The translations under genes were made by a program, and so were the position numbers. Below the pieces are notes generated by a model, which saw only the letters and a program-made list of their open reading frames with translations, did not search any database and was not told the origin of the DNA. 64,000 nt of DNA from assembly GCA_027484145.1 (NCBI GenBank), contig JAIXUH010000002.1, positions 186,001 to 250,000 of the forward strand, written 5' to 3'. Below, piece by piece: positions 1 through 64,000 of this stretch (within the stretch, counting starts at the first letter, position 1; every line of letters begins with the position of its first letter). Origin of the DNA: Rhodobacter sp. Its GTDB lineage: Bacteria; Pseudomonadota; Alphaproteobacteria; Rhodobacterales; Rhodobacteraceae.

Positions 1-855
1 CCCGATCTGGCGGCGGGTTTCATAGACAGAGCGGCCGCCGATGATGCTGTCGGGGCGGCTGAAATAGACCTGCTCGAAAATGCAGAACCGCGAGGGTGCC
101 GGGTGAAAGGGGCGCGAGGAGACGATCTTGTTGCCCTCGATCACCACCATTTCGCCGGGCTCGATCTCGCGGACGAAATCGGCGCCAATGATATCGAGCG
201 CGCAGGTTTCGGAACTGAGCGCCCAGCCGTGGTCAGAAATCCGGCCCAGAACCAGCGGGCGCACGCCCAAGGGATCGCGCACGCCAATCAGTTTGGTGCG
301 GGTCATGGCGACCACGGAAAACGCCCCTTCGACGGCGCGCAGGGCATCCTTGATCCGCTCGGACAGGTTCTTCTGGATTGAGCGCGCCATCAGGTGAATG
401 ATGCATTCGCTGTCGGAGGAGGACTGAAAGATCGAGCCGCGTTCAATCAACTCGCGGCGGAGCGCGGCGGCATTGGTCAGGTTGCCATTATGGGCAATGG
501 CACAGCCACCCATCGAAAACTCGCCAAAGAACGGCTGCACGTCGCGGATCGCGGTGGCGCCCTTGGACCCGGCGGTGGAATAGCGCACGTGGCCAATGGC
601 AAGCTGGCCGGGCAGGGTATCCATCACGTCGGCCTTGGTGAAGTTGTCGCGCACATAGCCAAAGCGCCGGGCCGAGTTGAAACCCTGGTCGGGGTGATAG
701 CTGACGATTCCGCCTGCCTCTTGCCCGCGATGTTGCAGGGCGTGCAGGCCAAGCGCCACGAAGTTGGACGCATCGGCAACGCCGATCACGCCGAAAATCC
801 CGCACTCCTCTTTCAGTTTGTCATCATCGAAAGGGTGGGACAGGAAGGGGCGCAT
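1..855 (-). CDS. purF: Amidophosphoribosyltransferase PurF, C-terminus beyond window
   Basis: First step of purine synthesis: transfers glutamine amide nitrogen to PRPP to give phosphoribosylamine, in the cytosol. Reading minus from the ATG at 855, the protein starts MRPFLSHPFDDDKLKEECGI. The Cys at residue 18 would be the N-terminal nucleophile once a short propeptide is removed, as in the Bacillus-type enzyme. The Ntn glutaminase motifs HALQHRGQEAGG, IGHVRYST and HNGNLTN follow. About 285 codons are present; the PRPP-binding transferase domain lies beyond base 1. It is downstream of cvpA in the same direction, the classical cvpA-purF arrangement. Identity is certain; only completeness is unknown. 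Confidence 0.96.
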   Translation of the reverse strand, partial: MRPFLSHPFDDDKLKEECGIFGVIGVADASNFVALGLHALQHRGQEAGGIVSYHPDQGFNSARRFGYVRDNFTKADVMDTLPGQLAIGHVRYSTAGSKGATAIRDVQPFFGEFSMGGCAIAHNGNLTNAAALRRELIERGSIFQSSSDSECIIHLMARSIQKNLSERIKDALRAVEGAFSVVAMTRTKLIGVRDPLGVRPLVLGRISDHGWALSSETCALDIIGADFVREIEPGEMVVIEGNKIVSSRPFHPAPSRFCIFEQVYFSRPDSIIGGRSVYETRRQIG

Positions 856-962
856 GTCGGCTCTCCATCAGGGCAGCTGATGCGCCCATTTAGGGCACTG
901 TCACGCCCGTGTCACGCGCGGAAACGCACCGCGCGCGTTCGAATTTGCTGCAATGCGGCAGA

Positions 963-1559
963 TCAGTTGCCTGTGGGGGCCGGTTCCGCAGCGGCAGGTG
1001 CGGCAGGGGCCGCGCAGGCGGCGGTCAGGTCGTTGTAACGGTCCACGATCCAGCCCGGCGCATCCTGCGGAATGTTCTTGTCGATGTTGGCCTGAAAGCT
1101 GGCGAACACCTTGGCCGAGCGCGACTCGTCAACCATCGGGATCGTGTTGGCTGCAACGGCGCGGTCATAGACAATGAAGGCCACCGCCACCAGAAGCACG
1201 CCGCGCACCACGCCGAACAGGAAGCCAAGCGCCTGATCGATCCCGCCAAGGGCCGAGCGCTGCACGACCGACGAAAACAGCGGCGTGAACAGGGCCGCAA
1301 TCACAAGGCCGATGGCAAAGACCGCCGCAAAGGCGCCGATGATCGACAATTCGCAACTGTCGCCCAGAAATTCGCCGACCACGGGCAATTCCTTGATCAG
1401 CGGTTGCGCCGTGGGGGCGAAGAGGAACGCAAGAATGGCTGCACCGACCCAACCTGCAATCGCCATCGATTCCCGCACAAGGCCGCGCGAATAGGCAAGG
1501 ATCGCAGACAAGACAATGATACCGGCCGCAGCGGCGTCAACGATGGTAAAGCCTTCCAT
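963..1559 (-). CDS. cvpA: CvpA family membrane protein
   Basis: Small inner-membrane protein of the CvpA/colicin V production family (198 aa). Members are linked to purF in many proteobacteria and are implicated in envelope homeostasis; the biochemical role is not settled. The sequence shows four hydrophobic segments at roughly residues 5-25, 30-47, 72-95 and 110-130. The second family hallmark is a Gly-rich stretch near GGIDQALGFLFGVVRG. The C-terminal 60 residues are soluble and end in an Ala/Pro-rich tail. It sits between radA and purF, about 107 nt upstream of the purF start, so co-transcription is likely. Confidence 0.9.
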   Translation of the reverse strand: MEGFTIVDAAAAGIIVLSAILAYSRGLVRESMAIAGWVGAAILAFLFAPTAQPLIKELPVVGEFLGDSCELSIIGAFAAVFAIGLVIAALFTPLFSSVVQRSALGGIDQALGFLFGVVRGVLLVAVAFIVYDRAVAANTIPMVDESRSAKVFASFQANIDKNIPQDAPGWIVDRYNDLTAACAAPAAPAAAEPAPTGN

Positions 1560-1577
1560 TCCGTACTCCCAGGGGCG

Positions 1578-2933
1578 TCAGCCCGCACCGAACATCTCGC
1601 CCACGAATGCCGTCAAGTCCGGCATTTCGCGCAGCCGCATGCCCTCGGCCGATCCGCATTTGGACCGACTTGGCACGGTGGCCTGTTGAAAACCAAGTTT
1701 CGCGGCCTCTTTCAACCTGTTTTCGGTCTGACTGACAGGGCGCAGCGCACCAGACAGCGAGATTTCCCCGAAAAGCACCATGTCTGGCGGAATTGCCACA
1801 TCCTCGCGCGCACTTAGCAAAGCGGCGGCCACCGCAAGATCGGCGGCTGGTTCGTTGACGCGCAAGCCCCCGGCCACGTTCAGAAACACATCCAATCCGG
1901 CAAACGGAATGCCGCAGCGCGCCTCCAGCACGGCCAGAATCGTGGACAAGCGCCCCGAATCAAGGCCGACCACGGTGCGTCGCGGCGTGCCAAGGGTCGA
2001 GGGGGCGACCAGCGCCTGAATCTCAGTCAGCACCGGGCGGGTGCCTTCGATCCCGGCAAAGACAGCCGACCCGGGGGCAGGGCGGTCGCGGTCAGACAGG
2101 AACAGTGCCGAAGGGTTGGTCACCTGCGCCAATCCCTGACCCGTCATCTCGAACACGCCGATCTCATCCGCCGGGCCAAAGCGATTCTTAACCGCGCGCA
2201 GAATGCGGAACTGGTGACCACGCTCGCCTTCGAAATAAAGCACGGTGTCGACCATGTGTTCCACCACACGCGGGCCCGCGATTTGCCCTTCCTTGGTGAC
2301 ATGCCCGACAAGGATCACCGCCACCCCGCGCCTTTTGGCGAATGTCACCAGTTCATGCGCCGTGGCCCGTACCTGACTGACCGATCCGGGGGCCGCCTCG
2401 ACCGTATCCAGCCACATGGTCTGGATCGAATCGATGATGGCAAGGGCAGGGCGTTCCGCATCCAGCGTGGTCAGGATGTCGCGCAGACTGGTTTCCGCGC
2501 CAAGACCGACGGGGGCATCCTGCAGGCCAAGGCGCTGCGCGCGCATCCGCACTTGAGCGGCAGCTTCTTCGCCCGAGATATACAGGCATTTCAATCCGGT
2601 GCGGGCGAAACTTGCGGCGGCCTGCAACAGCAGCGTCGATTTGCCGATGCCCGGATCGCCACCCACCAGAATGGCCGATGCTGGCACCAGACCGCCGCCC
2701 AGAACGCGGTCCAACTCCTCGATGCCAGAGCTTGCGCGCGGTGGCGGGTCTTCCTCGGTGGCAAGGTCGGTCAGTTGGATCGTCCGGCCTTTGGCGCCAA
2801 GCGACTTTGGTCCAGCCGACAAGGGGGCCTCTTCGACAATTGAATTCCATGTGCCGCAGGCTTCGCAGCGCCCGACCCATTTCTTGTGTGCGGCCCCGCA
2901 GGCGGTGCAGGAAAATGTTGCGGCTTTGCTCAT
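1578..2933 (-). CDS. radA: DNA repair protein RadA (Sms)
   Basis: RecA-like ATPase that helps branch migration and processing of recombination intermediates. The 451 aa length is normal for the family. Visible in order: an N-terminal C4 zinc finger (CTACGAAHKKWVGRCEACG), Walker A GGDPGIGKST near residue 90, the RadA signature KNRFGPADEIG near residue 250, and a C-terminal Lon-protease-like domain lacking the protease catalytic serine context. The start ATG is preceded by a purine-rich stretch. It lies 18 nt upstream of cvpA and is probably in the same transcript. Confidence 0.96.
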   Translation of the reverse strand: MSKAATFSCTACGAAHKKWVGRCEACGTWNSIVEEAPLSAGPKSLGAKGRTIQLTDLATEEDPPPRASSGIEELDRVLGGGLVPASAILVGGDPGIGKSTLLLQAAASFARTGLKCLYISGEEAAAQVRMRAQRLGLQDAPVGLGAETSLRDILTTLDAERPALAIIDSIQTMWLDTVEAAPGSVSQVRATAHELVTFAKRRGVAVILVGHVTKEGQIAGPRVVEHMVDTVLYFEGERGHQFRILRAVKNRFGPADEIGVFEMTGQGLAQVTNPSALFLSDRDRPAPGSAVFAGIEGTRPVLTEIQALVAPSTLGTPRRTVVGLDSGRLSTILAVLEARCGIPFAGLDVFLNVAGGLRVNEPAADLAVAAALLSAREDVAIPPDMVLFGEISLSGALRPVSQTENRLKEAAKLGFQQATVPSRSKCGSAEGMRLREMPDLTAFVGEMFGAG

Positions 2934-2965
2934 GCTGCCTGCCTATCGCGGATCGGGCACAGGCT

Positions 2966-3394
2966 TCAAGCCTGTCGCGCCTCGGCCCGGTGTGACAGGA
3001 ACAGGCTAAGCAGAATGCAGCCCGTGAACAGATAAAGGCCCCAAGCCACCTCGACCGTTGCCAGCCCCACGCCTTTGACGATCACGATGTAAAGCGCGAT
3101 CAGGAAGATATCAGCCATCGCCAGCTTGCCCATCACATGCAGGGCGGGCAGCGCTCGCGGCGACAACAGCCCGAAATCCAAGAGTGCCAGCCCGGTCGTC
3201 TTGGCCCAAGGCGCAAAGATCGCCATCACCGTCACCACCAAAGCCAAAGCCACATCGCTTTGCCACAGGGCCTGCAACCCGGTCAGGACCGAAATCTCGT
3301 CCAGACCAAAGATCGGCAATAGCCCGGCCCGCATCAGCGGTGCGAACCACGACACGGGAAACAAGACCAAAAGGCACAGGTTCAGCCATTTCAT
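2966..3394 (-). CDS. PqiA-like (paraquat-inducible protein A family) membrane protein
   Basis: A 142 aa integral membrane protein with four hydrophobic helices and little else. The WFAPLMRAGLLPIFGLDE stretch, the GLALLDFGLLSPRALPALHVMGKLAMADIF segment (the MADIF part is typical) and the size match single-domain PqiA proteins. These work with MCE/Let-type lipid transport or membrane stress systems; no MCE-domain partner is adjacent. It precedes radA by 32 nt on the same strand. The family call is fairly secure; the function is not. Confidence 0.75.
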   Translation of the reverse strand: MKWLNLCLLVLFPVSWFAPLMRAGLLPIFGLDEISVLTGLQALWQSDVALALVVTVMAIFAPWAKTTGLALLDFGLLSPRALPALHVMGKLAMADIFLIALYIVIVKGVGLATVEVAWGLYLFTGCILLSLFLSHRAEARQA

Positions 3395-3430
3395 GCCCCT
3401 TGGTCGCCGGGGCAGGCTGTGCGGTCAAGC

Positions 3431-4198
3431 CTATTTGTGCGGCTTTGGCAGGCTGACGACATTGGCATCGCGCGCATCGTCCAGATCCACATCATAGCCA
3501 AGCATGGGCAGGATTTCCTTCAGGTCAGCCTCAAGGCGGCGCAATTGGGTCTGGGCCACGCGCTCTTCGCGGTCAATGTCCTGCATCCAGCGGCGCAATT
3601 CGTCACAGGTGCGCCGCGCAACGGCCAAGCGGTCGGTCAGCGATTGCACTTCCTCTTGTCGCTGGCGCAGGAACACCCGCGCGCGGGCCACCTTGTCGTC
3701 GGAATAGGCGCGGGCCAGTTCGCGCGTCTCATGGCTCATCTGCGCGGCGAGTTGTAGCAACTCCGGCTCCAGATGCGCCAGATCGGGGTGGTCGCGCAGA
3801 TGTTCCATCCGCGCGCGGACCGAGTCGAATTCGGCCGAAAGGGCAAAGACTCCGGCGCGGTCTGACGCATGGGCCTGACGATAGGCGCGCGCCACATCCT
3901 CGATCCCCATGGCAAAACTGCGGTGGCTGCGCTCCAGCCGTGTCATCCGGCGGTTGGCGGGCAGATAGAGGGTCAGCAGCACGGCCAGCACCGTCATGGC
4001 AATCTGCGCCCACATGCCAGCGGCGGGCAAGGGCGGCCCCCCGAAAGACAGCGCAAGCTCGGGCCAGGGCAGCCAGCCAAGCGCGGCCATCACCGTTGCC
4101 GCGACCAGAACAGCGGCAAGTGCCAGAAGCACAAACTGCGCCAAAGCCTGCCCGACGGCCAGAATCAGGGGCAACAGTCCCCCACGATCAAATGACAT
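3431..4198 (-). CDS. Membrane-anchored coiled-coil protein, unknown function
   Basis: A 255 aa protein with two N-terminal transmembrane helices (about residues 10-40 and 65-90), then a long charged, largely helical region rich in Arg, Glu, Ala and Leu that should form coiled coil. I chose the ATG at 4198 (MSFDRGGLLPLI) rather than the one at 4255 because a GGTTTGGGGTGG ribosome-site-like stretch precedes it and the upstream 19 residues look non-coding. Rhodobacteraceae homologues are often labelled 'DNA repair protein', for which I see no support. It is likely the first gene of a pqiA-radA-cvpA-purF transcript. Confidence 0.65.
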   Translation of the reverse strand: MSFDRGGLLPLILAVGQALAQFVLLALAAVLVAATVMAALGWLPWPELALSFGGPPLPAAGMWAQIAMTVLAVLLTLYLPANRRMTRLERSHRSFAMGIEDVARAYRQAHASDRAGVFALSAEFDSVRARMEHLRDHPDLAHLEPELLQLAAQMSHETRELARAYSDDKVARARVFLRQRQEEVQSLTDRLAVARRTCDELRRWMQDIDREERVAQTQLRRLEADLKEILPMLGYDVDLDDARDANVVSLPKPHK

Positions 4199-4333
4199 CC
4201 AAACCACCCCAAACCTTACAAAATCCTTTCTTGCCAAGTGCCGCGCGCTTGGCAAATCCTTTCGTATAGGTCTGGAGGAAATATTAACAAATTCAGTGGA
4301 ATAGCGGGAACTGTTTCTGGTTTGGGAACAAAG

Positions 4334-4747
4334 TCAACCCTGACTTGAATCTAGGCCAAGCGCATCGCGCAGCAACGCAATCGCCATCACCAGAAACAGC
4401 GCGATCATCAAGCCGACAATTCCGCCGTTGACCACCAACAGGCGCGGCTCGTGCCACATCGCCCGCCGGGCCCATGCCCCGATCAGCCAGAACCACCCCA
4501 GCACCGACAGCACGCGCACCACGACATCGGCCTGCAACGGCAAGGCGATGGGTTGCAGCACCCAGATCAGGTAAAGCGTCACCCAAGCGATCAGGGACAG
4601 GCCCCACTTGTCACCGCAGCGCCATGAAATGAAACCGCTGATGCCGACGGCAAAGGGCAGGGCCGCGACAAGCGCCTCGATTAAACTGCGCCAGAGTGAG
4701 GGATGTTCGAACAGGATCGTCAAATCGGCCCCGAACAGCCCCAGCAT
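4334..4747 (-). CDS. Small four-helix membrane protein downstream of MlaF-like ATPase
   Basis: A 137 aa, strongly hydrophobic protein starting MLGLFGADLTILFEHPSLWR. Four membrane segments are evident (around residues 20-40, 43-62, 70-90 and 105-125). The start ATG overlaps the stop of the upstream ATPase gene by one base (TGATG), which implies translational coupling and a functional link to the MlaE/MlaF pair. I do not recognise the family; it may be an accessory subunit of that lipid transporter. A longer ORF reaching upstream in this frame is only the shadow of the ATPase gene. Confidence 0.65.
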   Translation of the reverse strand: MLGLFGADLTILFEHPSLWRSLIEALVAALPFAVGISGFISWRCGDKWGLSLIAWVTLYLIWVLQPIALPLQADVVVRVLSVLGWFWLIGAWARRAMWHEPRLLVVNGGIVGLMIALFLVMAIALLRDALGLDSSQG

Positions 4748-5493
4748 CACCGCACCGCGGAAATCGGGCCTGTGGCGCGGCCATGGATGAACTGTTGCAC
4801 ATAAGGGTCTGGCGTTGCGTCCATTTCCGCAACGGGCCCTGACCATTTGATGGTGCCTTCGTGCAGCATCGCCACCTGATCGGCGATGGCGCGGACCGAA
4901 CTCATGTCATGGGTGATGGTCATGGCGGTGGCCCCCATCTCGACCACGATTTCGCGGATCAGTTCGTTGATCACACCGGCCATGATCGGGTCCAGCCCGG
5001 TTGTCGGCTCATCAAAAAAGATGATCTCCGGTTCGGCGGCGATGGCGCGCGCCAGACCTACACGCTTTTGCATACCGCCCGACAGTTCGGCGGGAAACTG
5101 GTCGGCCACATCGGGCTTAAGGCCCACGCGGCGCAGTTTCTCAATCGCAATCTCACGCGCTTCGGCCTTGGGCCGCTTGGCCGCCCCCCGCATCAGACGA
5201 AAGGCCACGTTTTCCCAGACCTTCAGCGAATCAAACAAGGCCCCGCCCTGAAACAGCATGCCGAACCGCGCCAGAAAGGCGTCACGCTCGGCCTTTGTCA
5301 CGTCTTGCCCGTCCAGCGTGATGGTTCCGGCGTCATGCTGCACCAGACCCAGCACGCATTTGAGCAAGACCGATTTGCCCGTGCCCGACCCGCCGATGAT
5401 CACCATGGAAGACCCCGACGCGATGGTCAGATCAACGCCGCGCAGCACGCGGTTGGTTCCAAAGGATTTTGTGACGCCCTGCATCTGGATCAT
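4747..5493 (-). CDS. mlaF: MlaF-type lipid ABC transporter ATP-binding protein
   Basis: Cytoplasmic ATPase of an MlaFE-like transporter that moves phospholipid across the cell envelope. The 248 aa protein starts [12 protein letters not shown], four bases inside the end of the permease gene (ATGA overlap). Walker A is GGSGTGKS (residues about 36-43), the signature is LSGGMQKRVGLARA, Walker B is IIFFDEPTTGLDP, and the switch histidine is in THDM. LFQGGALFDSL is characteristic of the MlaF/Ttg2A branch. No MCE-domain MlaD or MlaC gene is adjacent; the downstream partner is a small membrane protein. The family call is solid; the substrate is inferred. Confidence 0.88.
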   Translation of the reverse strand: MIQMQGVTKSFGTNRVLRGVDLTIASGSSMVIIGGSGTGKSVLLKCVLGLVQHDAGTITLDGQDVTKAERDAFLARFGMLFQGGALFDSLKVWENVAFRLMRGAAKRPKAEAREIAIEKLRRVGLKPDVADQFPAELSGGMQKRVGLARAIAAEPEIIFFDEPTTGLDPIMAGVINELIREIVVEMGATAMTITHDMSSVRAIADQVAMLHEGTIKWSGPVAEMDATPDPYVQQFIHGRATGPISAVR

Positions 5494-6272
5494 GAGGTAA
5501 AGAACACCTCTGTCAGCAGGTAATTGGCGGCAAGGATCATCACGCTTGCAGCCACCACGGCAGATTTGGTGGCGCGGCCCACGCCCTGTGCCCCACGGCC
5601 CGAATTCATGCCGTGATAGCAGCCCATCAGGGCTACGATAAACCCGAAGGCTGCGCCCTTGATCAGGCCCGAGCCGACATCCCATGCCTCCAGAAAATCC
5701 AGCGTGTTCTTGAGGTATGTGGCCGAGTTGAAATCCAGCCGCGTGATGCCCACCAGCCAGCCGCCCATGATGCCGATGGAATCCCCCACCGCCACCAGAA
5801 CCGGCACCGCCAAGGTGGCAGCCAGCACGCGCGGCACGGCCAGATACTTGATCGGGTTGGTCGACAGGGTGGTCAGTGCGTCAATCTGTTCGGTCACCTT
5901 CATGGTGCCCAGTTCGGCCGCAATCGAGGACGCCACCCGTGCGGCCACCATCAACCCGCCCAGAACCGGCCCCAACTCGCGCGCCATGCCGATGGCGACG
6001 ATGGATGGCACCACCGACTCGGCGTTGAACCGCGCTCCACCGGAATAGATCTGCAAGGCAAGTGCGCCGCCGGTAAACAGGGCGGTCAGGCCGACAACGG
6101 GCAGGGAAAACCAACCCACCTGCAACAACTGGTTCAGGAATTCGCGGCCATAGAACGGCGGTCGAACCAGATGGCTGATGATCTGTACCGCAAACAGCGC
6201 CACGCGACCGATGGCAGCGACCATGTCAAGCACGGGTCGCCCGATGGACCGCAGCAGCAGGCTTGGGCTCAC
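5490..6272 (-). CDS. mlaE: MlaE-type lipid ABC transporter permease
   Basis: A 260 aa permease of the MlaE/YrbE family. Hydrophobic helices cover the middle and C-terminal parts. Family motifs include [19 protein letters not shown], the [15 protein letters not shown] segment and [16 protein letters not shown]. The start is a GTG at 6272 overlapping the alr stop (GTGA), and its end overlaps the mlaF start, so alr-mlaE-mlaF and the small membrane gene form one tightly coupled operon. It acts in the inner membrane with the ATPase; an MCE partner would have to be encoded elsewhere. Confidence 0.88.
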
Positions 6273-7318
6273 GCCCCACCCTCCGCATAGCGGCGTGTAT
6301 AGCGTGCGCCCAGCGAGGTCAGGATCTCATAGCCGATGGTTCCGGCAATATCGGCCAGATCATCAACCGTCTGATTCGGACCCAAGATATCAAGGCTGCG
6401 CGGGATCGTTTTCAGATGGCTGACATCCACCGTGATCAGGTCCATCGACACGCGGCCGACCAGCGGGCAGGGCGTGTCGCCATCCCACAGCACCGCCGTG
6501 TTGGACAGGCCGCGCAACAGACCATCGGCATAGCCGCCCGACACGGTGGCGATGACCGAAGGGGCCTCGGCCGTCCATGTGCAGGAATAGCCCACCGCCT
6601 CGCCCACGGCGACGGGCCGGGTCTGGATCACCGGCAGCGACAGCGTCACCACCCGCAGCGCGTTTTCAAACGGCTGCCCGCCAAACAGGCCAATGCCTGG
6701 ACGCGTCAGGTCAAAGTGATAGCGCGGCCCCAACAGGATCCCGCCCGTGGCCGCCAGCGACCGCGGCACGCCTGTGCCATCGGTCATCGCGTGGAACGTG
6801 GCCAGTTGCAGCTCGTTCAGGCCGTGGTCGGGGTCATCCGCACAGGCAAGGTGCGACATGATCATTTCCGGCCCCGCCTCGAGCACAAAGGGGGCCACGG
6901 CCTCCCACTCGGCCTCTTCCATGCCAAGCCGGTTCATGCCGGTGTCAAGCTGAATGCCAAAGGGCAGGCCCGGCAGGCTTTCCAGATGGCGCGTGACCTG
7001 ATCAATGCTGTTCAGCATCGGCGTCAGGTCAAGGTCATGGATCATTTCGGTATCGCCGGGCATGTGGCCCGACAGGATGTTGATCTGTGGCCCCGGCCCC
7101 AGCGCCTGCCGCAGGGCGGCGCCTTCTTCCGATACGGCCACAAAGAACCGCCGCGCGCCCGCCTGTGCCAAGGCGCGGGCCACACGCGTTACGCCAAGGC
7201 CATAAGCATCTGCCTTGACCACGGCAGCGGTCTGCACCCCCGACGCAGAGGCACGGTCAAGCGCACGCCAGTTTGCGGCGATTGCGTCAAGGTCGATGGA
7301 AAGGGTCGCTGTTGCCAT
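6269..7318 (-). CDS. alr: Alanine racemase
   Basis: PLP enzyme converting L- to D-alanine for peptidoglycan. The start is placed at the ATG at 7318 ([20 protein letters not shown]), the normal beginning of the fold-type III barrel. The preceding in-frame 34 residues are arginine-rich and look like a shadow. The PLP lysine is in [10 protein letters not shown] (about residue 35), and the GMNRLGM and [12 protein letters not shown] motifs follow. At 349 aa the length is typical. dnaB-alr linkage is common in proteobacteria, but here two signalling genes separate them. Confidence 0.94.
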
Positions 7319-7349
7319 GGGCGCGTTTTTGACAGGCGGACCGGCAGGG

Positions 7350-8753
7350 TCAAGTGCAATTCGCGCCGTTGGCCTCAGAGTGCGGATATTGCGCCGACCC
7401 ATGCCCGCGCAACGCCACATGGCGCAAGATCAGATCGGCCAGAGCCTGTCGCTTGAACGGTTTGGTGACGCAATCGGTAAACCCGGCGGCGCGGAATTCG
7501 CGCTGCTGGTCCTCCATCGCGTTTGCCGTCAGCGCAATGGCCGGAACAAGCGGCACTTGTGCGGTTGCCCCGATCCTGCGGATTTCGTTCAGCGCGCCCA
7601 GGCCGTCAACGCGCGGCATCGAGATATCCAGCAGCAAGACATCATACCCGCCGGGATCGGCGGCAAACAGGTCAATCGCCTGCTGACCATCTTCGGCAAA
7701 GGTCAGGTCAAGGCCAAGCGGTGCCATCAGCGCATCAAGGATTTCGCGGTTGATTCCGTTGTCATCGGCCGCAAGACAGCGGATGCCGCGCAGGTCGGCC
7801 GTTTCCACAGCGACCGCAGGGCCAACCGGGGCCGCAAGCGGGCGCGCCACGGGCAAAGGCAGTACGATGCGAATCTGCGTGCCCTTGCCAAGCGTCGATT
7901 CCACGCTGACCTCACCGCGCATCAGCGCGACCAGTTGCTTGACGATGGCCATGCCAAGGCCGGTGCCGCCAAAGCGCCGGGCAGTGGATTGATCGGCCTG
8001 TTCAAACCGGTTGAACACCCGCGACACCTGATCCGCCGTCATCCCGATGCCGGTATCGCGCACGGTCAGGACGATATGGCCAACCAGATTCACGCCCGCC
8101 AACAGGGTCACATCCCCCTGTTCGGTGAACTTGACGGCGTTGCTGAGCAGATTGTGCAGCACCTGCGCAATGCGGTGCTCATCGCCCAAAACCCGCTCGG
8201 GCAGACCTTGGGCGATCTGCAGGCGCACCGATACGCCTTTTTCACCCGCCTTGATGCGGTGCAGTCCGGCCACCCGGTCCAGCAAGGGGGCAAGGGCAAA
8301 GGGGGTCGAGACAAGGTCCATCTTTTCAGCCTCGATCTTGGACAGATCAAGGATGTCGTTCAGCAGTTCCAGCAATGCTTCGCCCGACGTCAGGATGATC
8401 CCTGCCATCCGGTGCATGGCCGGGTCCTGCGACAGCGATTTCAGCGCGTCGGCCACACCGATGATGCCGTTCAGCGGGGTCCGCAACTCATGGCTCATCG
8501 AGGCCAGAAAGGCGCTTTTTGTGCGGCTGGCGGTTTCTGCATCGCGCCGCGCACGCTCCAACTCGGCGGTGCGCGACCGGATGTCCGCCTCCAGCGCCAG
8601 TTTCTGCGCGTTCAGCGCCTGATTGGCGAGGTAAAGCGCGCGGCTTTTTTCCTCTAGCAGATGCTCGGCTTCCTGACGGGCCCGACGCTCCCGCTCATAC
8701 CGAGCGCGCGACACGGTTTCAGCTTCGTCAGTCTGTGGCAGTGGCCTGAACAT
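7350..8753 (-). CDS. Hybrid histidine kinase/receiver partner of H-NOX
   Basis: A 467 aa soluble sensor kinase with no membrane segment. Residues 1-75 are an Arg/Glu/Ala coiled coil. HisKA has the phospho-acceptor His at about residue 88 ([12 protein letters not shown]). HATPase has N-box LLSNAVKF, G1 DTGIGM and G2 [13 protein letters not shown]-terminal receiver carries the acidic pair ADDN, phospho-Asp at about residue 376 (LLLDISMP) and the conserved Lys in VTKPF. Its start lies 2 nt after the H-NOX stop, the standard operon layout for NO-responsive H-NOX-associated kinases (HnoK/HahK type). Input is therefore predicted from the H-NOX protein; the downstream phosphotransfer or output protein is not in the window. 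Confidence 0.9.
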
Positions 8754-8755
8754 GG

Positions 8756-9298
8756 TCAGTGTCTTGCAACCACGATGACCGCATGGCCGCCGGTGGTCTG
8801 GGATTTGTCGTCCAGCGAGACATTCGCCGTTTCGCCAAAGCGTTCGACACAGGCTTCGACAAGGCCATGACAGAAATGCGCCAGCGGGCGCGTGGAATGA
8901 TAGGTCATTTCCAGCGTTTTGGCATCGACCAGATTCAAATCGAACCGTGGCAGTTCGGCATTGGGATAGATCTTGCGAACCTCGACGTGGATTTCATCCT
9001 CAATCGCCTGCAGCATGTCGAACGACCCGGTCCGCTGCGCAAAGAAGCGCGGGTAGTTGCGCGAAAAGCTGTCCATCATCCAGCGGCCGAACAGGCGCTG
9101 CAATTCAGGTTCAGGCACCGATGTGTGTTCGGAAAAACCGCGCACCAGTTCCAGCAACTCGGCGCAAGGGTAGTCTCCGACCGCCGTATAGGCCCCGCCC
9201 GACGGCAGATCGCAGCCTTCTATCACCTGATCAACCACAGTCTCGCCCAGCATGTCTTCGGCCATGCCCAGCAATTCGACAAAAACGATACCCTTCAC
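8756..9298 (-). CDS. H-NOX heme nitric oxide/oxygen-binding sensor
   Basis: A 180 aa stand-alone heme-NO-binding protein. I chose the GTG at 9298 because it gives the family-typical MKGIVFVELL N-terminus and follows a CCAAAGGGGTGG ribosome site; the ORF extends 8 codons further upstream. With that numbering the proximal heme histidine is His104 (DEIHVEV) and the heme-propionate YxSxR motif is Tyr133-Ser135-Arg137 (YHSTR), exactly where bacterial H-NOX proteins have them. Stand-alone H-NOX proteins of facultative bacteria normally sense NO and control a neighbouring kinase; here that is the hybrid kinase 2 nt downstream. No distal tyrosine assignment was attempted, so O2 discrimination is not shown. 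Confidence 0.93.
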   Translation of the reverse strand: MKGIVFVELLGMAEDMLGETVVDQVIEGCDLPSGGAYTAVGDYPCAELLELVRGFSEHTSVPEPELQRLFGRWMMDSFSRNYPRFFAQRTGSFDMLQAIEDEIHVEVRKIYPNAELPRFDLNLVDAKTLEMTYHSTRPLAHFCHGLVEACVERFGETANVSLDDKSQTTGGHAVIVVARH

Positions 9299-9391
9299 AG
9301 AACCACCCCTTTGGTCAGCCAAGAAAGGATAGGCGATATTCCTCTTCGCTTCTTTAAGAATTCCGGCGAGTTTTCATTCCGAAAGAACGGG

Positions 9392-10900
9392 TCAATAGCC
9401 CCCTTCGTCACCTTGCCATGGTTTTGCTAGATTTCCAAACCGCGTGAAGCGGCCCTCGAACGACAACTCTACCGAACCAATCGGCCCGTGCCGCTGCTTG
9501 CCGATGATGACCTCGGCCTTGCCGTGGACCTGTTCCATCACCTGCTGCCATTGCGCCATCTTTTCCAGATCATGGTCCGAAGGCTTTTCGCGTTCTTTGT
9601 AGTATTCGTCGCGGTAGACGAACATGACCACGTCGGCATCCTGTTCGATCGACCCCGATTCCCGCAGGTCCGACAGTTGCGGGCGCTTGTCGTCGCGGCT
9701 TTCCACCTGACGGCTCAGCTGCGACAGGGCAATGACGGGGATGTTCAGCTCCTTGGCAATGGCTTTCAGCCCTTGAGTGATTTCCGACACTTCCTGCACA
9801 CGGTTGCCTTCCGAGCTTCTGGCCGAGCCTTTCAGAAGTTGCAGATAGTCGATCATCAGCACATCAAGCCCATGCGTGCGCTTCAGACGCCGCGCGCGGG
9901 CCGCAACCTGACTGATGGGCAGGGCGGGCGTATCGTCGATATAGAGCGGGCAGGATTCCAGTTGCTTGGCCGCTTCGACAAAGCGGCGGAACTCAACCTC
10001 GGTCATGTCGCCGCGACGGATCTGTTCCGACGGCACCTCTGACGCTTCGGAGAGAATACGCGCCGCCAATTGCTCGGCGCTCATTTCAAGGCTGAAAAAC
10101 CCCACGACGCCGCCTTCGACTGCGCCTTCGCTGCCATCGGGCTTGCGGCCGCGCTTGTAGGCCTTGGCAATGTTGAAGGCGATGTTGGTGGCCAGTGACG
10201 TCTTGCCCATCGACGGGCGGCCCGCCAGAATCAGCAGGTCGCTTTCATGCAGACCGCCCAATTTCTTGTCCAGATCGACCAGCCCGGTCGAAATGCCCGC
10301 AAGGCCGCCACCACGCTGATAGGCGGCGTTGGCCACATTAACCGCGTCGGTTACCGCCTTGAGAAAGCTTTGAAAACCGCGCTCGGCCACACCTTGTTCG
10401 CCCAGCTTGTAAAGCCGTTGTTCAGCCTCGGTGATCTGGTCGCGCGGCTCGGACGAGATTTCGACCTTGGCCGCCTTGGCCGAGATGTCGCGCCCCAACG
10501 CGATCAACTCGCGCCGCACGGCGAGGTCATAGATCATCTGCGCATAGTCGCGGGTGGCATAGGCCGAGATCGCCGCCCCGGCCAGACGGACCAGATAGGC
10601 CGGGCCGCCCAGTTCGCGCAGGCCTTCGTCATCGTCAAAGAACGGCTTGAGCGTGACCGGGCTGGCAAGCGCGTTCTTCTGGATGCGCGCCGCCGCCTTT
10701 TCAAAGATCCGCTGGTGCACGGGATCAAAGAAATGCTCAGACTTCACCACACTGGCGATGCGGTCATAGACATCATTGTTGGTCAGAATCGTGCCCAGAA
10801 GCTGCTGCTCGGCTTCGATGTTATGGGGCAAAACCTCGGTCTGTTCGGATGTCTCCGGACGTACAGGCATACCCGGCCGAAGCGCGGCAATCTCACTCAT
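9392..10900 (-). CDS. dnaB: Replicative DNA helicase DnaB
   Basis: Hexameric 5'-3' helicase that drives the replication fork. The ATG at 10900 (MSEIAALRPG) follows an AAGGTGGGA ribosome site; upstream in-frame ATGs at 10918 and 10915 are less likely. The N-terminal primase-interaction domain begins PHNIEAEQQLLG. The RecA-like domain has Walker A GRPSMGKTSLA, the DnaB motif GSIEQDADVVMF, IDYLQLL and ALSQLSRQVE. The 502 aa length is typical, with no intein. A perfect DnaA box lies about 74 nt upstream. Confidence 0.97.
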   Translation of the reverse strand: MSEIAALRPGMPVRPETSEQTEVLPHNIEAEQQLLGTILTNNDVYDRIASVVKSEHFFDPVHQRIFEKAAARIQKNALASPVTLKPFFDDDEGLRELGGPAYLVRLAGAAISAYATRDYAQMIYDLAVRRELIALGRDISAKAAKVEISSEPRDQITEAEQRLYKLGEQGVAERGFQSFLKAVTDAVNVANAAYQRGGGLAGISTGLVDLDKKLGGLHESDLLILAGRPSMGKTSLATNIAFNIAKAYKRGRKPDGSEGAVEGGVVGFFSLEMSAEQLAARILSEASEVPSEQIRRGDMTEVEFRRFVEAAKQLESCPLYIDDTPALPISQVAARARRLKRTHGLDVLMIDYLQLLKGSARSSEGNRVQEVSEITQGLKAIAKELNIPVIALSQLSRQVESRDDKRPQLSDLRESGSIEQDADVVMFVYRDEYYKEREKPSDHDLEKMAQWQQVMEQVHGKAEVIIGKQRHGPIGSVELSFEGRFTRFGNLAKPWQGDEGGY

Positions 10901-10973
10901 TCTTCCCACCTTCATCACTGTCCCGCCGCATGAATGCCCCGGAACGCCCAGCCGCGCAATCGTGGAACAATTC

Positions 10974-10982
10974 TGTGGATAA
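10974..10982 (-). promoter_or_regulatory. Perfect DnaA box upstream of dnaB
   Basis: Plus-strand TGTGGATAA reads TTATCCACA on the minus strand, the consensus DnaA box. It lies in the 229-nt gap between pyrE and the dnaB start, on the coding strand of dnaB. A single box suggests DnaA-linked control of dnaB transcription rather than an origin. Confidence 0.5.
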
Positions 10983-11129
10983 CGACCATGGTTGGGCCGG
11001 TTCCGGCCTAAGCTACGCTAAAACCATACCACATCCTGTGGTCGGCTCAAGAAGCGTCGCTATTTGGGCGATTCGGTTTTGCGGTTGTCCCCAGCCTGCG
11101 CCGGATCGCAGGGCCGGGTTTACGCAACG

Positions 11130-11810
11130 TCAGGCAGGTTTTCGCGCATCCTGCCAGGCGCGGGGCGCATTCAGAAACGCCTCGACCTCGGTCAGCGTTG
11201 CCGCATCAAAGGCCGCTTGTGCGCGGGCCTCGGCCAGCACATCCCACCACGTGCACAGGTGGTGCAATGTGATGCCATGTTCGGCCAGCCGCTCTTCGGT
11301 TCCGGCGAAGATGCCGTAGTAGAAGATCACCGCCGTGTGTGCACAGGTGGCGCCGGTATCGCGAATGGCGTCGACGAACGACAGTTTTGATCCGCCATCG
11401 GTGGTCAGATCCTCGACCAAAAGCACCCTTTGACCTTCGCTCATCGCACCTTCGATACGGGCGTTGCGGCCATAGCCTTTGGGCTTTTTGCGCACATAAG
11501 TCATTGGAAGCGCAAGACGTTCTGCCACAAGCGCGGCAAAGGGAATGCCGGCCGTCTCGCCCCCGGCGATATTGTCAAACGCCTCGAACCCCGCGTCGCG
11601 CATCACGGTGACGGCCATGAAATCCATCAGCATCGACCGGATGCGCGGATAGGAAATCAGCTTGCGGCAGTCGATATAGGTGGGCGACGGCAGGCCGCTG
11701 GCCAATGTGAACGGTGTTTCAGCATTGAAGTGAACGGCCTTGATTTCCAGCAGGGCACGGGCGGTCATACGGGCGATCTCGTCGCGCGGCGGAAAGGAGG
11801 TCGGGATCAT
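11130..11810 (-). CDS. pyrE: Orotate phosphoribosyltransferase
   Basis: Fifth step of pyrimidine synthesis: joins orotate to PRPP to give OMP. The PRPP loop is [14 protein letters not shown] (about residues 120-133). [12 protein letters not shown] is the catalytic-loop region, and the hood begins at [17 protein letters not shown]. At 226 aa it is of the longer alphaproteobacterial type, ending in an extra helix [12 protein letters not shown]. It follows pyrC by 37 nt on the same strand, so pyrC-pyrE is an operon. Confidence 0.95.
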
Positions 11811-11847
11811 GCTGGGTCCTTTGCAGTGCGGAAAAGGGGCGCGCGGG

Positions 11848-12891
11848 TCAGGCCTCGACCTGCCAATGCACGGGAAAGCCGGGGTCGAACACGGTGACGG
11901 GTCCGGCCTCGGTCAGGATCTTGTCGGGAAAGGTCTGCGCCATCTCGTGCTTGACCAGCCGCATTGGCGCGGTGTTGACCGGCAGGCGGTAAAACGCCGG
12001 GCCGTTCAGGCTTGCAAAAGCCTCAAGCCGGGCAAGGGCGCCTTCCTCTTCGAACACATGCGCCAGAAGGGGCATCGTGTTCGTCGCGGTAAAGCAACCG
12101 GCGCAGCCGCAGGCATGTTCTTTCAGCGCATCCACATGCGGGGCCGAGTCGGTGCCAAGGAAGAACGCTGCATCGCCACTGGTCGCCGCGGCGCGCAAGG
12201 CAAGGCGGTGCTTTTCGCGCTTGGCGACCGGTAGGCAGTAATAATGCGGTTTGATGCCACCAACCAGAATGTGGTTGCGGTTGATGATCAGATGATGCGT
12301 CGTGATCGTGGCGCCAAGGTCCGGGCCCCCGGCGCGGGCATAGGCCACGCCCTCCTCGGTCGTGATATGTTCCATCACCACGCGCAGGCCTGGCGTTGCC
12401 CGGCGCAAAGGGTCCAGCACGGTGTCAATGAACACAGCCTCGCGGTCAAAGATGTCGACTTCGGGCGTCGTCACCTCGCCATGCACGCAAAGCGGCAGGC
12501 CGATTTCGGCCATTTTCTCAAGCACATGGCGAATCTTCTCGATGTCTCTGACCCCGCCATGCGAATTGGTGGTCGCCCCGGCGGGATAAAGCTTGACCGC
12601 CTTGACCAAACCGCTGGCATGGGCTGCGGCCACATCGGCAGGGTCGGTCGCCTCGGTCAGATACAGGGTCATCAACGGCTCGAACACGGCACCTTCGGGC
12701 AGGGCCACCAGGATGCGCGCGCGGTAGGCCGCGGCCTGCGCAGCCGTCACCACCGGCGGGACAAGGTTCGGCATCACGATGGCGCGGGCAAAATGCCGAG
12801 CTGTTTCAGGCAGCACCCCTTGCAGCATCGCGCCGTCGCGCAGGTGCAGGTGCCAGTCATCGGGGCGGCGAAGGATCAGTTCTTGCATCAT
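11848..12891 (-). CDS. pyrC: Dihydroorotase (class II)
   Basis: Third pyrimidine step: cyclises carbamoyl aspartate to dihydroorotate, using a binuclear zinc centre. The HxH metal motif is in [10 protein letters not shown] near residue 15. The carboxylated Lys is in the [11 protein letters not shown] segment, further ligands are in LCVHGE and TTHHLI, and GTDSAPH holds the catalytic Asp. 347 aa matches the E. coli-type PyrC. It is first in the pyrC-pyrE pair and divergent from the LprI-like gene at 13049. Confidence 0.96.
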
Positions 12892-13048
12892 GGGCTGGCG
12901 CGTAGCGCAAAGCTGTGCCGATTTCTAGAGGTTTCGGCCCTGCCACGCTCCGGCCTGACAGGCTTTTCAAGCCCGTGGCGATGGGTCATGGTCGGCTGTG
13001 CGGCACAGACCGCCGCCACCAAACAGACCCTGACCATCGGAGACTGCC

Positions 13049-13456
13049 GTGAAGACCGCGTTTTGCCTGCTGGCCCTGCTGCTGGCCCCTAGTCTTGCTG
13101 TTTCCACACCCGCCATGGCGCAAGAGGTTGATTGCGAAGCCGCGCAAACGCAGAACGATCTGAACTGGTGCGCCAAACAGGAATGGTTGATGGCCGATGC
13201 CGACCTGAATGAGGCCTATGCGGCGGCGATGGCCTTCATGGCAGAGATTGACGCGAGCCTTCCTGCGGAAGAGCAGGGCGCCAAAGCGGCCCTGCGCGCG
13301 GCGCAACGGGCCTGGGTCACGGTCCGGGATGAAAGCTGCGCGGCCGAGGGCTACGTCAATTATGGCGGCAGCATGCAGCCTATGGTGATTTACGGCTGTT
13401 CTGCACGCATGTCCGCCGCGCGGGCCGAAGAGCTTTGGAATATGACCGGCGAATGA
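13049..13456 (+). CDS. Secreted LprI-like (DUF1311) protein
   Basis: A 135 aa exported protein. A clear Sec signal peptide (MKTAFCLLALLLAPSLAVS, cleavage after PAMA-QE) precedes a DUF1311/LprI domain with conserved cysteines: VDCEAAQTQNDLNWCA, RDESCAAEG and YGCSARM. The RAAQRAWVTVRDESC core is diagnostic. LprI of mycobacteria inhibits lysozyme; for proteobacterial members the role is mostly unknown. A promoter must lie in the 157 nt shared with divergent pyrC. It is monocistronic, converging on the gene at 13467. Confidence 0.85.
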   Translation: MKTAFCLLALLLAPSLAVSTPAMAQEVDCEAAQTQNDLNWCAKQEWLMADADLNEAYAAAMAFMAEIDASLPAEEQGAKAALRAAQRAWVTVRDESCAAEGYVNYGGSMQPMVIYGCSARMSAARAEELWNMTGE

Positions 13457-13466
13457 TCAACCGGCC

Positions 13467-14471
13467 TTAGCCAGCCATAGTATCGGCATCAGCGGCGCGG
13501 TTGGCCTCTTCCACCGCTTCGGCAGCCAGAAGGTCGGCAAGGCGTTTGCGAAAGCGCGGGGCCTGCAGCCGTTTGGAAACCGAACGGCAGATCATCAACT
13601 CGTGCCGGCGCCGCCCGGCGGTTTCGGCGCGCGACAGCAATTGCCGCAGATAGGGGCCAAAGTTGCGTCTTGCGCGCCACAGACCCGCAAAGGCATTGGC
13701 TGACAGCGTGCCGGACACAGCAGCCTCGACCATCGGCTGGATCAACCCCATATGCGACAGGGCCCAATCCACCCGGCCATCAAGGCGCGGGGTACGCAGA
13801 TGCGTGACGTGTCGGCCACGGAACAGCGCGGCATGCATCGCATCATCCGCCACTTCGGGATCGTGGATGATGAACACCTTGCCCGCCCCTTCGATCATGT
13901 CGGGGGCATAGCCATAGCGGGTGGTGAAATCCAGCCGCCGGGCCTTTTTGGCGCGTCGGTCCCAGCCCGCGACGGCGGGGGACATGGTGGCGCGGGGGCT
14001 GATGGCGATCACCGTCGCGCCGGGTGCGGCCACGGAAAATGCGGCTGCGGCATAGCCTTGCGCCCCGGCCCCCAGAAACACGACCTGATCGAAATCCTCA
14101 AAGAACGCGTCGTCCACCAGCCGGTCAAAATAGCCATAGACCCGCGCATCGCGATACCATGTTTCGCCCTCGGCGATCAGGCACAAGTGCGACCAGCCTT
14201 TTGCCTGCGCAATCTGCAAACCCAGCGGCATCTGGTCGGGCCGTGCGCGGATATCCTCCAGCCGTTCAAAGGTCACGATCAGCGTTGGCTCCTGATCGGA
14301 AAAGAACGCCCAATGGTGCGCGCCAAGCGGTTCGAAATGCCCTGCTTCCTCGCCGATCTGGTCCATCAGACCCAACCATGAAGCGCGGTCCGTCGCAGCA
14401 GAGGCATCGGCAGGGATTGCGTCCATCTGTGGCGAAGTCGGGGTGGTCTGGGGTTCCATCGGGTCCGTCAT
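13467..14471 (-). CDS. Alpha/beta-hydrolase-like pseudoenzyme of a glycan cluster
   Basis: A 334 aa cytosolic protein; start chosen at 14471 (MTDPMEPQTTP) behind CGACAGGAGATT. The central 110-330 region aligns by eye with the C-terminal half of the protein at 18926-20311. Both share GWSHL/GWSML, ETWYRD/WTWYRD, a VVF(L/Y)GA..GYAAAAF elbow, VIAISP and a GxVF..(H/Y)DP strand. Where the other copy has the nucleophile GASMGG, this one has GAGAQG (Ser replaced by Gly at about residue 136). Where the other has LLGHRL it has RLDGRV, so the catalytic His is also absent. I infer a non-catalytic paralogue, perhaps a binding or scaffold protein for surface glycan assembly with the neighbouring glycosyltransferases. 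Homologues may carry an unrelated sulfate-reductase label; no such motif is visible. Confidence 0.7.
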   Translation of the reverse strand: MTDPMEPQTTPTSPQMDAIPADASAATDRASWLGLMDQIGEEAGHFEPLGAHHWAFFSDQEPTLIVTFERLEDIRARPDQMPLGLQIAQAKGWSHLCLIAEGETWYRDARVYGYFDRLVDDAFFEDFDQVVFLGAGAQGYAAAAFSVAAPGATVIAISPRATMSPAVAGWDRRAKKARRLDFTTRYGYAPDMIEGAGKVFIIHDPEVADDAMHAALFRGRHVTHLRTPRLDGRVDWALSHMGLIQPMVEAAVSGTLSANAFAGLWRARRNFGPYLRQLLSRAETAGRRRHELMICRSVSKRLQAPRFRKRLADLLAAEAVEEANRAADADTMAG

Positions 14472-14585
14472 TGCAATCTCCTGTCGAGTCGCGAAAAGGC
14501 GCCTCAAGGAAGCGACATCTGACCGCATTGTCGCGCGGGCGCGCCTTTGGAGCAAGCGGCTGGGACGGGACAGACTGTTTCTTGC

Positions 14586-15581
14586 CTAACCGCGGCGATA
14601 TCGGCGGATAAGCGCCGCCTGATCGGCGGTAAGGCTGCGCGCAGGGGGGGTCATCAGCAGGCGGCCAAACAGCGCGCGCCACGGCTCCTCTGCCATAAGC
14701 GATTGAAAACGCGTATGTCTCCAATCCACCGCAGCGCGGTGCAGGGCCATCAGCGCCGCATCGGCCCGCAACTCGGCAAGGGATGTGCCAAGGTTCAGCG
14801 CCAAGATGCTGTCGTCGGTTTCATCACAAAAGTTGCGGTCACACCAATACGACATGTCAAAGCTGGCCGCCGCCCGGTTGGCACGGCCCCGGTCGCATTT
14901 GACGATATAACTTTCCATCGCGCCCAAGGCATAATGGTTCAGTTGCACCAGCCCATAATGATCGCGCCCCGGTTCGGAAAACAGCCGCTCGGCCAGACCG
15001 GGGTCGTTCCAGACCACCGGGCGCTCTGCCGCGCCGCGCGGGCGATGCACCCCCAGCTTGCGAAAGCGGCCATCGTTACGGAACAGCGTCTTGACCATCA
15101 ACGCACGCCACGGCCAATGCAAAACGCGCGGGGCAGCACGGGTAAAGGTCTGCGTGACAGGGCGGTCGTCAAACGCCACCACCCCGGCATTGCCGAACAT
15201 CCGCCACGTCATCGCAAAGGCATCCACCCCCGGCGCCGCCGCCATCAGCGCGGCAAGGGTGCGGTCGCCCGTATGGATGTTCACAAACTCATCCACATCC
15301 AGCACCATCACCCAATCGGCGGCCCGAAAGGCCGGGTGCTTTTCGGCAGCCTTCAGCGCGGCCCATTGCGGGCCTTCCTCCCACGGGCCGGGGTTGCGCA
15401 CATGGGTCAGCCCCCCCCGCGCGGCCAGATGGTCCAGCATGGCATCGGTGCCATCCTCGCAATCATTGCTGAACACCAGAAAATCGGTGAAGCCGACCGC
15501 CCGGTGATGCGCCAGCCATTCCAGCAGGAACGCGCCCTCGTTCTTCACGCAGGTGATGGCAAGGATGCGCGGGCCGCTCAA
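14586..15581 (-). CDS. Glycosyltransferase family 2-like protein
   Basis: A 331 aa cytosolic glycosyltransferase of the Glyco_tranf_2_4/GT92-like kind. It opens ILAITCVKNEGAFLLEWLAH (the family start motif). It has SNDCEDGTD for nucleotide-sugar binding, the metal-binding DVDEFVNI at residues 95-102, LTWRMFG-like TWRMFGNAG, and LNHYALGAMESYIVK..RGR near residue 245. Its start overlaps the stop of the 761-aa glycosyltransferase by four bases, so the two are translated from one message. Donor and acceptor are unknown; surface polysaccharide or protein glycosylation is the likely process. Confidence 0.85.
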   Translation of the reverse strand: MSGPRILAITCVKNEGAFLLEWLAHHRAVGFTDFLVFSNDCEDGTDAMLDHLAARGGLTHVRNPGPWEEGPQWAALKAAEKHPAFRAADWVMVLDVDEFVNIHTGDRTLAALMAAAPGVDAFAMTWRMFGNAGVVAFDDRPVTQTFTRAAPRVLHWPWRALMVKTLFRNDGRFRKLGVHRPRGAAERPVVWNDPGLAERLFSEPGRDHYGLVQLNHYALGAMESYIVKCDRGRANRAAASFDMSYWCDRNFCDETDDSILALNLGTSLAELRADAALMALHRAAVDWRHTRFQSLMAEEPWRALFGRLLMTPPARSLTADQAALIRRYRRG

Positions 15582-17863
15582 TGCTCGGCCTCGCCCGTGT
15601 GTTCGACCGTGAAGAAAAAGTCGCGCGGCAGGTCCTTCTGGTGCAGGTCATCGGGAATGACGCCCGGCCCCGCACTGAACACGGCCGAGCCGAAGTGGTG
15701 CTGCAACCGGCACAGGCGCTGCATCCGGTCGCCGGTCAACTCGGCATAAAAGTTGCGGTAATTCTCGGTCTGCATCAATTCCGCAATCTTGGCGCGGTGG
15801 CAGGCAACCGAATGTTCATGCGCCGCGCGAATCTCCGGGTCGGCCATCAAGCGGTCATATTCGGCCTGCAGCGCCGGGATCATCCGCTGGATCGACGGGT
15901 CACGATCCACGTTGTGGTTCATGCGGAACCAATAGTTCAGCCCCTGATCGCGGTCGACATGGTTCACGCGGCCACGGTCGCGCTTGACCAGAAAGCTTTC
16001 CGCTGACCGCACCGCATAGTGGTTCAACTGAACCCAGTCATAGCCATAGGTTTCCAGCGTGCTGCGCCAACCGTTACGGAACATCTCTTTCGGCATCGGC
16101 TTGCCCGATCCGTTCAGCCATTTCACCTGATCCCACAGGTCGGGCTTCAGGCCCTTGGGCCGGTGTACGCCCAGTTTCTTGTAGATGTCGATGTTGCGGA
16201 ACAGCGTCTTGAAGCCCCAAGCCTGATGCGGCTTGCGGATGATCTCGGGCGCGCAGGCGGTGAACTGGTCCAGCAGAAAACGGTCGTGATAGGGCGCGAC
16301 ATCATCATTGCCAAAAAGCCGCCATGTCAGGCTGATCATGTTGGCATCACCCATGGCGGCGTAAAGCGCCGCAAGGGTACCATCCCCGATCTTGATGTTG
16401 ATGAATTCATCCACGTCCATGCAGATGCCCCAGCCGCAATTCTGCATCACGGGTTCGGATTCAGCGGCCTGCAAGGCGGCGTGCTGGGGCTTCAACTCGC
16501 CCCCCGGCTGCCATGGGTTGGGGCGGTGTTGCACCAGACCTTTGTCCTGCAACATCATCAGCATCGTATCGGTGCCATCTGTGCAGTCGTTGGTGTAGAT
16601 CAGGAAATCGTCGACCCCGATGGCCCGATGATAGGCCAACCATTCCAATATGAACGGCCCTTCGTTTTTCATTGTGGTGACAATCGCCGTGCGCCCGCCC
16701 AAGGTTGCGGCTTGCGGCGCGGCTTTTGGCAGCGACACCGGCGCGCGCACCGCCACATGGCCGAACAAGCGGGCTGACATATCCAGCAGCACGGGGTCTT
16801 CGATCAGCGATGTTTTGGGTGCAAGTTCCCCCGATTGCCGCCCCGCCACCCGGATCGCCATCGCGCGCAGAAAGGGCACCACGCCCTCATCCCCCGGCTT
16901 GGCATAGGCCACGCGCACCATGCGCCACGTATTGGCCAGCCCCGCCTTTTCAGGCGCCACGCCCCAGCGGGCGATGCCACGGCGCGCATCGAACTGGCGG
17001 CAAATGTGGTCGCCAAAGCGCGCCTCGCCCCCCGCCTTACCCTTCGGGCGCACCCGCCACGGGTAAATCCGCCGCCCGGCCAGCAGGATCACGCCATGCT
17101 CGGCAGCCACGCACAGATCAAAGGCCGGGGGCGCGTCGGGGGCCAGAATATCGGTCACATCCAGCGTCAGGACGGCGCGGGCCTGCGACAGGAAGCGCCA
17201 CTTCACCACTTCAAAGATCAACTGCTCGCCCATCGGCGCGCGCCAAGCGTCGGGGTCAGGCGCCTCCATCCGGTCTTTGCCGGGGGCGTCCGGGGCCAGA
17301 TAGGGGTGGTTTTCCGGCCCCAATCCCGGCTTTCCCATCGCGACAGGGCAATCCAGCACAACCACGGTCAGCGCCAGTGGCTCCAACGCGCGCCCCAAGG
17401 CCGTGCAAAAGGCCTCAGCCCCCTCCGGCAACCGGTTGACGATCAGGGCCGCCTGCAAGCCGTGGTGCAGCACATGATAGGCCAGCCCTTCGGCCACCTG
17501 CGTCGCGGTTTCCTCCAGCCGAAAGGCAAGGATCGTGTTCTTGCCGGCAAACAGGTCCGTTTCGGCGGCCACCGCGTTCACGGCAAAGCGGGTGCCATCG
17601 GCAAGGGCCAACGACCCCACATCGGTGGTTGTCACCATGCAAGACCCTGAAACATCGCGCAATTCTTCGGGTCGCGCGCAACCTGCTGCCCCATCGGGCA
17701 GAAAACTCGACGTCGGCGTGCCCTGACTGAAAAAACTGCGGATGCGGCCGTCTGGCGTGGCTACGCAATCCAGCAGCGCTGCAAGGCCATGGGCATCAAT
17801 GCGCCGTCCGCCCATACGGCGGTGAAGGACTACCGTTGCCGAAGTGTCTGATCTGCCTGCCAT
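15578..17863 (-). CDS. Two-part glycosyltransferase with degenerate N-terminal half
   Basis: A 761 aa protein starting MAGRSDTSATVV at 17863, after a GGGCCAAGGGATA ribosome site. Residues 391-700 form an intact glycosyltransferase closely related to the downstream gene: IVTTMKNEGPFILEWLAYHR, TNDCTDGTD, catalytic DVDEFINI at 483-490, LTWRLFGND and WVQLNHYAVRSAESFLVKRDRG. Residues 100-340 repeat the same outline weakly: EGLAYHVLHHG against EWLAYHRAIG, LDVTDIL (residues 234-240) where DVDEF should be, and WRMVRV near 313. I infer an internal duplication whose first copy lost its metal site. No membrane helices. It is the first gene of this minus-strand glycan operon. Confidence 0.75.
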   Translation of the reverse strand: MAGRSDTSATVVLHRRMGGRRIDAHGLAALLDCVATPDGRIRSFFSQGTPTSSFLPDGAAGCARPEELRDVSGSCMVTTTDVGSLALADGTRFAVNAVAAETDLFAGKNTILAFRLEETATQVAEGLAYHVLHHGLQAALIVNRLPEGAEAFCTALGRALEPLALTVVVLDCPVAMGKPGLGPENHPYLAPDAPGKDRMEAPDPDAWRAPMGEQLIFEVVKWRFLSQARAVLTLDVTDILAPDAPPAFDLCVAAEHGVILLAGRRIYPWRVRPKGKAGGEARFGDHICRQFDARRGIARWGVAPEKAGLANTWRMVRVAYAKPGDEGVVPFLRAMAIRVAGRQSGELAPKTSLIEDPVLLDMSARLFGHVAVRAPVSLPKAAPQAATLGGRTAIVTTMKNEGPFILEWLAYHRAIGVDDFLIYTNDCTDGTDTMLMMLQDKGLVQHRPNPWQPGGELKPQHAALQAAESEPVMQNCGWGICMDVDEFINIKIGDGTLAALYAAMGDANMISLTWRLFGNDDVAPYHDRFLLDQFTACAPEIIRKPHQAWGFKTLFRNIDIYKKLGVHRPKGLKPDLWDQVKWLNGSGKPMPKEMFRNGWRSTLETYGYDWVQLNHYAVRSAESFLVKRDRGRVNHVDRDQGLNYWFRMNHNVDRDPSIQRMIPALQAEYDRLMADPEIRAAHEHSVACHRAKIAELMQTENYRNFYAELTGDRMQRLCRLQHHFGSAVFSAGPGVIPDDLHQKDLPRDFFFTVEHTGEAEH

Positions 17864-17970
17864 TATCCCTTGGCCCACGCGGTCTTTCCGGGGCGGTCTG
17901 GTCTGCCCTTGCCTGCGATTGGCATAGCATGATGGCCATTTCACGGCAAAGCCACCTCAAGACCGATTTT

Positions 17971-18002
17971 GCCGAAAGGTTGGCAAAATGCCCAACTTCG
18001 GC
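17971..18002. repeat. Imperfect inverted repeat between divergent glycosyltransferase genes
   Basis: GCCGAAAGGTTGGCA is followed after about three bases by TGCCCAACTTCGGC, arms of 14-15 bases with one bulge and one mismatch. It lies in the 193-nt divergent promoter region (17864-18056), 55 nt before the plus-strand gene. It could be an operator controlling both directions, or a 5' leader hairpin. Confidence 0.45.
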
Positions 18003-18056
18003 CAGATTGGTTCGCTACAGGCATCAATAACGCAGAACAAAGGCCGGGTGGGCAAG

Positions 18057-18929
18057 ATGGGCAAAGATTATAGTGTTGGTGCGCTGTGGATCGGGGGCAG
18101 CCTCAGCTATCTGGAGCAGTTGTGCCTGAAATCCTTTGTCGATGCTGGTCAGCACATCGTGCTTTACACCTATGAAGGGGTGACCAATGCGCCCGCTGGG
18201 GTGGAACTGGCCGATGCCAGCACCATCCTGCCGCAGACCGGATTTCTGCGCCACGAACGCACTGGCAGCCCTGCGCTACATTCCGATGTGTTCCGCTATC
18301 ACATGCTGGCCAAACACGGTGACATGATCTGGGCTGATACGGATGCCTATTGCGTAAAGCCCTTCACCACGCCGAACGGTCATTTCTACGCGTGGGAATC
18401 TGACACGGGCCTGAACGGTGGCGTGCTTGGCCTGCCGCCCGACAGCGAGACCTTGCGGGCGCTGCTGGCATTTACCACGGATGAGTTTGCCATTCCCGAA
18501 TGGTTCCCCGAGGCCAAACAGGCCGAAATGCGCGCCGCGCGCGAGGCCGGCACCCCGGTTCACGTCTCGGAAATGCCATGGGGTGTCTGGGGGCCTGCCG
18601 CGATCACGCATTACCTCAAGAAAACCGGTGAGGTGCGGTTTGCCCTGCCGCAGGTGGCGCTTTATCCGTTCCACTACAAGGATCGCAACCTGATGCTGCG
18701 CCCCGCCGTCGACATGGCGCAATTCGTGACGGAAGAGACCTTCTCGATCCACTTCTACGGGCGGCGGATGCGGGCGCGGATTCTGGCACGCGAAGAAACC
18801 GGCGTGCCGCGCCCACGCTCAGTGATCGGACGGCTTTTGAAAAAGCACCAGATCGATCCGTCGCTGGCCCCGCTGAAACGCCCTGCGGTGCCGGATGCCG
18901 ACATGATCGAGGAAAGCGAAGCCGCGTGA
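18057..18929 (+). CDS. DXD-motif glycosyltransferase (capsular/Och1-like)
   Basis: A 290 aa glycosyltransferase of the 'sugar-binding region containing DXD motif' family. The start MGKDYSVGALWIGGSLS is taken at 18057. Motifs: YLEQLCLKSFVDAGQHIVLYTY (N-terminal nucleotide-binding strand), SDVFRYHMLAKHGDMIWADTD with the DXD at WADTD, and NGGVLGLP. It shares direction and a 1-4 nt overlap with the next gene, so the pair is co-translated. It diverges from the 761-aa glycosyltransferase. Probably cytosolic and acting on a membrane-bound glycan acceptor; donor unknown. Confidence 0.85.
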   Translation: MGKDYSVGALWIGGSLSYLEQLCLKSFVDAGQHIVLYTYEGVTNAPAGVELADASTILPQTGFLRHERTGSPALHSDVFRYHMLAKHGDMIWADTDAYCVKPFTTPNGHFYAWESDTGLNGGVLGLPPDSETLRALLAFTTDEFAIPEWFPEAKQAEMRAAREAGTPVHVSEMPWGVWGPAAITHYLKKTGEVRFALPQVALYPFHYKDRNLMLRPAVDMAQFVTEETFSIHFYGRRMRARILAREETGVPRPRSVIGRLLKKHQIDPSLAPLKRPAVPDADMIEESEAA

Positions 18930-20311
18930 TGCAAGGCGATGCCCCCGTGCCGCAAAACCTACTGGACAGGCTTGACCTGACCGAGGTCGAAAGCTTTGCC
19001 GATGTGGGTGGAAATGCCTTGGACCTTGCCCTTGCGGTGGCGCAGCGGTGGGATTGCGAAATTGCGCTGATCGACATCGATCCACGTGGCAATTGGTGTG
19101 CCGAGGCGTCGGATTGGGTGGCGCCTTACAGCGCTGCGCTCATTTCGGCCGGGATTTCTGTCGCCCGCATCCGCCGGGTCCATCAGGTGGCCGATCTGGC
19201 GCACTTTGATCTGATCGCCAACCTGTCGATGTTCGGAGATGGCAGCAAGATCAAGCATCTGGAGCCCGTTCTTCAGAAATCACTTCATGCGGCCACGCGC
19301 ATGGTGACCGATATCCGGAAGGGGTCTGGCGCCTATCCATTGCTCAACGGCTTTGGCGCCTGCGAGACCCTTTCCACCACCGAGGTGGCTGGCAAACCCG
19401 TCACGCGCGCCCTGTTCCGGGCCGGGCCGCAGAACGCCGCCGCCCCTGATGAAGGGTCGTGGTCGGCCATCGCGGCGGGCCTTGCCGGGGCGGATGGGTT
19501 TTTTCGCGAAAGCGCCGAGCATTCCTTTCTGTTCGTCAAACGCTCTGACACGCTGGTCGTGACCTTTGACAACCTTGATATCGCCATGACCAAGCGTGAG
19601 GATCGCCGCCCATGGGGCTTTTCCTTCATCGAAAAGCAGGGCTGGTCCATGCTGGGCGTCATGGCAAACGGCTGGACATGGTATCGCGACCCGTGGGTCT
19701 GGAAGCAGTTTGACCAGTTGCGCGACGCTGGCTTTTTCGCGCAGTTCCGGCGTGTTGTGTTTTACGGCGCCTCGATGGGCGGCTATGCGGCGGCGGCCTT
19801 TGTGGCGGCTTGCCCGGGCGCGGATGTGGTGGCCATTTCGCCGCAGTCCACCTTGGACAAGACCCTTGTCCCATGGGAAACCCGCTATCACACGGCTTGG
19901 GGCCGCGATTTTTCCGGCCATTACGGCGACGCGGCCCATACCAGCGCCGCCGCAGGCCGGGTGTTCCTGCTCTATGACCCCTACGAGCCTTTGGACAGCG
20001 GCCATGCCAAGCGCTTTGCCGGGGCCAATGTCACCAAATTGCGTGCGCCGCTCTTGGGCCACCGTCTGGGGTCGTCCTTGCAGCAGATGGGCATTCTCGC
20101 CCCCATCACCCTTGCTGCGCTGAACGGCACGCTGACCGAGGCCGAGTTTTATCGCACCCTGCGCGCCCGCAAGACATTCGCCCGTTATCAGCGTGAGTTG
20201 TTCAAGCGCGCGCTGGATCGCGGCCGCCCCGGTCTTGCCCGCAAACTGGGACGCTGGGTGCTGACACGTGGCGACAACCGATATATCCGGCAAGGCATGC
20301 TGTCGCTTTAG
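18926..20311 (+). CDS. Methyltransferase-like / alpha-beta hydrolase fusion protein
   Basis: A 461 aa protein. It starts at GTG 18926 or the adjacent ATG 18929, both overlapping the upstream stop. Residues 1-165 resemble a Rossmann methyltransferase: VESFADVGGNALDLALA (motif I), LIDIDPRGN (motif II acid) and HFDLIANLSMFG (motif IV position). Residues 190-455 are related to the protein at 13467-14471 and keep what looks like a full triad: nucleophile Ser283 in VVFYGASMGGYAAAAF, an Asp in LLYDPYEPLD and His in LLGHRLG. The fusion of a methyl-transfer-like and an esterase-like domain beside glycosyltransferases suggests decoration or trimming of a glycan, but no substrate can be named. I know of no characterised protein with this layout. 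Confidence 0.65.
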   Translation: MMQGDAPVPQNLLDRLDLTEVESFADVGGNALDLALAVAQRWDCEIALIDIDPRGNWCAEASDWVAPYSAALISAGISVARIRRVHQVADLAHFDLIANLSMFGDGSKIKHLEPVLQKSLHAATRMVTDIRKGSGAYPLLNGFGACETLSTTEVAGKPVTRALFRAGPQNAAAPDEGSWSAIAAGLAGADGFFRESAEHSFLFVKRSDTLVVTFDNLDIAMTKREDRRPWGFSFIEKQGWSMLGVMANGWTWYRDPWVWKQFDQLRDAGFFAQFRRVVFYGASMGGYAAAAFVAACPGADVVAISPQSTLDKTLVPWETRYHTAWGRDFSGHYGDAAHTSAAAGRVFLLYDPYEPLDSGHAKRFAGANVTKLRAPLLGHRLGSSLQQMGILAPITLAALNGTLTEAEFYRTLRARKTFARYQRELFKRALDRGRPGLARKLGRWVLTRGDNRYIRQGMLSL

Positions 20312-20427
20312 CGGAGGCCGCAGGCCAACGGGGTCATTGTCCATTGGTCGCACCTGCCTCCCATGCCGCTTGACCCCCGCTGGTGGCACCGTAAGCATGG
20401 CGCAGGCATTCGGGGGGGAGAACCGCG

Positions 20428-21324
20428 TTGACCACAATTCCGGCAACGATTGACGCCACAGAGGTGATGCTGGCAGGCCAAGGCTATGTCGCCAGCCGCG
20501 CCTTGGCGACGGTTGTGTTCCTGTCGCTGCGTCTTGGCCGCCCGCTGTTTCTGGAAGGTGAGGCTGGCGTCGGCAAGACCGAAATCGCCAAGACCATCGC
20601 TCAGGCCCTTGGGCGGCGCCTGATCCGCCTGCAATGCTACGAGGGGCTGGATTCCGCCTCTGCCGTGGCAGAATGGAACTTCGCGGCGCAGATGGTGGCC
20701 ATTCGCGCCGCCGAGGCCACCGATGGTTCCGCCCCCGAACTGTTTTCGGAACGCTTCCTGATCGAACGCCCGCTTCTCGCTGCCATGCGCCCGCAACCGG
20801 GGGGCGCGCCGGTGCTGCTGATTGACGAGCTGGACCGCACGGATGAGCCGTTCGAAGCCTTCCTGCTGGAAGCCTTGTCCGATTTTCAGGTGACCATTCC
20901 CGAACTCGGCACAATCTGCGCGCCAGAACCGCCCATCGTGATCGTGACATCCAACCGCACGCGTGAGGTGCATGACGCCCTCAAGCGCCGTTGCCTCTAT
21001 CACTGGGTCGATTATCCCAGCTTTGACCGGGAGCTCGCCATCCTGAACAGCCGCGCGCCCGAAGCGACCCAGACGCTTAGCCGCGAAATTGTGTCTTTCG
21101 TCCAACGCTTGCGGCGCGAAGATCTGTTCAAGAAACCGGGCGTCGCCGAGACCATCGACTGGGCCAAGTGCCTCTTGGCGCTTGATGTCATCGCCCTGTC
21201 GCCGGAAGTGATCTCTGACACCTTGGGGGCGATCCTGAAGTATCAGGATGACATCCAGAAAATTCAGGGCTCCGAAGCCAAGCGCCTGCTTGATCAGGTC
21301 AAGAAGGAACTGGTGCCGGCATGA
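20428..21324 (+). CDS. MoxR-family AAA ATPase, CoxD-like
   Basis: A 298 aa AAA+ ATPase starting at TTG 20428 behind a GGGGGGAG ribosome site. Walker A is GEAGVGKTEIAK (about residues 43-54), Walker B VLLIDELDRTDE, sensor 1 VTSNRTRE and sensor 2 DALKRRCLYHWVDYP. The RRLIRLQCYEGLD signature and the pairing with a VWA protein downstream match CoxD/CoxE. These mature the copper/sulfur-modified molybdenum site of CO dehydrogenase or related hydroxylases. The 77-nt gap to the VWA gene holds a dispersed palindromic repeat. No structural oxidoreductase gene is nearby, so the client is unknown. Confidence 0.85.
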   Translation: MTTIPATIDATEVMLAGQGYVASRALATVVFLSLRLGRPLFLEGEAGVGKTEIAKTIAQALGRRLIRLQCYEGLDSASAVAEWNFAAQMVAIRAAEATDGSAPELFSERFLIERPLLAAMRPQPGGAPVLLIDELDRTDEPFEAFLLEALSDFQVTIPELGTICAPEPPIVIVTSNRTREVHDALKRRCLYHWVDYPSFDRELAILNSRAPEATQTLSREIVSFVQRLRREDLFKKPGVAETIDWAKCLLALDVIALSPEVISDTLGAILKYQDDIQKIQGSEAKRLLDQVKKELVPA

Positions 21325-21358
21325 AGGGCATCGCCTTCCATTTTCTGTCCTCAAATAT

Positions 21359-21395
21359 CCCACGGGGGGTGCGGGGGGTGTGAAACCCCCCGCAG
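21359..21395. repeat. Dispersed palindromic intergenic repeat, copy 1
   Basis: The block from the CTCAAATATCCCACGGGGGG region through GGGGGGTGTGAAACCCCCC forms a G/C-rich hairpin just before the CoxE-like start. A diverged, inverted copy is at 35050-35180. The TCTGTC..AAATATCCCACGGGGG core is of a kind often seen between genes in Rhodobacteraceae. Confidence 0.55.
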
Positions 21396-21401
21396 GCAAC
21401 G

Positions 21402-22661
21402 ATGGCCACCTACGCCCCGCTCGACATTCCCGAAGACGGCAAACTTGCCCATAATATCACGCACTTCGGCCGGGCCTTGCGCAAGGCGGGTCTGCCCATC
21501 GGCCCGGGCAGGGTGATCGACGCCATCCGCGCGGTCGAGGCTGCCGGCTTTTCCGAACGGGTTGATTTCTATTGGACACTGCACGCCTGTTTCGTCAGCC
21601 GCCCCGAACAGCGGGCGGTGTTCGAGCAGGTGTTTCGCCTGTTCTGGCGTGACCCGAAATACCTCGATCATATGATGAGCCTCTTGTTGCCCGCCATTCA
21701 AGGCGTGCAAGAGGACCGCATGGCCGAGGCCGCAGAAAAGCGCGCGGCCGAGGCCTTGCTGGACGGCGTGGATCGCGACCTTCCCGAACGGCAGGACACA
21801 CCGGACGAGGATGCGCAGGTCGAGATCGACGCATCCGCCACCATGAGCCACGAAGAACGGCTCAAAACGCTGGATTTCGAACTGATGTCGGTGGCCGAGA
21901 TAGCCGAGGCCAAGCGCATGCTGGCCCGCCTGTCTCTGCCGGTGCGGCCCTTGATCACCCGGCGCAGCAGTGCCGCGATGACCGGGCGCATTGACCTGCG
22001 CCGCACCTTGCGCGCCAGTCTGCGTCAGGGCGGCGAAGTCACCAAACTGTCCTTCAAAGCGCCCCGGGAACGCTGGCCCAATCTGGTGGTGCTGTGCGAT
22101 ATCTCTGGCTCGATGAGCCAGTATTCGCGGCTGGTTCTGCATTTCGTGCATGCCGTTGCCAACCGCAAGGGACAGGGCTGGGCGCGGGTGCATGCCTTTA
22201 CCTTTGGCACGCGGCTGACCAACATCACCCGTCACCTGGGCAACCGCGATGTCGATGCCAGCCTCAGGGCCGCAGGGGCCGAGGCGCAGGATTGGTCGGG
22301 CGGCACCCGCATCGGTGCCTGCCTGCACGAATTCAACCGAGACTGGTCGCGCCGCGTGCTGGGGCAGGGCGCGGTGGTCCTATTGATCACCGACGGGTTG
22401 GACCGGGATGATGCCGGCGTTCTGGCCCGCGCGACCGAACGGCTGCACCTGTCGTGCCGCCGCCTGATCTGGCTGAACCCCCTGTTGCGGTGGGAAGGCT
22501 TTGCGCCGCGCGCCATGGGCATCCGCGCGATGCTGCCGCATGTCGATGCCTTTCGCGCGGGCCATTCGATCGCCACGCTCGAGGCTTTGGGCCACGCCAT
22601 TTCCGATGCGGGCGATGGCGGCGAAAAGGCGCGGCTGGTGAAGATGTTGTCGGGAACCTGA
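21402..22661 (+). CDS. VWA domain protein, CoxE-like
   Basis: A 419 aa cytosolic protein. The N-terminal half is helical (HFGRALRKAGLPIGPGRVIDA). The C-terminal half is a von Willebrand A domain with an intact MIDAS: CDISGSMSQYSR (DxSxS, about residues 231-235), the conserved Thr in FTFGTRLTNITR, and TDGLDRDD for the distal Asp. GGTRIGACLHEFNRDW is typical of CoxE. It should partner with the MoxR ATPase to remodel a molybdo-hydroxylase during cofactor insertion. A hairpin repeat separates it from that ATPase gene. Confidence 0.87.
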   Translation: MATYAPLDIPEDGKLAHNITHFGRALRKAGLPIGPGRVIDAIRAVEAAGFSERVDFYWTLHACFVSRPEQRAVFEQVFRLFWRDPKYLDHMMSLLLPAIQGVQEDRMAEAAEKRAAEALLDGVDRDLPERQDTPDEDAQVEIDASATMSHEERLKTLDFELMSVAEIAEAKRMLARLSLPVRPLITRRSSAAMTGRIDLRRTLRASLRQGGEVTKLSFKAPRERWPNLVVLCDISGSMSQYSRLVLHFVHAVANRKGQGWARVHAFTFGTRLTNITRHLGNRDVDASLRAAGAEAQDWSGGTRIGACLHEFNRDWSRRVLGQGAVVLLITDGLDRDDAGVLARATERLHLSCRRLIWLNPLLRWEGFAPRAMGIRAMLPHVDAFRAGHSIATLEALGHAISDAGDGGEKARLVKMLSGT

Positions 22662-22831
22662 CCCGGCCTTGAAGCGTTGCCTTTGAAGATCTGGCCGAAG
22701 TCAGCCGACCGGAATGGGCATAACAACGCCGTGCTATCGCATATCGCGGGGGCTGGGCTTAGGTTCTGGCCATACCGAATCTTGATGGCGGGCCGTTTCG
22801 GGCCGCTGCCATCTTCCGGGAAAGGAAAGAC

Positions 22832-24973
22832 ATGAAAAGACTGCTCTCCACAACCGCCGCCTTGTCGCTGGCATTGGCCCCGGTTCAGCCTTGGCCGCTG
22901 ATGGCCCAGACCCTGGCCGAGGATGGCTCCATCCTCGCCGATGACGGCACAGTCCTGTGCACCCCAACCGCCGAGGTGCCCTGCGATATCGACGCAATCA
23001 TGGCTGCCATGAAGGAAGCCGCTGCTGCCGCCGAAGCGGAAGCCGCCGCCGCCGCCGAAGCTGAAGCCGCCGCCGCCGCCGAAGCTGAAGCCGCCGCCGC
23101 CGCCGAAGCTGAAGCCGCCGCCGCCGCCGAAGCTGAAGCCGCTGCTGCCGCCGAAGCTGAAGCCGCCGTCGCTGCCGAAGCAGAGGCGCAGAAAGCTGCC
23201 GAGGATGCCATTGCCGCTCAGGCAGAGGCAGAGGCAAAGGCCGCCGCTGATGCCGAGGCTGCTGCCGCCGCCGAGGCGCAAAAGGCTGCCGAGGCTGCAG
23301 CACAAGAGGCCGCCGCAGCGGATGAGGCCGCAAAGGCTGCCGCTGACGAAGCGGCTAAACTGGCTGCAGACGAGGCCGCAAAGGCTGCTGCCGCCGCCGA
23401 CGAGGCCGCGAAAACCGCAGCGGATGAGGCCGCAAAGCTGGCCGAGGAAGAAGCCGCGAAAACTGCTGCCGACGAGGCCGCAAAGCTAGCCGAAGACGAG
23501 GCCGCGAAAACTGCTGCGGATGAGGCCGCAAAGCTGGCCGAGGAAGAAGCCGCGAAAACCGCAGTGGATGAGGCCGCAAAGCTAGCCGAAGACGAGGCCG
23601 CGAAAACCGCAGCGGATGAGGCCGCAAAGCTAGCCGAAGACGAGGCCGCGAAGACTGCTGCGGATGAGGCCGCAAAACTGGCCGAAGAAGAGGCTGCGAA
23701 GACTGCCGCCGAAGAGGCCGCCAAGGCCGTTGAAACCACGGACCCGGATACGACGACAGCCTCCACTGATGTGCCGGCTCCCGAACAGGTGCCCGTCGAG
23801 GTGCCTGTTGTCAGTGCCGAAGAAACCCAGTCCCTGACCGAGATTCTGTCCGATCCGGGCTCCATCACCGAGACGAACCTTGCCGCCGCTGCGGCCGCCG
23901 CCGCCGCCGACAGCACCGCAGACCCAGCGAAATCCGTCGAATCTGACAGCGAATTGACGGTGCCCGACCTGCCCAAGCCTGACGTGACCACTGTGACGGT
24001 CACGGAGACCGACACGCGCTCATCGGACGAGGAATTTACCGCTGCCCCCACGGCAGTGGGTGAAAACAAGAAATCCGGCCTGTCGGATCTGGAAAAGGTT
24101 GGGCTTCTGGCCCTTGGGGCGCTGGTTGTCGGGGCCATTCTGAAAGACGGGCGTGAGGTTGTGTCCAACAGTGGTGACCGCGTGGTGGTGAAAGAGCCGG
24201 ATGGACGCTACATCGTCTACAAGGATGACGATACCTTGCTGCGCCGCCCCGGTGCCACCGTGCGGACCGAAACCTATGCCGACGGGTCAACCCTTTCGAC
24301 GGTGGACCGCGAGGATGGCACGCAAGTGGTCACAATTCGCGATGCGTCGGGCCGCGTGCTGCGCCGCGCCACCTATGACAGCCGTGGCAACGAGATCATC
24401 CTGATTGATGATCTGGCCCGCGAAGAGGCGATCGACGTCACAACCCTTCCGCGCCCGCGCGCTGATCGGGTCACGATCTCGACCTCGGACAGGGACGCGG
24501 CACTGAAAGCTGCCCTTGCCCGCGCCGAGGTGGAGGAACTGGGCCGCACCTTCAGCCTGCGCCAGATCCGTGAGATCAGGCAGGTGCGGGCGCTTGCCGC
24601 CACCATTGATGTCGACAACATCACCTTCGAATCGGGGTCTGCCGTCATTCGCGCGACCGAGGCGCGCAAACTGGCTGACCTTGGCCGCCTCATGGGGGAT
24701 ATCCTTGATGAAAACGCCGGTGAGGTGTTCCTGATCGAAGGCCACACCGATGCGGTCGGGTCTGCCTCGTCGAACCTGACGTTGTCAGACCGTCGCGCAG
24801 AATCGGTGGCCCTTGCCCTGTCCGAGTATTTCGACATTCCGCCAGAAAACATGGTGGTGCAGGGCTATGGCGAGTCTGACCTGCGCGTCGAAACGCTGTC
24901 GGACGAGGTGTTGAACCGCCGCGTGGCCGTGCGTGTGGTGACCCCGCTGATGCGGTCTGCCGACATGCGCTGA
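22832..24973 (+). CDS. OmpA-family outer-membrane protein with long alanine-rich repeats
   Basis: A 713 aa exported protein with signal peptide MKRLLSTTAALSLALAPVQP. Residues about 55-110 are near-perfect 8-residue repeats (EAEAAAAA, 24-nt unit). Residues about 185-300 are 16-residue repeats alternating DEAAKTAA and DEAAKLAE (48-nt unit), predicted to form a long helix or coiled coil. A Ser/Thr-rich linker and one hydrophobic helix (KVGLLALGALVVGAIL) follow, then a beta-rich tract. The C-terminal OmpA peptidoglycan-binding domain includes FESGSAVI, IEGHTDAVGS, LSDRRAESVALAL and GYGESDL. It probably anchors the outer membrane to peptidoglycan across a variable spacer. Placement inside a molybdenum-maturation cluster is unexplained. 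Confidence 0.88.
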   Translation: MKRLLSTTAALSLALAPVQPWPLMAQTLAEDGSILADDGTVLCTPTAEVPCDIDAIMAAMKEAAAAAEAEAAAAAEAEAAAAAEAEAAAAAEAEAAAAAEAEAAAAAEAEAAVAAEAEAQKAAEDAIAAQAEAEAKAAADAEAAAAAEAQKAAEAAAQEAAAADEAAKAAADEAAKLAADEAAKAAAAADEAAKTAADEAAKLAEEEAAKTAADEAAKLAEDEAAKTAADEAAKLAEEEAAKTAVDEAAKLAEDEAAKTAADEAAKLAEDEAAKTAADEAAKLAEEEAAKTAAEEAAKAVETTDPDTTTASTDVPAPEQVPVEVPVVSAEETQSLTEILSDPGSITETNLAAAAAAAAADSTADPAKSVESDSELTVPDLPKPDVTTVTVTETDTRSSDEEFTAAPTAVGENKKSGLSDLEKVGLLALGALVVGAILKDGREVVSNSGDRVVVKEPDGRYIVYKDDDTLLRRPGATVRTETYADGSTLSTVDREDGTQVVTIRDASGRVLRRATYDSRGNEIILIDDLAREEAIDVTTLPRPRADRVTISTSDRDAALKAALARAEVEELGRTFSLRQIREIRQVRALAATIDVDNITFESGSAVIRATEARKLADLGRLMGDILDENAGEVFLIEGHTDAVGSASSNLTLSDRRAESVALALSEYFDIPPENMVVQGYGESDLRVETLSDEVLNRRVAVRVVTPLMRSADMR

Positions 24974-25105
24974 TTTGATCTGCGTCAAGGCGCAGGGGCG
25001 GTGTTCGGTGTTTCTTGGGGCATCGGACACCGCTTTTCCCCTGTCGCACGGCGGGTTCCGGTCAACGGCCTTGGTCATTATCCTTCCCTGTCGTGGCAAG
25101 GCGCT

Positions 25106-25135
25106 ATCGCCGCGGGTTCATCAGCCCGCGGCGAT
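25106..25135. repeat. Perfect 11-bp inverted repeat between OmpA and XdhC genes
   Basis: ATCGCCGCGGG (25106-25116) and CCCGCGGCGAT (25125-25135) flank an 8-base loop in the 240-nt gap 24974-25213. No T-run follows, so it is more likely an operator or 5' leader stem than an intrinsic terminator. Confidence 0.5.
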
Positions 25136-25213
25136 TGGCATTTGCGGGGGCACTTTTTGCCAATGGCGAAACTGGCGGCACTGACCCATACTCGGGCCGC
25201 AAAGGGGCATGAC

Positions 25214-26203
25214 ATGCAGCACGACACGCACGACCGTATTCCCGAAATCGCCTTGGGCTGGCACCAAGAAGGCCGCGGTGCGGCCCTTGCCACCGTGGTG
25301 GAAACCTGGGGATCTGCGCCACGGCAGGCGGGCAGCATGCTGGCCATCTCGGGGCATGGGCAGATCATGGGGTCCGTTTCGGGCGGCTGTGTCGAAGGCG
25401 CCGTGGTGACCGAGGCGCTGGAGGCCATGCAGGACGGCATCCCCCGGCTGCTGACCTTTGGTGTCAGTGACGACACCGCGTTTGCTGTCGGCCTTGCCTG
25501 TGGGGGAACCATCCGCGTGCTGGTTGAACCCGTGGGCGCGGGGGGGGACAGGTTACCCGATGCGGTGCTGATGCAACTGGTGCAGGCGCGCGCCGACCGC
25601 CAGCCGCTGGCCTATGCCATTCATCCGGGCACATGGACGCGCCGGTTGCTGGCCCCCGGACAAGACGCTGCTGCCGATGCCCGGTTCCGTGCCGACCGGT
25701 CAGGTATGGAAGAGGATGGCCGATTTATCGCGATTCACAATCCGCCCCTGCGGATGATCGTGGTGGGGGCGGTGCACATCGCGCAGCCTTTGCTGACAAT
25801 GGCGCGCGCCTGTGGCTATGACCCCGTGCTGATCGACCCGCGCGGTGCCTTTGGTTCGGCTGAGCGGTTTCCGGGGGAGACCATCGTCGAGGATTGGCCG
25901 GATGAGGCATTGGCCGCGCTGAAGCCCGACACGCGCACCGCGATTGTAACCCTGACGCATGACACCAAGCTGGATGATCCCGCGATCCGGGTGGCACTGG
26001 CCTCACCCTGCTTTTACCTTGGGTGTCTGGGGTCGGGGCGCACCCATGCCAAACGGGTTGAGCGGCTGGTTGCGGCAGGCTTTACGGCGGATCAGATCGC
26101 CCGCATCCATGCGCCGGTTGGCCTGAACATCTGGGCGAAGACCCCGGCCGAAATCGCCGTGTCGATCATGGGCCAGATCACGCAGCGGTTGAGGCAGGGC
26201 TGA
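25214..26203 (+). CDS. XdhC family molybdenum-cofactor maturation protein (CoxF-like)
   Basis: A 329 aa protein that in the XdhC/CoxI family binds molybdenum cofactor and delivers the sulfurated form to xanthine dehydrogenase-type enzymes. Start at ATG 25214 after AAAGGGG; the ORF runs further upstream but without a ribosome site. N-terminal domain: ALATVVETWGSAPRQAGSML, GSVSGGCVEGAV and FGVSDDTAFAVGLACGGTI. The C-terminal Rossmann part has MIVVGAVHIAQPLLTMA, ALASPCFYLGCLGSGRTH, and ends RIHAPVGLNIWAKTPAEIAVSI. The stop overlaps the next start (TGATG), so it is coupled to the molybdopterin-binding gene. Confidence 0.92.
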   Translation: MQHDTHDRIPEIALGWHQEGRGAALATVVETWGSAPRQAGSMLAISGHGQIMGSVSGGCVEGAVVTEALEAMQDGIPRLLTFGVSDDTAFAVGLACGGTIRVLVEPVGAGGDRLPDAVLMQLVQARADRQPLAYAIHPGTWTRRLLAPGQDAAADARFRADRSGMEEDGRFIAIHNPPLRMIVVGAVHIAQPLLTMARACGYDPVLIDPRGAFGSAERFPGETIVEDWPDEALAALKPDTRTAIVTLTHDTKLDDPAIRVALASPCFYLGCLGSGRTHAKRVERLVAAGFTADQIARIHAPVGLNIWAKTPAEIAVSIMGQITQRLRQG

Positions 26204-27204
26204 TGTTCTTCGGCGAGGTTCCTTTGGCGCAGGCAGAGGGGGCGATCCTTGCCCATTCGGTGCTGTATGAGGGCGGGCGGTTCCGCAAGGGCATGGTGCT
26301 GGCCGCCGAGGATGTGGCGGCCCTTGCGGCGGCCGGTGTGGCACAGGTGACCGTGGCACGGCCGGAGGCGGGCGATGTGGCCGAGGATGCCGCCGCCGAC
26401 CGTCTGGCCCACGCCTTGGTGCCTGATCCGGCGGCGGCTGGGCTGTCGCTGTCGGCGGCCTTTACCGGGCGGGTCAATGTCAACGCGGTGGGGCCGGGCA
26501 TCGTGATGGTCGATGCCGCCGCCGTCAACGCGCTGAACCTGCTGGACCCGTCGATCACCCTTGCGACCCTGACGCAGCATGCCCGTGTTCACGCTGGGTT
26601 GCTGGTGGGGACGGTCAAGATCATCAGCTATGCGGTCAGCGCGGCGGCACTGGACCGCGCCTGTGCGGTGGCGCGGGGGGCGCTGCGGGTGCGTCCGGTG
26701 GCCTTGCAGGACGCCGCGCTGATCCTGACCGAGGTGCCGGGCCTGCCGGACAAGCTGGCCGACAAGGGTCGGCTCGCGATCGAGGGGCGGTTGCGGATGC
26801 TGGGCATGCGGCTGGCGCGGTGCATCAGCGTCGCGCACGAGGAAGAGGCCATTGCGGCGGCGCTGCGGGCCTCGCCACAGGATATGCTGCTGATCCTGAC
26901 CGGGTCGGCCACGTCGGACCTGTACGACACGGCCCCGCAGGCCTTGCGGCGGGCGGGGGGGCAGGTGGCGCGGTTCGGGATGCCTGTTGATCCGGGCAAC
27001 CTGCTGTTCCATGGCAAGCTGGGGGATCGCCCGGTCATTGGCCTGCCCGGCTGTGCGCGCAGCCCCGCGCTGAACGGGGCAGACTGGGTACTGGAACGGA
27101 TGGCCTGCGGGATGGAGGTCACCGACGCCGACATCGCCGGGATGGGGGTGGGGGGATTGCTGAAGGAAATCCCCATCCGCCCGCATCTGAGAGAGCCGAA
27201 ATAG
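26203..27204 (+). CDS. Molybdopterin-binding protein (MoeA/MogA-like)
   Basis: A 333 aa protein in which residues 1-160 resemble the N-terminal part of CoxI-linked molybdopterin proteins (FGEVPLAQAEGAILAHSV, KGMVLAAED). Residues 170-330 form a MogA/MoeA-type domain: LILTGSATSDLYDTAPQAL, GMPVDPGNLLFHGKLG, VIGLPGCARSPALNGADWVL. It probably handles cytidylated or mature Mo cofactor together with XdhC. In related genomes this domain is often fused to a MobA-like nucleotidyltransferase; here the ORF stops after the MoeA-like part and no MobA-like gene follows. Confidence 0.82.
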   Translation: MFFGEVPLAQAEGAILAHSVLYEGGRFRKGMVLAAEDVAALAAAGVAQVTVARPEAGDVAEDAAADRLAHALVPDPAAAGLSLSAAFTGRVNVNAVGPGIVMVDAAAVNALNLLDPSITLATLTQHARVHAGLLVGTVKIISYAVSAAALDRACAVARGALRVRPVALQDAALILTEVPGLPDKLADKGRLAIEGRLRMLGMRLARCISVAHEEEAIAAALRASPQDMLLILTGSATSDLYDTAPQALRRAGGQVARFGMPVDPGNLLFHGKLGDRPVIGLPGCARSPALNGADWVLERMACGMEVTDADIAGMGVGGLLKEIPIRPHLREPK

Positions 27205-27207
27205 GCC

Positions 27208-27230
27208 CCTTGTCCCAGCGTGGGACAAGG
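27208..27230. terminator. Perfect 10-bp stem between convergent genes
   Basis: CCTTGTCCCA (27208-27217), loop GCG, TGGGACAAGG (27221-27230), directly after the molybdopterin-protein stop. There is no strong T-run, so it may act as a weak or RNA-stabilising terminator for the cox-like operon. Confidence 0.5.
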
Positions 27231-27306
27231 TCTGGTCCACTCAAAATCAATGGCTTACGGGCGCATCTTTACGGATTGTTCACCATTGGGCGCCTTTGCC
27301 CGCAGG

Positions 27307-27741
27307 TCAGAAGGCGGTGGCCAGTTCCTGCAGGATACGCGTCCAGCCACGGGTATGGCCGTCGCGCGCGCCTTCGGAGGCGAATTTGTCCTGCCGCAAT
27401 TCCAGCCGTGTGCCGGTGCCTTCGGCTGTCAGGGTCAGCGTGACGATGCTGCCCTCGACCGAATGGGGCGAGGTCCATGTGAACACCATGCGGTGTGGGC
27501 GCGTGAGGTCCAGATAGGTGCCGCGATGGGGAATATCCTTGGTGCCATCGTTCATCACAATCAGGAAATGGCCCCCCACGCGCGGATCAACCGAAACCTC
27601 GGGCACGGTGCCGCCATCACAGGCCACCATGAACCGCGACAGGAAGGCCGGATCAAGCCAAGCGTCATAGACGCGGGTCGGTGGGGCAGGAAAGGTGCGC
27701 ACCACGGTTGTCGTCAGTTCTGCCGTCATGATCTGGGTCAT
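27307..27741 (-). CDS. SRPBCC/AHSA1 (Aha1-type) domain protein
   Basis: A 144 aa START-like lipid or ligand-binding fold protein of the AHSA1 family. Start at 27741 (MTQIMTAELTTTV) after GGCACAGGAGAG. Typical blocks: VVRTFPAPPTRVYDAWLDPAFLSRFM, DPRVGGHFLIVM, RGTYLDLTRPHRMVFTW and the C-terminal GWTRILQELA helix. It follows an ArsR-type regulator whose C-terminus overlaps it by 77 nt. This ArsR-AHSA1 pairing is widespread and usually autoregulated. The ligand is unknown. Confidence 0.88.
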   Translation of the reverse strand: MTQIMTAELTTTVVRTFPAPPTRVYDAWLDPAFLSRFMVACDGGTVPEVSVDPRVGGHFLIVMNDGTKDIPHRGTYLDLTRPHRMVFTWTSPHSVEGSIVTLTLTAEGTGTRLELRQDKFASEGARDGHTRGWTRILQELATAF

Positions 27742-28090
27742 CGTCGCTCTCCTGTGCCAAGGCGGTTGCAAGCGCATCAAGACGAAGCGCCCAGATGGAC
27801 CGAAGGCCCCCGAACCAGCGGTCAACCTCGGCCAGTGGCGCAAGGTCGATCTCGATCAGATGCGTGCGCCAGACCGTGCGGCGGCGCACCAGACCGGCCC
27901 GTTCCAGCACCATGATGTGGCGTGACACGGCGTTCAGGCTTTGCGCGAAGCGTTCGGCAATTTCCGTCACACGGGTGGGGCCGTTCTGGGCAAGAAGCGT
28001 CAGGATCGCGCGGCGGGTGGGTTCGCCTGCGGCCCTGAGCACTTCGCTCAGGCGGTCCGTTTCATCCGGGGGTGTATTTCGTTCAACCAT
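27665..28090 (-). CDS. ArsR-family winged-helix regulator
   Basis: A 141 aa regulator. Start at 28090 (MVERNTPPDETD), with an alternative 10 codons upstream at 28120. The winged helix covers residues about 15-85 (RLSEVLRAAGEPTRRAILTLLA, VTEIAERFAQSLNAVSRHIMVLERAGLVRRR). No Cys/His metal motif of the ArsR/SmtB type is present. The acidic C-terminal tail runs 77 nt into the AHSA1 gene, so the two are translationally coupled. An inverted repeat just upstream (28116-28141) is a candidate autoregulatory site. Confidence 0.88.
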   Translation of the reverse strand: MVERNTPPDETDRLSEVLRAAGEPTRRAILTLLAQNGPTRVTEIAERFAQSLNAVSRHIMVLERAGLVRRRTVWRTHLIEIDLAPLAEVDRWFGGLRSIWALRLDALATALAQESDDDPDHDGRTDDNRGAHLSCPTDPRL

Positions 28091-28115
28091 GTCTGTGAAT
28101 AACAGGCCCTGCACT

Positions 28116-28141
28116 ATCATTCAACATGATTCGTGAATGAT
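28116..28141. promoter_or_regulatory. Inverted repeat upstream of ArsR-type gene (candidate operator)
   Basis: ATCATTCA (28116-28123) and TGAATGAT (28134-28141) are perfect 8-base arms separated by 10 bases. The site begins 26 nt upstream of the chosen ArsR-type start, where such regulators usually bind their own promoter. Confidence 0.5.
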
Positions 28142-28163
28142 GGGCGGATGCCGGAAATGAAAG

Positions 28164-28183
28164 CGGGGGCCGATTGGCCCCCG
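28164..28183 (-). terminator. Intrinsic terminator of infC
   Basis: CGGGGGCC, loop GATT, GGCCCCCG: eight paired bases 27 nt after the infC stop. On the minus strand the stem is followed by GCTTTCATTT. The position and strand fit termination of infC. Confidence 0.7.
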
Positions 28184-28209
28184 AAACTTCCCCGTCTGAA
28201 CTGCCCGCG

Positions 28210-28749
28210 TTACTTGGGGCCGATCATCATGACCATCTGGCGGCCTTCAAGGCGGGGCATCGATTCCACTTTGCCATTGTCGCCCACATCGGCGGCGACG
28301 CGGTTCAGAAGTTCAAGGCCAAGGTCCTGGTGGGCCATTTCGCGGCCCCGAAAGCGCAAGGTGACCTTGACCTTGTCGCCCTCTTCCAGAAACTTCAGCA
28401 CAGAGCGCATTTTCACATCATAGTCATGGGTATCGGTTCCGGGGCGGAACTTGATTTCCTTGATCTCGATGATCTTTTGCTTTTTGCGCGCTTCGGCCTC
28501 GCGCTTTTGGGTCTCATACTTGAACTTGCCGAAATCCATGATCTTGCAAACCGGCGGTTCCGCGTTCGGGCTGATTTCAACCAGATCGAGGCCTGCTTCT
28601 TCGGCCATTTGCATGGCGCGGGCAGGGGTAACGACGCCAACGTTTTCGCCATCTGCGCCGATCAAGCGGATCTCGGGGCTGCGGATGCGATCGTTCACAC
28701 GGGGGCCCGTTTCGCGTTGCGGCGGGGCGTTGTGGGGTCTGCGGGCTAT
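28210..28749 (-). CDS. infC: Translation initiation factor IF-3 with apparent AUA start
   Basis: IF-3 binds the 30S subunit and checks start-codon pairing. The obvious reading frame from GTG 28698 ([13 protein letters not shown]) would cut off the conserved N-terminus. Seventeen in-frame codons upstream encode [16 protein letters not shown] after an ATA at 28749. An AAAAGGA ribosome site ends 8 nt before that ATA, while the GTG has none. No ATG, GTG or TTG is in frame between the ribosome site and the GTG. Rare start codons on infC are the classic device by which IF-3 represses its own translation (AUU in E. coli). The 179 aa product has IF3 domains intact ([20 protein letters not shown] linker; [13 protein letters not shown]). 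A terminator follows. Confidence 0.9.
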
Positions 28750-28972
28750 GGTGGTCGTCCTTTTGTGGTTGCAATATGCGTGCGCAAGATAGACGGACCG
28801 TGCGCGGCGTTCAATGGCTTAAGCGGTGTCGGGCACGCGCTTTGCTGCCGATGTTGGGCCAACGGGCCGGAACGCCGCCCCGAACGGCGGTGGCAGGTCT
28901 TTTCATTCGGGCATGCGACTGCCATATGTGCCGGGCAACCGGGCAAGTTACCCGGCAAAAGGAGTATGTGAG

Positions 28973-29569
28973 ATGAACAAGAACGTCATCATCGGCGCCG
29001 TCGTCATTCTGCTGGCTGCGGGTGGCTATTATCAGTTCAGCTATGTTCCGGCGCAGAAAGCCGCCGAAGAAGCCGCCGCCGCCGAGGCCAAGGTTGCCGA
29101 AGAAGCTGCGGCCAAGGCTGCCGCTGACGCAGAAGCCGCCGCTGCCGCCGTTGCCGCCGAGGCCGAGGCTGCCGCTGCGAAGGCCGCTGAAGAGGCTGCG
29201 GCCGCTGCTGCCACCGCCACCGAGGCGGCCGGTGCTGCTGCCACCGCTGCGACGGATGCCGTGACCGAAACCGCAAATGACGCGGCCGAAGCTGCGGGTG
29301 ATGCCGCCGCTGCCGCCACCGCTGCGGCCGCGCAGGCCGCTGCTGATGCCGCTGCCGCCACCACCGCTGCGGCCAATCAGGCTGCCGAGGCTTTGGCCGT
29401 TCTGGACCCGAGCAAGTTTGACCCGGCGGCTGTGAACCAGCTGATCGAGAATTCGTCGCTGAACGCCGTGGTCAAGGCCACGCTGAAATCTGCCGTGGAC
29501 GCGGCCGGATCGAACCCCGCTTTGGTGCAGGGCGTTTTGGATCAGGTCAAATCGGCCTTGGGCCTGTAA
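28973..29569 (+). CDS. Alanine-rich membrane-anchored protein, unknown function
   Basis: A 198 aa protein starting MNKNVIIGAVVILLAAGGYY after AAAAGGAG. One N-terminal transmembrane helix (residues 5-20) or uncleaved signal anchor is followed by about 120 residues of Ala/Glu/Lys/Thr low complexity, predicted helical. A folded-looking C-terminus follows (LDPSKFDPAAVNQLIENSSLNAVVKATLKSAV). I do not recognise the family. Composition recalls the repeat region of the OmpA protein at 22832, but unit structure differs. A strong terminator follows at 29589. Confidence 0.75.
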   Translation: MNKNVIIGAVVILLAAGGYYQFSYVPAQKAAEEAAAAEAKVAEEAAAKAAADAEAAAAAVAAEAEAAAAKAAEEAAAAAATATEAAGAAATAATDAVTETANDAAEAAGDAAAAATAAAAQAAADAAAATTAAANQAAEALAVLDPSKFDPAAVNQLIENSSLNAVVKATLKSAVDAAGSNPALVQGVLDQVKSALGL

Positions 29570-29588
29570 GGTCTTTTGCCAGAACAGG

Positions 29589-29617
29589 AAAAGGCCGCGC
29601 GGTTTGCGCGGCCTTTT
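29589..29617. terminator. Bidirectional intrinsic terminator
   Basis: AAGGCCGCGC (29591-29600), loop GGTTT, GCGCGGCCTT (29606-29615), followed by TTTT on the plus strand and by A-run-derived T's on the minus strand. It lies between two convergent genes and can serve both. Confidence 0.88.
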
Positions 29618-29641
29618 TTCATGGCGCAGGGGCGGTTGGTT

Positions 29642-30475
29642 TCAGATGCCGTCGCCGACAAAGGCCTTTTCGACGACGTATTCCTTGGGGTCGGAATTGG
29701 CACCTTCGCGCAGGCCGAAGCCTTCGAGGATGGCCTTGACGTCGATGTTGAAGGCAAGGCTGCCGCAGACCATGGCGCGGTCGGTGGCGGGGTCGATGGG
29801 CGGAAGGTTCAGGTCGGCAAAGACTTTGCCCGACGACAGGTTGTCGGTGACGCGGCCCATGTGGTGGAAATCTTCGCGCGTGGTGGTGGGGTAATACAGC
29901 AGTTTGCCGGCCACCATTTCACCGATCAGCGGGTCATCCTTCAGGCTTTCCACCAGTTGGCGGCCGTATTCCAGTTCGGCCACCGTGCGGCAGGTGTGCA
30001 TCATGATGACCTGTTCGTTCTTCTCATAGGTCTCGGGGTCGCGCATCAGGCTGGCAAAGGGCGCAAGGCCGGTGCCGGTGGCCAGAAACCACACACGTTT
30101 GCCCGGCAGCAGCGCGTCATGCACCAGCGTGCCCACGGGTTTGGGGCGCAGGATGATCTCGTCGCCGGGTTGGATGTGCTGCAGTTTGCTGGTCAAAGGG
30201 CCATCGGGAACCTTGATCGAATAGAACTCCAACTCCTCATCCCACGACGGCGAGGCGATGGAATAAGCGCGCAGCAAGGGTTTGCCGTTGTCGCCCATCA
30301 GGCCGATCATCACAAACTCTCCCGAGCGGAAGCGCAGGGATTTGGGCCGCGAGACGCGGAAGGAAAACAGGTTGTCGGTCCAATGCGTGACCTGCGTCAC
30401 GGTTTGGGCATCGGGCAGGTGTGGCTTTGACGTTGAAGCCAGTGGCGCATCCATCGTGGTGCTCGCTTGTATCAT
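29642..30475 (-). CDS. fpr: Ferredoxin--NADP reductase
   Basis: A 277 aa FAD enzyme exchanging electrons between NADPH and ferredoxin or flavodoxin. FAD-binding motif RAYSIAS (about residues 75-82), TGTGLAPFASL for the NADP pyrophosphate region, MVCGSLAF, and the C-terminal YVVEKAFVG typical of the Rhodobacter bacterial-type enzyme. Start at 30475 (MIQAST) is uncertain; ATG 30451 is possible and neither has a strong ribosome site. It lies at the end of the sulfate-assimilation cluster and can supply electrons to the ferredoxin-type sulfite reductase there. Confidence 0.93.
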   Translation of the reverse strand: MIQASTTMDAPLASTSKPHLPDAQTVTQVTHWTDNLFSFRVSRPKSLRFRSGEFVMIGLMGDNGKPLLRAYSIASPSWDEELEFYSIKVPDGPLTSKLQHIQPGDEIILRPKPVGTLVHDALLPGKRVWFLATGTGLAPFASLMRDPETYEKNEQVIMMHTCRTVAELEYGRQLVESLKDDPLIGEMVAGKLLYYPTTTREDFHHMGRVTDNLSSGKVFADLNLPPIDPATDRAMVCGSLAFNIDVKAILEGFGLREGANSDPKEYVVEKAFVGDGI

Positions 30476-30526
30476 GTCATTCGGGAATTTGAATACTTCA
30501 GGCGGGTGCAGGGGAAAACCCCGTTT

Positions 30527-30931
30527 TCAGGCCTTGAGCCGCGACTGATAGTCATGGGCCTGCCAGTCGGCACGAAAGACCCATTGGTCTTGCGGCTGGC
30601 GGGCGGCGAGGTCATCGGGGATTTCGACCGAGTCAAAGCCCACGCGGCGGGCCATGGCATATTGGTCGGAAATGACCGGGCCAAGGGCGCGCAACTCGCC
30701 GGTGTAGCCCATCATCCGCAGACGGCGCGCGATGGTGAAGGCGCGGCCGTCGTTGAAGGCGGGAAAGGCCACGCGGATCAGCGTGAGGTTGCCCAGATGG
30801 CCGGTCAGCACCGAAGGATCATCGGTGTGCGACAGATCGAGCGCGCCAGAATGGTTGGCCAGATCGGCCAGCGTGACGGCCTGAACAGGGGCGGCGGGCG
30901 CAAAGCCGGTGTCGGTGACAAGCACGCTCAT
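30527..30931 (-). CDS. DUF934 family protein of sulfite-reductase operons
   Basis: A 134 aa DUF934 protein, a family found almost only next to sulfite reductase and PAPS/APS reductase genes. Core motifs: LTLIRVAFPAFNDGRAFTIARRLR and GYTGELRALGPVISDQYAMARRVGFDSVEI. Its start overlaps the cysH stop by four bases (ATGA). A role as an oxidoreductase-associated factor is presumed from context; no activity is established. Confidence 0.9.
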   Translation of the reverse strand: MSVLVTDTGFAPAAPVQAVTLADLANHSGALDLSHTDDPSVLTGHLGNLTLIRVAFPAFNDGRAFTIARRLRMMGYTGELRALGPVISDQYAMARRVGFDSVEIPDDLAARQPQDQWVFRADWQAHDYQSRLKA

Positions 30932-31677
30932 GCTGCGTTATCCTTTGTGATGCGGACGGCCTTGCCATCGATGAAATGGATGCCGCATTCGGTTTTGTCG
31001 CTGCCACGCCAGCGGCCCGCGCGCGGGTCTTCGCCGGGTTTCACCGGGCTGGTGCAGGGTGCGCAGCCGATGCTGGGGTAGCCTTTGGCTACAAGTGGGT
31101 GGCGGGGCAGGCGGTTGTTGACGATGTATTCCTCAAGGTCGTCGCGGCCCCAATGGGCCAGCGGGTTGACCTTGATGCGGGTGTCGCCTTCGGCCTCGAA
31201 AAACTCGACCGTGGTGCGGGTGCTGCCCTGATAGCGTTTGCGCCCGGTGATCCAGCCGTCAAAGGTAGAGAGCGCACGTTCCAAGGGTTCCACCTTGCGC
31301 ACCGCGCAGCAGGCATCGGTGTTGAACTGGTGCAACGTGTTATCCGGGTCTTCAAACGCCACGCGCGGTTGTGCGGCGCGGATCGTCCGCACATCGCACA
31401 GATGCAGCTTTTCAGCCAGTTCGCGCTGATAATCCAGCGTTTCCTGAAACAGCATCCGCGTATCGACAAACAGAACCGGGGTTTCCGGCGCGATGACCGA
31501 TACGAGGTGCAACAGCACCACCGATTCCGCGCCAAAGGATGACACCAGCGCCACGCGGCCCAGATCGTCATCCTTCAGGCTGTGTTCCAGAACGGCCGTT
31601 GCCGAATGGTGGCGATAGCGCGCGTTCAGCGCCGCCACACGTTCGCCGACCGGTCCGCCATGCAGGTCACGCGGCAT
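30928..31677 (-). CDS. cysH: Phosphoadenylyl/adenylyl-sulfate reductase
   Basis: A 249 aa reductase converting activated sulfate to sulfite with thioredoxin or glutaredoxin. Motifs: VSSFGAESVVLLHL (PP-loop), VDTRMLFQETLDY, GRKRYQGSTR, and the catalytic ECGIH near the C-terminus. Two cysteine pairs (DACCAVRK and GCAPCT) that hold a [4Fe-4S] cluster in the APS-using branch are present, so APS is the more likely substrate. The start MPRDLHGGPV (31677) overlaps the sulfite reductase end by 11 nt. Confidence 0.94.
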   Translation of the reverse strand: MPRDLHGGPVGERVAALNARYRHHSATAVLEHSLKDDDLGRVALVSSFGAESVVLLHLVSVIAPETPVLFVDTRMLFQETLDYQRELAEKLHLCDVRTIRAAQPRVAFEDPDNTLHQFNTDACCAVRKVEPLERALSTFDGWITGRKRYQGSTRTTVEFFEAEGDTRIKVNPLAHWGRDDLEEYIVNNRLPRHPLVAKGYPSIGCAPCTSPVKPGEDPRAGRWRGSDKTECGIHFIDGKAVRITKDNAA

Positions 31678-33337
31678 CACGTTCGCCCGCCCCATCATAA
31701 AGGGCTGCCTTGAACGGCTCCATCCCAAGGCGGCGGAAGGTCTGCAGGAAGGTTTCCGCAGCCTCACTCCGCAGGTTCAGATAGGCGCGCACGATCCGTT
31801 CGATCGCGGGCACAATCTCATCATAGGCAAAGCCGGGACCGGTCTTGTCGCCGATCACGGCGGTTTCGGTGCCATCGCCGCCAAGGGTGATCTGGTAGTT
31901 TTCCACCCCCGCACGGTCCAGCCCCAGAATGCCGATATGGCCCACATGGTGATGCCCGCAGGCATTGATGCAGCCCGAAATCTTGATCTTCAGCGGGCCA
32001 ATCTCATGCTCTAGCTTCAACTCGTCAAAGCGGGTGGCGATTTGCGTCGCAATCGGAATCGACCGGGCGGTGGCAAGGGCGCAATAGTCCATGCCGGGGC
32101 AGGCGATGATGTCAGAGATCAGCCCCACGTTGGCCGTGCCAAGGCCCACCTGCACAAGGGCGGCGTGCAGGGTCGGCAGGTCAGATTTGTGGACATGCGG
32201 GAGGATCACGTTCTGTTCATGGCTGATCCGCAGATCACCATGGCCATAGCGTTCGGCCAGATCGGCCATGACGCGCATCTGTTCGGACGTCGCATCGCCG
32301 GGCGTTTCGCCATGTGCTTTGATGCTGATGGTAACGATGGCGTATTGATCGTTGCGGTGCTGGGCAAGGTTGGTATCGGCCCAAGCGCGGAACGAAGGAT
32401 CGGCCTTGTAGAAGGCATCATAGGCGTCAATGGGTGCATTGCGGAAGGCGGGCGGGGCAAAGGCCGCGCGGATATCCTCCAGCAAGGCCTGATCCGCGCC
32501 GCCAAACAGCGGGCGCAGTTCTGCAAACCGTTCCTCGACCATGCGGGTGATTTCTTCGACCCCGGTTTCATGCACGGTGATCTTGATGCGCGCCTTATAC
32601 TTGTTATCGCGCCGACCCAGCGTGTTGTAGACGCTAAGCACGGCCTCGACATAGGGCAGCAGGTCTGCGACGGGCAGGAAGTCGCGCACGGTGTGGCCGA
32701 TCATCGGGGTGCGGCCAAGGCCGCCGCCAACCATCACCTCGAACCCCGGCTCGCCCGCCGCGTTGCGGTGCATCCGCAGGCCGATGTCATGCGCCTTGGT
32801 CACCGCGCGGTCATTGGGCGCGCCGGTGATGGCGATCTTGAACTTGCGCGGCAGGAACTGGAACTCGGGGTGGTCGGTGGACCACTGGCGCAGCAGTTCG
32901 GCATAGGGGCGGGGGTCTTCGATTTCATCGGCGGCCGCACCGGCGAAATGGTCAGCGGTGACGTTCCTCACGCAGTTGCCCGAGGTCTGGATGGCGTGCA
33001 TTTCCACATCGGCCAGTGCCGACAGGATGGCGGGCACATCAGGGAGTTTCGGCCAGTTGAACTGAATGTTCTGCCGGGTGGTAAAGTGGCCGTAACCTTT
33101 GTCCCAGGTGTCGGCGATATAAGCAAGTTGGCGCATCTGGTGGGGCGACAACGTGCCATAAGGAATGGCCACCCGCAGCATGTAGGCATGCAGTTGCAGA
33201 TACAGGCCGTTCATCAGGCGCAGGGGGCGGAATTCATCTTCGGTCAGGCTGCCGTCAAGGCGGCGTTCGACCTGCTGGGTGAACTGGGCCACGCGCGAAC
33301 GGACGAAGGCTTCGTCAAAGTCGGAATAGGAATACAT
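31667..33337 (-). CDS. cysI: Assimilatory sulfite reductase (ferredoxin-type, siroheme)
   Basis: A 556 aa nitrite/sulfite reductase family enzyme reducing sulfite to sulfide with six electrons. The siroheme/[4Fe-4S] cysteines appear as CPGMDYCALA and SGCINACGHHHVG near residues 420-480. N-terminal half-repeat motifs are GYGHFTTRQNIQFNWP and GNCVRNVTAD. Linkage to cysH, DUF934 and siroheme synthesis points to sulfite rather than nitrite. One base separates it from the DUF2849 gene. Confidence 0.94.
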   Translation of the reverse strand: MYSYSDFDEAFVRSRVAQFTQQVERRLDGSLTEDEFRPLRLMNGLYLQLHAYMLRVAIPYGTLSPHQMRQLAYIADTWDKGYGHFTTRQNIQFNWPKLPDVPAILSALADVEMHAIQTSGNCVRNVTADHFAGAAADEIEDPRPYAELLRQWSTDHPEFQFLPRKFKIAITGAPNDRAVTKAHDIGLRMHRNAAGEPGFEVMVGGGLGRTPMIGHTVRDFLPVADLLPYVEAVLSVYNTLGRRDNKYKARIKITVHETGVEEITRMVEERFAELRPLFGGADQALLEDIRAAFAPPAFRNAPIDAYDAFYKADPSFRAWADTNLAQHRNDQYAIVTISIKAHGETPGDATSEQMRVMADLAERYGHGDLRISHEQNVILPHVHKSDLPTLHAALVQVGLGTANVGLISDIIACPGMDYCALATARSIPIATQIATRFDELKLEHEIGPLKIKISGCINACGHHHVGHIGILGLDRAGVENYQITLGGDGTETAVIGDKTGPGFAYDEIVPAIERIVRAYLNLRSEAAETFLQTFRRLGMEPFKAALYDGAGERDAA

Positions 33338-33338
33338 C

Positions 33339-33644
33339 TTATGCCCTCAGGTCTGCTTGCTTGCCGTGGTCATAGTTTGATGGGCCGCGGGTGCGGAATG
33401 CCTCGCGGAAGTGAACGGGTTCGGGGCCCTTGGCGCCGGGTTTTGCATCGGCCAGATAAGCGCCGACGACCAGCAGTTTTTGCGCCGCCGCATGCAGCAG
33501 ACGCATCTGGGCATGGGCCTCATCCACGATCAACTCGGCCTCGTGGTGGTGCGGGGTCCAGCGGTCATCGGCGGTCAGATAGACCACATCGCCTTCGCGC
33601 AGGCGGTTTGCGGTGACAACTTTCGGTGTGTAAGGGCGGCTCAT
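33339..33644 (-). CDS. DUF2849 family protein
   Basis: A 101 aa alphaproteobacterial DUF2849 protein (KVVTANRLREGDVVYLTADDRW). It sits between siroheme synthase and sulfite reductase, overlapping the former by four bases. The family is nearly always in this sulfur-assimilation context; the molecular role is unknown. It is soluble, with no cysteines and no membrane segments. Confidence 0.9.
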   Translation of the reverse strand: MSRPYTPKVVTANRLREGDVVYLTADDRWTPHHHEAELIVDEAHAQMRLLHAAAQKLLVVGAYLADAKPGAKGPEPVHFREAFRTRGPSNYDHGKQADLRA

Positions 33645-34432
33645 ACCGAAACCTCTTTCTTGGCGGTGTCCGGGGACAGGGCATGCAGGGCATGGGCGGC
33701 CTGCCGGGGGGCAAGGCCGAACAGGATCACGGCGGGGCCATCGGCGCGGGCCACGGCCTCGGGCAGGGTCGACAGCGTGGCCGCGTGGATGCGCTGGTTG
33801 GCGCGGCTGACGTTTTCCACCACTGTCACCGGGGTGTCGCCAAGCGCGCCGTGCATCATCAGGCGGCCCTGAATGAAGCGGGCGGATTTCTTGCCCATGT
33901 AGATCGCGGCCACTTCACCCGCGCGGGCCATGCCGCGCCAGTCCTGCTCGGCGAAGCCTGCCATGTCATGCCCTGTGACGATACGCAGGCTGGCATTGCG
34001 GCCACGCCGGGTCAGCGACTGGCCGATGCTGGCGGCGGCCACCGTGGCCGAGGTCAGGCCGGGCAGGATGGAGAAGGACAGGCCCGCCGCATCCAGCGCA
34101 TCCATCTCTTCGTCCAGACGGCCAAAGATGCCGCAATCACCGCCCTTGAGCCGGACGACGCGCTTGCCGGTCATGGCATGGGCCACAAGGGTGGCGTTGA
34201 TCGTGGTTTGCGCGGTGGCAGGGCCGAAGCCTTCCTTGCCGACATCCACCATTTGCGCGGTTGGCGGGATCAGGGCCATCACCTCATCGCCGACCAGACG
34301 GTCATAGATCACCACTTCGGCCTCTTGCAGGGCGCGAAAGGCCCCCAGCGTCAGGTGTGCGGCTGCGCCGGGGCCGGCACCGACAAAGGTGACGGCGGGA
34401 AAGGCAGCGGCAAAGGTGGTGTGGCTGGTCAT
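33641..34432 (-). CDS. cobA: Uroporphyrinogen-III C-methyltransferase (siroheme synthesis)
   Basis: A 263 aa SAM-dependent methyltransferase making precorrin-2 for siroheme. Motifs: VTFVGAGPGAAAHLTLGAFRAL, VIYDRLV, VVRLKGGDCGIFGR, PGLTSATVAAASIG, and a C-terminal GPAVILFG. Only the methyltransferase domain is present; the dehydrogenase/ferrochelatase (CysG-N) module is missing and must be encoded elsewhere. Start at 34432 (MTSHTTF) is chosen after GGAACC; ATG 34453 is possible. It is first in the minus-strand cys operon, divergent from an Lrp/AsnC regulator. Confidence 0.92.
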   Translation of the reverse strand: MTSHTTFAAAFPAVTFVGAGPGAAAHLTLGAFRALQEAEVVIYDRLVGDEVMALIPPTAQMVDVGKEGFGPATAQTTINATLVAHAMTGKRVVRLKGGDCGIFGRLDEEMDALDAAGLSFSILPGLTSATVAAASIGQSLTRRGRNASLRIVTGHDMAGFAEQDWRGMARAGEVAAIYMGKKSARFIQGRLMMHGALGDTPVTVVENVSRANQRIHAATLSTLPEAVARADGPAVILFGLAPRQAAHALHALSPDTAKKEVSV

Positions 34433-34569
34433 GGCTGGTTCCGGCAATTGCATGCCCCAATATAGGATATTTTCCCATCTTGGGGCCATGGGGGCTTGCA
34501 GATAAGGAAGCTTGTTCCGATGATGGCGGGCAAGGGAACGAAGTTTCCGCAAAACGGGGGGAAAGGCGA

Positions 34570-35031
34570 ATGGCGGCCCAGTTGGATGATCTGGACAGGA
34601 AAATTCTTGCTGAACTGCAGACGGATTCCAGCCAGTCACTGGACGAGATCGCGCGCAAGGTGGGGTCCAGCAAGACGCCGGTCTGGAACCGCATCCGCCG
34701 CATGAAAGAGGCGGGGGTTATCACCCGCCAGACCGCCATTCTGGATGCCGAGGCTTTGGGGCTGGAGGCGTGTTTCTTTGTGCTGATCCGCACCAGCGAG
34801 CATGAGGCCGACTGGCAGCGCAAGTTTCTGGACGTTCTGCGCCGCCGCCCCGAGGTGCTGGAGGCGCATCGTCTGGCCGGCGACATCGACTATATCCTGA
34901 AGGTGCGGGTCAAGAACGCGCGGGCCTATGACACGTTCTATCAGGCGCTGATTTCCGAGGTGAAGATCTATAACGTCACCGCGCTTTTGAGCATGGAAGA
35001 GATCAAATCGACGACCATGCTGCCCTTGTGA
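34570..35031 (+). CDS. Lrp/AsnC-family regulator divergent from the cys operon
   Basis: A 153 aa regulator. Start at 34570 (MAAQLDDLDRKILAELQ) after GGGGAAAGGCGA. Helix-turn-helix SLDEIARKVGSSKTPVWNRIRRM (about residues 20-42), then the RAM effector domain (CFFVLIRTSEHEADW, LAGDIDYILKVRV). Its position, head-to-head with the siroheme/sulfate-reduction operon across 137 nt, suggests it controls that operon in response to an amino acid, plausibly a sulfur one. That is inference. Confidence 0.9.
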   Translation: MAAQLDDLDRKILAELQTDSSQSLDEIARKVGSSKTPVWNRIRRMKEAGVITRQTAILDAEALGLEACFFVLIRTSEHEADWQRKFLDVLRRRPEVLEAHRLAGDIDYILKVRVKNARAYDTFYQALISEVKIYNVTALLSMEEIKSTTMLPL

Positions 35032-35049
35032 CGGGCTTACCAAAGCAGA

Positions 35050-35180
35050 GAGGGGGTTTCACACCCCCGCACCCCGTACCGAAACAGAGCAGGGGGCTTC
35101 ACACCCCCCCAGCCGCCGGTTTCTTGAACCGGTGGCGAAACACGGCGGCTACCCCCGTGGGATGTTTTCAGACAGAAAAT
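35050..35180. repeat. Dispersed palindromic intergenic repeat, copy 2, with nested hairpins
   Basis: Contains GGGGGTTTCACACCCCC twice (near 35052 and 35092). It also holds a nested cruciform: outer arms AGCCGCC (35111-35117) and GGCGGCT (35144-35150), inner arms CCGGTT (35116-35121) and AACCGG (35127-35132). Finally comes CCCCCGTGGGATGTTTTCAGACAGAAAAT. Read on the minus strand, the latter matches the core of the copy at 21359. It fills the 243-nt gap between the Lrp gene and the sulfotransferase gene, whose convergent ends it may help terminate. Confidence 0.55.
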
Positions 35181-35274
35181 ACGTGAGATTCCGTGGGAGT
35201 TGTTGTCGAGTGCCTAGCCAAGCCGACGAAGTAGCAGGCTTTGAGACAGAGGATATTGCGCGGCGTGTCTGCCA

Positions 35275-36036
35275 TTATTCGCCGCCCGCCTCGGCACGAA
35301 ACCGCGCTGCCCATTCGAGGCTGGTCTTGTCGGCCAGTTTTCTGACGCCGGGCTTGATCCCTTTGGCTGCGGCCGGGTCAAGCCCGAGACTGTCAAGAAC
35401 ATGGTGCAGCATTCCGGCTGGATCCGCCGCGAGATCATCATAGGAGAGCCGCACCGGCGTGAGGCCTTCGCGCAAGAACCAGTCGTTCCACGCGCGGTCG
35501 TATGCCGTCAGCATCGTGACCATGGTCCGGAGGGTTGTCCCATCATAGGATGGTTCGCGGCGGGGACCGGTCTGCTCCAGCACCGAGCCGTCCGGTGCCA
35601 TGTGCCATAGGCCGCTTTGGTTGGCCTTCAGGTAGGAAATTGCCTGCGCGATCTTGTCGGCCCGTGTCAGATGCAAGAACCGGGTTCTCCCAAAGGCGCG
35701 GTGGAAACGGGCGGCATCGGTTGCCTCGTCCGGGTAGAGGACAGCGAGTTTTTCACACAGGAACGCCAGCCCATGGGCCTGTTGGCGCAGGCCGAACAGG
35801 CCGGTGCCATTGCGGCCCCTGTGCTGTACGGAACGGAATACAGTTGCGAGAACCTCCCGCTCGGGCAGGTTTGCGTCGACCGTGATTCCCAGATCGGCGA
35901 TCCAGTCGGCCACCGATGGGTCAAAGAAATAGGACTGGGGTTTGCCGGCAACGCCGGTTGCCGCCAGCAAGGAGCACAGAAGGGTGCTGCCACTGCGTGG
36001 TGCGGTGCAGATCACATAAGCGTCGTAAGTTGCCAT
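35275..36036 (-). CDS. Stf0-family sulfotransferase
   Basis: A 253 aa PAPS-dependent sulfotransferase. The 5'-phosphosulfate loop is ICTAPRSGSTLLCSLL (residues about 9-24). The 3'-phosphate-binding region is RFLHLTRADKIAQAISYLKA, and PVRLSYDDLAADP resembles Stf0/LpsS-type enzymes that sulfate lipids or glycans. Cytosolic. It lies next to the sulfate-assimilation genes but on its own; the acceptor could be surface glycan or LPS. The family call is firm; the substrate is unknown. Confidence 0.88.
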   Translation of the reverse strand: MATYDAYVICTAPRSGSTLLCSLLAATGVAGKPQSYFFDPSVADWIADLGITVDANLPEREVLATVFRSVQHRGRNGTGLFGLRQQAHGLAFLCEKLAVLYPDEATDAARFHRAFGRTRFLHLTRADKIAQAISYLKANQSGLWHMAPDGSVLEQTGPRREPSYDGTTLRTMVTMLTAYDRAWNDWFLREGLTPVRLSYDDLAADPAGMLHHVLDSLGLDPAAAKGIKPGVRKLADKTSLEWAARFRAEAGGE

Positions 36037-36130
36037 TCGTCAGCCCCTGATGTCAGAGGTTAAGCCCCATATGTCACCGAGCGGACAAGCAGGGGTGAGG
36101 TCAAGCCCACCATCACGCATGGTTTTCGGG

Positions 36131-37132
36131 TTATGGCGTGAAGGCCGCAGTCAGAAAGGGCAGGACCTGTCCCATGATCTGGTCATGCACCGCCGCGCGG
36201 TGGTCAAAGCCGATGTCCGAGCAGATGTTGTCATCCCCTGCCACCCCGATGATGACAAACCCAAGGCCTGAGCATTCCGGAAGAAAACTGAAATGATGGG
36301 CGTTTGGGATGGCGTGATAGTGGCCGTTTGGAATGTGGGCCGCGATACCATCGGATTTCAGTCCAAGGGGCAGGGTTTCGGGGCCGCCGAGGTTGATGAT
36401 CAGGGTCTTGGTGGCCAGCGGGGCAAGGCTGTCGGGCTGCATCGCTGCGGGCAGGGCGGGGTCCACTGCGATCACCGTGCCGATGCGGGTGTCGCGGTTG
36501 GATTGCTCATAAAGGGTTTGGTCGATGGCCGAAAAATCGACGCCGGCGCGCCGCATCCAGCCGCAATCCAACGTATCGGCTGCGTTGTCGCAATAGGCGA
36601 TGAACCCGGCCTTGGACAGGCGCACGCCACCCAGACCCAAGGCCGCAGCGCCGCCCAGCGAATAGCCCAGAACGCCGATGCGCGAAGGGTCCGGCGTGAT
36701 GCTATTGGGTGGCGTGGCAAGGATGAAATCCAGCGCAGCCGACAGGTCTGCCGGGCGTTCCCAGACCTTGACGGTCTGGAAGGGGTCGGAGTCGTTTGAC
36801 ATCGTGCCCGGATGGTTAGGGGCCACGACGACAATGCCCGCTGCGGCCAGTTGGCTTGCGATCCAGCCTAAGCGTTCGGCATTGCCGCCAGACCCGTGTG
36901 ACAGCAAAAGCAACGGGGCTGGGTCGTGCAGAGCTTTGGCATCGGGCCGGACCCACGCGCCATAGAAGAGCGCGTTCTGCGCCAGAAGTTGCGGCGCGGT
37001 GGTGGATGTTGTGGGATACCAGATGTCGAGTTTCACCGGACTTTTGCGGTGCGCCATGGGAATGGTTACGCTGGTGTGGCCCGCGACAACATCGGGCTGC
37101 GGGCGTTCCTTGGTCTGATTGGCCAAAGCCAC
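36131..37132 (-). CDS. Alpha/beta hydrolase (DLH/PAF-acetylhydrolase-like), 5' end disrupted
   Basis: A 333-codon ORF from GTG 37132. Motifs: VTIPMAHRKSPVKLDIWYPT, LLLSHGSGGNAERLGW (oxyanion region), nucleophile in IGVLGYSLGGAAALGLG, VIAVDPALPAAM and a C-terminal NAHHFSFLP His. The family is normally exported. In frame, 20 codons upstream lie an ATG at 37192 and a good signal peptide, but codon 19 is TAG (37136-37138). As written, the protein either starts internally without a signal, needs amber suppression, or is a young pseudogene. The hydrolase body itself shows no further lesion. Confidence 0.78.
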   Translation of the reverse strand: MALANQTKERPQPDVVAGHTSVTIPMAHRKSPVKLDIWYPTTSTTAPQLLAQNALFYGAWVRPDAKALHDPAPLLLLSHGSGGNAERLGWIASQLAAAGIVVVAPNHPGTMSNDSDPFQTVKVWERPADLSAALDFILATPPNSITPDPSRIGVLGYSLGGAAALGLGGVRLSKAGFIAYCDNAADTLDCGWMRRAGVDFSAIDQTLYEQSNRDTRIGTVIAVDPALPAAMQPDSLAPLATKTLIINLGGPETLPLGLKSDGIAAHIPNGHYHAIPNAHHFSFLPECSGLGFVIIGVAGDDNICSDIGFDHRAAVHDQIMGQVLPFLTAAFTP

Positions 37133-37192
37133 CCCCTATGCCACAACCACCACGGCGGCGACGGCACCAAGCGCAACCAAGACCTTCTTCAT
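37133..37192 (-). other. Signal-peptide remnant cut by an amber codon
   Basis: The minus-strand frame of the hydrolase at 36131 reads MKKVLVALGAVAAVVVVA, stop (TAG, 37136-37138), then G and VALANQ. The last part supplies a classic ALA cleavage site. This is a complete Sec signal peptide interrupted once. Confidence 0.75.
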
Positions 37193-37364
37193 GCCGACCC
37201 ACGCAGACTTATGCCATACCGGGCGAAACTGCCTTGTTCAGCCGGTGGCTGCAACCGGCAATCGAAATTGCCCGTAAGCGTGGTAGAACTTACCGGCGCG
37301 CGGCGCGGTTGTTGGGGTTCAGCCCCCGTCGCGCGACCTTGCGGATCAAGGTTGGAGACGTTGC

Positions 37365-37823
37365 ATGACGATCATGGTCAGGCCCGGCACCGACGCCGAT
37401 GCCAATGCGGCGATCGACACGATTTGCCGTTCGATTTCAGTTTTGTGCGTGTCGGATCATCAGAATGATCCTGTTGCAGTGTCGGATTGGCTTGGCAACA
37501 AAACACCTGCCAACTGGGCGGCCTGGGTTGCGCGTGCAGACGCAGTGGTTCTTGTGGCCGAGGTGGGGGCGAAAATCGTGGGTGTTGGGATGATCGACCA
37601 TGCGGGCACCATCCTGCTCAACTATGTCCACCCAGACGCAAGGTTCATGGGCGTCAGCGCGGCAATTCTTGCTGCTCTGGAGGAGGTTGCACGCAAGCGT
37701 GGCCTTGCGGCATGTGTTCTGGAAAGCACCATCACCGCCCGCCGATTTTACCAGCGCCGCGGCTATGTTTCTGCCGGGAGTGGTGGCGTGATGAGCCGCT
37801 TTTTGCAGGCGACGGGCAGCTAG
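37365..37823 (+). CDS. GNAT-family N-acetyltransferase
   Basis: A 152 aa acetyl-CoA-dependent transferase. The N-terminus VRPGTDADANAAIDTIC, the beta strands AVVLVAEVGAKIVGVGMID, the MGVSAAILAALEEVARKRG helix (motif A position, with a weak Q/RxxGxA loop) and TITARRFYQRRGYV (motif B) mark the family. The substrate is unknown. It stands alone, divergent from the damaged hydrolase gene. Confidence 0.85.
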   Translation: MTIMVRPGTDADANAAIDTICRSISVLCVSDHQNDPVAVSDWLGNKTPANWAAWVARADAVVLVAEVGAKIVGVGMIDHAGTILLNYVHPDARFMGVSAAILAALEEVARKRGLAACVLESTITARRFYQRRGYVSAGSGGVMSRFLQATGS

Positions 37824-37878
37824 GGGCGTTGCGCGCGTTGTGGCACCCTTGGCAAGGTTTGACTTACGCAGATTGCCC

Positions 37879-39066
37879 TCAGCCCGCCACCATCAGCCGT
37901 TCCAGCCCGTGGAAGTGGTAGACGTCGGCGTAGCGGGGGGCTTCGGTCAGGTGCAAGCCCGGCAGGCGCTGGAACAGGATCGGCAGGGCGGTGGCCAGTT
38001 CCAGACGCGCCAGCGGGGCACCAACGCAGAAGTGCAGCCCTGCGCCGAAGGTGACGTTGGGCTTGTCGGGGCGCATGGGGCGAAAGGTGGCGGGGGCCTC
38101 CCAGGGCCCTGGGTCGCGGTTGGCGGCGGCCAGCAAAAGCGCCACCTGATCGCCACGGCGGAAGGTGTGGCCCATCACCTCCACCTCCTCATAGGCCCAG
38201 CGGGTGAACATGTGCAGGGCCGGGTCAAAGCGCAGGATTTCCTCGACCGTCGCCTCGGCCCGGTCGGGGGAGAGGGCGGTGGCGGGCGTGCGGGTTTCCA
38301 GCAGGGTTTTGACGCCGTTGCCGATGGTGTGCACCGTGGCCTCGTGCCCCGCGTTCAACAAAAGGATGCAGGTGGTGATCAACTCATCGGTTGTCAGACG
38401 TTCGCCCTCCATCTCGGCGGCGATCAGTTGGGTGATCAGGTCATCGGCAGGGGCGGCGCGGCGCTGGTCGACATAGCCGCGTAGAAAATCGGAAAAATCG
38501 CGGGCGGCGTCGCTGGCGGCCAGTTCCATGTCATGCGTGCGCCGCGCCTGATACATGCCGACCATCGCGTTGGACCAGCGCAAGAGCTGATCGGCCATGC
38601 TTTCGGGCACACCCAGAAGCCGCGCGATGATGATGACGGGCAGGGGCTGGGCAAAGCTGCGGATCAGGTCAAAGGGGCGATCGGGGAAGGCATCAATCAG
38701 GCTGTGGCTCAGGCTTGCCACCTCGGGCTGCAGGGCAGCGATGCGGCGCGAGGTGAAGGCCCGCAGCACAAGGCTGCGCAGGCGGGTGTGGCGGGGCGGC
38801 TCCAACTCCAGCATCGAATGCGCCTCGACCGCGTAGAAGGGGGCGGTGTGCGGGGCAATGGGTGGCGCCTTTTCGGGTGGCACTTCGCGGCCAAAGCGGC
38901 GGTCGCGGAAGATGGCGTTGCAGGCGGCGGATGAGGTGGTGCAGACCAGACCGTAATCTTGCCATAGAAAGAACGGCCCGGCGGCGCGGGCCACCTCATA
39001 AAACGGATATGGGTTTTGAACGAAGGCCGGATCGACAGGGGATTGCGACAGCGAAATCAACGGCAT
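37879..39066 (-). CDS. Cytochrome P450
   Basis: A 395 aa soluble bacterial P450. The start MPLISLSQSPVDP at 39066 follows GGATAGAGGAG; a longer in-frame ORF upstream is a shadow of the transporter gene. I-helix LLNAGHEATVHTIG (about residues 240-253; the usual acid-Thr pair appears as Glu-Ala-Thr), ExxR as EEILR, and the heme-thiolate loop FGAGLHFCVGAPLARLEL near residue 345. No ferredoxin or reductase partner is adjacent, although an fpr is 8 kb away. It probably forms a pair with the EamA exporter gene 5 nt upstream. Confidence 0.93.
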   Translation of the reverse strand: MPLISLSQSPVDPAFVQNPYPFYEVARAAGPFFLWQDYGLVCTTSSAACNAIFRDRRFGREVPPEKAPPIAPHTAPFYAVEAHSMLELEPPRHTRLRSLVLRAFTSRRIAALQPEVASLSHSLIDAFPDRPFDLIRSFAQPLPVIIIARLLGVPESMADQLLRWSNAMVGMYQARRTHDMELAASDAARDFSDFLRGYVDQRRAAPADDLITQLIAAEMEGERLTTDELITTCILLLNAGHEATVHTIGNGVKTLLETRTPATALSPDRAEATVEEILRFDPALHMFTRWAYEEVEVMGHTFRRGDQVALLLAAANRDPGPWEAPATFRPMRPDKPNVTFGAGLHFCVGAPLARLELATALPILFQRLPGLHLTEAPRYADVYHFHGLERLMVAG

Positions 39067-39071
39067 CTCCT

Positions 39072-40019
39072 CTATCCGGCCCGGCGGCCCAGCGGGATCA
39101 CGCCTTGCGCGATCAGGACGCCAAGGCCCACGATGGCCGCACCGGCGGCTTCGCGCCAATCCCACGCCGCGCCAAGGGCGAAGAAGATCAGCATCACGTA
39201 GAACGGCGTCAGGTTGATGTGCAGCGACGACAGGCCAATGCCAAGGCGACCGACAGCGACGATCCACAGCACCTGACTGATGGCAAGGCCGCCGACCGAA
39301 AACAGCAACAGCGCCCCGGCTTCGCGCAGGCCAAAGGTTGACAGATCGGGCAGCAGGCCCCCCGCCAAGGCCCAAAGGGTTGCTGCCACCACCGAGGCAA
39401 TGGCCGCCCCGGTCAGCGTCACGGTGGTGCGGCCCAAGGGGGTCAGCGCGGGAAAGGCGGTGACGGTCCAGCGCGAGCCGATGGTGAACAAGAACACCGA
39501 CCCAAAGCACAGGGCCGCGCCGAGGCCGATGCCCAGTTGGTCGAACTTGCCCAAAAGCGTCATCATTCCGCCCGCAAGGCTGAGCGCGACACCAAGGACA
39601 AGGCCAAGGGTGATCTTGCGCCCGTCAAGGATCACCTCCAGCGACAGGCCGATCACCGGCATGGTGGCCGAGATCACGGCCACGGTCACGGCATCGGTCA
39701 TGCCCTGACCCACCACCAGCATGAAGGCCCCAAAGCCGATGGTGCCGCCCCCCACGGCGATGCCGCGCAGCCAGCGTGCAGCGCGCAGGGGGGCAAGCCC
39801 CTCGATCAGCGCCCAAACCGGCAGCAAGACCAAAGCCGCCAATGCAATCCGCGCCGCCGACAGCGGCAAGGGCTCCACCAGCGGGATCAGCACATCAGCG
39901 GCCGGCAGACCCGCCGCCCAGATCAGCATTGAGGCCGTGCACAGCATGTTGGCCGACAGCACCGACAAGGGGGCAACCGGCGGCGTGGCGGGGGGGGTGA
40001 CAAGCGTGGTCATGCCCAT
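39072..40019 (-). CDS. EamA/DMT-family transporter
   Basis: A 315 aa membrane protein with ten predicted helices in two EamA repeats (for example PLSAARIALAALVLLPVWALI and GGLAISQVLWIVAVGRLGIGLSSLHINL). Members export or import metabolites; the substrate cannot be read from sequence. The start is 40019 or 40013. Five nucleotides separate it from the P450 gene, so the pair is probably co-expressed. Confidence 0.87.
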   Translation of the reverse strand: MGMTTLVTPPATPPVAPLSVLSANMLCTASMLIWAAGLPAADVLIPLVEPLPLSAARIALAALVLLPVWALIEGLAPLRAARWLRGIAVGGGTIGFGAFMLVVGQGMTDAVTVAVISATMPVIGLSLEVILDGRKITLGLVLGVALSLAGGMMTLLGKFDQLGIGLGAALCFGSVFLFTIGSRWTVTAFPALTPLGRTTVTLTGAAIASVVAATLWALAGGLLPDLSTFGLREAGALLLFSVGGLAISQVLWIVAVGRLGIGLSSLHINLTPFYVMLIFFALGAAWDWREAAGAAIVGLGVLIAQGVIPLGRRAG

Positions 40020-40064
40020 GACCTGCCACGCCCGCAGGCCCGACGCTGTTCCGGCGGCGACACG

Positions 40065-40808
40065 TCAGGCGGCGGAAAGGGCGGCGACGATGCCGCCAAA
40101 GTCTGCCGCCTTCAGGCTGGCCCCGCCGACAAGCGCACCATCCACATGCGGCACGGCGAAAATCTCGGCTGCGTTCGACGGCTTGACCGACCCGCCGTAC
40201 AGAAGCCGCACGCCCGCAGCCTCGGCCCCGATCTTGGCCGTCAGGCGCGCGCGCAAAAAGGCATGCACATCGGCAATCTCGGCAATCGTGGGGGTGCGGC
40301 CGGTGCCGATGGCCCAGACCGGCTCGTAGGCCACGACCAGCGTTGCGGCGGTGGATGCGGCGGGCACGGAGCCTGCCAGTTGCGTGCCGATCACATCCAG
40401 CGTGCGACCGGCGTCACGCTCGGCCTCGGTCTCACCGATGCAGACGATGGCGACCAGACCGGCGGCCTGTGCGGCTTCGGCCTTGGCCAACACCTGCGCG
40501 TCGGTTTCAGCGTGGTCGGTGCGGCGTTCAGAATGGCCGACGATCACGGCAGTGGCCCCGGCATCCTGCAGCATCAGCGCCGAGATGTCGCCGGTATGGG
40601 CGCCCGAGGCCTTGGCGTGGCAATCCTGCCCGCCGACTTGCAGGGCCGTACCCTTGGCGGCTGCAGCCATCTGCGCCACCAGCGTGGCGGGCGGGCACAA
40701 AAGCATGTCGCAGGCCGGTGCGGGGTGCGCCGTGCACAGCGCCGCCACCTCGGACAGCGCGGCTGCCGTTCCGTTCATCTTCCAGTTCCCTGCCGCAAGT
40801 TTCCGCAT
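40065..40808 (-). CDS. tpiA: Triosephosphate isomerase
   Basis: Interconverts dihydroxyacetone phosphate and glyceraldehyde 3-phosphate in glycolysis/Calvin cycle. The start [13 protein letters not shown] (40808; ATG 40811 also possible) follows CAGGAGGG. Catalytic Lys in GNWKMNG, His in VIVGHSERR, Glu in [12 protein letters not shown], and the phosphate loop [12 protein letters not shown]. 247 aa is normal for the family. It lies 45 nt upstream of the EamA gene. Confidence 0.97.
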
Positions 40809-40910
40809 CATGCCCTCCTGCACGTCAATCCTTGACCTGCTGTGTGGCAAATCCGATCGCCGCTGGCAATGGCGGAGCCGGTTGCGCGGCACGCGCAGAG
40901 GCGACAGAAA

Positions 40911-40937
40911 AACAATGGCCCCGGAGTTTCCGGGGCC
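40911..40937 (-). terminator. Intrinsic terminator after SufA gene
   Basis: GGCCCCGGA (40917-40925), loop GTT, TCCGGGGCC (40929-40937). On the minus strand the stem is followed by ATTGTTTTTC. It sits 38 nt after the SufA/ErpA stop and before the tpiA start. Confidence 0.85.
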
Positions 40938-40975
40938 GCAATCTGGTTGATCTGCCAAACGCCTCAGCTGAGAGG

Positions 40976-41335
40976 TCAGGCGGCGGGAGCGTCCTTGAAC
41001 TTGATCGACTCGCCGCAACCGCAGGCTTCGGCCACGTTCGGGTTGCGGAACTTGAAGCCTGCGTGCAGCAGGTCCACCTCATAATCGATCTCAGTGCCGA
41101 TCAGGAACATCTGCGCCATCGGCGCGATCAGCACCCGCGCGCCATCCTGTTCGACGATCTCATCCAGCGGGTTCACGTCGGACACATAGTCCATCGTGTA
41201 TTCCATGCCCGCGCAGCCGCCCTTCTTGACACCGATCCGCAGGCCTTGGCGGCCATCCTTTTGCATCAGTCGGGCGATCTGTTTCGCAGCGGTCGGGGTC
41301 AGGGTGACGGCGGCTTTTCCGGGGATTCCGAACAT
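40976..41335 (-). CDS. HesB/IscA-family Fe-S assembly protein (SufA/ErpA)
   Basis: A 119 aa A-type carrier that passes Fe-S clusters to apoproteins. It has the three invariant cysteines: GGCAGMEY and the C-terminal ACGCGES. The [13 protein letters not shown] opening and [25 protein letters not shown] core are diagnostic. SufA is the likely identity because a SufT gene lies 3 kb upstream on the same strand. A DUF1800/DUF1501 pair separates the two. Confidence 0.93.
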
Positions 41336-41428
41336 GGGGACAATCCTTTATCTGCGACAAAGGTAATCTGCCTTGGCCTGCGCTTCAAGGCCGCTCTGCA
41401 CTGCAAGAAACGGGGGGCGAGGGCGGTG

Positions 41429-42565
41429 TCAGCTGTAAAGGCCCAAAGGCGCGCGGATCAGGCCGGGGAAAACCTGTCCGGCATCGCCCAGCCCCATGTG
41501 GCCCGTCAGCACATCGGCCAGCACATCGCGGTAATCGGTGGTCACGGCCAGATCGGCGCCTTCCTCCAATGCGGCATTGGCAAGGCCGGGCCAGCGGCCC
41601 AACAGCCGCCCGCCGCGTGCCTGTGGCCCCAGCACCATCATCGCCCCCGCGCGGCCATGGTCGGTGCCGCCGGATTCGTTGGACCGCAGCCGGCGGCCGA
41701 ATTCGCTTTGTACCACGACCGCCACATCGCGCTGCTGCGGCCCAAGGTCACGCCAGAAGGCCATCAGTGACCGCGACAGGCCCGACAGCAGGGCCTCGAA
41801 CACCGGGGCCTGGCCTGCATGGGTGTCCCAGCCACCATAATCAACTGTTGCCACCCGAAGGCCGAGGTCTTCCTTGATGGTCTGCGCCACCGTCATCAGC
41901 GGAGCCGAAAGGTCGCTGTCCTCGGGGTAGGGCACCGCTGGCGCATAGGGCCGCGCCGCGCCCTGATCGGCTTGCCAGATCCGTCCCTGCAACAGACCTG
42001 ACAGCGACACCAGATCCTGCACCGTGGGCGCCAGCGGGCCATGATCGCCAAAGCCTGCCAGCAGACGGGCTTGCAGGGCCGGGGCCCAGTAATGCCCCGG
42101 CAGCAGCATCAGATCCTCGAGCGACGGGGCCACCGCCACCTGCGCGCCGCCAAAGGATTCGGGCTGTGCGGTCCCGACGGCAAGGGCGGGCAACGGGCCG
42201 CCGGCTTGCACCTGCGCCAGCCAGCGGCCCAGCCACCCCCCGGCCGCGCCTGCTGTGGCGCCGCGTTCGATCCGTGCCTCGGCATCGAAATGGCTGCGCG
42301 TGGCATCGCGCAGGCCCGAGGCATGGATCAGCGACAGATCGCCCGCGTTGAACAGCGTCGCCAGATCAGCCGCCGCCGGGTGTAGGCGAAATTCGGCGTC
42401 GGCCAGAGATGCGGGCAGGAGATGCCCGGGCCTGTCACCGCTGCGCAGCACACGCAAGGTTTCTGGCCGCGCGGCGATGTAGTCGGGGTCAGTCACCGGC
42501 GCGATCAGCGACAGCGAATCCGCCCCGCCGCGCAGAAAGATCACCACAAGGATCGGATCGGCCAT
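41429..42565 (-). CDS. DUF1501 protein without its own export signal
   Basis: A 378 aa DUF1501 (sulfatase-fold-like) protein: VVIFLRGGADSLSLIAP, HASGLRDATRSHFDAEARIERG, TVDYGGWDTHAGQ and VVVQSEFGRRLRSNESGGTDHGRAGAMMVLG with probable metal ligands. Most members begin with a Tat signal, but here the protein opens directly in the first strand. Only 9 nt separate it from the DUF1800 stop, so no leader fits. DUF1800-DUF1501 pairs are common and may act together outside the cytoplasm. The function is unknown. Confidence 0.9.
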   Translation of the reverse strand: MADPILVVIFLRGGADSLSLIAPVTDPDYIAARPETLRVLRSGDRPGHLLPASLADAEFRLHPAAADLATLFNAGDLSLIHASGLRDATRSHFDAEARIERGATAGAAGGWLGRWLAQVQAGGPLPALAVGTAQPESFGGAQVAVAPSLEDLMLLPGHYWAPALQARLLAGFGDHGPLAPTVQDLVSLSGLLQGRIWQADQGAARPYAPAVPYPEDSDLSAPLMTVAQTIKEDLGLRVATVDYGGWDTHAGQAPVFEALLSGLSRSLMAFWRDLGPQQRDVAVVVQSEFGRRLRSNESGGTDHGRAGAMMVLGPQARGGRLLGRWPGLANAALEEGADLAVTTDYRDVLADVLTGHMGLGDAGQVFPGLIRAPLGLYS

Positions 42566-42574
42566 GGGCAGCCC

Positions 42575-44230
42575 CTAGCGGAACATGAATTGCGGCGACA
42601 GTGCCGCCGCTGTGATGAAGATGGCGGACAGATCGTGCAACTCGACCGGGTCGGTGGGCAGATCCCACGCAGGATCAAGGCCCGACAGAACCGGCGGCTG
42701 CGCTGTCGCCGGACCGTGCAGCAGGTCTGACCAATGGCCCGCCAAATCGGCCATGGTGGACAGGCCCGCAGGCAAGCGGTCAGACAGGCGGTCGCGGACC
42801 AGCCCGAACCAGTCATCCTGCGCGTAAAGCGCATTTTCGATCATCCGCAGCACGACGGTGCTGTTGTGCCAGTCGCGGGCCCGGTCAGGGTGGCCGGTCG
42901 GGGCGGGATAGGTGTGCTGGCGCCACCCTGCGCGGGTCAACTGAAAGGCCCAGTCGTTGGTGGTGGCCGCAACTTCGGCCCCGCTGGCACGCAAGACGGC
43001 AGCCAGCCATTCAAAGGGGCGGCGCATCTTTGTGGCGGGGCTGGCAAATTCCGGCGCGGCGACAAGCGCGCGGATGACCTGTGCAATCTGGTCTGCATCG
43101 CCCGCACGGGCAAGGAACACCTGTGCCAGACGCGCGACCAGATCAGGCGGCGGCGTGTCGGCCAACAGGCGGCGGGCGATCTTTTCGCAAACAAAGCGGG
43201 CGGTGCCGGGATGGGTGGCCAGCATGTCCAGCACCTCATCGCCATCGGCCATCGGCGCGCGGTGCGAGGGGAATTCGCGGCCCAGCACGCGTTTCTGATA
43301 GGGGTCGTGCCAGCCTTCGACGTATTCAAAGCGCCCGGTCTTTGGCGTGTTTGCCCCTTCGGCGACCCAGCGGCCATCGCCCAAGGTCCAGCCGGTAAAG
43401 GCGCGCGCGACCTCATAGACATCGTCGTCCAGATACCCAAGGGCGAGGCCCTGTGCCGCCCCCGGCACATCATGCCAGTCGGCAATGCTGTCGTTCAGAT
43501 AGTTTGCCGCCCCAAGGGTGTGCAGTTCCAGCAGTTCGCGGGCAAAGTTTTCGTTGGCAGGGCTGGCGCGGCTTTCATCGTTGTTCAGATAGGCCAGCAT
43601 GGCGGGCGAACGGGCAACAAAGCCCAGCATCTGGCGAAAGTTGCCAAAGGCGTGCTGGCGCAAACCCGCATCATAGGCGGGAAAGTAAATGGAAACCATT
43701 TCAGACTTTTGCGCGTGTACGTTAAAGTGGTCGTGCCAGAATTGCGTCATCACCTCGCGCAGTTGCGCCGGGGCGTGGACGGCGCGGATCAGGCTGGCGG
43801 CGATGACTTCTTCGGCGGGGCGCGTGCGTTCGGCGTAATCCATCGCTGCCTCCCAGTCGATCAGGGGCAGCAGGCTTTGCGGGTCGGCCTGCAGGCTGGT
43901 CAGGGGGCGGTGTTCATCCCGCGCGGGCCATGTGCGGCCCGGCCCGTCGGTGCCAGCCGGATAGGCGATCTGCAGGCGGGCGGCGGCAAGGCGAGCCGAC
44001 AGGCCGGGGTCGGTGGCGGGCAGGGCCAGTTGCAGGTCAAGCCAAGCCGCTGGGCCAAGGCGGGCAAGGTCGTCGCGCAGGGTCGGCGTTGCGCCAAAGG
44101 TCAGACGGTTGAGAAGGAGATCCGGCCCGGCGGGTGCCGCCTGCGCGCGTGTGGCACCAAGCGCAAGGGCCGCGAGGGCAGTTTTCAGAAGCGACCTTCG
44201 GTCAATCACGCCAATACCCGTTGCACCCAT
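42575..44230 (-). CDS. DUF1800 protein with Tat-like signal
   Basis: A 551 aa DUF1800 protein. The N-terminus IDRRSLLKTALAALALGATRAQA is a twin-arginine-type signal. The body has FGATPTLRDDLARLGPAAWLD, FWHDHFNVHAQK and the signature NENFARELLELHTLG near residue 230. It directly precedes the DUF1501 gene. The family is widespread beside DUF1501 and of unknown activity; envelope or extracellular polymer roles have been proposed. Together the pair interrupts the SufT-SufA neighbourhood. Confidence 0.9.
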   Translation of the reverse strand: MGATGIGVIDRRSLLKTALAALALGATRAQAAPAGPDLLLNRLTFGATPTLRDDLARLGPAAWLDLQLALPATDPGLSARLAAARLQIAYPAGTDGPGRTWPARDEHRPLTSLQADPQSLLPLIDWEAAMDYAERTRPAEEVIAASLIRAVHAPAQLREVMTQFWHDHFNVHAQKSEMVSIYFPAYDAGLRQHAFGNFRQMLGFVARSPAMLAYLNNDESRASPANENFARELLELHTLGAANYLNDSIADWHDVPGAAQGLALGYLDDDVYEVARAFTGWTLGDGRWVAEGANTPKTGRFEYVEGWHDPYQKRVLGREFPSHRAPMADGDEVLDMLATHPGTARFVCEKIARRLLADTPPPDLVARLAQVFLARAGDADQIAQVIRALVAAPEFASPATKMRRPFEWLAAVLRASGAEVAATTNDWAFQLTRAGWRQHTYPAPTGHPDRARDWHNSTVVLRMIENALYAQDDWFGLVRDRLSDRLPAGLSTMADLAGHWSDLLHGPATAQPPVLSGLDPAWDLPTDPVELHDLSAIFITAAALSPQFMFR

Positions 44231-44307
44231 TCACCAGAACCTTAGCATCCGGCGAAAAACGGTGTGCGGTCAACTGACCAGCCTCTGCGCCATCGGCGAA
44301 AGGGCGC

Positions 44308-44667
44308 TTACATGAACCCCAGTTCAAGGCGGGCTTCGTCGGACATCATGTCCATGCCCCATGGCGGATCAAAGGTCATGTGCACCTCGACCTGCTTGAC
44401 GCCGGCAAGGGGTTCAACCGCATCGGCCACCCAGCCCGGCATTTCACCGGCCACGGGGCAGCCGGGCGCAGTCAGCGTCATGGTGATGTCGACCGCGTTT
44501 TCTGCCGTGATCTCGATGGTATAGACCAGACCAAGGTCATAGATGTTGACCGGAATTTCCGGGTCAAACACCGTGCGGCACGCATCCACCACGCTGTCAT
44601 AGAGCGGGTGATCCGTGGTCGAGGGACGGATCAGGGGTGCGCCTTCGATCTTCGCTTCGGTGTTCAT
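44308..44667 (-). CDS. sufT: SufT/MIP18-family Fe-S assembly factor
   Basis: A 119 aa DUF59 protein helping Fe-S protein maturation. Motifs: VVDACRTVFDPEIPVNIYDLGLVY, TLTAPGCPVAGEMPGWV with the conserved Cys, and VHMTFDPPWGMDMMSDEARLELG. Start MNTEAKIEG at 44667 after GCGAGG (ATG 44670 possible). It belongs to suf operons in alphaproteobacteria; upstream suf genes are not in the window. Confidence 0.92.
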   Translation of the reverse strand: MNTEAKIEGAPLIRPSTTDHPLYDSVVDACRTVFDPEIPVNIYDLGLVYTIEITAENAVDITMTLTAPGCPVAGEMPGWVADAVEPLAGVKQVEVHMTFDPPWGMDMMSDEARLELGFM

Positions 44668-44789
44668 CATTGCCTCGCGGGGAACCTGAGAGATTATATA
44701 GGAAATACCGCATGCCGCGTCCAGAGTGCTTTGAAACACCGCGCCCGGCATGACGCTTTGCCGCGCCATCGGGGCCGGATCGGCGCAGA

Positions 44790-45185
44790 TCAGCCGAGCT
44801 GACGTGGCTGGATCATGTCCCAGCGGTTGCCGAACGGGTCGCGCCAGACAGCGACGCGGCCATAGGGTTCGTCGCGCGGCGCCTCCTCGAACACCACGCC
44901 GCCTGCCAGCATCGCCGCATGGTCGCGGTCAAAATCATCGGTATGAAGGAACAGCCAGACCCGGCCGCTGCCCTGTTGCCCGATCGCGGCGGTTTGCGCC
45001 GGACCTTCGGCGCGGGCCAGCACGAGGCGCGTACCACCCCCTGGCGGCTGCACCGTGACCCAACGCTTGGTGCCCTGATCCACGTCTTCGGCCAGATCCC
45101 AGCCCATAACACCGCAGTAGAATGCGATGCCCGCCGCATAGTCTGGCACGATGAGGGTGACGGCACCCAGCCGCGCGCCAGACAT
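44790..45185 (-). CDS. VOC (glyoxalase-fold) family protein
   Basis: A 131 aa vicinal-oxygen-chelate protein: LGAVTLIVPDYAAGIAFYCGVMGWDLAED, PPGGGTRLVLARAEG, FLHTDDFDRDHAAMLAGGV and FRDPFGNRWD-type ending (WRDPFGNRWDMIQP). Fold assignment is safe; the reaction is not. Three nucleotides separate it from the arginyltransferase gene upstream. Confidence 0.9.
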   Translation of the reverse strand: MSGARLGAVTLIVPDYAAGIAFYCGVMGWDLAEDVDQGTKRWVTVQPPGGGTRLVLARAEGPAQTAAIGQQGSGRVWLFLHTDDFDRDHAAMLAGGVVFEEAPRDEPYGRVAVWRDPFGNRWDMIQPRQLG

Positions 45186-45188
45186 GCG

Positions 45189-46025
45189 TCAGTCGCGCGC
45201 GGTGCGGGCTTCGGGCAGGTTGATCCGTGCCACCTGTTCGGCAATCGGGTCCATCGACAGCGGATGCAACTCGGCCCGGTGATCCGACGGGTCGCCAATA
45301 TCCATCCAGCGCCCGGACTTGTAGATTTCCAGTGCCGAAAACCCGGCCTTGTAGCCCATCTTGCGGCTGCCGGGCACCCAATAGCCAAGGTAGACGTAAG
45401 GCAGGCCCGCCTCGCGCGCGATTTCGATATGATCAAGGATCACATGGGTGCCAAGCGACAGATCAGCCAGATCGGGGTCATAAAAGCTGTAGACCATGCT
45501 GAGCCCGTCATCGAACACATCGGTCAGGCAGACAGCGGCCAGAGGGCGCCCGCGTTCGGTGTCACGCGGGGGGCGGGTATATTCGATCACGCGGCTTTTG
45601 ATCGGCGTTTCCTCGATCATCGCGGCGAATTCGAAGATGTCCATGTCAGCCATGCCGCCATCGGCGTGGCGCGCATCGAGATAACGGCGGAAAAGGGCAA
45701 ACTGGTCTTCGGTGGCCCAAGGACTGGTGGCATTGCGGCGCAGGGGTTCCGTTTTGCGAAGCACCTTTTTCTGCGTGCGGTTGGGCGCAAAGTCGGCCAC
45801 GCGGATGCGGGCAGACAGGCAGGCCGAGCATTCCGCGCAGGACGGGCGGTACAGAACGTTCTGGCTGCGGCGGAACCCTTGCTTGGACAAGGTGTCATTC
45901 AGGCGTTGCGCATGCTCACCCTGCAGCGCCGTGAATAGCTTCCGTTCCATGCGCCCGTCCAGATAGGGGCATGGTTGTGGAGCCGTCACATAGAACTGGG
46001 GCGCAATGGGCAGCGTGTGGCGCAT
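45189..46025 (-). CDS. bpt: Aspartate/glutamate leucyltransferase (Bpt, ATE1-like)
   Basis: A 278 aa aminoacyl-tRNA--protein transferase adding Leu to N-terminal Asp or Glu for N-degron (ClpS/ClpAP) degradation. The N-terminal Cys cluster is CPYLDGR and [13 protein letters not shown]. The catalytic GNAT-like core has [47 protein letters not shown]. Both ends match family length. It is upstream of and co-directional with the VOC gene. Confidence 0.93.
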
Positions 46026-46128
46026 GGGGGCCTTATTGCAAGCATACAGGCCACGTTAGCAAGACCCGCGCCATCCGCCAAGAAAGGAAATCGCGTGGTC
46101 TTGCAGCTTTTGGTTGATAACTGGCGGA

Positions 46129-46581
46129 TTAGCGCGCGGCGGGGCTGTTGATCGCCACGCTGCCCAGCACATGATCGGTCAGACCCTGACCGCGCGACGA
46201 GATCAGCATCAGCACCACCGACAGCACCTGCGGCAGCACAAAGGCAACCGACAGCGAATAGCCCAAGGTGTGCAAAAGCGCCGTCGCCCCGTCAAAGCGC
46301 AGACCGCCACGATCCAGAAACTCGATGTTCATCAGGCGCATACCCCATGTTGCCGATCGGCCGCTGAGGGTGAACCAGCGATACAGAAAGCCCACGCAAA
46401 GATAGAGAAGCGGCAGGAAGAACAGCGCCGTAAAGGCGGTAAACGGCACGATTATGGCCGTGACTAGCGCGATCAGAACCATGTCGATCAGCCATGCAAA
46501 CAGGCGCTTGGTCGGCACGCCGCTGTAGAAGGCGGCGTGGCGTTCCGGGTCTGGCTGCAGCGAAGGGGTGGCAAAACTCAT
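46129..46581 (-). CDS. RDD-family membrane protein
   Basis: A 150 aa RDD protein with three membrane helices. The Arg-Asp-Asp-type motif appears as RLFAWLIDMVLIALV, and the second conserved block is GRSATWGMRLMNIEFLDRGG. Function in the family is varied and mostly unknown. It follows the DUF2852 gene by about 76 nt that contain a terminator, so it likely has its own promoter. Confidence 0.85.
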   Translation of the reverse strand: MSFATPSLQPDPERHAAFYSGVPTKRLFAWLIDMVLIALVTAIIVPFTAFTALFFLPLLYLCVGFLYRWFTLSGRSATWGMRLMNIEFLDRGGLRFDGATALLHTLGYSLSVAFVLPQVLSVVLMLISSRGQGLTDHVLGSVAINSPAAR

Positions 46582-46621
46582 CTGGCGGGTTCCGTAACAG
46601 GAGGGGAAAGGAAACAGAGTG

Positions 46622-46646
46622 CGGCAGCCCCGGTCTGGGGCTGCCG
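46622..46646 (-). terminator. Intrinsic terminator after DUF2852 gene
   Basis: CGGCAGCCCC, loop GGTCT, GGGGCTGCCG: a perfect 10-bp stem 12 nt past the DUF2852 stop, followed on the minus strand by CACTCTGTTTCC. Confidence 0.7.
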
Positions 46647-46657
46647 GTCAGGTGGGG

Positions 46658-47122
46658 TCAGTATTCGCCGCGCGGGTTGTCTTCGCTGCTGGCGCGGTTG
46701 CCCTTGGCCCGGTCTTCCATGAAGCTGTCAAACTCGGCCTTGTCCTTGGCATCACGCAGGCGCTGCAGGAAGGCTTCGAAAGCCTGCTGTTCATCTTCCA
46801 GACGGCGCAGCGTATCGACCTTGTAGGCATCGAACGCGGTGTTGCCGGACGAGCGCCATGTGCCACGGTTGGCCCAGTGCTGTTCACGGCGGGCGGCGCA
46901 GGACGAGGATTTGAACATGTGTTTGCTCCAGCGATTGGTCAGAGTGATATAGGCGACAAGGGCAAGGCCAACAGGGGGGGCCGCGATGAACCCGGCCACC
47001 ATGGCGGCAATCCATGCGCCACGGCCCTTGCTGTCCATCCAGGCCTCGGCCCGGCGCAGTTTGTCCATGATGCCGCCGGTCGCCCGAACATAGGCGGGGG
47101 CAGAGGCGGGGGTGGTGTTCAT
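46658..47122 (-). CDS. DUF2852 family protein
   Basis: A 154 aa protein of alphaproteobacteria. Start MNTTPASAPAY at 47122. One clear membrane helix (MVAGFIAAPPVGLALVAYIT) follows KLRRAEAWMDSKGRG. The C-terminal 60 residues, with FDAYKVDTLRRLEDEQQAFEAFLQRLRDAKDKAEFD, are helical and charged. The role is unknown. Family members often respond to envelope or nutrient stress, but nothing here shows that. Confidence 0.85.
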   Translation of the reverse strand: MNTTPASAPAYVRATGGIMDKLRRAEAWMDSKGRGAWIAAMVAGFIAAPPVGLALVAYITLTNRWSKHMFKSSSCAARREQHWANRGTWRSSGNTAFDAYKVDTLRRLEDEQQAFEAFLQRLRDAKDKAEFDSFMEDRAKGNRASSEDNPRGEY

Positions 47123-47243
47123 CGGCGTCTCTCCATCTGGTTGCGGATGTGAATGTCTTTCACATGACGCAAGATGCACATGCGCTGCCCCCGGTTCAAG
47201 AGGGATGTAAAACTATTTTACATTGAAGGCTGCGCCGCGCCTG

Positions 47244-49706
47244 TCAGCGCGGCAGCAGAGTTTCGCGATGCAACACCACCTCGGCGGTGAAGCCCGGATC
47301 GGTGGCATTCAGGGCGGCGCGCAGGGTATAGCGGCCCGCCGATGCGACCCAAGCGCCGCGCGTCACATCAAACCACGCGAAATCGCGCAAGGTGAGGGTT
47401 AGCAAAGCCTGATCCTGCCCGCGCGGGGCAAGGTGGCGCTTGGCAAAGGCCTTGAGTTCGGCGGCAGGGCGATCAACGGGCGGGTTGTGCGGGCAGACGT
47501 AAAGCTGAACCACCTGACTGCCCGCACGATCACTGTGGTTGGTCAAGTTGACACGCAGGGTCAGTTTGCCGCCATCGGCCAGATCGTCGCTGTCCACCGT
47601 CAGTTTGTTCAGCGACACATCGGCATAGCCAAGCCCATGGCCAAAGGCGAACATCGCGGGCGTGTTGCTGCGGTTGTGGTGGCGGTAGCCGATGTAGAGC
47701 CCTTCGTCATAACGCACATGGCCGTTGTGGCCGGGGTAAACCTCATCGCCCAAGCCTTGGGTCGGGGTGTCGGTCAGGGCAAAGGGAAAGCTCTGCGGCA
47801 GGCGGCCCCCCGGTTCGGCATGGCCCAGCAGGACATCAGCAATGGCATGGCCTGCCTCTTGCCCCGGATACCACGCCTGCAGCACGGCATCGACCTGATC
47901 CAGCCAAGGCATTTCCACCGGGCCGCCGGTTTGCAGCACCACGATGGTGCGCTTTGCCACGGCAGCCACGGCGGCAATCAGGGCATCCTGCTGGCCGGGC
48001 AGGGTCATGTCGGGCAGATCTTCGCCCTCACTATCCCATTCGGCGCTGCGCCCGACGCAAAGCACGGCGACGTCCGCCGTAGCGGCGGCCTGCACGGCGG
48101 CGTCCATCTCGGCCTGACCGGTGGGCAGGCCAAGCCCCGCACGAAATGCCTGCAAGCCCAGCGTCAGGCTGGGGGAGGAGCGGAATTCGATGACCACATC
48201 CACCGGAACGCCAAGGGTCAGGTCGATATGGCCGATGCGTTCATCGCAGCCCTGCTCAAAAAAGGTGTGGCCTTGGGTCCAGCTGTCCCAAGCCTCGACG
48301 ATCTGCGTTCCGGCGATTTTCATCCGCGCGCGTCCGGCGGCAAACAGCCCCGCCTCATAGCGCCCGGTAGCAGGCGGGGTGAAGCTGCCGGTCAGGCGCA
48401 GGGAATAGGGTTGAGTTGCGTCAATGTGGCCATCGGCCAACTCGCCGAAGAGGAAGGCCGAGGCGCGGTCCATCGTGGTGGTATGGGCCGGGGTGCCGCT
48501 GAAATCGGGGTTGGCGAACCAATCCACCGTAAAGGGGCCGTCCAGCAGGGGACGGAACTTTTCGTTGGTGCAGCCAAGCGCAAAGGTCAGATGATCGGCG
48601 CCAATGGCTTCAGACAGACCGTCCCACGGTGAGACGTTGCGATGCGCTGAAAGCTGGGCCGAGCCGCCGCCCATGCTGCGCGCGACGCGGGCATTGGGGC
48701 CGATCAGCGCGATGCGGGGCGTGCCAGACAGGGGCAGGGCGCCGGCGTTTTTCAGCAGTACTATGCCCGCAGCACCTGCCTGCCGGATCAGCGCGCGGGT
48801 GGCGGGGCGGTCGACGGCCGTTTCCACGCGCGGGGCGATGTTGTCGAGCGCGCCTGTGCGTTCCATCAGCCGCAGGATGTTCAGCGCGGCCCCGCGCACC
48901 GTCTCAGACGCCACCTCGCCCGCCTGCACGGCGGCCACCAGTTTGGCCCCCCGGTCGCGGGTTGGCCCCGGCATTTCCAGATCAAGCCCCGCGTTGACGG
49001 TGGCGGCGGTGGAGTGGGATCCGAACCAGTCGCTCATGACGATCCCGTCAAAGCCCCAGTCGCCGCGCAGGACATCGGTCAAGAGCCATGGGTTTTCCGA
49101 GGCGAAGGTGCCGTTGACCTTGTTGTAGCTGGACATGACCGCCCAAGCGCCGCCATCCTTGACCGCCGCTTCGAAGGGCAAGAGGTACATCTCTCGCAGG
49201 GTGCGCTCATCAATGTCAGAGGACATCGAGGTACGCTGAATCTCGCTTTCGTTGCCCGCGAAATGCTTGGGCGTGGCGGCGATGCCATTGTCTTGCAAAC
49301 CCCGGATATAGGCCGTGGCAAGGCGCGCGGTCAGCACCGGGTCTTCGGAATAGCATTCGAAGTTGCGCCCGTTCAGCGCGCCACGCTGCAGGTTGATCGT
49401 GGGGGCCAAAAGGACATGCGCGCCCTTGTCCTTGGCCTCTTCGGCCAAGGCGGCCGCGACGCGGCCCAAAAGGTCCACGTCCCATGTGGCACCAAGCGCG
49501 ATGCCCACCGGAAAGGCCGCCGCCGTCACCTTGCCATCCAGCGTGCCGCCGCCGCGCGCGCCATTGGGGCCGTCGGTGACCACCAAGCGCCCGATGCCAA
49601 GCCGTTCAATGGCGGGAAGCGACCAGAAATCGGCCCCCGACAGCAGGCTGACCTGTTCTTCCAGCATCAACTGATCGACCAACTGAATGGCGGTGCGGTC
49701 TGTCAT
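47244..49706 (-). CDS. GH3 beta-glucosidase with PA14 insert
   Basis: An 820 aa glycoside hydrolase family 3 enzyme. Start MTDRTAIQLVDQLMLEEQ at 49706. Catalytic nucleophile Asp in GIVMSDWFG (about residue 229), substrate-binding KHFAGNESE, and a GH3 C-terminal domain with GQEAGHAIADVLLG. A PA14 module is inserted around residues 380-530 (LRLTGSFTPPATGRYEAGLF), and a fibronectin-III-like end follows (QVVQLYVCPHNPP). No signal peptide is present, so hydrolysis of imported oligosaccharides is likely. It is divergent from the polyol operon. Confidence 0.94.
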   Translation of the reverse strand: MTDRTAIQLVDQLMLEEQVSLLSGADFWSLPAIERLGIGRLVVTDGPNGARGGGTLDGKVTAAAFPVGIALGATWDVDLLGRVAAALAEEAKDKGAHVLLAPTINLQRGALNGRNFECYSEDPVLTARLATAYIRGLQDNGIAATPKHFAGNESEIQRTSMSSDIDERTLREMYLLPFEAAVKDGGAWAVMSSYNKVNGTFASENPWLLTDVLRGDWGFDGIVMSDWFGSHSTAATVNAGLDLEMPGPTRDRGAKLVAAVQAGEVASETVRGAALNILRLMERTGALDNIAPRVETAVDRPATRALIRQAGAAGIVLLKNAGALPLSGTPRIALIGPNARVARSMGGGSAQLSAHRNVSPWDGLSEAIGADHLTFALGCTNEKFRPLLDGPFTVDWFANPDFSGTPAHTTTMDRASAFLFGELADGHIDATQPYSLRLTGSFTPPATGRYEAGLFAAGRARMKIAGTQIVEAWDSWTQGHTFFEQGCDERIGHIDLTLGVPVDVVIEFRSSPSLTLGLQAFRAGLGLPTGQAEMDAAVQAAATADVAVLCVGRSAEWDSEGEDLPDMTLPGQQDALIAAVAAVAKRTIVVLQTGGPVEMPWLDQVDAVLQAWYPGQEAGHAIADVLLGHAEPGGRLPQSFPFALTDTPTQGLGDEVYPGHNGHVRYDEGLYIGYRHHNRSNTPAMFAFGHGLGYADVSLNKLTVDSDDLADGGKLTLRVNLTNHSDRAGSQVVQLYVCPHNPPVDRPAAELKAFAKRHLAPRGQDQALLTLTLRDFAWFDVTRGAWVASAGRYTLRAALNATDPGFTAEVVLHRETLLPR

Positions 49707-49858
49707 GGCGATGGTCCCCCGTTGCGCGTGCGCAAATGGTGTCGCCTGTTCCGATGGCCGATGCAATCCCGCCGCGAGCGGATTGCCAAACGAGCACAAA
49801 GCGGAAAGGGTGGCGGCGATTCCTCTTGCCCGACTGTCCTGCGAAAGCGTGTGCCCCG

Positions 49859-50545
49859 ATGCCAGCCGATGCGACCCTGCCAGAGCTTGTGATCCTTGAT
49901 TGCGATGGCGTGCTGATTGACAGCGAGATCATCAGCGCCCGCATGCTGGTCGAGGAATTGTCGCGCCTTGGGGTGCACATCGACCTGCCTTACGTGTCGC
50001 GGCATTTTCTGGGGCGCAGCTATCCCACGGTGATGGCGCAGATCCGGCGCGAATTCGGGCTGGATCTGCCTGCTGACTTTGAGGCGCAGTATCGCGACCG
50101 CCTGCTGGAGGCGTTCGAGCGCGACTTGCGGATCATGCCGGGGGTGGCGGCGGTGATTGATGATCTGCGGGTGCCCTGCTGTGTGGCCACTTCCTCCAGC
50201 CCGCGGCGGGTGGAAATGTCGCTGCGCCTTGTGGGGCTGTGGGATCGTTTGCAGGGGCGGATCTTCACGGCCACGCTGGTGGAACGCGGCAAGCCTGCGC
50301 CCGACCTGTTCCTTTATGCTGCCAAAGCGATGGGGGCGGAACCTGCGGCCTGTCTGGTGGTCGAGGACAGCCTGACCGGCGTGCGCGCAGGGCTTGCAGC
50401 GGGCATGACAGTCTGGCGCTTTATCGGGGGCAGCCATATGGGCGCGGATACCCCGGACGAGCCGGACGATGCGGTGCCACACCTTCGGTTTGCGTCTTTT
50501 GCAGATTTCTTTCAGATTGCCCCCGATCTGAGGAGGCAGGCATGA
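49859..50545 (+). CDS. HAD-superfamily phosphatase (beta-phosphoglucomutase-like)
   Basis: A 228 aa HAD subfamily IA hydrolase. Motif I VILDCDGVLIDSE, motif II VATSSSP, motif III Lys in GKPAPDLFLYAA, motif IV VVEDSLTGVRAG. Start ATG 49859 (MPADATLPEL). Its stop overlaps the SorC-type regulator start (ATGA), so it is the first gene of the polyol operon. A sugar-phosphate substrate is likely from context. Confidence 0.9.
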   Translation: MPADATLPELVILDCDGVLIDSEIISARMLVEELSRLGVHIDLPYVSRHFLGRSYPTVMAQIRREFGLDLPADFEAQYRDRLLEAFERDLRIMPGVAAVIDDLRVPCCVATSSSPRRVEMSLRLVGLWDRLQGRIFTATLVERGKPAPDLFLYAAKAMGAEPAACLVVEDSLTGVRAGLAAGMTVWRFIGGSHMGADTPDEPDDAVPHLRFASFADFFQIAPDLRRQA

Positions 50546-51498
50546 GCCGGATCGAGGCTGAACCGACACAACAGGATGATGCCGCGCGGGCGGGCTGGCT
50601 GTATTACGTGGCCGGGATGACGCAGGACCAGATTGCTGCAGAACTGGGCATCAGCCGTCAGCGCGCGCAACGTCTGGTCAGCCGCGCCATGGCCGAAGGG
50701 CTGATTCATGTGCGGCTGAACCACCGCATCGGCGCCTGTCTTGATCTGGAGGAATCCCTGCGCGACAGGTTCGGGCTGATCCGATGTCGGGTGGTGCCGT
50801 CACCCGGTGTGGGGGCAGACCCGGTGCCCGCCATCGCCAGTGCCGCCGCGACCGAGCTTGAGCGGTTCCTGCGGATGCCGGACCCGCTGGTCATTGCGCT
50901 TGGCACCGGGCGGGCCATGCGCGGGATGGTCGATGCGCTGAGCCCGATGGAGGCGGTGCAGCACCGTCTGGTGTCGCTGATCGGGAACATCGCGCCGGAC
51001 GGGTCGGCCAGTTTCTTTGACGTGGTCATGCGGATTGCCGATAAGGTGCGCGCGCCGCACTATCCGATGCTGGTGCCGGTGATCAGCCCGACCCCGCAGG
51101 AAAAGGCCGCCTTTCACGCGCTTGGCCCGGTGCGCCGCGTGGTGGAATTGGCTCGGGCGGCGGATGTGGTGTTTGTGGGGGTGGGCCAGATGTCGGACGA
51201 TGCGCCGCTGCTGGCCGATGGCTTTGTGACGCGCCGCGAACTGGACGAGATGCAGGCGGCGGGGGCGACCGGGGAAGTGGCGGGCTGGGTCTATGATTCG
51301 GACGGGCATTACCTTGACGTCGGCACCAACACGCGGACGGGCGGGGTGCGGGTCGAACAGAAACTTGACCGCCCCGCGATTGGCATTGCTGCGGGCGCAT
51401 CAAAGGTTCCTGCCATTTTTGCCGCCATTAAATCACGCATCATCAATGGATTGGTGACGGATGAGCTGACGGCAAAAGCCATCCTTGCCCTGACCTGA
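50542..51498 (+). CDS. smoC: SorC/DeoR-type sugar-binding transcriptional regulator
   Basis: A 318 aa regulator: N-terminal helix-turn-helix (YYVAGMTQDQIAAELGISRQRAQRLVSRA, residues about 22-50), then the SorC sugar-binding domain (LVIALGTGRAMRGMVDAL, LIGNIAPDGSASFFDVV, IGIAAGASKVPAIFAAIKSRIINGLVTDE). It lies just before smoE and probably controls the operon through sites in the 105-nt leader, induced by a hexitol or its product. The gene name follows the Rhodobacter smo system and is tentative. Confidence 0.88.
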   Translation: MSRIEAEPTQQDDAARAGWLYYVAGMTQDQIAAELGISRQRAQRLVSRAMAEGLIHVRLNHRIGACLDLEESLRDRFGLIRCRVVPSPGVGADPVPAIASAAATELERFLRMPDPLVIALGTGRAMRGMVDALSPMEAVQHRLVSLIGNIAPDGSASFFDVVMRIADKVRAPHYPMLVPVISPTPQEKAAFHALGPVRRVVELARAADVVFVGVGQMSDDAPLLADGFVTRRELDEMQAAGATGEVAGWVYDSDGHYLDVGTNTRTGGVRVEQKLDRPAIGIAAGASKVPAIFAAIKSRIINGLVTDELTAKAILALT

Positions 51499-51526
51499 AC
51501 CGTGCATCTGCGGCGGAAGAGGGGGC

Positions 51527-51555
51527 TTGACGACTCTGGTCGTGATGTGAGTAAT
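51527..51555 (+). promoter_or_regulatory. Candidate sigma-70 promoter of smoE
   Basis: TTGACG (51527-51532), 17-base spacer, AGTAAT (51550-51555). It lies 49 nt before the smoE start and could boost binding-protein expression over the upstream HAD-regulator transcript. Confidence 0.45.
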
Positions 51556-51563
51556 TGCCCACC

Positions 51564-51587
51564 AAGCGATGAAATGCTCAATCGCTT
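51564..51587. promoter_or_regulatory. Inverted repeat, candidate regulator site before smoE
   Basis: AAGCGAT (51564-51570) and ATCGCTT (51581-51587) are perfect 7-base arms 10 bases apart, just downstream of the candidate -10 box, a repressing position for the adjacent SorC-type regulator. Confidence 0.5.
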
Positions 51588-51603
51588 CAAAGGGAGGATA
51601 CCG

Positions 51604-52917
51604 ATGACTATGACGCTTCGCGCGCTGCTTGGCGCGACGGCTTTGCTTACCCTGTCGGGTGCTGCGATGGCCGAAACCACGATCACGGTTGCCACGGTCA
51701 ACAACGGCGACATGATCCGTATGCAAGGTCTGATGGACGACTTTTACGCCAAGCACCCCGACATCAAGGTCGAGTGGGTGACGCTGGAAGAAAACGTCCT
51801 GCGCCAGAACGTGACGACCGACATCGCCACCGGTGGCGGTCAGTATGACGTGCTGACCATTGGCACCTATGAAGTTCCGATCTGGGGCAAACTGGGCTGG
51901 CTGGAAAGCCTGAACGACCTGCCCGCCGATTATGACGTGGACGATCTGCTGCCCGCCATCCGTGGCGGCCTGACCGTCGACGGCAACCTTTATGCCTCGC
52001 CCTTCTATGGGGAATCGTCCTTTGTGAACTATCGCAAGGATCTGGCGGAAAAGGCTGGCATCACCATTTCCGAAACCCCGACCTGGGACGAGATCAAGGC
52101 CGCTGCGGCAGCCATGACCGACACCGAAGCCGGCATCTACGGCATCTGCCTGCGCGGCAAGGCCGGCTGGGGCGAGAACATGGCCTTCCTGACCACCATG
52201 GCCAACAGCTATGGCGCGCGCTGGTTCGACGAAAACTGGATGCCCCAGTTCGACCAGCCGGAATGGAAAGCCGTCATGACCGACTATGTCGAGATGCTGA
52301 CCAAATACGGCCCGCCCGGCGCTTCGAACAACGGCTATAACGAAAACCTGACGCTGTCGTTGCAGGGCAAGTGCGCCATGCGCATGGACGCCACGGTTTC
52401 GGCTGGTGCGCTGACCGACCCCAAGCAGTCTGAGTTTGCCGGTCAGGTCGGTTTCGCCCTTGCCCCGGACGCAGGTCTTGGCAAGCGGGCGAACTGGCTC
52501 TGGGCGTGGTCGCTGGCCATTCCGGCCTCGTCTGACGCAAAAGAAGCCTCCAAGACCTTCATCAACTGGGCGACCAACAAGGACTATCTGGCTCTTGTCG
52601 CGTCGAAAGAAGGCTGGGCCAACGTTCCTCCGGGCACGCGCACCTCGCTTTATGCGAACCCGGAATATGCGGCGCTGCCCTTTGCCAAGCTGACGATCGA
52701 CTCGATCAACGCGGCTGACCCGACCAACCCGGCCGTGAAGCCCGTGCCTTATGTCGGCGTGCAGTTCGTGGCGATCCCGGAATTTGCGGGCCTTGCCACG
52801 TCGGTCGGCGAAATCTTCTCGGCCGCTCTGGCTGGTCAAAAGACGGTTGATGAGGCGCTTGCTGAAGCACAGGCCCTGTCAGTCGAAGAAATGACCGCTG
52901 CCGGTTACATCAAGTAA
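51604..52917 (+). CDS. smoE: Sorbitol/mannitol ABC transporter substrate-binding protein
   Basis: A 437 aa periplasmic binding protein of family 1. Signal peptide MTLRALLGATALLTLSGAAM with cleavage at AMA-E; start 51604 (ATG 51610 possible) after AGGGAGG. Motifs: VATVNNGDMIRMQGL, ATGGGQYDVLTIGTYE, PFYGESSFVNYRKDL and TPTWDEIKAAAAAM. Strong resemblance to R. sphaeroides SmoE, supported by smoFGK, smoS and mtlK downstream. Delivers hexitols to the SmoFG permease. Confidence 0.92.
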   Translation: MTMTLRALLGATALLTLSGAAMAETTITVATVNNGDMIRMQGLMDDFYAKHPDIKVEWVTLEENVLRQNVTTDIATGGGQYDVLTIGTYEVPIWGKLGWLESLNDLPADYDVDDLLPAIRGGLTVDGNLYASPFYGESSFVNYRKDLAEKAGITISETPTWDEIKAAAAAMTDTEAGIYGICLRGKAGWGENMAFLTTMANSYGARWFDENWMPQFDQPEWKAVMTDYVEMLTKYGPPGASNNGYNENLTLSLQGKCAMRMDATVSAGALTDPKQSEFAGQVGFALAPDAGLGKRANWLWAWSLAIPASSDAKEASKTFINWATNKDYLALVASKEGWANVPPGTRTSLYANPEYAALPFAKLTIDSINAADPTNPAVKPVPYVGVQFVAIPEFAGLATSVGEIFSAALAGQKTVDEALAEAQALSVEEMTAAGYIK

Positions 52918-52922
52918 GTCTG

Positions 52923-52990
52923 AACCCCGGCCCACTGCCGGGCCGGGGTTCTGCGATCCCTTCCGTGTTCCCAAGGGCACGGGAGGGATC
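52923..52990 (+). other. Two tandem stem-loops between smoE and smoF
   Basis: Stem 1: AACCCCGGCCC (52923-52933) with GGGCCGGGGTT (52940-52950), 11 perfect pairs. Stem 2: GATCCCTTCCGTG (52955-52967) with CACGGGAGGGATC (52978-52990), 12 of 13 pairs. No T-run follows. Such stems after a binding-protein gene commonly protect the upstream mRNA from 3' decay and raise binding-protein levels over permease. Confidence 0.7.
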
Positions 52991-53058
52991 TGCACCGGGC
53001 GCGCGGCCTCTTGCCGCCTGTCGCCACCATGCCCCACCATCGTTGACTGGAGACCCAA

Positions 53059-53931
53059 ATGGCCACGCAATCATCTCGTGCTGCTGCCCGCCTTATGGTT
53101 GCCCCTTCGGTCATCGTGCTGTTCATCTGGATGATCGTGCCACTGGCCATGACCATCTGGTTTTCGTTCCGCATCTATCGGTTGCTGTCGCCCGACCGCA
53201 CGGGATGGGCCGGGTTTCGCAACTATGCGTGGTTTTTCAACTCGCCCGATTTCTGGCTGGCCATTTCCAACACGCTGCTGTTGGTGGGTGGCGTGCTGGT
53301 GATCACCATCGTGCTGGGGGTGCTGATCGCGCTGTTGATCGATCAGCCGGTCTGGGGGCAGGGGCCGTTGCGGATTTTGGTGATTTCACCGTTCTTCGTG
53401 ATGCCGCCTGTCGCCGCGTCGATCTGGGAAAACCTATTCCTGCATCCGCAGAACGGCCTGTTTGCGGCGGCGGCCATCGGGGTGGGGGCACAGCCGATCT
53501 TGTTCATGGAGAGTTATCCCATGGCCTCGGTCATCTTGATCGTGTCGTGGGAATGGCTGCCCTTTGCCACGCTGATCCTGCTGACGGCGCTGCAATCGCT
53601 GTCGTCCGAACAGCTTGAGGCGGCCGAGATGGATGGTGCGAGTGCGGTAAACAGGTTCCGCTATATCGTGCTGCCGCATTTGATCCGCGCGATCACCGTG
53701 GTTGTGCTGATCCAGACGATTTTCCTGCTGGGCATCTTTGGCGAGATTTTCACCACCACCCAAGGCGGGCCGGGGTCTGCCTCGACCACGCTGCCCTACA
53801 TGATCTACAAGCAGGCCGTCATTGCCAAGGATATCGGGCGCGCGGCAGCAGGCGGGATCATCGCCGTCATTCTGGCCAATATTGTCGCCTACTTTCTCAT
53901 GCGCAGCATGGGCAAGCACCTTGACGCCTGA
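53059..53931 (+). CDS. smoF: Polyol ABC transporter permease SmoF
   Basis: A 290 aa MalF-type inner-membrane permease with six helices. Opening VAPSVIVLFIWMIVPLAMTIWFSF. The EAA loop is EQLEAAEMDGASAVNRFRYIVLPHL, which docks on the ATPase. C-terminal TTQGGPGSASTTLPYMIYKQA is the usual MalF-branch ending. Start ATG 53059 after CTGGAGAC. It pairs with SmoG to form the channel. Confidence 0.93.
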   Translation: MATQSSRAAARLMVAPSVIVLFIWMIVPLAMTIWFSFRIYRLLSPDRTGWAGFRNYAWFFNSPDFWLAISNTLLLVGGVLVITIVLGVLIALLIDQPVWGQGPLRILVISPFFVMPPVAASIWENLFLHPQNGLFAAAAIGVGAQPILFMESYPMASVILIVSWEWLPFATLILLTALQSLSSEQLEAAEMDGASAVNRFRYIVLPHLIRAITVVVLIQTIFLLGIFGEIFTTTQGGPGSASTTLPYMIYKQAVIAKDIGRAAAGGIIAVILANIVAYFLMRSMGKHLDA

Positions 53932-53945
53932 AGGAGCCAGACCCC

Positions 53946-54776
53946 ATGGCACGCAAAGTTTCCACCCGACGCAAGCTCGCCTTTACCGCGGCCGCATGGG
54001 CTGTGGCGCTGATCATCTTCTTTCCGGTGCTCTGGACCATCCTGACCAGTTTCAAGACCGAAGCCAGTGCCGTGGCATCGCCGCCCGAGTTTCTGGGCGC
54101 GGACTGGACGCTGGAGAATTATGTCGAAGTGTGGGGGCGGTCTGACTATCCACGCTTTTTCTGGAACTCGGTTGTCATCTCGGTCGGCTCCACGCTCTTG
54201 GGCCTTTTGATTGCTATTCCGGCGGCATGGTCGATGGCCTTTGTGCCGGGCAAGCGGACCAAAGACCTGCTGATGTGGATGCTGTCGACCAAGATGATGC
54301 CGGCGGCGGCGGTGCTGATTCCGATGTATCTGCTCTTTCAGTGGACGGGGCTGTTTGACACCCGGATCGGGCTGGTGCTGGCGCTGATGCTGATGAACCT
54401 GCCGGTGATCGTGTGGATGCTTTACACCTATTTCAAGGAAATCCCCGGCGAGATTCTGGAGGCAGCGCGGATGGACGGGGCCAATTTGCGCAACGAAATC
54501 ATCTATGTGCTGACGCCGATGGCGATCCCTGGCATCGCCTCGACCATGCTTTTGAACATCATCCTTGCGTGGAATGAGGCGTTCTGGACCATCACGCTGA
54601 CCACGGTGGATGCGGCGCCCTTGTCTGCCTTTATTGCCAGTTTCTCGGCCCCGCAGGGGTTGTTTTACGCGAAGCTTTCGGCGGCCAGCACGATGGCCAT
54701 TGCGCCGATCCTGATCCTTGGCTGGTTCAGCCAGAAACAATTGGTCCGCGGCCTGACGTTCGGCGCGGTGAAGTGA
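53946..54776 (+). CDS. smoG: Polyol ABC transporter permease SmoG
   Basis: A 276 aa MalG-type permease with six helices. [18 protein letters not shown] near the start. EAA motif [24 protein letters not shown]. The terminal [14 protein letters not shown] is the typical MalG-family end that reaches the ATPase. Fourteen nt after smoF, seven nt before smoK. Confidence 0.93.
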
Positions 54777-54783
54777 GGCCAGA

Positions 54784-55782
54784 ATGGGCAAGATCACACT
54801 GAAATCGGTTCGCAAATCCTTTGGCGAGGTGGATGTCATTCCCGGCATCGACCTGAGCATCGAGGATGGCGAATTCGTCGTGTTCGTGGGGCCATCGGGC
54901 TGCGGGAAATCGACGCTGCTGCGCCTGATTGCGGGGCTGGAAGACGCCAGCGGCGGCAGCATCGCCATTGATGGGGTCGAGGCGACCGACCTGCCGCCCG
55001 CCAAGCGGCGTCTGGCGATGGTGTTCCAGTCCTATGCGCTTTACCCGCATATGAGCGTGCGCAAGAACATCGCCTTTCCGCTGAAGATGGCCGGGATGTC
55101 GGCGGAGGATCAGGCGAAAAAGGTGGACAACGCGGCGCGCATTCTGAACCTGACCAGCTATCTGGACCGCCGCCCCGGCCAGCTTTCGGGCGGGCAGCGG
55201 CAGCGGGTGGCGATTGGCCGCGCCATCGTGCGTGAACCGGCGGCGTTCCTGTTTGACGAGCCCTTGTCGAACCTTGATGCGGCGCTGCGCGTCAGCATGC
55301 GGCAGGAAATCAGCGAACTGCACCAGACGCTGAAAACCACGATGATTTACGTCACGCATGACCAGGTCGAGGCGATGACCATGGCCGACAAGATCGTGGT
55401 GCTGAATGCAGGCCGGATCGAACAGGTCGGCAGCCCGATGGAGTTGTATCGCAGCCCCGCCAATACCTTTGTCGCGGGCTTTATCGGCAGCCCGAAGATG
55501 AACCTGATCGACGGGGCCGAGGCGGCAAAACATGGCGCGCAGACCATCGGCATTCGGCCCGAACATATTGATATTCATGACAGCGGGCCGTGGCAGGGCA
55601 TGGTGGTGCTGTCGGAACATCTGGGGTCGGATACGTTTCTGAAAGTGAACGCAACCGGGCTTGGCACGCTGACCGTGCGGGCCAGTGGCGAGGTGGCGCT
55701 GCGTCACGGGGATACCATCCGGTTCGCCCCACAACCGGGCAAGATGATGCGCTTTGGCAGCGATGGAAAGGCATTGGCATGA
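54784..55782 (+). CDS. smoK: Polyol ABC transporter ATPase SmoK
   Basis: A 332 aa MalK/UgpC-type ATPase. Walker [10 protein letters not shown] (residues about 37-45), Q-loop [13 protein letters not shown], signature [14 protein letters not shown], Walker [13 protein letters not shown], switch [14 protein letters not shown], and a C-terminal TOBE domain ([10 protein letters not shown]). Its stop overlaps the smoS start by four bases. Confidence 0.95.
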
Positions 55783-56549
55783 GGTTGCATGGCAAAACGG
55801 CCCTGATCACGGGCGCTGCACGCGGCATCGGGCTAGAGTTCGCTCGCGCCTATATCGCCGAAGGGGCGAAGGTGGCTTTGGCCGATGTGAATGCCGCTGC
55901 GGTGGCACAGGCGGCGAAAGCGCTTGGGCCGCAGGCCATTGCGGTGACCATGGATGTGACGCAGCAGGACAGCATTGATGCAGGCATGGCGGCGGCAGTG
56001 GCGCAGATGGGTGGCCTTGATATCCTGATCAACAATGCCGCCCTGTTTTCGGCGGCCCCGATCGTGGAGATTACGCGGGCCGATTATGACAAGCTCTTTG
56101 CCGTCAACGTGGCGGGCACGTTGTTCACGCTTCAGGCCGCTGCGCGGCAGATGATCGCGCAAGGACGCGGCGGCAAGATCATCAACATGGCGAGTCAGGC
56201 CGGGCGGCGGGGCGAGGGTCTGGTGGCGGTTTACTGCGCGACCAAGGCCGCCGTCATCAGCCTGACCCAATCGGCGGGGCTTGACCTGATCCGCCATGGC
56301 ATCAACGTCAATGCCATTGCCCCTGGCGTGGTGGATGGCGAGCATTGGGATGGCGTGGACGCGTTTTTCGCCAAGTATGAAAACAAGGCGCCGGGCCAGA
56401 AAAAGCGCGAAGTTGGGGCCGCCGTGCCCTTTGGCCGGATGGGCACCGCCGCCGATCTGACAGGCATGGCGATTTTCCTTGCCACACCCGAGGCCGATTA
56501 CATCGTGGCGCAGTGTTTTGGCGTCGATGGCGGGAACTGGATGGCCTGA
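55779..56549 (+). CDS. smoS: Sorbitol dehydrogenase SmoS (SDR)
   Basis: A 256 aa short-chain dehydrogenase oxidising D-glucitol to D-fructose (also galactitol in the Rhodobacter enzyme). Start [18 protein letters not shown] with TGxxxGIG cofactor loop; NNAAL; catalytic Ser in [10 protein letters not shown] and Tyr/Lys in [30 protein letters not shown] and the GGNWMA end match R. sphaeroides SmoS nearly residue for residue, from memory. One base separates it from a second, paralogous SDR gene. Confidence 0.93.
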
Positions 56550-56550
56550 C

Positions 56551-57306
56551 ATGCTGACGGGAAAGACAGCCCTGATCACTGGCGGCGCGCGGGGCATCGG
56601 TTTTGCCATTGCCGAGGCTTACCTGCAAAACGGAGCGCAAGTTGTGGTCGCCGATTTGTCGGCGGCGGCAGTGGATCAGGCCGTGGCGCAACTGGGCGCA
56701 GGGGCGCGCGGCGTGGTGATGGATGTCGCCCGGCAGGACAGCATTGATGCGGCGGTGGCCGCGGCAGGGCCGGTGGATATTCTGGTGAACAATGCCGGGG
56801 TCTATGACCTTGCCCCGATCACCGACATTACCCGCGCCAGCTATGACAAGCTCTTTGCCGTCAATGTGGCGGGCACGCTGTTCACCCTGCAGGCCGTCGC
56901 GCGGCAGATGATCGCACGCGGGCAGGGGGGCAAGATCATCAAACTGTCCAGTCAGGCCGGGCGGCGGGGCGAGCCTTTGGGCGCGGTTTACTGTGCGACC
57001 AAGGCCGCCGTCATCAGCCTGACCCAATCGGCGGGGCTGGACCTGATCCGTCACAAGATCAACGTCAACGCCATTGCCCCCGGTGTCATTGAAAGTGACA
57101 TGTGGACTCATGTGGACGCCCTGTTTGCCGCCGCCGAAGGCCTGCCCATCGGCGAGAAAAAGCGGCAGGTGGGCGCTGCCGTGCCCTTTGGCCGGATGGG
57201 TGTGCCTAGCGATATTGCGGGGATGGCGGTGTTTCTGGCCTCGCCCGCATCTGACTATGTCGTCGCCCAGTGTTTCGGGGTCGATGGCGGAAACTGGATG
57301 GCCTGA
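56551..57306 (+). CDS. Second SDR polyol dehydrogenase, tandem paralogue of SmoS
   Basis: A 251 aa short-chain dehydrogenase: [40 protein letters not shown], catalytic Ser in KLSSQAGRRG, Tyr/Lys in [12 protein letters not shown], and the same GVDGGNWMA terminus. Compared with SmoS the substrate-loop segment differs (APGVIESDMWTHVDALFAAAEG against [22 protein letters not shown]), so specificity is probably altered. Long stretches of DNA are identical to smoS, e.g. 56238-56281 and 56995-57038, which indicates a tandem duplication or gene conversion. It likely oxidises another hexitol or pentitol carried by the same transporter. Confidence 0.88.
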   Translation: MLTGKTALITGGARGIGFAIAEAYLQNGAQVVVADLSAAAVDQAVAQLGAGARGVVMDVARQDSIDAAVAAAGPVDILVNNAGVYDLAPITDITRASYDKLFAVNVAGTLFTLQAVARQMIARGQGGKIIKLSSQAGRRGEPLGAVYCATKAAVISLTQSAGLDLIRHKINVNAIAPGVIESDMWTHVDALFAAAEGLPIGEKKRQVGAAVPFGRMGVPSDIAGMAVFLASPASDYVVAQCFGVDGGNWMA

Positions 57307-57351
57307 GATGGCCGTGACGACCCCTTCTCCTTCTTGCCCCAGAGGCCCAAG

Positions 57352-58797
57352 ATGAACACTGCCACACTTCCCCCCGTTGCCCTTCCGGCCTATGACCGCG
57401 CCGGTCTGACCCCCGGTATTGTCCATATCGGGCTTGGCAATTTTCATCGCGCCCATATGGCCGTCTATCTGGATGACCTGATGGCGATGGGCGAGGCGCG
57501 GGATTGGGCGATCCTTGGGGCTGGGGTGCGCGAAGGCGATGCGCGGATGCGCGACGCGCTACGGGCGCAGGATTGCCTGTCGACGGTAATCGAGTTGGAC
57601 CCCGCCGGCAAACGGGCGCGGCGGGTGGGGTCGATGATCGGGTTCATCGCGGTGGAGCCGGACAATGCCGCGCTGATTGCCGCCATGGCGGACCCAAGCA
57701 TTCGGATCGTTTCGCTGACCGTGACGGAAGGTGGCTATTTCATCGATGCCACCACGGGGGCGTTCGATCCGACCGCCCCCGAGATTGCCGCCGATGCCGC
57801 GCATCCCGATGCGCCTGTCACTGCCTTTGGGGCGATCCTTGCGGCGTTGAAGGCCCGGCGTGCGGCGGGTGTTGCGCCCTTTACGGTGATGTCCTGTGAC
57901 AACCTGCCGGGCAACGGCCATGTCACGCAGAATGCCATCGTGGGGCTGGCGCGTCTGTCGGACCCGGCCTTGGCCGATTGGGTGGCGGCAAACGTGGCCT
58001 TTCCCAATGGCATGGTGGACCGCATCACCCCCGCCACCGGCCCGCGCGAACGCGCACTGGCCGAACGTTTTGGCCTGAACGATCCGGTGCCCGTGACCTG
58101 CGAGCCGTTCCGGCAATGGGTGGTTGAGGACAACTTCCCCGCAGGCCGCCCTGCATGGGAAAAGGTGGGGGTGACGTTTACCCCGCATGTCCATGCCTAT
58201 GAGATGATGAAAATTCGCATCCTGAACGGCGGTCATGCGACGATTGCCTATCCCGGCGGCCTTCTGGACATCGAATATGTGCACGAGGCGATGGCAGAGC
58301 CACTGATCACCGGCCTGTTGAACCGGGTGGAGCGGGAGGAGATCATCCCCTATGTGCCGCCGGTGCCGGATACCGACCTAAATGCCTATTTCGATCTGAT
58401 CCGCGCGCGGTTTTCCAACCCCGAGGTGGCCGATACCGAGCGCCGCCTTTGCCTTGACGGGTCAAACCGCCAGCCAAAGTTCATCGTGCCCTCGCTCCGC
58501 GATGCGCTTGCCGCCGGGGGTAGCATCGAGGGGCTGGCCTTGGTGTCGGCGCTGTGGTGCCGCTATTGCTATGGTGAGACAGACAACGGCACGCCGATTG
58601 CGCCCAATGACCCGAACTGGGATATGCTGCAGGACCTGTCGCGCCGCGCCAAGGCGGACCCGGCGCTGTGGCTGGGGCTGGAATCGGTGTATGGCGATCT
58701 GAAAGACAACGCCCGCCTGCATGACGTCTTTGGCCGGCATCTGGATCGGCTGTGGTCGCTGGGAACGCGGCGGGTGCTGCAAGACTATGTGGGTTAA
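57352..58797 (+). CDS. mtlK: Mannitol 2-dehydrogenase
   Basis: A 481 aa long-chain polyol dehydrogenase oxidising D-mannitol to D-fructose with NAD. Start MNTATLPPVALPAYDR at 57352. Coenzyme loop IVHIGLGNFHRAHMAVYLDDL; family signature with catalytic Lys MKIRILNGGHATIAYPG (about residues 287-303); VMSCDNLPGNG. It ends the operon after the two SDR genes. No fructokinase or xylulokinase follows, unlike some relatives. Confidence 0.95.
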   Translation: MNTATLPPVALPAYDRAGLTPGIVHIGLGNFHRAHMAVYLDDLMAMGEARDWAILGAGVREGDARMRDALRAQDCLSTVIELDPAGKRARRVGSMIGFIAVEPDNAALIAAMADPSIRIVSLTVTEGGYFIDATTGAFDPTAPEIAADAAHPDAPVTAFGAILAALKARRAAGVAPFTVMSCDNLPGNGHVTQNAIVGLARLSDPALADWVAANVAFPNGMVDRITPATGPRERALAERFGLNDPVPVTCEPFRQWVVEDNFPAGRPAWEKVGVTFTPHVHAYEMMKIRILNGGHATIAYPGGLLDIEYVHEAMAEPLITGLLNRVEREEIIPYVPPVPDTDLNAYFDLIRARFSNPEVADTERRLCLDGSNRQPKFIVPSLRDALAAGGSIEGLALVSALWCRYCYGETDNGTPIAPNDPNWDMLQDLSRRAKADPALWLGLESVYGDLKDNARLHDVFGRHLDRLWSLGTRRVLQDYVG

Positions 58798-58856
58798 GGC
58801 CCCCGCGTTACTGTGGCGCATTGCATGGCGCTGAAATCTGCGGCATCACACCGCCC

Positions 58857-59222
58857 ATGTTTGGGATAACCCGCCATCGTTTGCTGGGGATCGTGGCTTG
58901 CCTGATCCTGTCCGTGGCCCTTGTGGCGGCGGGATTTGGCCATCGTGCGCCAACCGGGGCCGAGCCTGCGCTTGACGCCTTTGTGCTGGCAGGGGGCGAT
59001 CTGTCGCAGATTTGCGCCGATACGGGCGGGGACGGCATGGCGGGGGAAGATTGCCCTGTGTGCCATCTGACCGCGACCCTGCTGGTGCCACCGCATCATG
59101 CCACGGCAAGCATGGCCGACCTGCGGCTTGTGGCGCAGGTGGATGCCCCGCGCGAAAGCCGCGCCCTGCACCGGGTGCGCGATCCGGCGCGTGGCCTGCG
59201 GGCACCGCCCGCCCCGATCTGA
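58857..59222 (+). CDS. DUF2946-like membrane protein with CPVC motif, copper-linked
   Basis: A 121 aa protein beginning MFGITRHRLLGIVACLILSV, a signal anchor or signal peptide, followed by a short periplasmic domain with ICADTGG and the CPVCHLTATLLVPP motif. The spacing resembles DUF2946 proteins, which accompany copper-trafficking genes. The next gene is a PCuAC copper chaperone, so periplasmic copper handling is the likely context. The weak family match limits confidence. Confidence 0.7.
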   Translation: MFGITRHRLLGIVACLILSVALVAAGFGHRAPTGAEPALDAFVLAGGDLSQICADTGGDGMAGEDCPVCHLTATLLVPPHHATASMADLRLVAQVDAPRESRALHRVRDPARGLRAPPAPI

Positions 59223-59396
59223 TCAGAACGGTCCTTCCGGACCAATGCACCTGCGGCGCACCCATGCGCCACGCAGGTCTGCCCCCCGATCCCGCCTTCA
59301 TCAAATTGCGTCTTGCGCCCTTGGCCGACGCCGACCCCAATTGCCCCTGCACCGCATCTGTGCCGTCAGGGTGTGAACCTGAAAAGGAACCTGTCC

Positions 59397-60338
59397 ATGC
59401 GTTTTGTTACCAGCCTCGCCACAGCCCTGATGCTTAGCACCGCCGCCTTTGCCCATGGCGTGACAGTGGGTGATCTGGAGATCATTCACCCGCACATTCC
59501 CGCCCCGGCGGCCACCGCCAAATCGGCGGGTGGTTTCATGGGCATTGCGAACGACGGATCGTCGGCGGATCGCCTGCTTGGCGTCGAATCCGCCTTTGCC
59601 AAGCAGGTGATGCTGCACACAACTGACCACGGTGCCGATGGCGTGGCAGCGATGCGTCATGTCGAGGCGGTGGATATTCCGGCGGGCGAAACCGTGCTGC
59701 TGGAGCGCGGGGGCCTGCATGTGATGTTCATGGGCCTGACCACCAAAGTGGCCGAAGGCGATATGGTCCCGGCCACGCTGATCTTTGAAAAGGCGGGGCG
59801 GGTGGAGGTCGAGTTCATGGTCGATCCGCCCAACGGGGCCGCCCATGAGGGGATGGATCACGGCACGATGGACCACGGCAGCATGGACCACGGCGCTGCG
59901 GCTGATGGTCCGATGTCAACCGCCGGGCTGTCCGACCCGGACGCGATCAGTGCCTTGCTGAAAGCGCAGTTCGACCGCGCCGATGCGCCCTTGACCGTGG
60001 CCCCCATCACCGTGCAGGGCACGGTTGCCGTGGCAGGGTGGAGTCAGGACGGGCAGGCGGGCCGTGCATTTCTGCGCAAAGACACGGAAGGTTGGTTTGT
60101 CGAAGTCTGCGCGGGCGAAAGCCTTATGCATGCGGCAACCTTCGTGAGCATGGGCTTGTCACAGGCCGAAGCTGACCTTCTGGCCGCTGCCGTGAACGGG
60201 GCTGAAGCCGGTGCCGGGGCCGAACTTGTGGCCCGGCTGAACAGCTTTGAAGGCACCGTTGTGATCGGACGCGCGTCGATGGCGGGCCATGGACATGGTG
60301 CGGCGCACGGGACGGCGCATGGGGCTGCGTCGAACTGA
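59397..60338 (+). CDS. PCuAC copper chaperone fused to copper-uptake-associated domain
   Basis: A 313 aa exported protein. Signal peptide MRFVTSLATALMLSTAAFAH. Residues about 20-145 form a PCuAC domain whose copper ligands lie in MLHTTDHGADGVAAMRH and LHVMFMGL. A Met/His linker with three MDHG-type repeats (HEGMDHGTMDHGSMDHG) can bind further copper. Residues about 185-300 form a second domain (VAVAGWSQDGQAGRAFLRK, GWFVEVCAGESL) like separately encoded 'copper uptake system-associated' proteins. The C-terminus is His-rich again (GHGHGAAHG). It probably feeds copper to cytochrome oxidase or other periplasmic cuproproteins. Confidence 0.87.
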   Translation: MRFVTSLATALMLSTAAFAHGVTVGDLEIIHPHIPAPAATAKSAGGFMGIANDGSSADRLLGVESAFAKQVMLHTTDHGADGVAAMRHVEAVDIPAGETVLLERGGLHVMFMGLTTKVAEGDMVPATLIFEKAGRVEVEFMVDPPNGAAHEGMDHGTMDHGSMDHGAAADGPMSTAGLSDPDAISALLKAQFDRADAPLTVAPITVQGTVAVAGWSQDGQAGRAFLRKDTEGWFVEVCAGESLMHAATFVSMGLSQAEADLLAAAVNGAEAGAGAELVARLNSFEGTVVIGRASMAGHGHGAAHGTAHGAASN

Positions 60339-60354
60339 GGCGGCGTGACGCGAT

Positions 60355-60822
60355 TCAAGCGGTAAAGGGGGCGACGATGGCCCCAGTTGCCCGCTGCAAA
60401 TCGGCCGGGGGCGTTGCAAAGATGTGTCGCGGCGTTCCTGCCGCGGCCCAGACCACGGCAAAGGTCAACAGGCGCGGGTCCATCCACGTGGGCAACGATG
60501 TCAAATGGCCGATGGGGGCCACCCCGCCGATGGCAAAGCCGGTCACTGCGCGCACCACCGCAGGGTCCGCCCGGCCAAGGGGTTCGCCTGCAAGACCGGT
60601 GGCAAGGTTTGGATCAACCTGCTGTCCGCCCGGCGTCAGGAACAGGTAAAGCTGGCCGCTTTGGCCCTGAAACAGGATCGATTTCACGATCTGGTCCAGC
60701 GTGCAGCCGGCTGCCACGGCCGCCTGTTCGGCGGTGCGCGTTTCCTCTGCCATGGCAAGGGGGGTGGTTCTGATCCCGGCTTGCGTCAGGGCGGCTGTCA
60801 CGCGGGCAAGGCTTTTCGACAT
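60355..60822 (-). CDS. YbaK/ProX-type aminoacyl-tRNA deacylase
   Basis: A 155 aa trans-editing domain protein hydrolysing mischarged tRNA. Start MSKSLARVTAAL at 60822 (ATG 60825 possible) after CCCAGAGGGA. Motifs: TRTAEQAAVAAGCTLDQIVKSILF with the conserved Lys, PGGQQVD, and GFAIGGVAPIGH (GxxPG loop variant). Convergent with the PCuAC gene and divergent from glnE. Confidence 0.9.
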   Translation of the reverse strand: MSKSLARVTAALTQAGIRTTPLAMAEETRTAEQAAVAAGCTLDQIVKSILFQGQSGQLYLFLTPGGQQVDPNLATGLAGEPLGRADPAVVRAVTGFAIGGVAPIGHLTSLPTWMDPRLLTFAVVWAAAGTPRHIFATPPADLQRATGAIVAPFTA

Positions 60823-60922
60823 CATTCCCTCTGGGTTTTGCGGGCTGACCATGGCCGCAGACGGGGAGCGCCTGCAAGGGGCATGCATTGACCCTGCAGA
60901 ATGCCGGGGCCATGCTGCCGCC

Positions 60923-63700
60923 ATGATGACTCTGTTTGCCAGCCGCCTGACCCGCCAGCCCATTGCCTTTGACCGTGCCGCCGGGCACGAGATCTCGCAG
61001 GCTTTTGCCGACCTTGGCCCCGAACTTGCCGCCCTGTTGGGCGCTGTGGCCGGGTGCAGCCCCTATCTGAAGCTGTTGATGTGGCGCGAGGCCGACTGGC
61101 TGCGCAACGCCCTGTCGCAGGCCCCCGAAACGGCGCTGGACACGGTGCTGGACGCGTTGCAGGAGGTGGCGCTTGACAGGCTCGGCTCGGCCCTGCGGGT
61201 GGCCAAGCGACGGGTGGCGCTGTTGACCGCCCTTGCCGATCTGGGCGGCGTCTGGCCGCTGGAGGCGGTGACGGGGGCGCTGACCCGTCTGGCCGACTGC
61301 GCCGTGCACCTGTCGATGACGCGGCTGGTGGCCGATGAAATCCGGCGCGGCAAACTGCCCGGCCAGACCGAAGCGGATGTGGCGACCGCCGCAGGGATGG
61401 TCACGCTGGCCATGGGCAAGATGGGCGCGGGCGAATTGAACTATTCGTCCGACATCGACCTGATCTGCCTGTTTGATGAGACCCGCTATCCGGGCGCGGA
61501 ACAAGAGGCGCGCAGCAGCTTTATCCGCGTGACGCGCAAGATGACGGCGCTTTTGTCGGATGTGACGGATGAGGGGTATGTGTTCCGCTCTGACCTGCGG
61601 CTGCGCCCTGATGCCGGGGTGACGCCGGTCTGTCTGTCGATGGCGGCGGCAGAGGCCTATTATGAAAGCGTGGGCCGCACATGGGAACGCGCGGCCTATA
61701 TCAAGGCGCGGCCGTGCGGCGGTGATCTGGCGGCGGGTCAGGCGTTTCTGCAGACGCTGATCCCCTTTGTCTGGCGCAAGCATCTGGATTTTGCCGCCAT
61801 TCAGGATGCCCATGACATGCGCCTGCGAATCCGCGAGCATCGTGGCCTGAACGGCCCTGTGGTGGTGGAGGGGCATAACCTGAAGCTGGGGCAGGGTGGT
61901 ATCCGCGAGATCGAGTTCTTTACCCAGACCCGTCAGCTGATTGCCGGGGGGCGCGATCCGGCTTTGCGCGCGCGCACCACCACGGGCGGGCTTGCTGCCT
62001 TGGCGCAACAGGGCTGGATTCCGCCCGAAGTGGCGGCAAACCTGACCGCACTTTACCGCGCGCACCGCGAGGTGGAACATCGGCTGCAGATGGTCAACGA
62101 CGCGCAGACCCATGATCTGCCGGTGACCGCCGAAGGCGTGGCTCGGATTGCTGCCTTTTGCGGGCAGGACAGCGCCCGCTTTCGCACCGACCTGCTGGCG
62201 CGGCTGGCCGAGGTAGACCGGTTGACCGAAGGGTTCTTTGCGCCGGGAGCCGCCGAGGCCGGGCCGGAGCTTTCAGACAGCGCCAAGGCCATTGTCGCGG
62301 GCTGGTCGCACTATTCGGCGCTGCGGTCAGACCGCGCGCAGACCATTTTCCGCCGTCTGCGTCCGCAACTGTTGAAACAGTTGCACCGGGCGGCCAGTGC
62401 GGAAGAGGCGCTGTTGGCGCTGGACGGGTTTCTGGCCGGATTGCCCGCCGGGGTGCAGATCTTTTCGCTGTTCGAGGCGAACCCATCGCTGGTGGAACTG
62501 ATCATCGATATCGCCGGCACCAGCCCGCAACTGGCGCGCTATCTGTCACGCAATGCCAGCGTGCTGGATGCGGTGATCGGTGGCAGCTTCTGGTCAGCCT
62601 GGCCGGGGGCGGACTGGCTGCGCGATGATCTGGCAAAGATGCTGGCGGCGGTGCCCGACTACGAGAAAAAGCTGGATGCGGCGCGGCGATGGATGAAGGA
62701 ATGGCATTTCCGGGTGGGGGTGCACCATCTGCGCGGCCTGATCGATGCATTCGAGGCGGGAAAAAGCTATGCCGATCTGGCCGGGGCCGTGATTGCGGCG
62801 CTGTGGCCGGTGGTGGTGGCCGACTTTGCCCGCCGCCATGGCCCGCCGCCCGGACGCGGCGCCGTGGTGCTGGCCATGGGGTCGCTCGGGGCGGGGCGGC
62901 TGAACGCAGGCTCTGATCTGGACCTGATCGTGATCTATGACAATGGCGGGATCGACCAGTCGGATGGCCCGAGGCCACTCGCCTCGCGGCCCTATTACGC
63001 GCGGCTGACGCAAAGCCTTGTGACCGCGCTGACGGCGCAGATGCCCGAAGGTCGGCTTTACGAGGTCGATATGCGGCTGCGCCCCTCGGGGCGGCAAGGC
63101 CCGGTGGCTACCCATATCGACAGCTTTACCAGCTATCAGACCAACGAAGCCTGGACCTGGGAGCATCTGGCCCTGACCCGTGCCCGCGTGCTGGCCGGTG
63201 AGGCAACGCTGGCCGCCGATGTCGAAGCCTTTCGCCGTGACCTGCTTAAGCGTAAGGGACCGGGGCCGTCTGTGCGCCCCGATGTGGCCGCGATGCGCCA
63301 GCGTCTGCAGGCCGCGAAACCGGCCAAGGGCATGTGGGAGGCCAAGAATGGCCCCGGCCGTCTGATGGACATTGAGCTTTGCGCGCAGATGCTGGCGCTG
63401 TTGGCCGCAAGCCCCGCCCGCAGGGTCGAGCAGCAGATCGCGGCGGGGGCAAGAGTTGGGGTGTCGCAATCAGATCAGACAGCGCTTCTGGACGCCTACA
63501 GGCTTTTGTGGCGGTTGCAATGTGCCGTGCGGCTGTTGACCGATGGCACGGTAGACCTGAGCGCCTTGGGCGAGGGTGGTCGGGCGTTTGTGCTGCGCGA
63601 GACGGAAGAAAGCACCGCCGAAGGGTTGTCTGACCGCCTTGAACAGTTGATGGGCCTTGCCGAAACGGTCATCGCGGCGCAGGTGAGGGCGGACAATTGA
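60923..63700 (+). CDS. glnE: Glutamine synthetase adenylyltransferase/adenylyl-removing enzyme
   Basis: A 925 aa bifunctional enzyme that adenylylates and deadenylylates GlnA in response to PII. Start ATG 60923 (or 60926). The two nucleotidyltransferase domains are visible. The N-terminal AR has MGKMGAGELNYSSDIDLI near residue 170; the C-terminal AT has AMGSLGAGRLNAGSDLDLIVIYD near residue 655. Both keep the G-S-D-x-D metal site. KLGQGGIREIEFFTQ lies between. Full length for the family, though slightly short. Its stop is 14 nt before the next small gene. Confidence 0.95.
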   Translation: MMTLFASRLTRQPIAFDRAAGHEISQAFADLGPELAALLGAVAGCSPYLKLLMWREADWLRNALSQAPETALDTVLDALQEVALDRLGSALRVAKRRVALLTALADLGGVWPLEAVTGALTRLADCAVHLSMTRLVADEIRRGKLPGQTEADVATAAGMVTLAMGKMGAGELNYSSDIDLICLFDETRYPGAEQEARSSFIRVTRKMTALLSDVTDEGYVFRSDLRLRPDAGVTPVCLSMAAAEAYYESVGRTWERAAYIKARPCGGDLAAGQAFLQTLIPFVWRKHLDFAAIQDAHDMRLRIREHRGLNGPVVVEGHNLKLGQGGIREIEFFTQTRQLIAGGRDPALRARTTTGGLAALAQQGWIPPEVAANLTALYRAHREVEHRLQMVNDAQTHDLPVTAEGVARIAAFCGQDSARFRTDLLARLAEVDRLTEGFFAPGAAEAGPELSDSAKAIVAGWSHYSALRSDRAQTIFRRLRPQLLKQLHRAASAEEALLALDGFLAGLPAGVQIFSLFEANPSLVELIIDIAGTSPQLARYLSRNASVLDAVIGGSFWSAWPGADWLRDDLAKMLAAVPDYEKKLDAARRWMKEWHFRVGVHHLRGLIDAFEAGKSYADLAGAVIAALWPVVVADFARRHGPPPGRGAVVLAMGSLGAGRLNAGSDLDLIVIYDNGGIDQSDGPRPLASRPYYARLTQSLVTALTAQMPEGRLYEVDMRLRPSGRQGPVATHIDSFTSYQTNEAWTWEHLALTRARVLAGEATLAADVEAFRRDLLKRKGPGPSVRPDVAAMRQRLQAAKPAKGMWEAKNGPGRLMDIELCAQMLALLAASPARRVEQQIAAGARVGVSQSDQTALLDAYRLLWRLQCAVRLLTDGTVDLSALGEGGRAFVLRETEESTAEGLSDRLEQLMGLAETVIAAQVRADN

Positions 63701-63714
63701 TGGGGAGACGGGCG

Positions 63715-63984
63715 ATGCAGGTGGAACAGGCAGATCCGAAAGGGCTGGTGCGGGAAAGCTACCGCATTGACGGGATCACCTATCCCGAATGCCGGTCGAT
63801 TTTCATGGACTGGGCGTTGAGCGTGCCAATCGGGGTCGACACACCGGATGCGCTGCGTGCCTTGATCGCGCATTATGCGATGCCCCAGCCCGACCATCCG
63901 ATGAGCAAGGTCCTGCACGAAGCCCTGCTGCCTGCCGACGCGCCCAAGCGCCGCGGTGGCCGCTCGGCCCGCCATGGGGTGTAG
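63715..63984 (+). CDS. Small conserved hypothetical protein downstream of glnE
   Basis: An 89 aa soluble protein starting MQVEQADPKGLVRESYRIDG after GGGGAG (an earlier ATG at 63697 overlaps the glnE stop). It contains YPECRSIFMDWALSVPIGVDTPDALRALI and ends in a basic RRGGRSARHG tail. I recognise no domain. It looks like a real gene because of its ribosome site and position; possible link to nitrogen control is only positional. Confidence 0.6.
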   Translation: MQVEQADPKGLVRESYRIDGITYPECRSIFMDWALSVPIGVDTPDALRALIAHYAMPQPDHPMSKVLHEALLPADAPKRRGGRSARHGV

Positions 63985-64000
63985 CGCCGGTTTTTTCTGA

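Follow-up and report, generated by a model that had tools for sequence, protein, structure and literature searches.

Why should a dead sugar-modifying enzyme be kept? The question is posed by a locus of five genes, here called A to E, in the window (the whole stretch of 64,000 nucleotides of Rhodobacter sp. DNA that was analysed), in which a catalytically dead alpha/beta-hydrolase homologue and a live one stand among genes for glycosyltransferases. The reading that we favor, with a probability of roughly 0.5, is that this cluster builds and decorates a surface glycan on the cytosolic side, that E is an O-acyltransferase and that A is a non-catalytic partner of the glycosyltransferases B and C.

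Gene calls and the state of the catalytic triad

A preliminary description of this DNA placed five genes in two divergent units around 17864-18056. A check of the open reading frames in the window found all five genes at those positions (Table 1). For A, C, D and E the shorter starts were preferred because they better fit the conserved parts, and it is the shorter starts of C and D that leave the gap between them. The E start overlaps the D stop (TGATG).

Table 1. Coordinates of the five genes and their features within the window (codons of A in ORF numbering).
Feature	Position	Strand	Assignment or basis
Gene A	ORF 13467-14555, likely 13467..14471 from ATG 14471	-	Catalytically dead alpha/beta-hydrolase homologue
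A codon 164	14064..14066	-	Gly at the place of the E nucleophile Ser
A codon 232	13860..13862	-	Asp kept at the acid position
A codon 260	13776..13778	-	Gly at the place of the E catalytic His
Gene B	14586..15581	-	GT2_4/GT92-type glycosyltransferase, DVDE; 4-base overlap with C stop
Gene C	ORF 15578-17944, likely 15578..17863 from ATG 17863	-	Two-domain protein
C C-terminal GT2_4/GT92 domain	15710..16744	-	Invariant DVDE
C N-terminal half as modelled	16700..17842	-	GT92-like fold, best PDB match GalS1, DVTD replaces DVDE
Divergent intergenic region C/D	17864..18056	.	From shorter starts
Gene D	ORF 17988-18929, likely 18057..18929 from ATG 18057	+	DXD glycosyltransferase, weakly like Gly_transf_sug/Caps_synth
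Gene E	ORF 18926-20311, likely 18929..20311 from ATG 18929	+	Methyltransferase-like N-terminus plus live alpha/beta-hydrolase domain
E class I methyltransferase-like N-terminal domain	18959..19435 (residues 12-170)	+	Fold matches
E alpha/beta-hydrolase domain	19436..20308 (residues 171-461)	+	Alignment, profile, model
E Ser283, nucleophile elbow GASMG	19772..19774	+	Triad alignment
E Asp351	19976..19978	+	Triad alignment
E His379	20060..20062	+	Triad alignment

The relationship of A and E, proposed in that description from motifs, was confirmed. The two proteins share 41% identity across query residues 166-435 (sequence search, E-value 7.1e-56), and profile-profile comparison of A with the E hydrolase domain gave a probability of 100% (E-value 3.3e-85). 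The motifs GASMGG, DPYEPLD and LLGHRL are all present in E, in which alignment, model and PDB matches agree on an alpha/beta-hydrolase fold with a GxSxG elbow and an intact Ser-Asp-His triad. At the aligned places A has GAGAQG and RLDGRV; the nucleophile Ser and the His are indeed lost, the Asp is kept, and A does not qualify as a catalytic member of the alpha/beta-hydrolases.

The same division runs through the family. Among the first 111 loci, aligned sequences of the A class had the Ser in 0/52, the His in 0/51 and the Asp in 50/51, and those of the E class had the Ser in 100/100, the Asp in 100/100 and the His in 99/100. In a wider set of 207 family domains, which counts some genes twice where loci overlap, the Ser was found in 122, of which 120 also had the His, and 85 lacked both; 120 of the 207 were Ser-Asp-His and two were Ser-Asp-Gln, both from one genome (L020, L135). 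Another 20 copies from 19 genomes comprised 16 dead, four live and no mixed proteins. Eight of the nine plasmid relatives that were aligned had both Ser and His; two more plasmid proteins with hydrolase matches were left out of this alignment. One exception to the strict split between live and dead, provided that the alignment is right, would be a distant and partial relative on a Phaeobacter plasmid (34%, about 170 residues), in which Gly replaces the Ser and the His is kept. A search of the literature on Phaeobacter biofilm plasmids found no phenotype for a family member. Relatives on Thioclava plasmids carry the RefSeq label 'phosphoadenosine phosphosulfate reductase'; the window proteins A and E had no such Pfam or NCBIfam match (E-value ≤1) and have an alpha/beta-hydrolase fold instead, and this identity was rejected.

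For a tree, 73 representatives (49 of them dead and 24 live) were aligned and the columns near the catalytic Ser and His were removed. On this tree the live or dead state changes once. The branch that carries the change had a support of 83/100, and a single change was found in 84% of bootstrap trees, compared with an average of 20.5 changes for shuffled states. Across eight pairs, dN/dS ranged from 0.083 to 0.221 in A and from 0.083 to 0.161 in E, the ratios being rough in the four pairs that include the window (dS>1). By these values A is under purifying selection; it is a maintained protein. The loss of Ser and His in A is fixed and did not arise by chance.

A maintained protein need not be a pseudoenzyme, and A might have acquired a new activity through other residues. 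Purifying selection agrees with this, as does the conservation in A of the Asp, of an invariant DxM-H stretch that follows it and of WYRD-like residues. However, A-type proteins have no conserved residue near the nucleophile elbow (PCG, MGG, MAG, VQG and AQG are all found), and we regard a new activity as improbable. The preferred reading is that A would have kept the fold after a single loss of Ser and His at an early point in the family.

Glycosyltransferases and the arrangement around E

Each hydrolase-fold gene was said to be grouped with DVDE or DXD glycosyltransferases, and this grouping stands: both B and the C-terminal half of C contain DVDE, and D has a DXD motif (ADTDAYC). B and the C-terminal domain of C exceed the Pfam cut-offs both for PF01697 (30.3 and 39.8 bits against 23) and for PF13704 (81.8 and 63.5 bits against 27.5), and DVDE is invariant in the aligned sequences of both (47/47 for B, 63/63 for the C-terminal half of C). 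The N-terminal half of C, modelled alone with a pLDDT of 93.8 and a pTM of 0.92, gave as its best PDB match GalS1 (E-value 6.4e-8), a plant enzyme of the GT92 family. Profile comparison did not decide whether this half is a glycosyltransferase (probability 4.9), and its likeness to glycosyltransferases comes from the model. Its motif, placed by the strand order of the model and not by residue alignment to GalS1, is mostly DV[T/H/S/C]D; the third place is T in 34, H in 14, S in 6, C in 6, P in 2 and A in 1 of the 63 sequences, and Asp in none, and the acidic second D of DXD that marks an active GT92 enzyme is missing. The model suggests that a further GT92-like domain, its metal motif changed, makes up the N-terminal half of C. 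None of the five genes was recognized as encoding a polymerase, a flippase or an exporter, a point against the favored reading.

The search with E returned 80 named loci; those listed were all from Alphaproteobacteria by title, mostly from genera of the Rhodobacteraceae. The arrangement was counted in the 60 of these 80 loci with at least 7.9 kb upstream of E. D was directly upstream of E in 59/60 and a C orthologue lay upstream on the opposite strand in 56/60; A was also present in 42/60. B was left out of these counts because the glycosyltransferase domains of B and C cross-match. The arrangement is thus conserved across genomes, which had been proposed as a check on the idea of one system. 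Many of the E loci are flanked by pyrC, with MoxR and VWA genes downstream.

Physical linkage between the live hydrolase and glycosyltransferases recurs in other forms. A further set of 20 loci had a live copy in 14, each with a C- or D-type glycosyltransferase gene in the same stretch. In three genomes a live hydrolase, a GT92 domain and one, two or three D-type domains share a single open frame (1067, 1417 and 1746 aa), with a dead copy nearby on the opposite strand. Plasmids carry fusions of the hydrolase to GT92-type domains in a Loktanella protein (646 aa) and in two Paracoccus proteins (746 and 708 aa), and on one Paracoccus plasmid three glycosyltransferase genes directly precede a hydrolase gene. 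No other evidence speaks as strongly as these fusions and linkages for a hydrolase that acts on glycosyltransferase products, and the live copy probably decorates the sugar chain made at its locus. C, D and E look like a module that was added, in some lineages, to an older pyrC-linked locus of A and B.

Dead copies without live ones

Among 149 genomes of the family, matches to E were found in 112 and C-like matches (E-value ≤1e-40) in 110. A class-wide sample gave matches in 9/289 genomes, of which four belong to the same family and five had weak scores. Full-length E, with its N-terminal domain, is present in 12/149 genomes, and 11 of these 12 also have a dead copy; none was found in the twelfth, which is 79% complete. 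In six of the 11 genomes the dead copy lies no more than 6 kb from E; it is on another contig in four and more than 2 Mb away in one.

These figures bear on the proposal that an enzyme, E, and a pseudoenzyme, A, form a dedicated pair, as a heteromer or as an enzyme with its regulator, on two arms of one system. The presence of A in the same divergent cluster at 42/60 E loci, the dead copy in 11/12 genomes with full-length E, and loci that hold live and dead copies together (L139, L140, L141 and L143) are what such a pair would predict. However, some family member is present in 112/149 genomes, so that co-occurrence in 11/12 is no proof that E depends on A, and the dead copy is away from E in 5/11. 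Furthermore, in all 23 single-match genomes in which the triad was inspected the copy was dead and no live copy was detected (one of them, G055, had a second, weak match by profile). A is therefore kept without E. We judge a dedicated pair to be unlikely, although somewhat less so than a new activity of A. Of the two-part system in the preliminary description, the intact and dead paralogues, their glycosyltransferase context and the kept arrangement were upheld, and the obligate dependence between A and E was not.

In genomes without a detected live copy, the neighbors of A are usually GT92-type genes and pyrC. In 20 loci with A only, A was beside GT92-type genes in all 20, with pyrC in 17 and MoxR in 18 of the stretches retrieved; these loci were picked from the lists of E and C matches, and their glycosyltransferase neighbors are partly selected. 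A less selected count came from the 64 single-match genomes, of which five had no listed C position: of the other 59, 41 had a C-like match on the same contig at a distance of up to 15 kb and 18 had none, which tells against the favored reading. The locus is a real, conserved variant of glycan-modifying hydrolase-fold enzymes in which a fixed dead paralogue would serve a glycosyltransferase locus on its own.

Predicted function and relation to known systems

Structure prediction and structural search, another of the proposed checks, returned an alpha/beta-hydrolase fold for E. The model had a pLDDT of 92.5 and a pTM of 0.67, the placement between domains being uncertain. A search of PDB folds gave 363 matches at an E-value ≤0.001, including methyltransferases through the N-terminal domain. 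CsaC ranked first (E-value 9.7e-7; TM-scores 0.31 and 0.53, the latter by target length), antigen 85C was next and chain B of Gap123, presumably the Asp2 homologue Gap2, was eighth. Plain hydrolases (2r11, 2i3d) scored in the same range as CsaC, and the fold ranking by itself is not decisive. A profile search of PDB sequences with E found no similar solved acyltransferase, and no CsaC at an E-value ≤10. The N-terminal domain of E matched class I methyltransferases (6q56, 4isc, 3grz), with a SAM motif that is only partly conserved (aD..G.a and an acidic residue after it). A methyltransferase-like tail found on D-type glycosyltransferases elsewhere was considered as kin of this domain and rejected (hhalign probability 0.5). 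None of A to E has an N-terminal hydrophobic stretch (windows over the first 60 residues ≤1.19).

E was placed as an O-acyltransferase by analogy with CsaC and Asp2, on the strength of the same triad and of glycans made on the cytosolic side. The main competitor, which we hold to be possible but clearly less probable, has E as a glycan esterase (deacylase) that acts during glycan maturation and A as a carbohydrate-binding relic. The Ser-Asp-His triad and the fold are common to esterases, and the PDB matches of E include plain hydrolases. CsaC is nevertheless the top fold match, the proteins have no N-terminal hydrophobic stretch, and live copies share a frame or an operon with enzymes that add sugars, a setting that suits the addition of a group more than its removal.

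The homology, the triad states, the single change in the tree, the selection on A, the arrangement, the glycosyltransferase fusions and the predicted folds come from the analysis itself; acyl transfer rather than hydrolysis is our inference, and we propose the following. Sugars would be added by the GT92-type enzymes B and C and by D, of the DXD type. Ser283 of E would accept an acyl group, with acetyl-CoA as the likeliest donor of an acetyl, and pass it on to a sugar hydroxyl, and the N-terminal domain of E may methylate the same glycan. A would be a physical, non-catalytic partner of the GT92 enzymes that, for example, holds the glycan or the enzyme complex. A more specific version is tentative, and we would sooner doubt than accept it: A would be a family-wide pseudo-acyltransferase that has become an obligate subunit or clamp of the GT92 enzymes, C would do likewise by joining a degenerate GT92 domain to a live one, and in lineages that acquire it the live module would restore O-acylation of the same glycan that the dead copy serves.

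If the proposal holds, the cytosolic glycan O-acyltransferases would gain with E a further branch, of hydrolase fold, from a family that is prominent in the environment, A would be a long-kept dead paralogue whose job is open to deletion tests, and the misleading name phosphoadenosine phosphosulfate reductase would be corrected for at least one family member. No description of this family was found in the literature searched under its database name, GT92, pseudoenzyme/O-acetyltransferase and PF13704. The gene-transfer-agent capsule genes of Rhodobacter capsulatus (rcc01081-01086 and rcc01932) came up as a literature lead.

Among known systems, the GT92 enzymes, such as the plant galactan synthase GalS1, are the closest to the glycosyltransferases: the PF01697 scores of B and of the C-terminal domain of C lie above the cut-off, and GalS1 is the best match of the N-terminal half of C. 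Unlike these enzymes, C is a tandem in which the N-terminal copy has DV[T/H/S/C]D for DVDE. For E the comparison is with two O-acetyltransferases. CsaC of Neisseria meningitidis serogroup A is described, in the available part of its report, as a soluble capsule O-acetyltransferase of the cytosolic side with an alpha/beta-hydrolase fold and a Ser-His-Asp triad, encoded in the capsule gene set (PMC7501274). E shares the fold and the triad but has no detectable sequence similarity to CsaC and has an extra methyltransferase-like domain; the locus has a dead paralogue, whereas the available part of that report mentions none for CsaC (PMC7501274). Asp2/Gap2, of the accessory Sec system for the glycan of serine-rich repeat adhesins, likewise has a hydrolase fold and, in the accessible portion of the source, uses a Ser-Asp-His triad within GxSxG to O-acetylate GlcNAc and works with glycosyltransferases (PMC7948813). 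E has the same fold and elbow (GASMG) and differs in giving no sequence match to Asp2/Gap2, and the dead protein that accompanies the glycosyltransferases here is a hydrolase-fold paralogue.

Fused glycosyltransferase and hydrolase domains

Relatives of genes A and E, the catalytically dead and live alpha/beta-hydrolase homologues of the window, also occur as domains of larger open reading frames in loci fetched from other genomes or plasmids.

Single open frames joining glycosyltransferase (GT) domains like those of gene D (DXD type) or of genes B and C (GT92) to a hydrolase domain with catalytic Ser and His (live)
Locus	Coordinates	D-type GT domains	GT92 domain	Hydrolase domain
L143	1527-6764	3	1	live
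L141	2835-7085	2	1	live
L140	4060-7260	1	1	live

A different tail is fused to a D-type GT at L143 9842-11377 and in six similar proteins. In the one protein scanned this tail weakly resembled Methyltransf_24, with a score below the cut-off. Profile comparison showed no relation of such tails to the N-terminal domain of E.

Plasmid-borne relatives

A live family member on a Thioclava plasmid (L162, 8019-8951) is annotated as phosphoadenosine phosphosulfate reductase, a name that found no support in Pfam or NCBIfam scans of A and E. On a Phaeobacter piscinae plasmid (L165, 6645-8654), the C-terminal stretch of a protein annotated as polysaccharide pyruvyl transferase resembles the A/E hydrolase family, with the His kept and Gly in the Ser position. 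A family match (38% identical) is also carried by plasmid NZ_CP061939.1, recorded under Bacillus velezensis, which may reflect contamination or transfer.

Other genes in the window

The long protein encoded at 22832-24973 contains an Ala/Glu-rich repetitive region, in which the antisense frames are open too. An LprI-like lysozyme-inhibitor gene (13049-13456) sits between pyrC and A, and was also found in some of the related loci.
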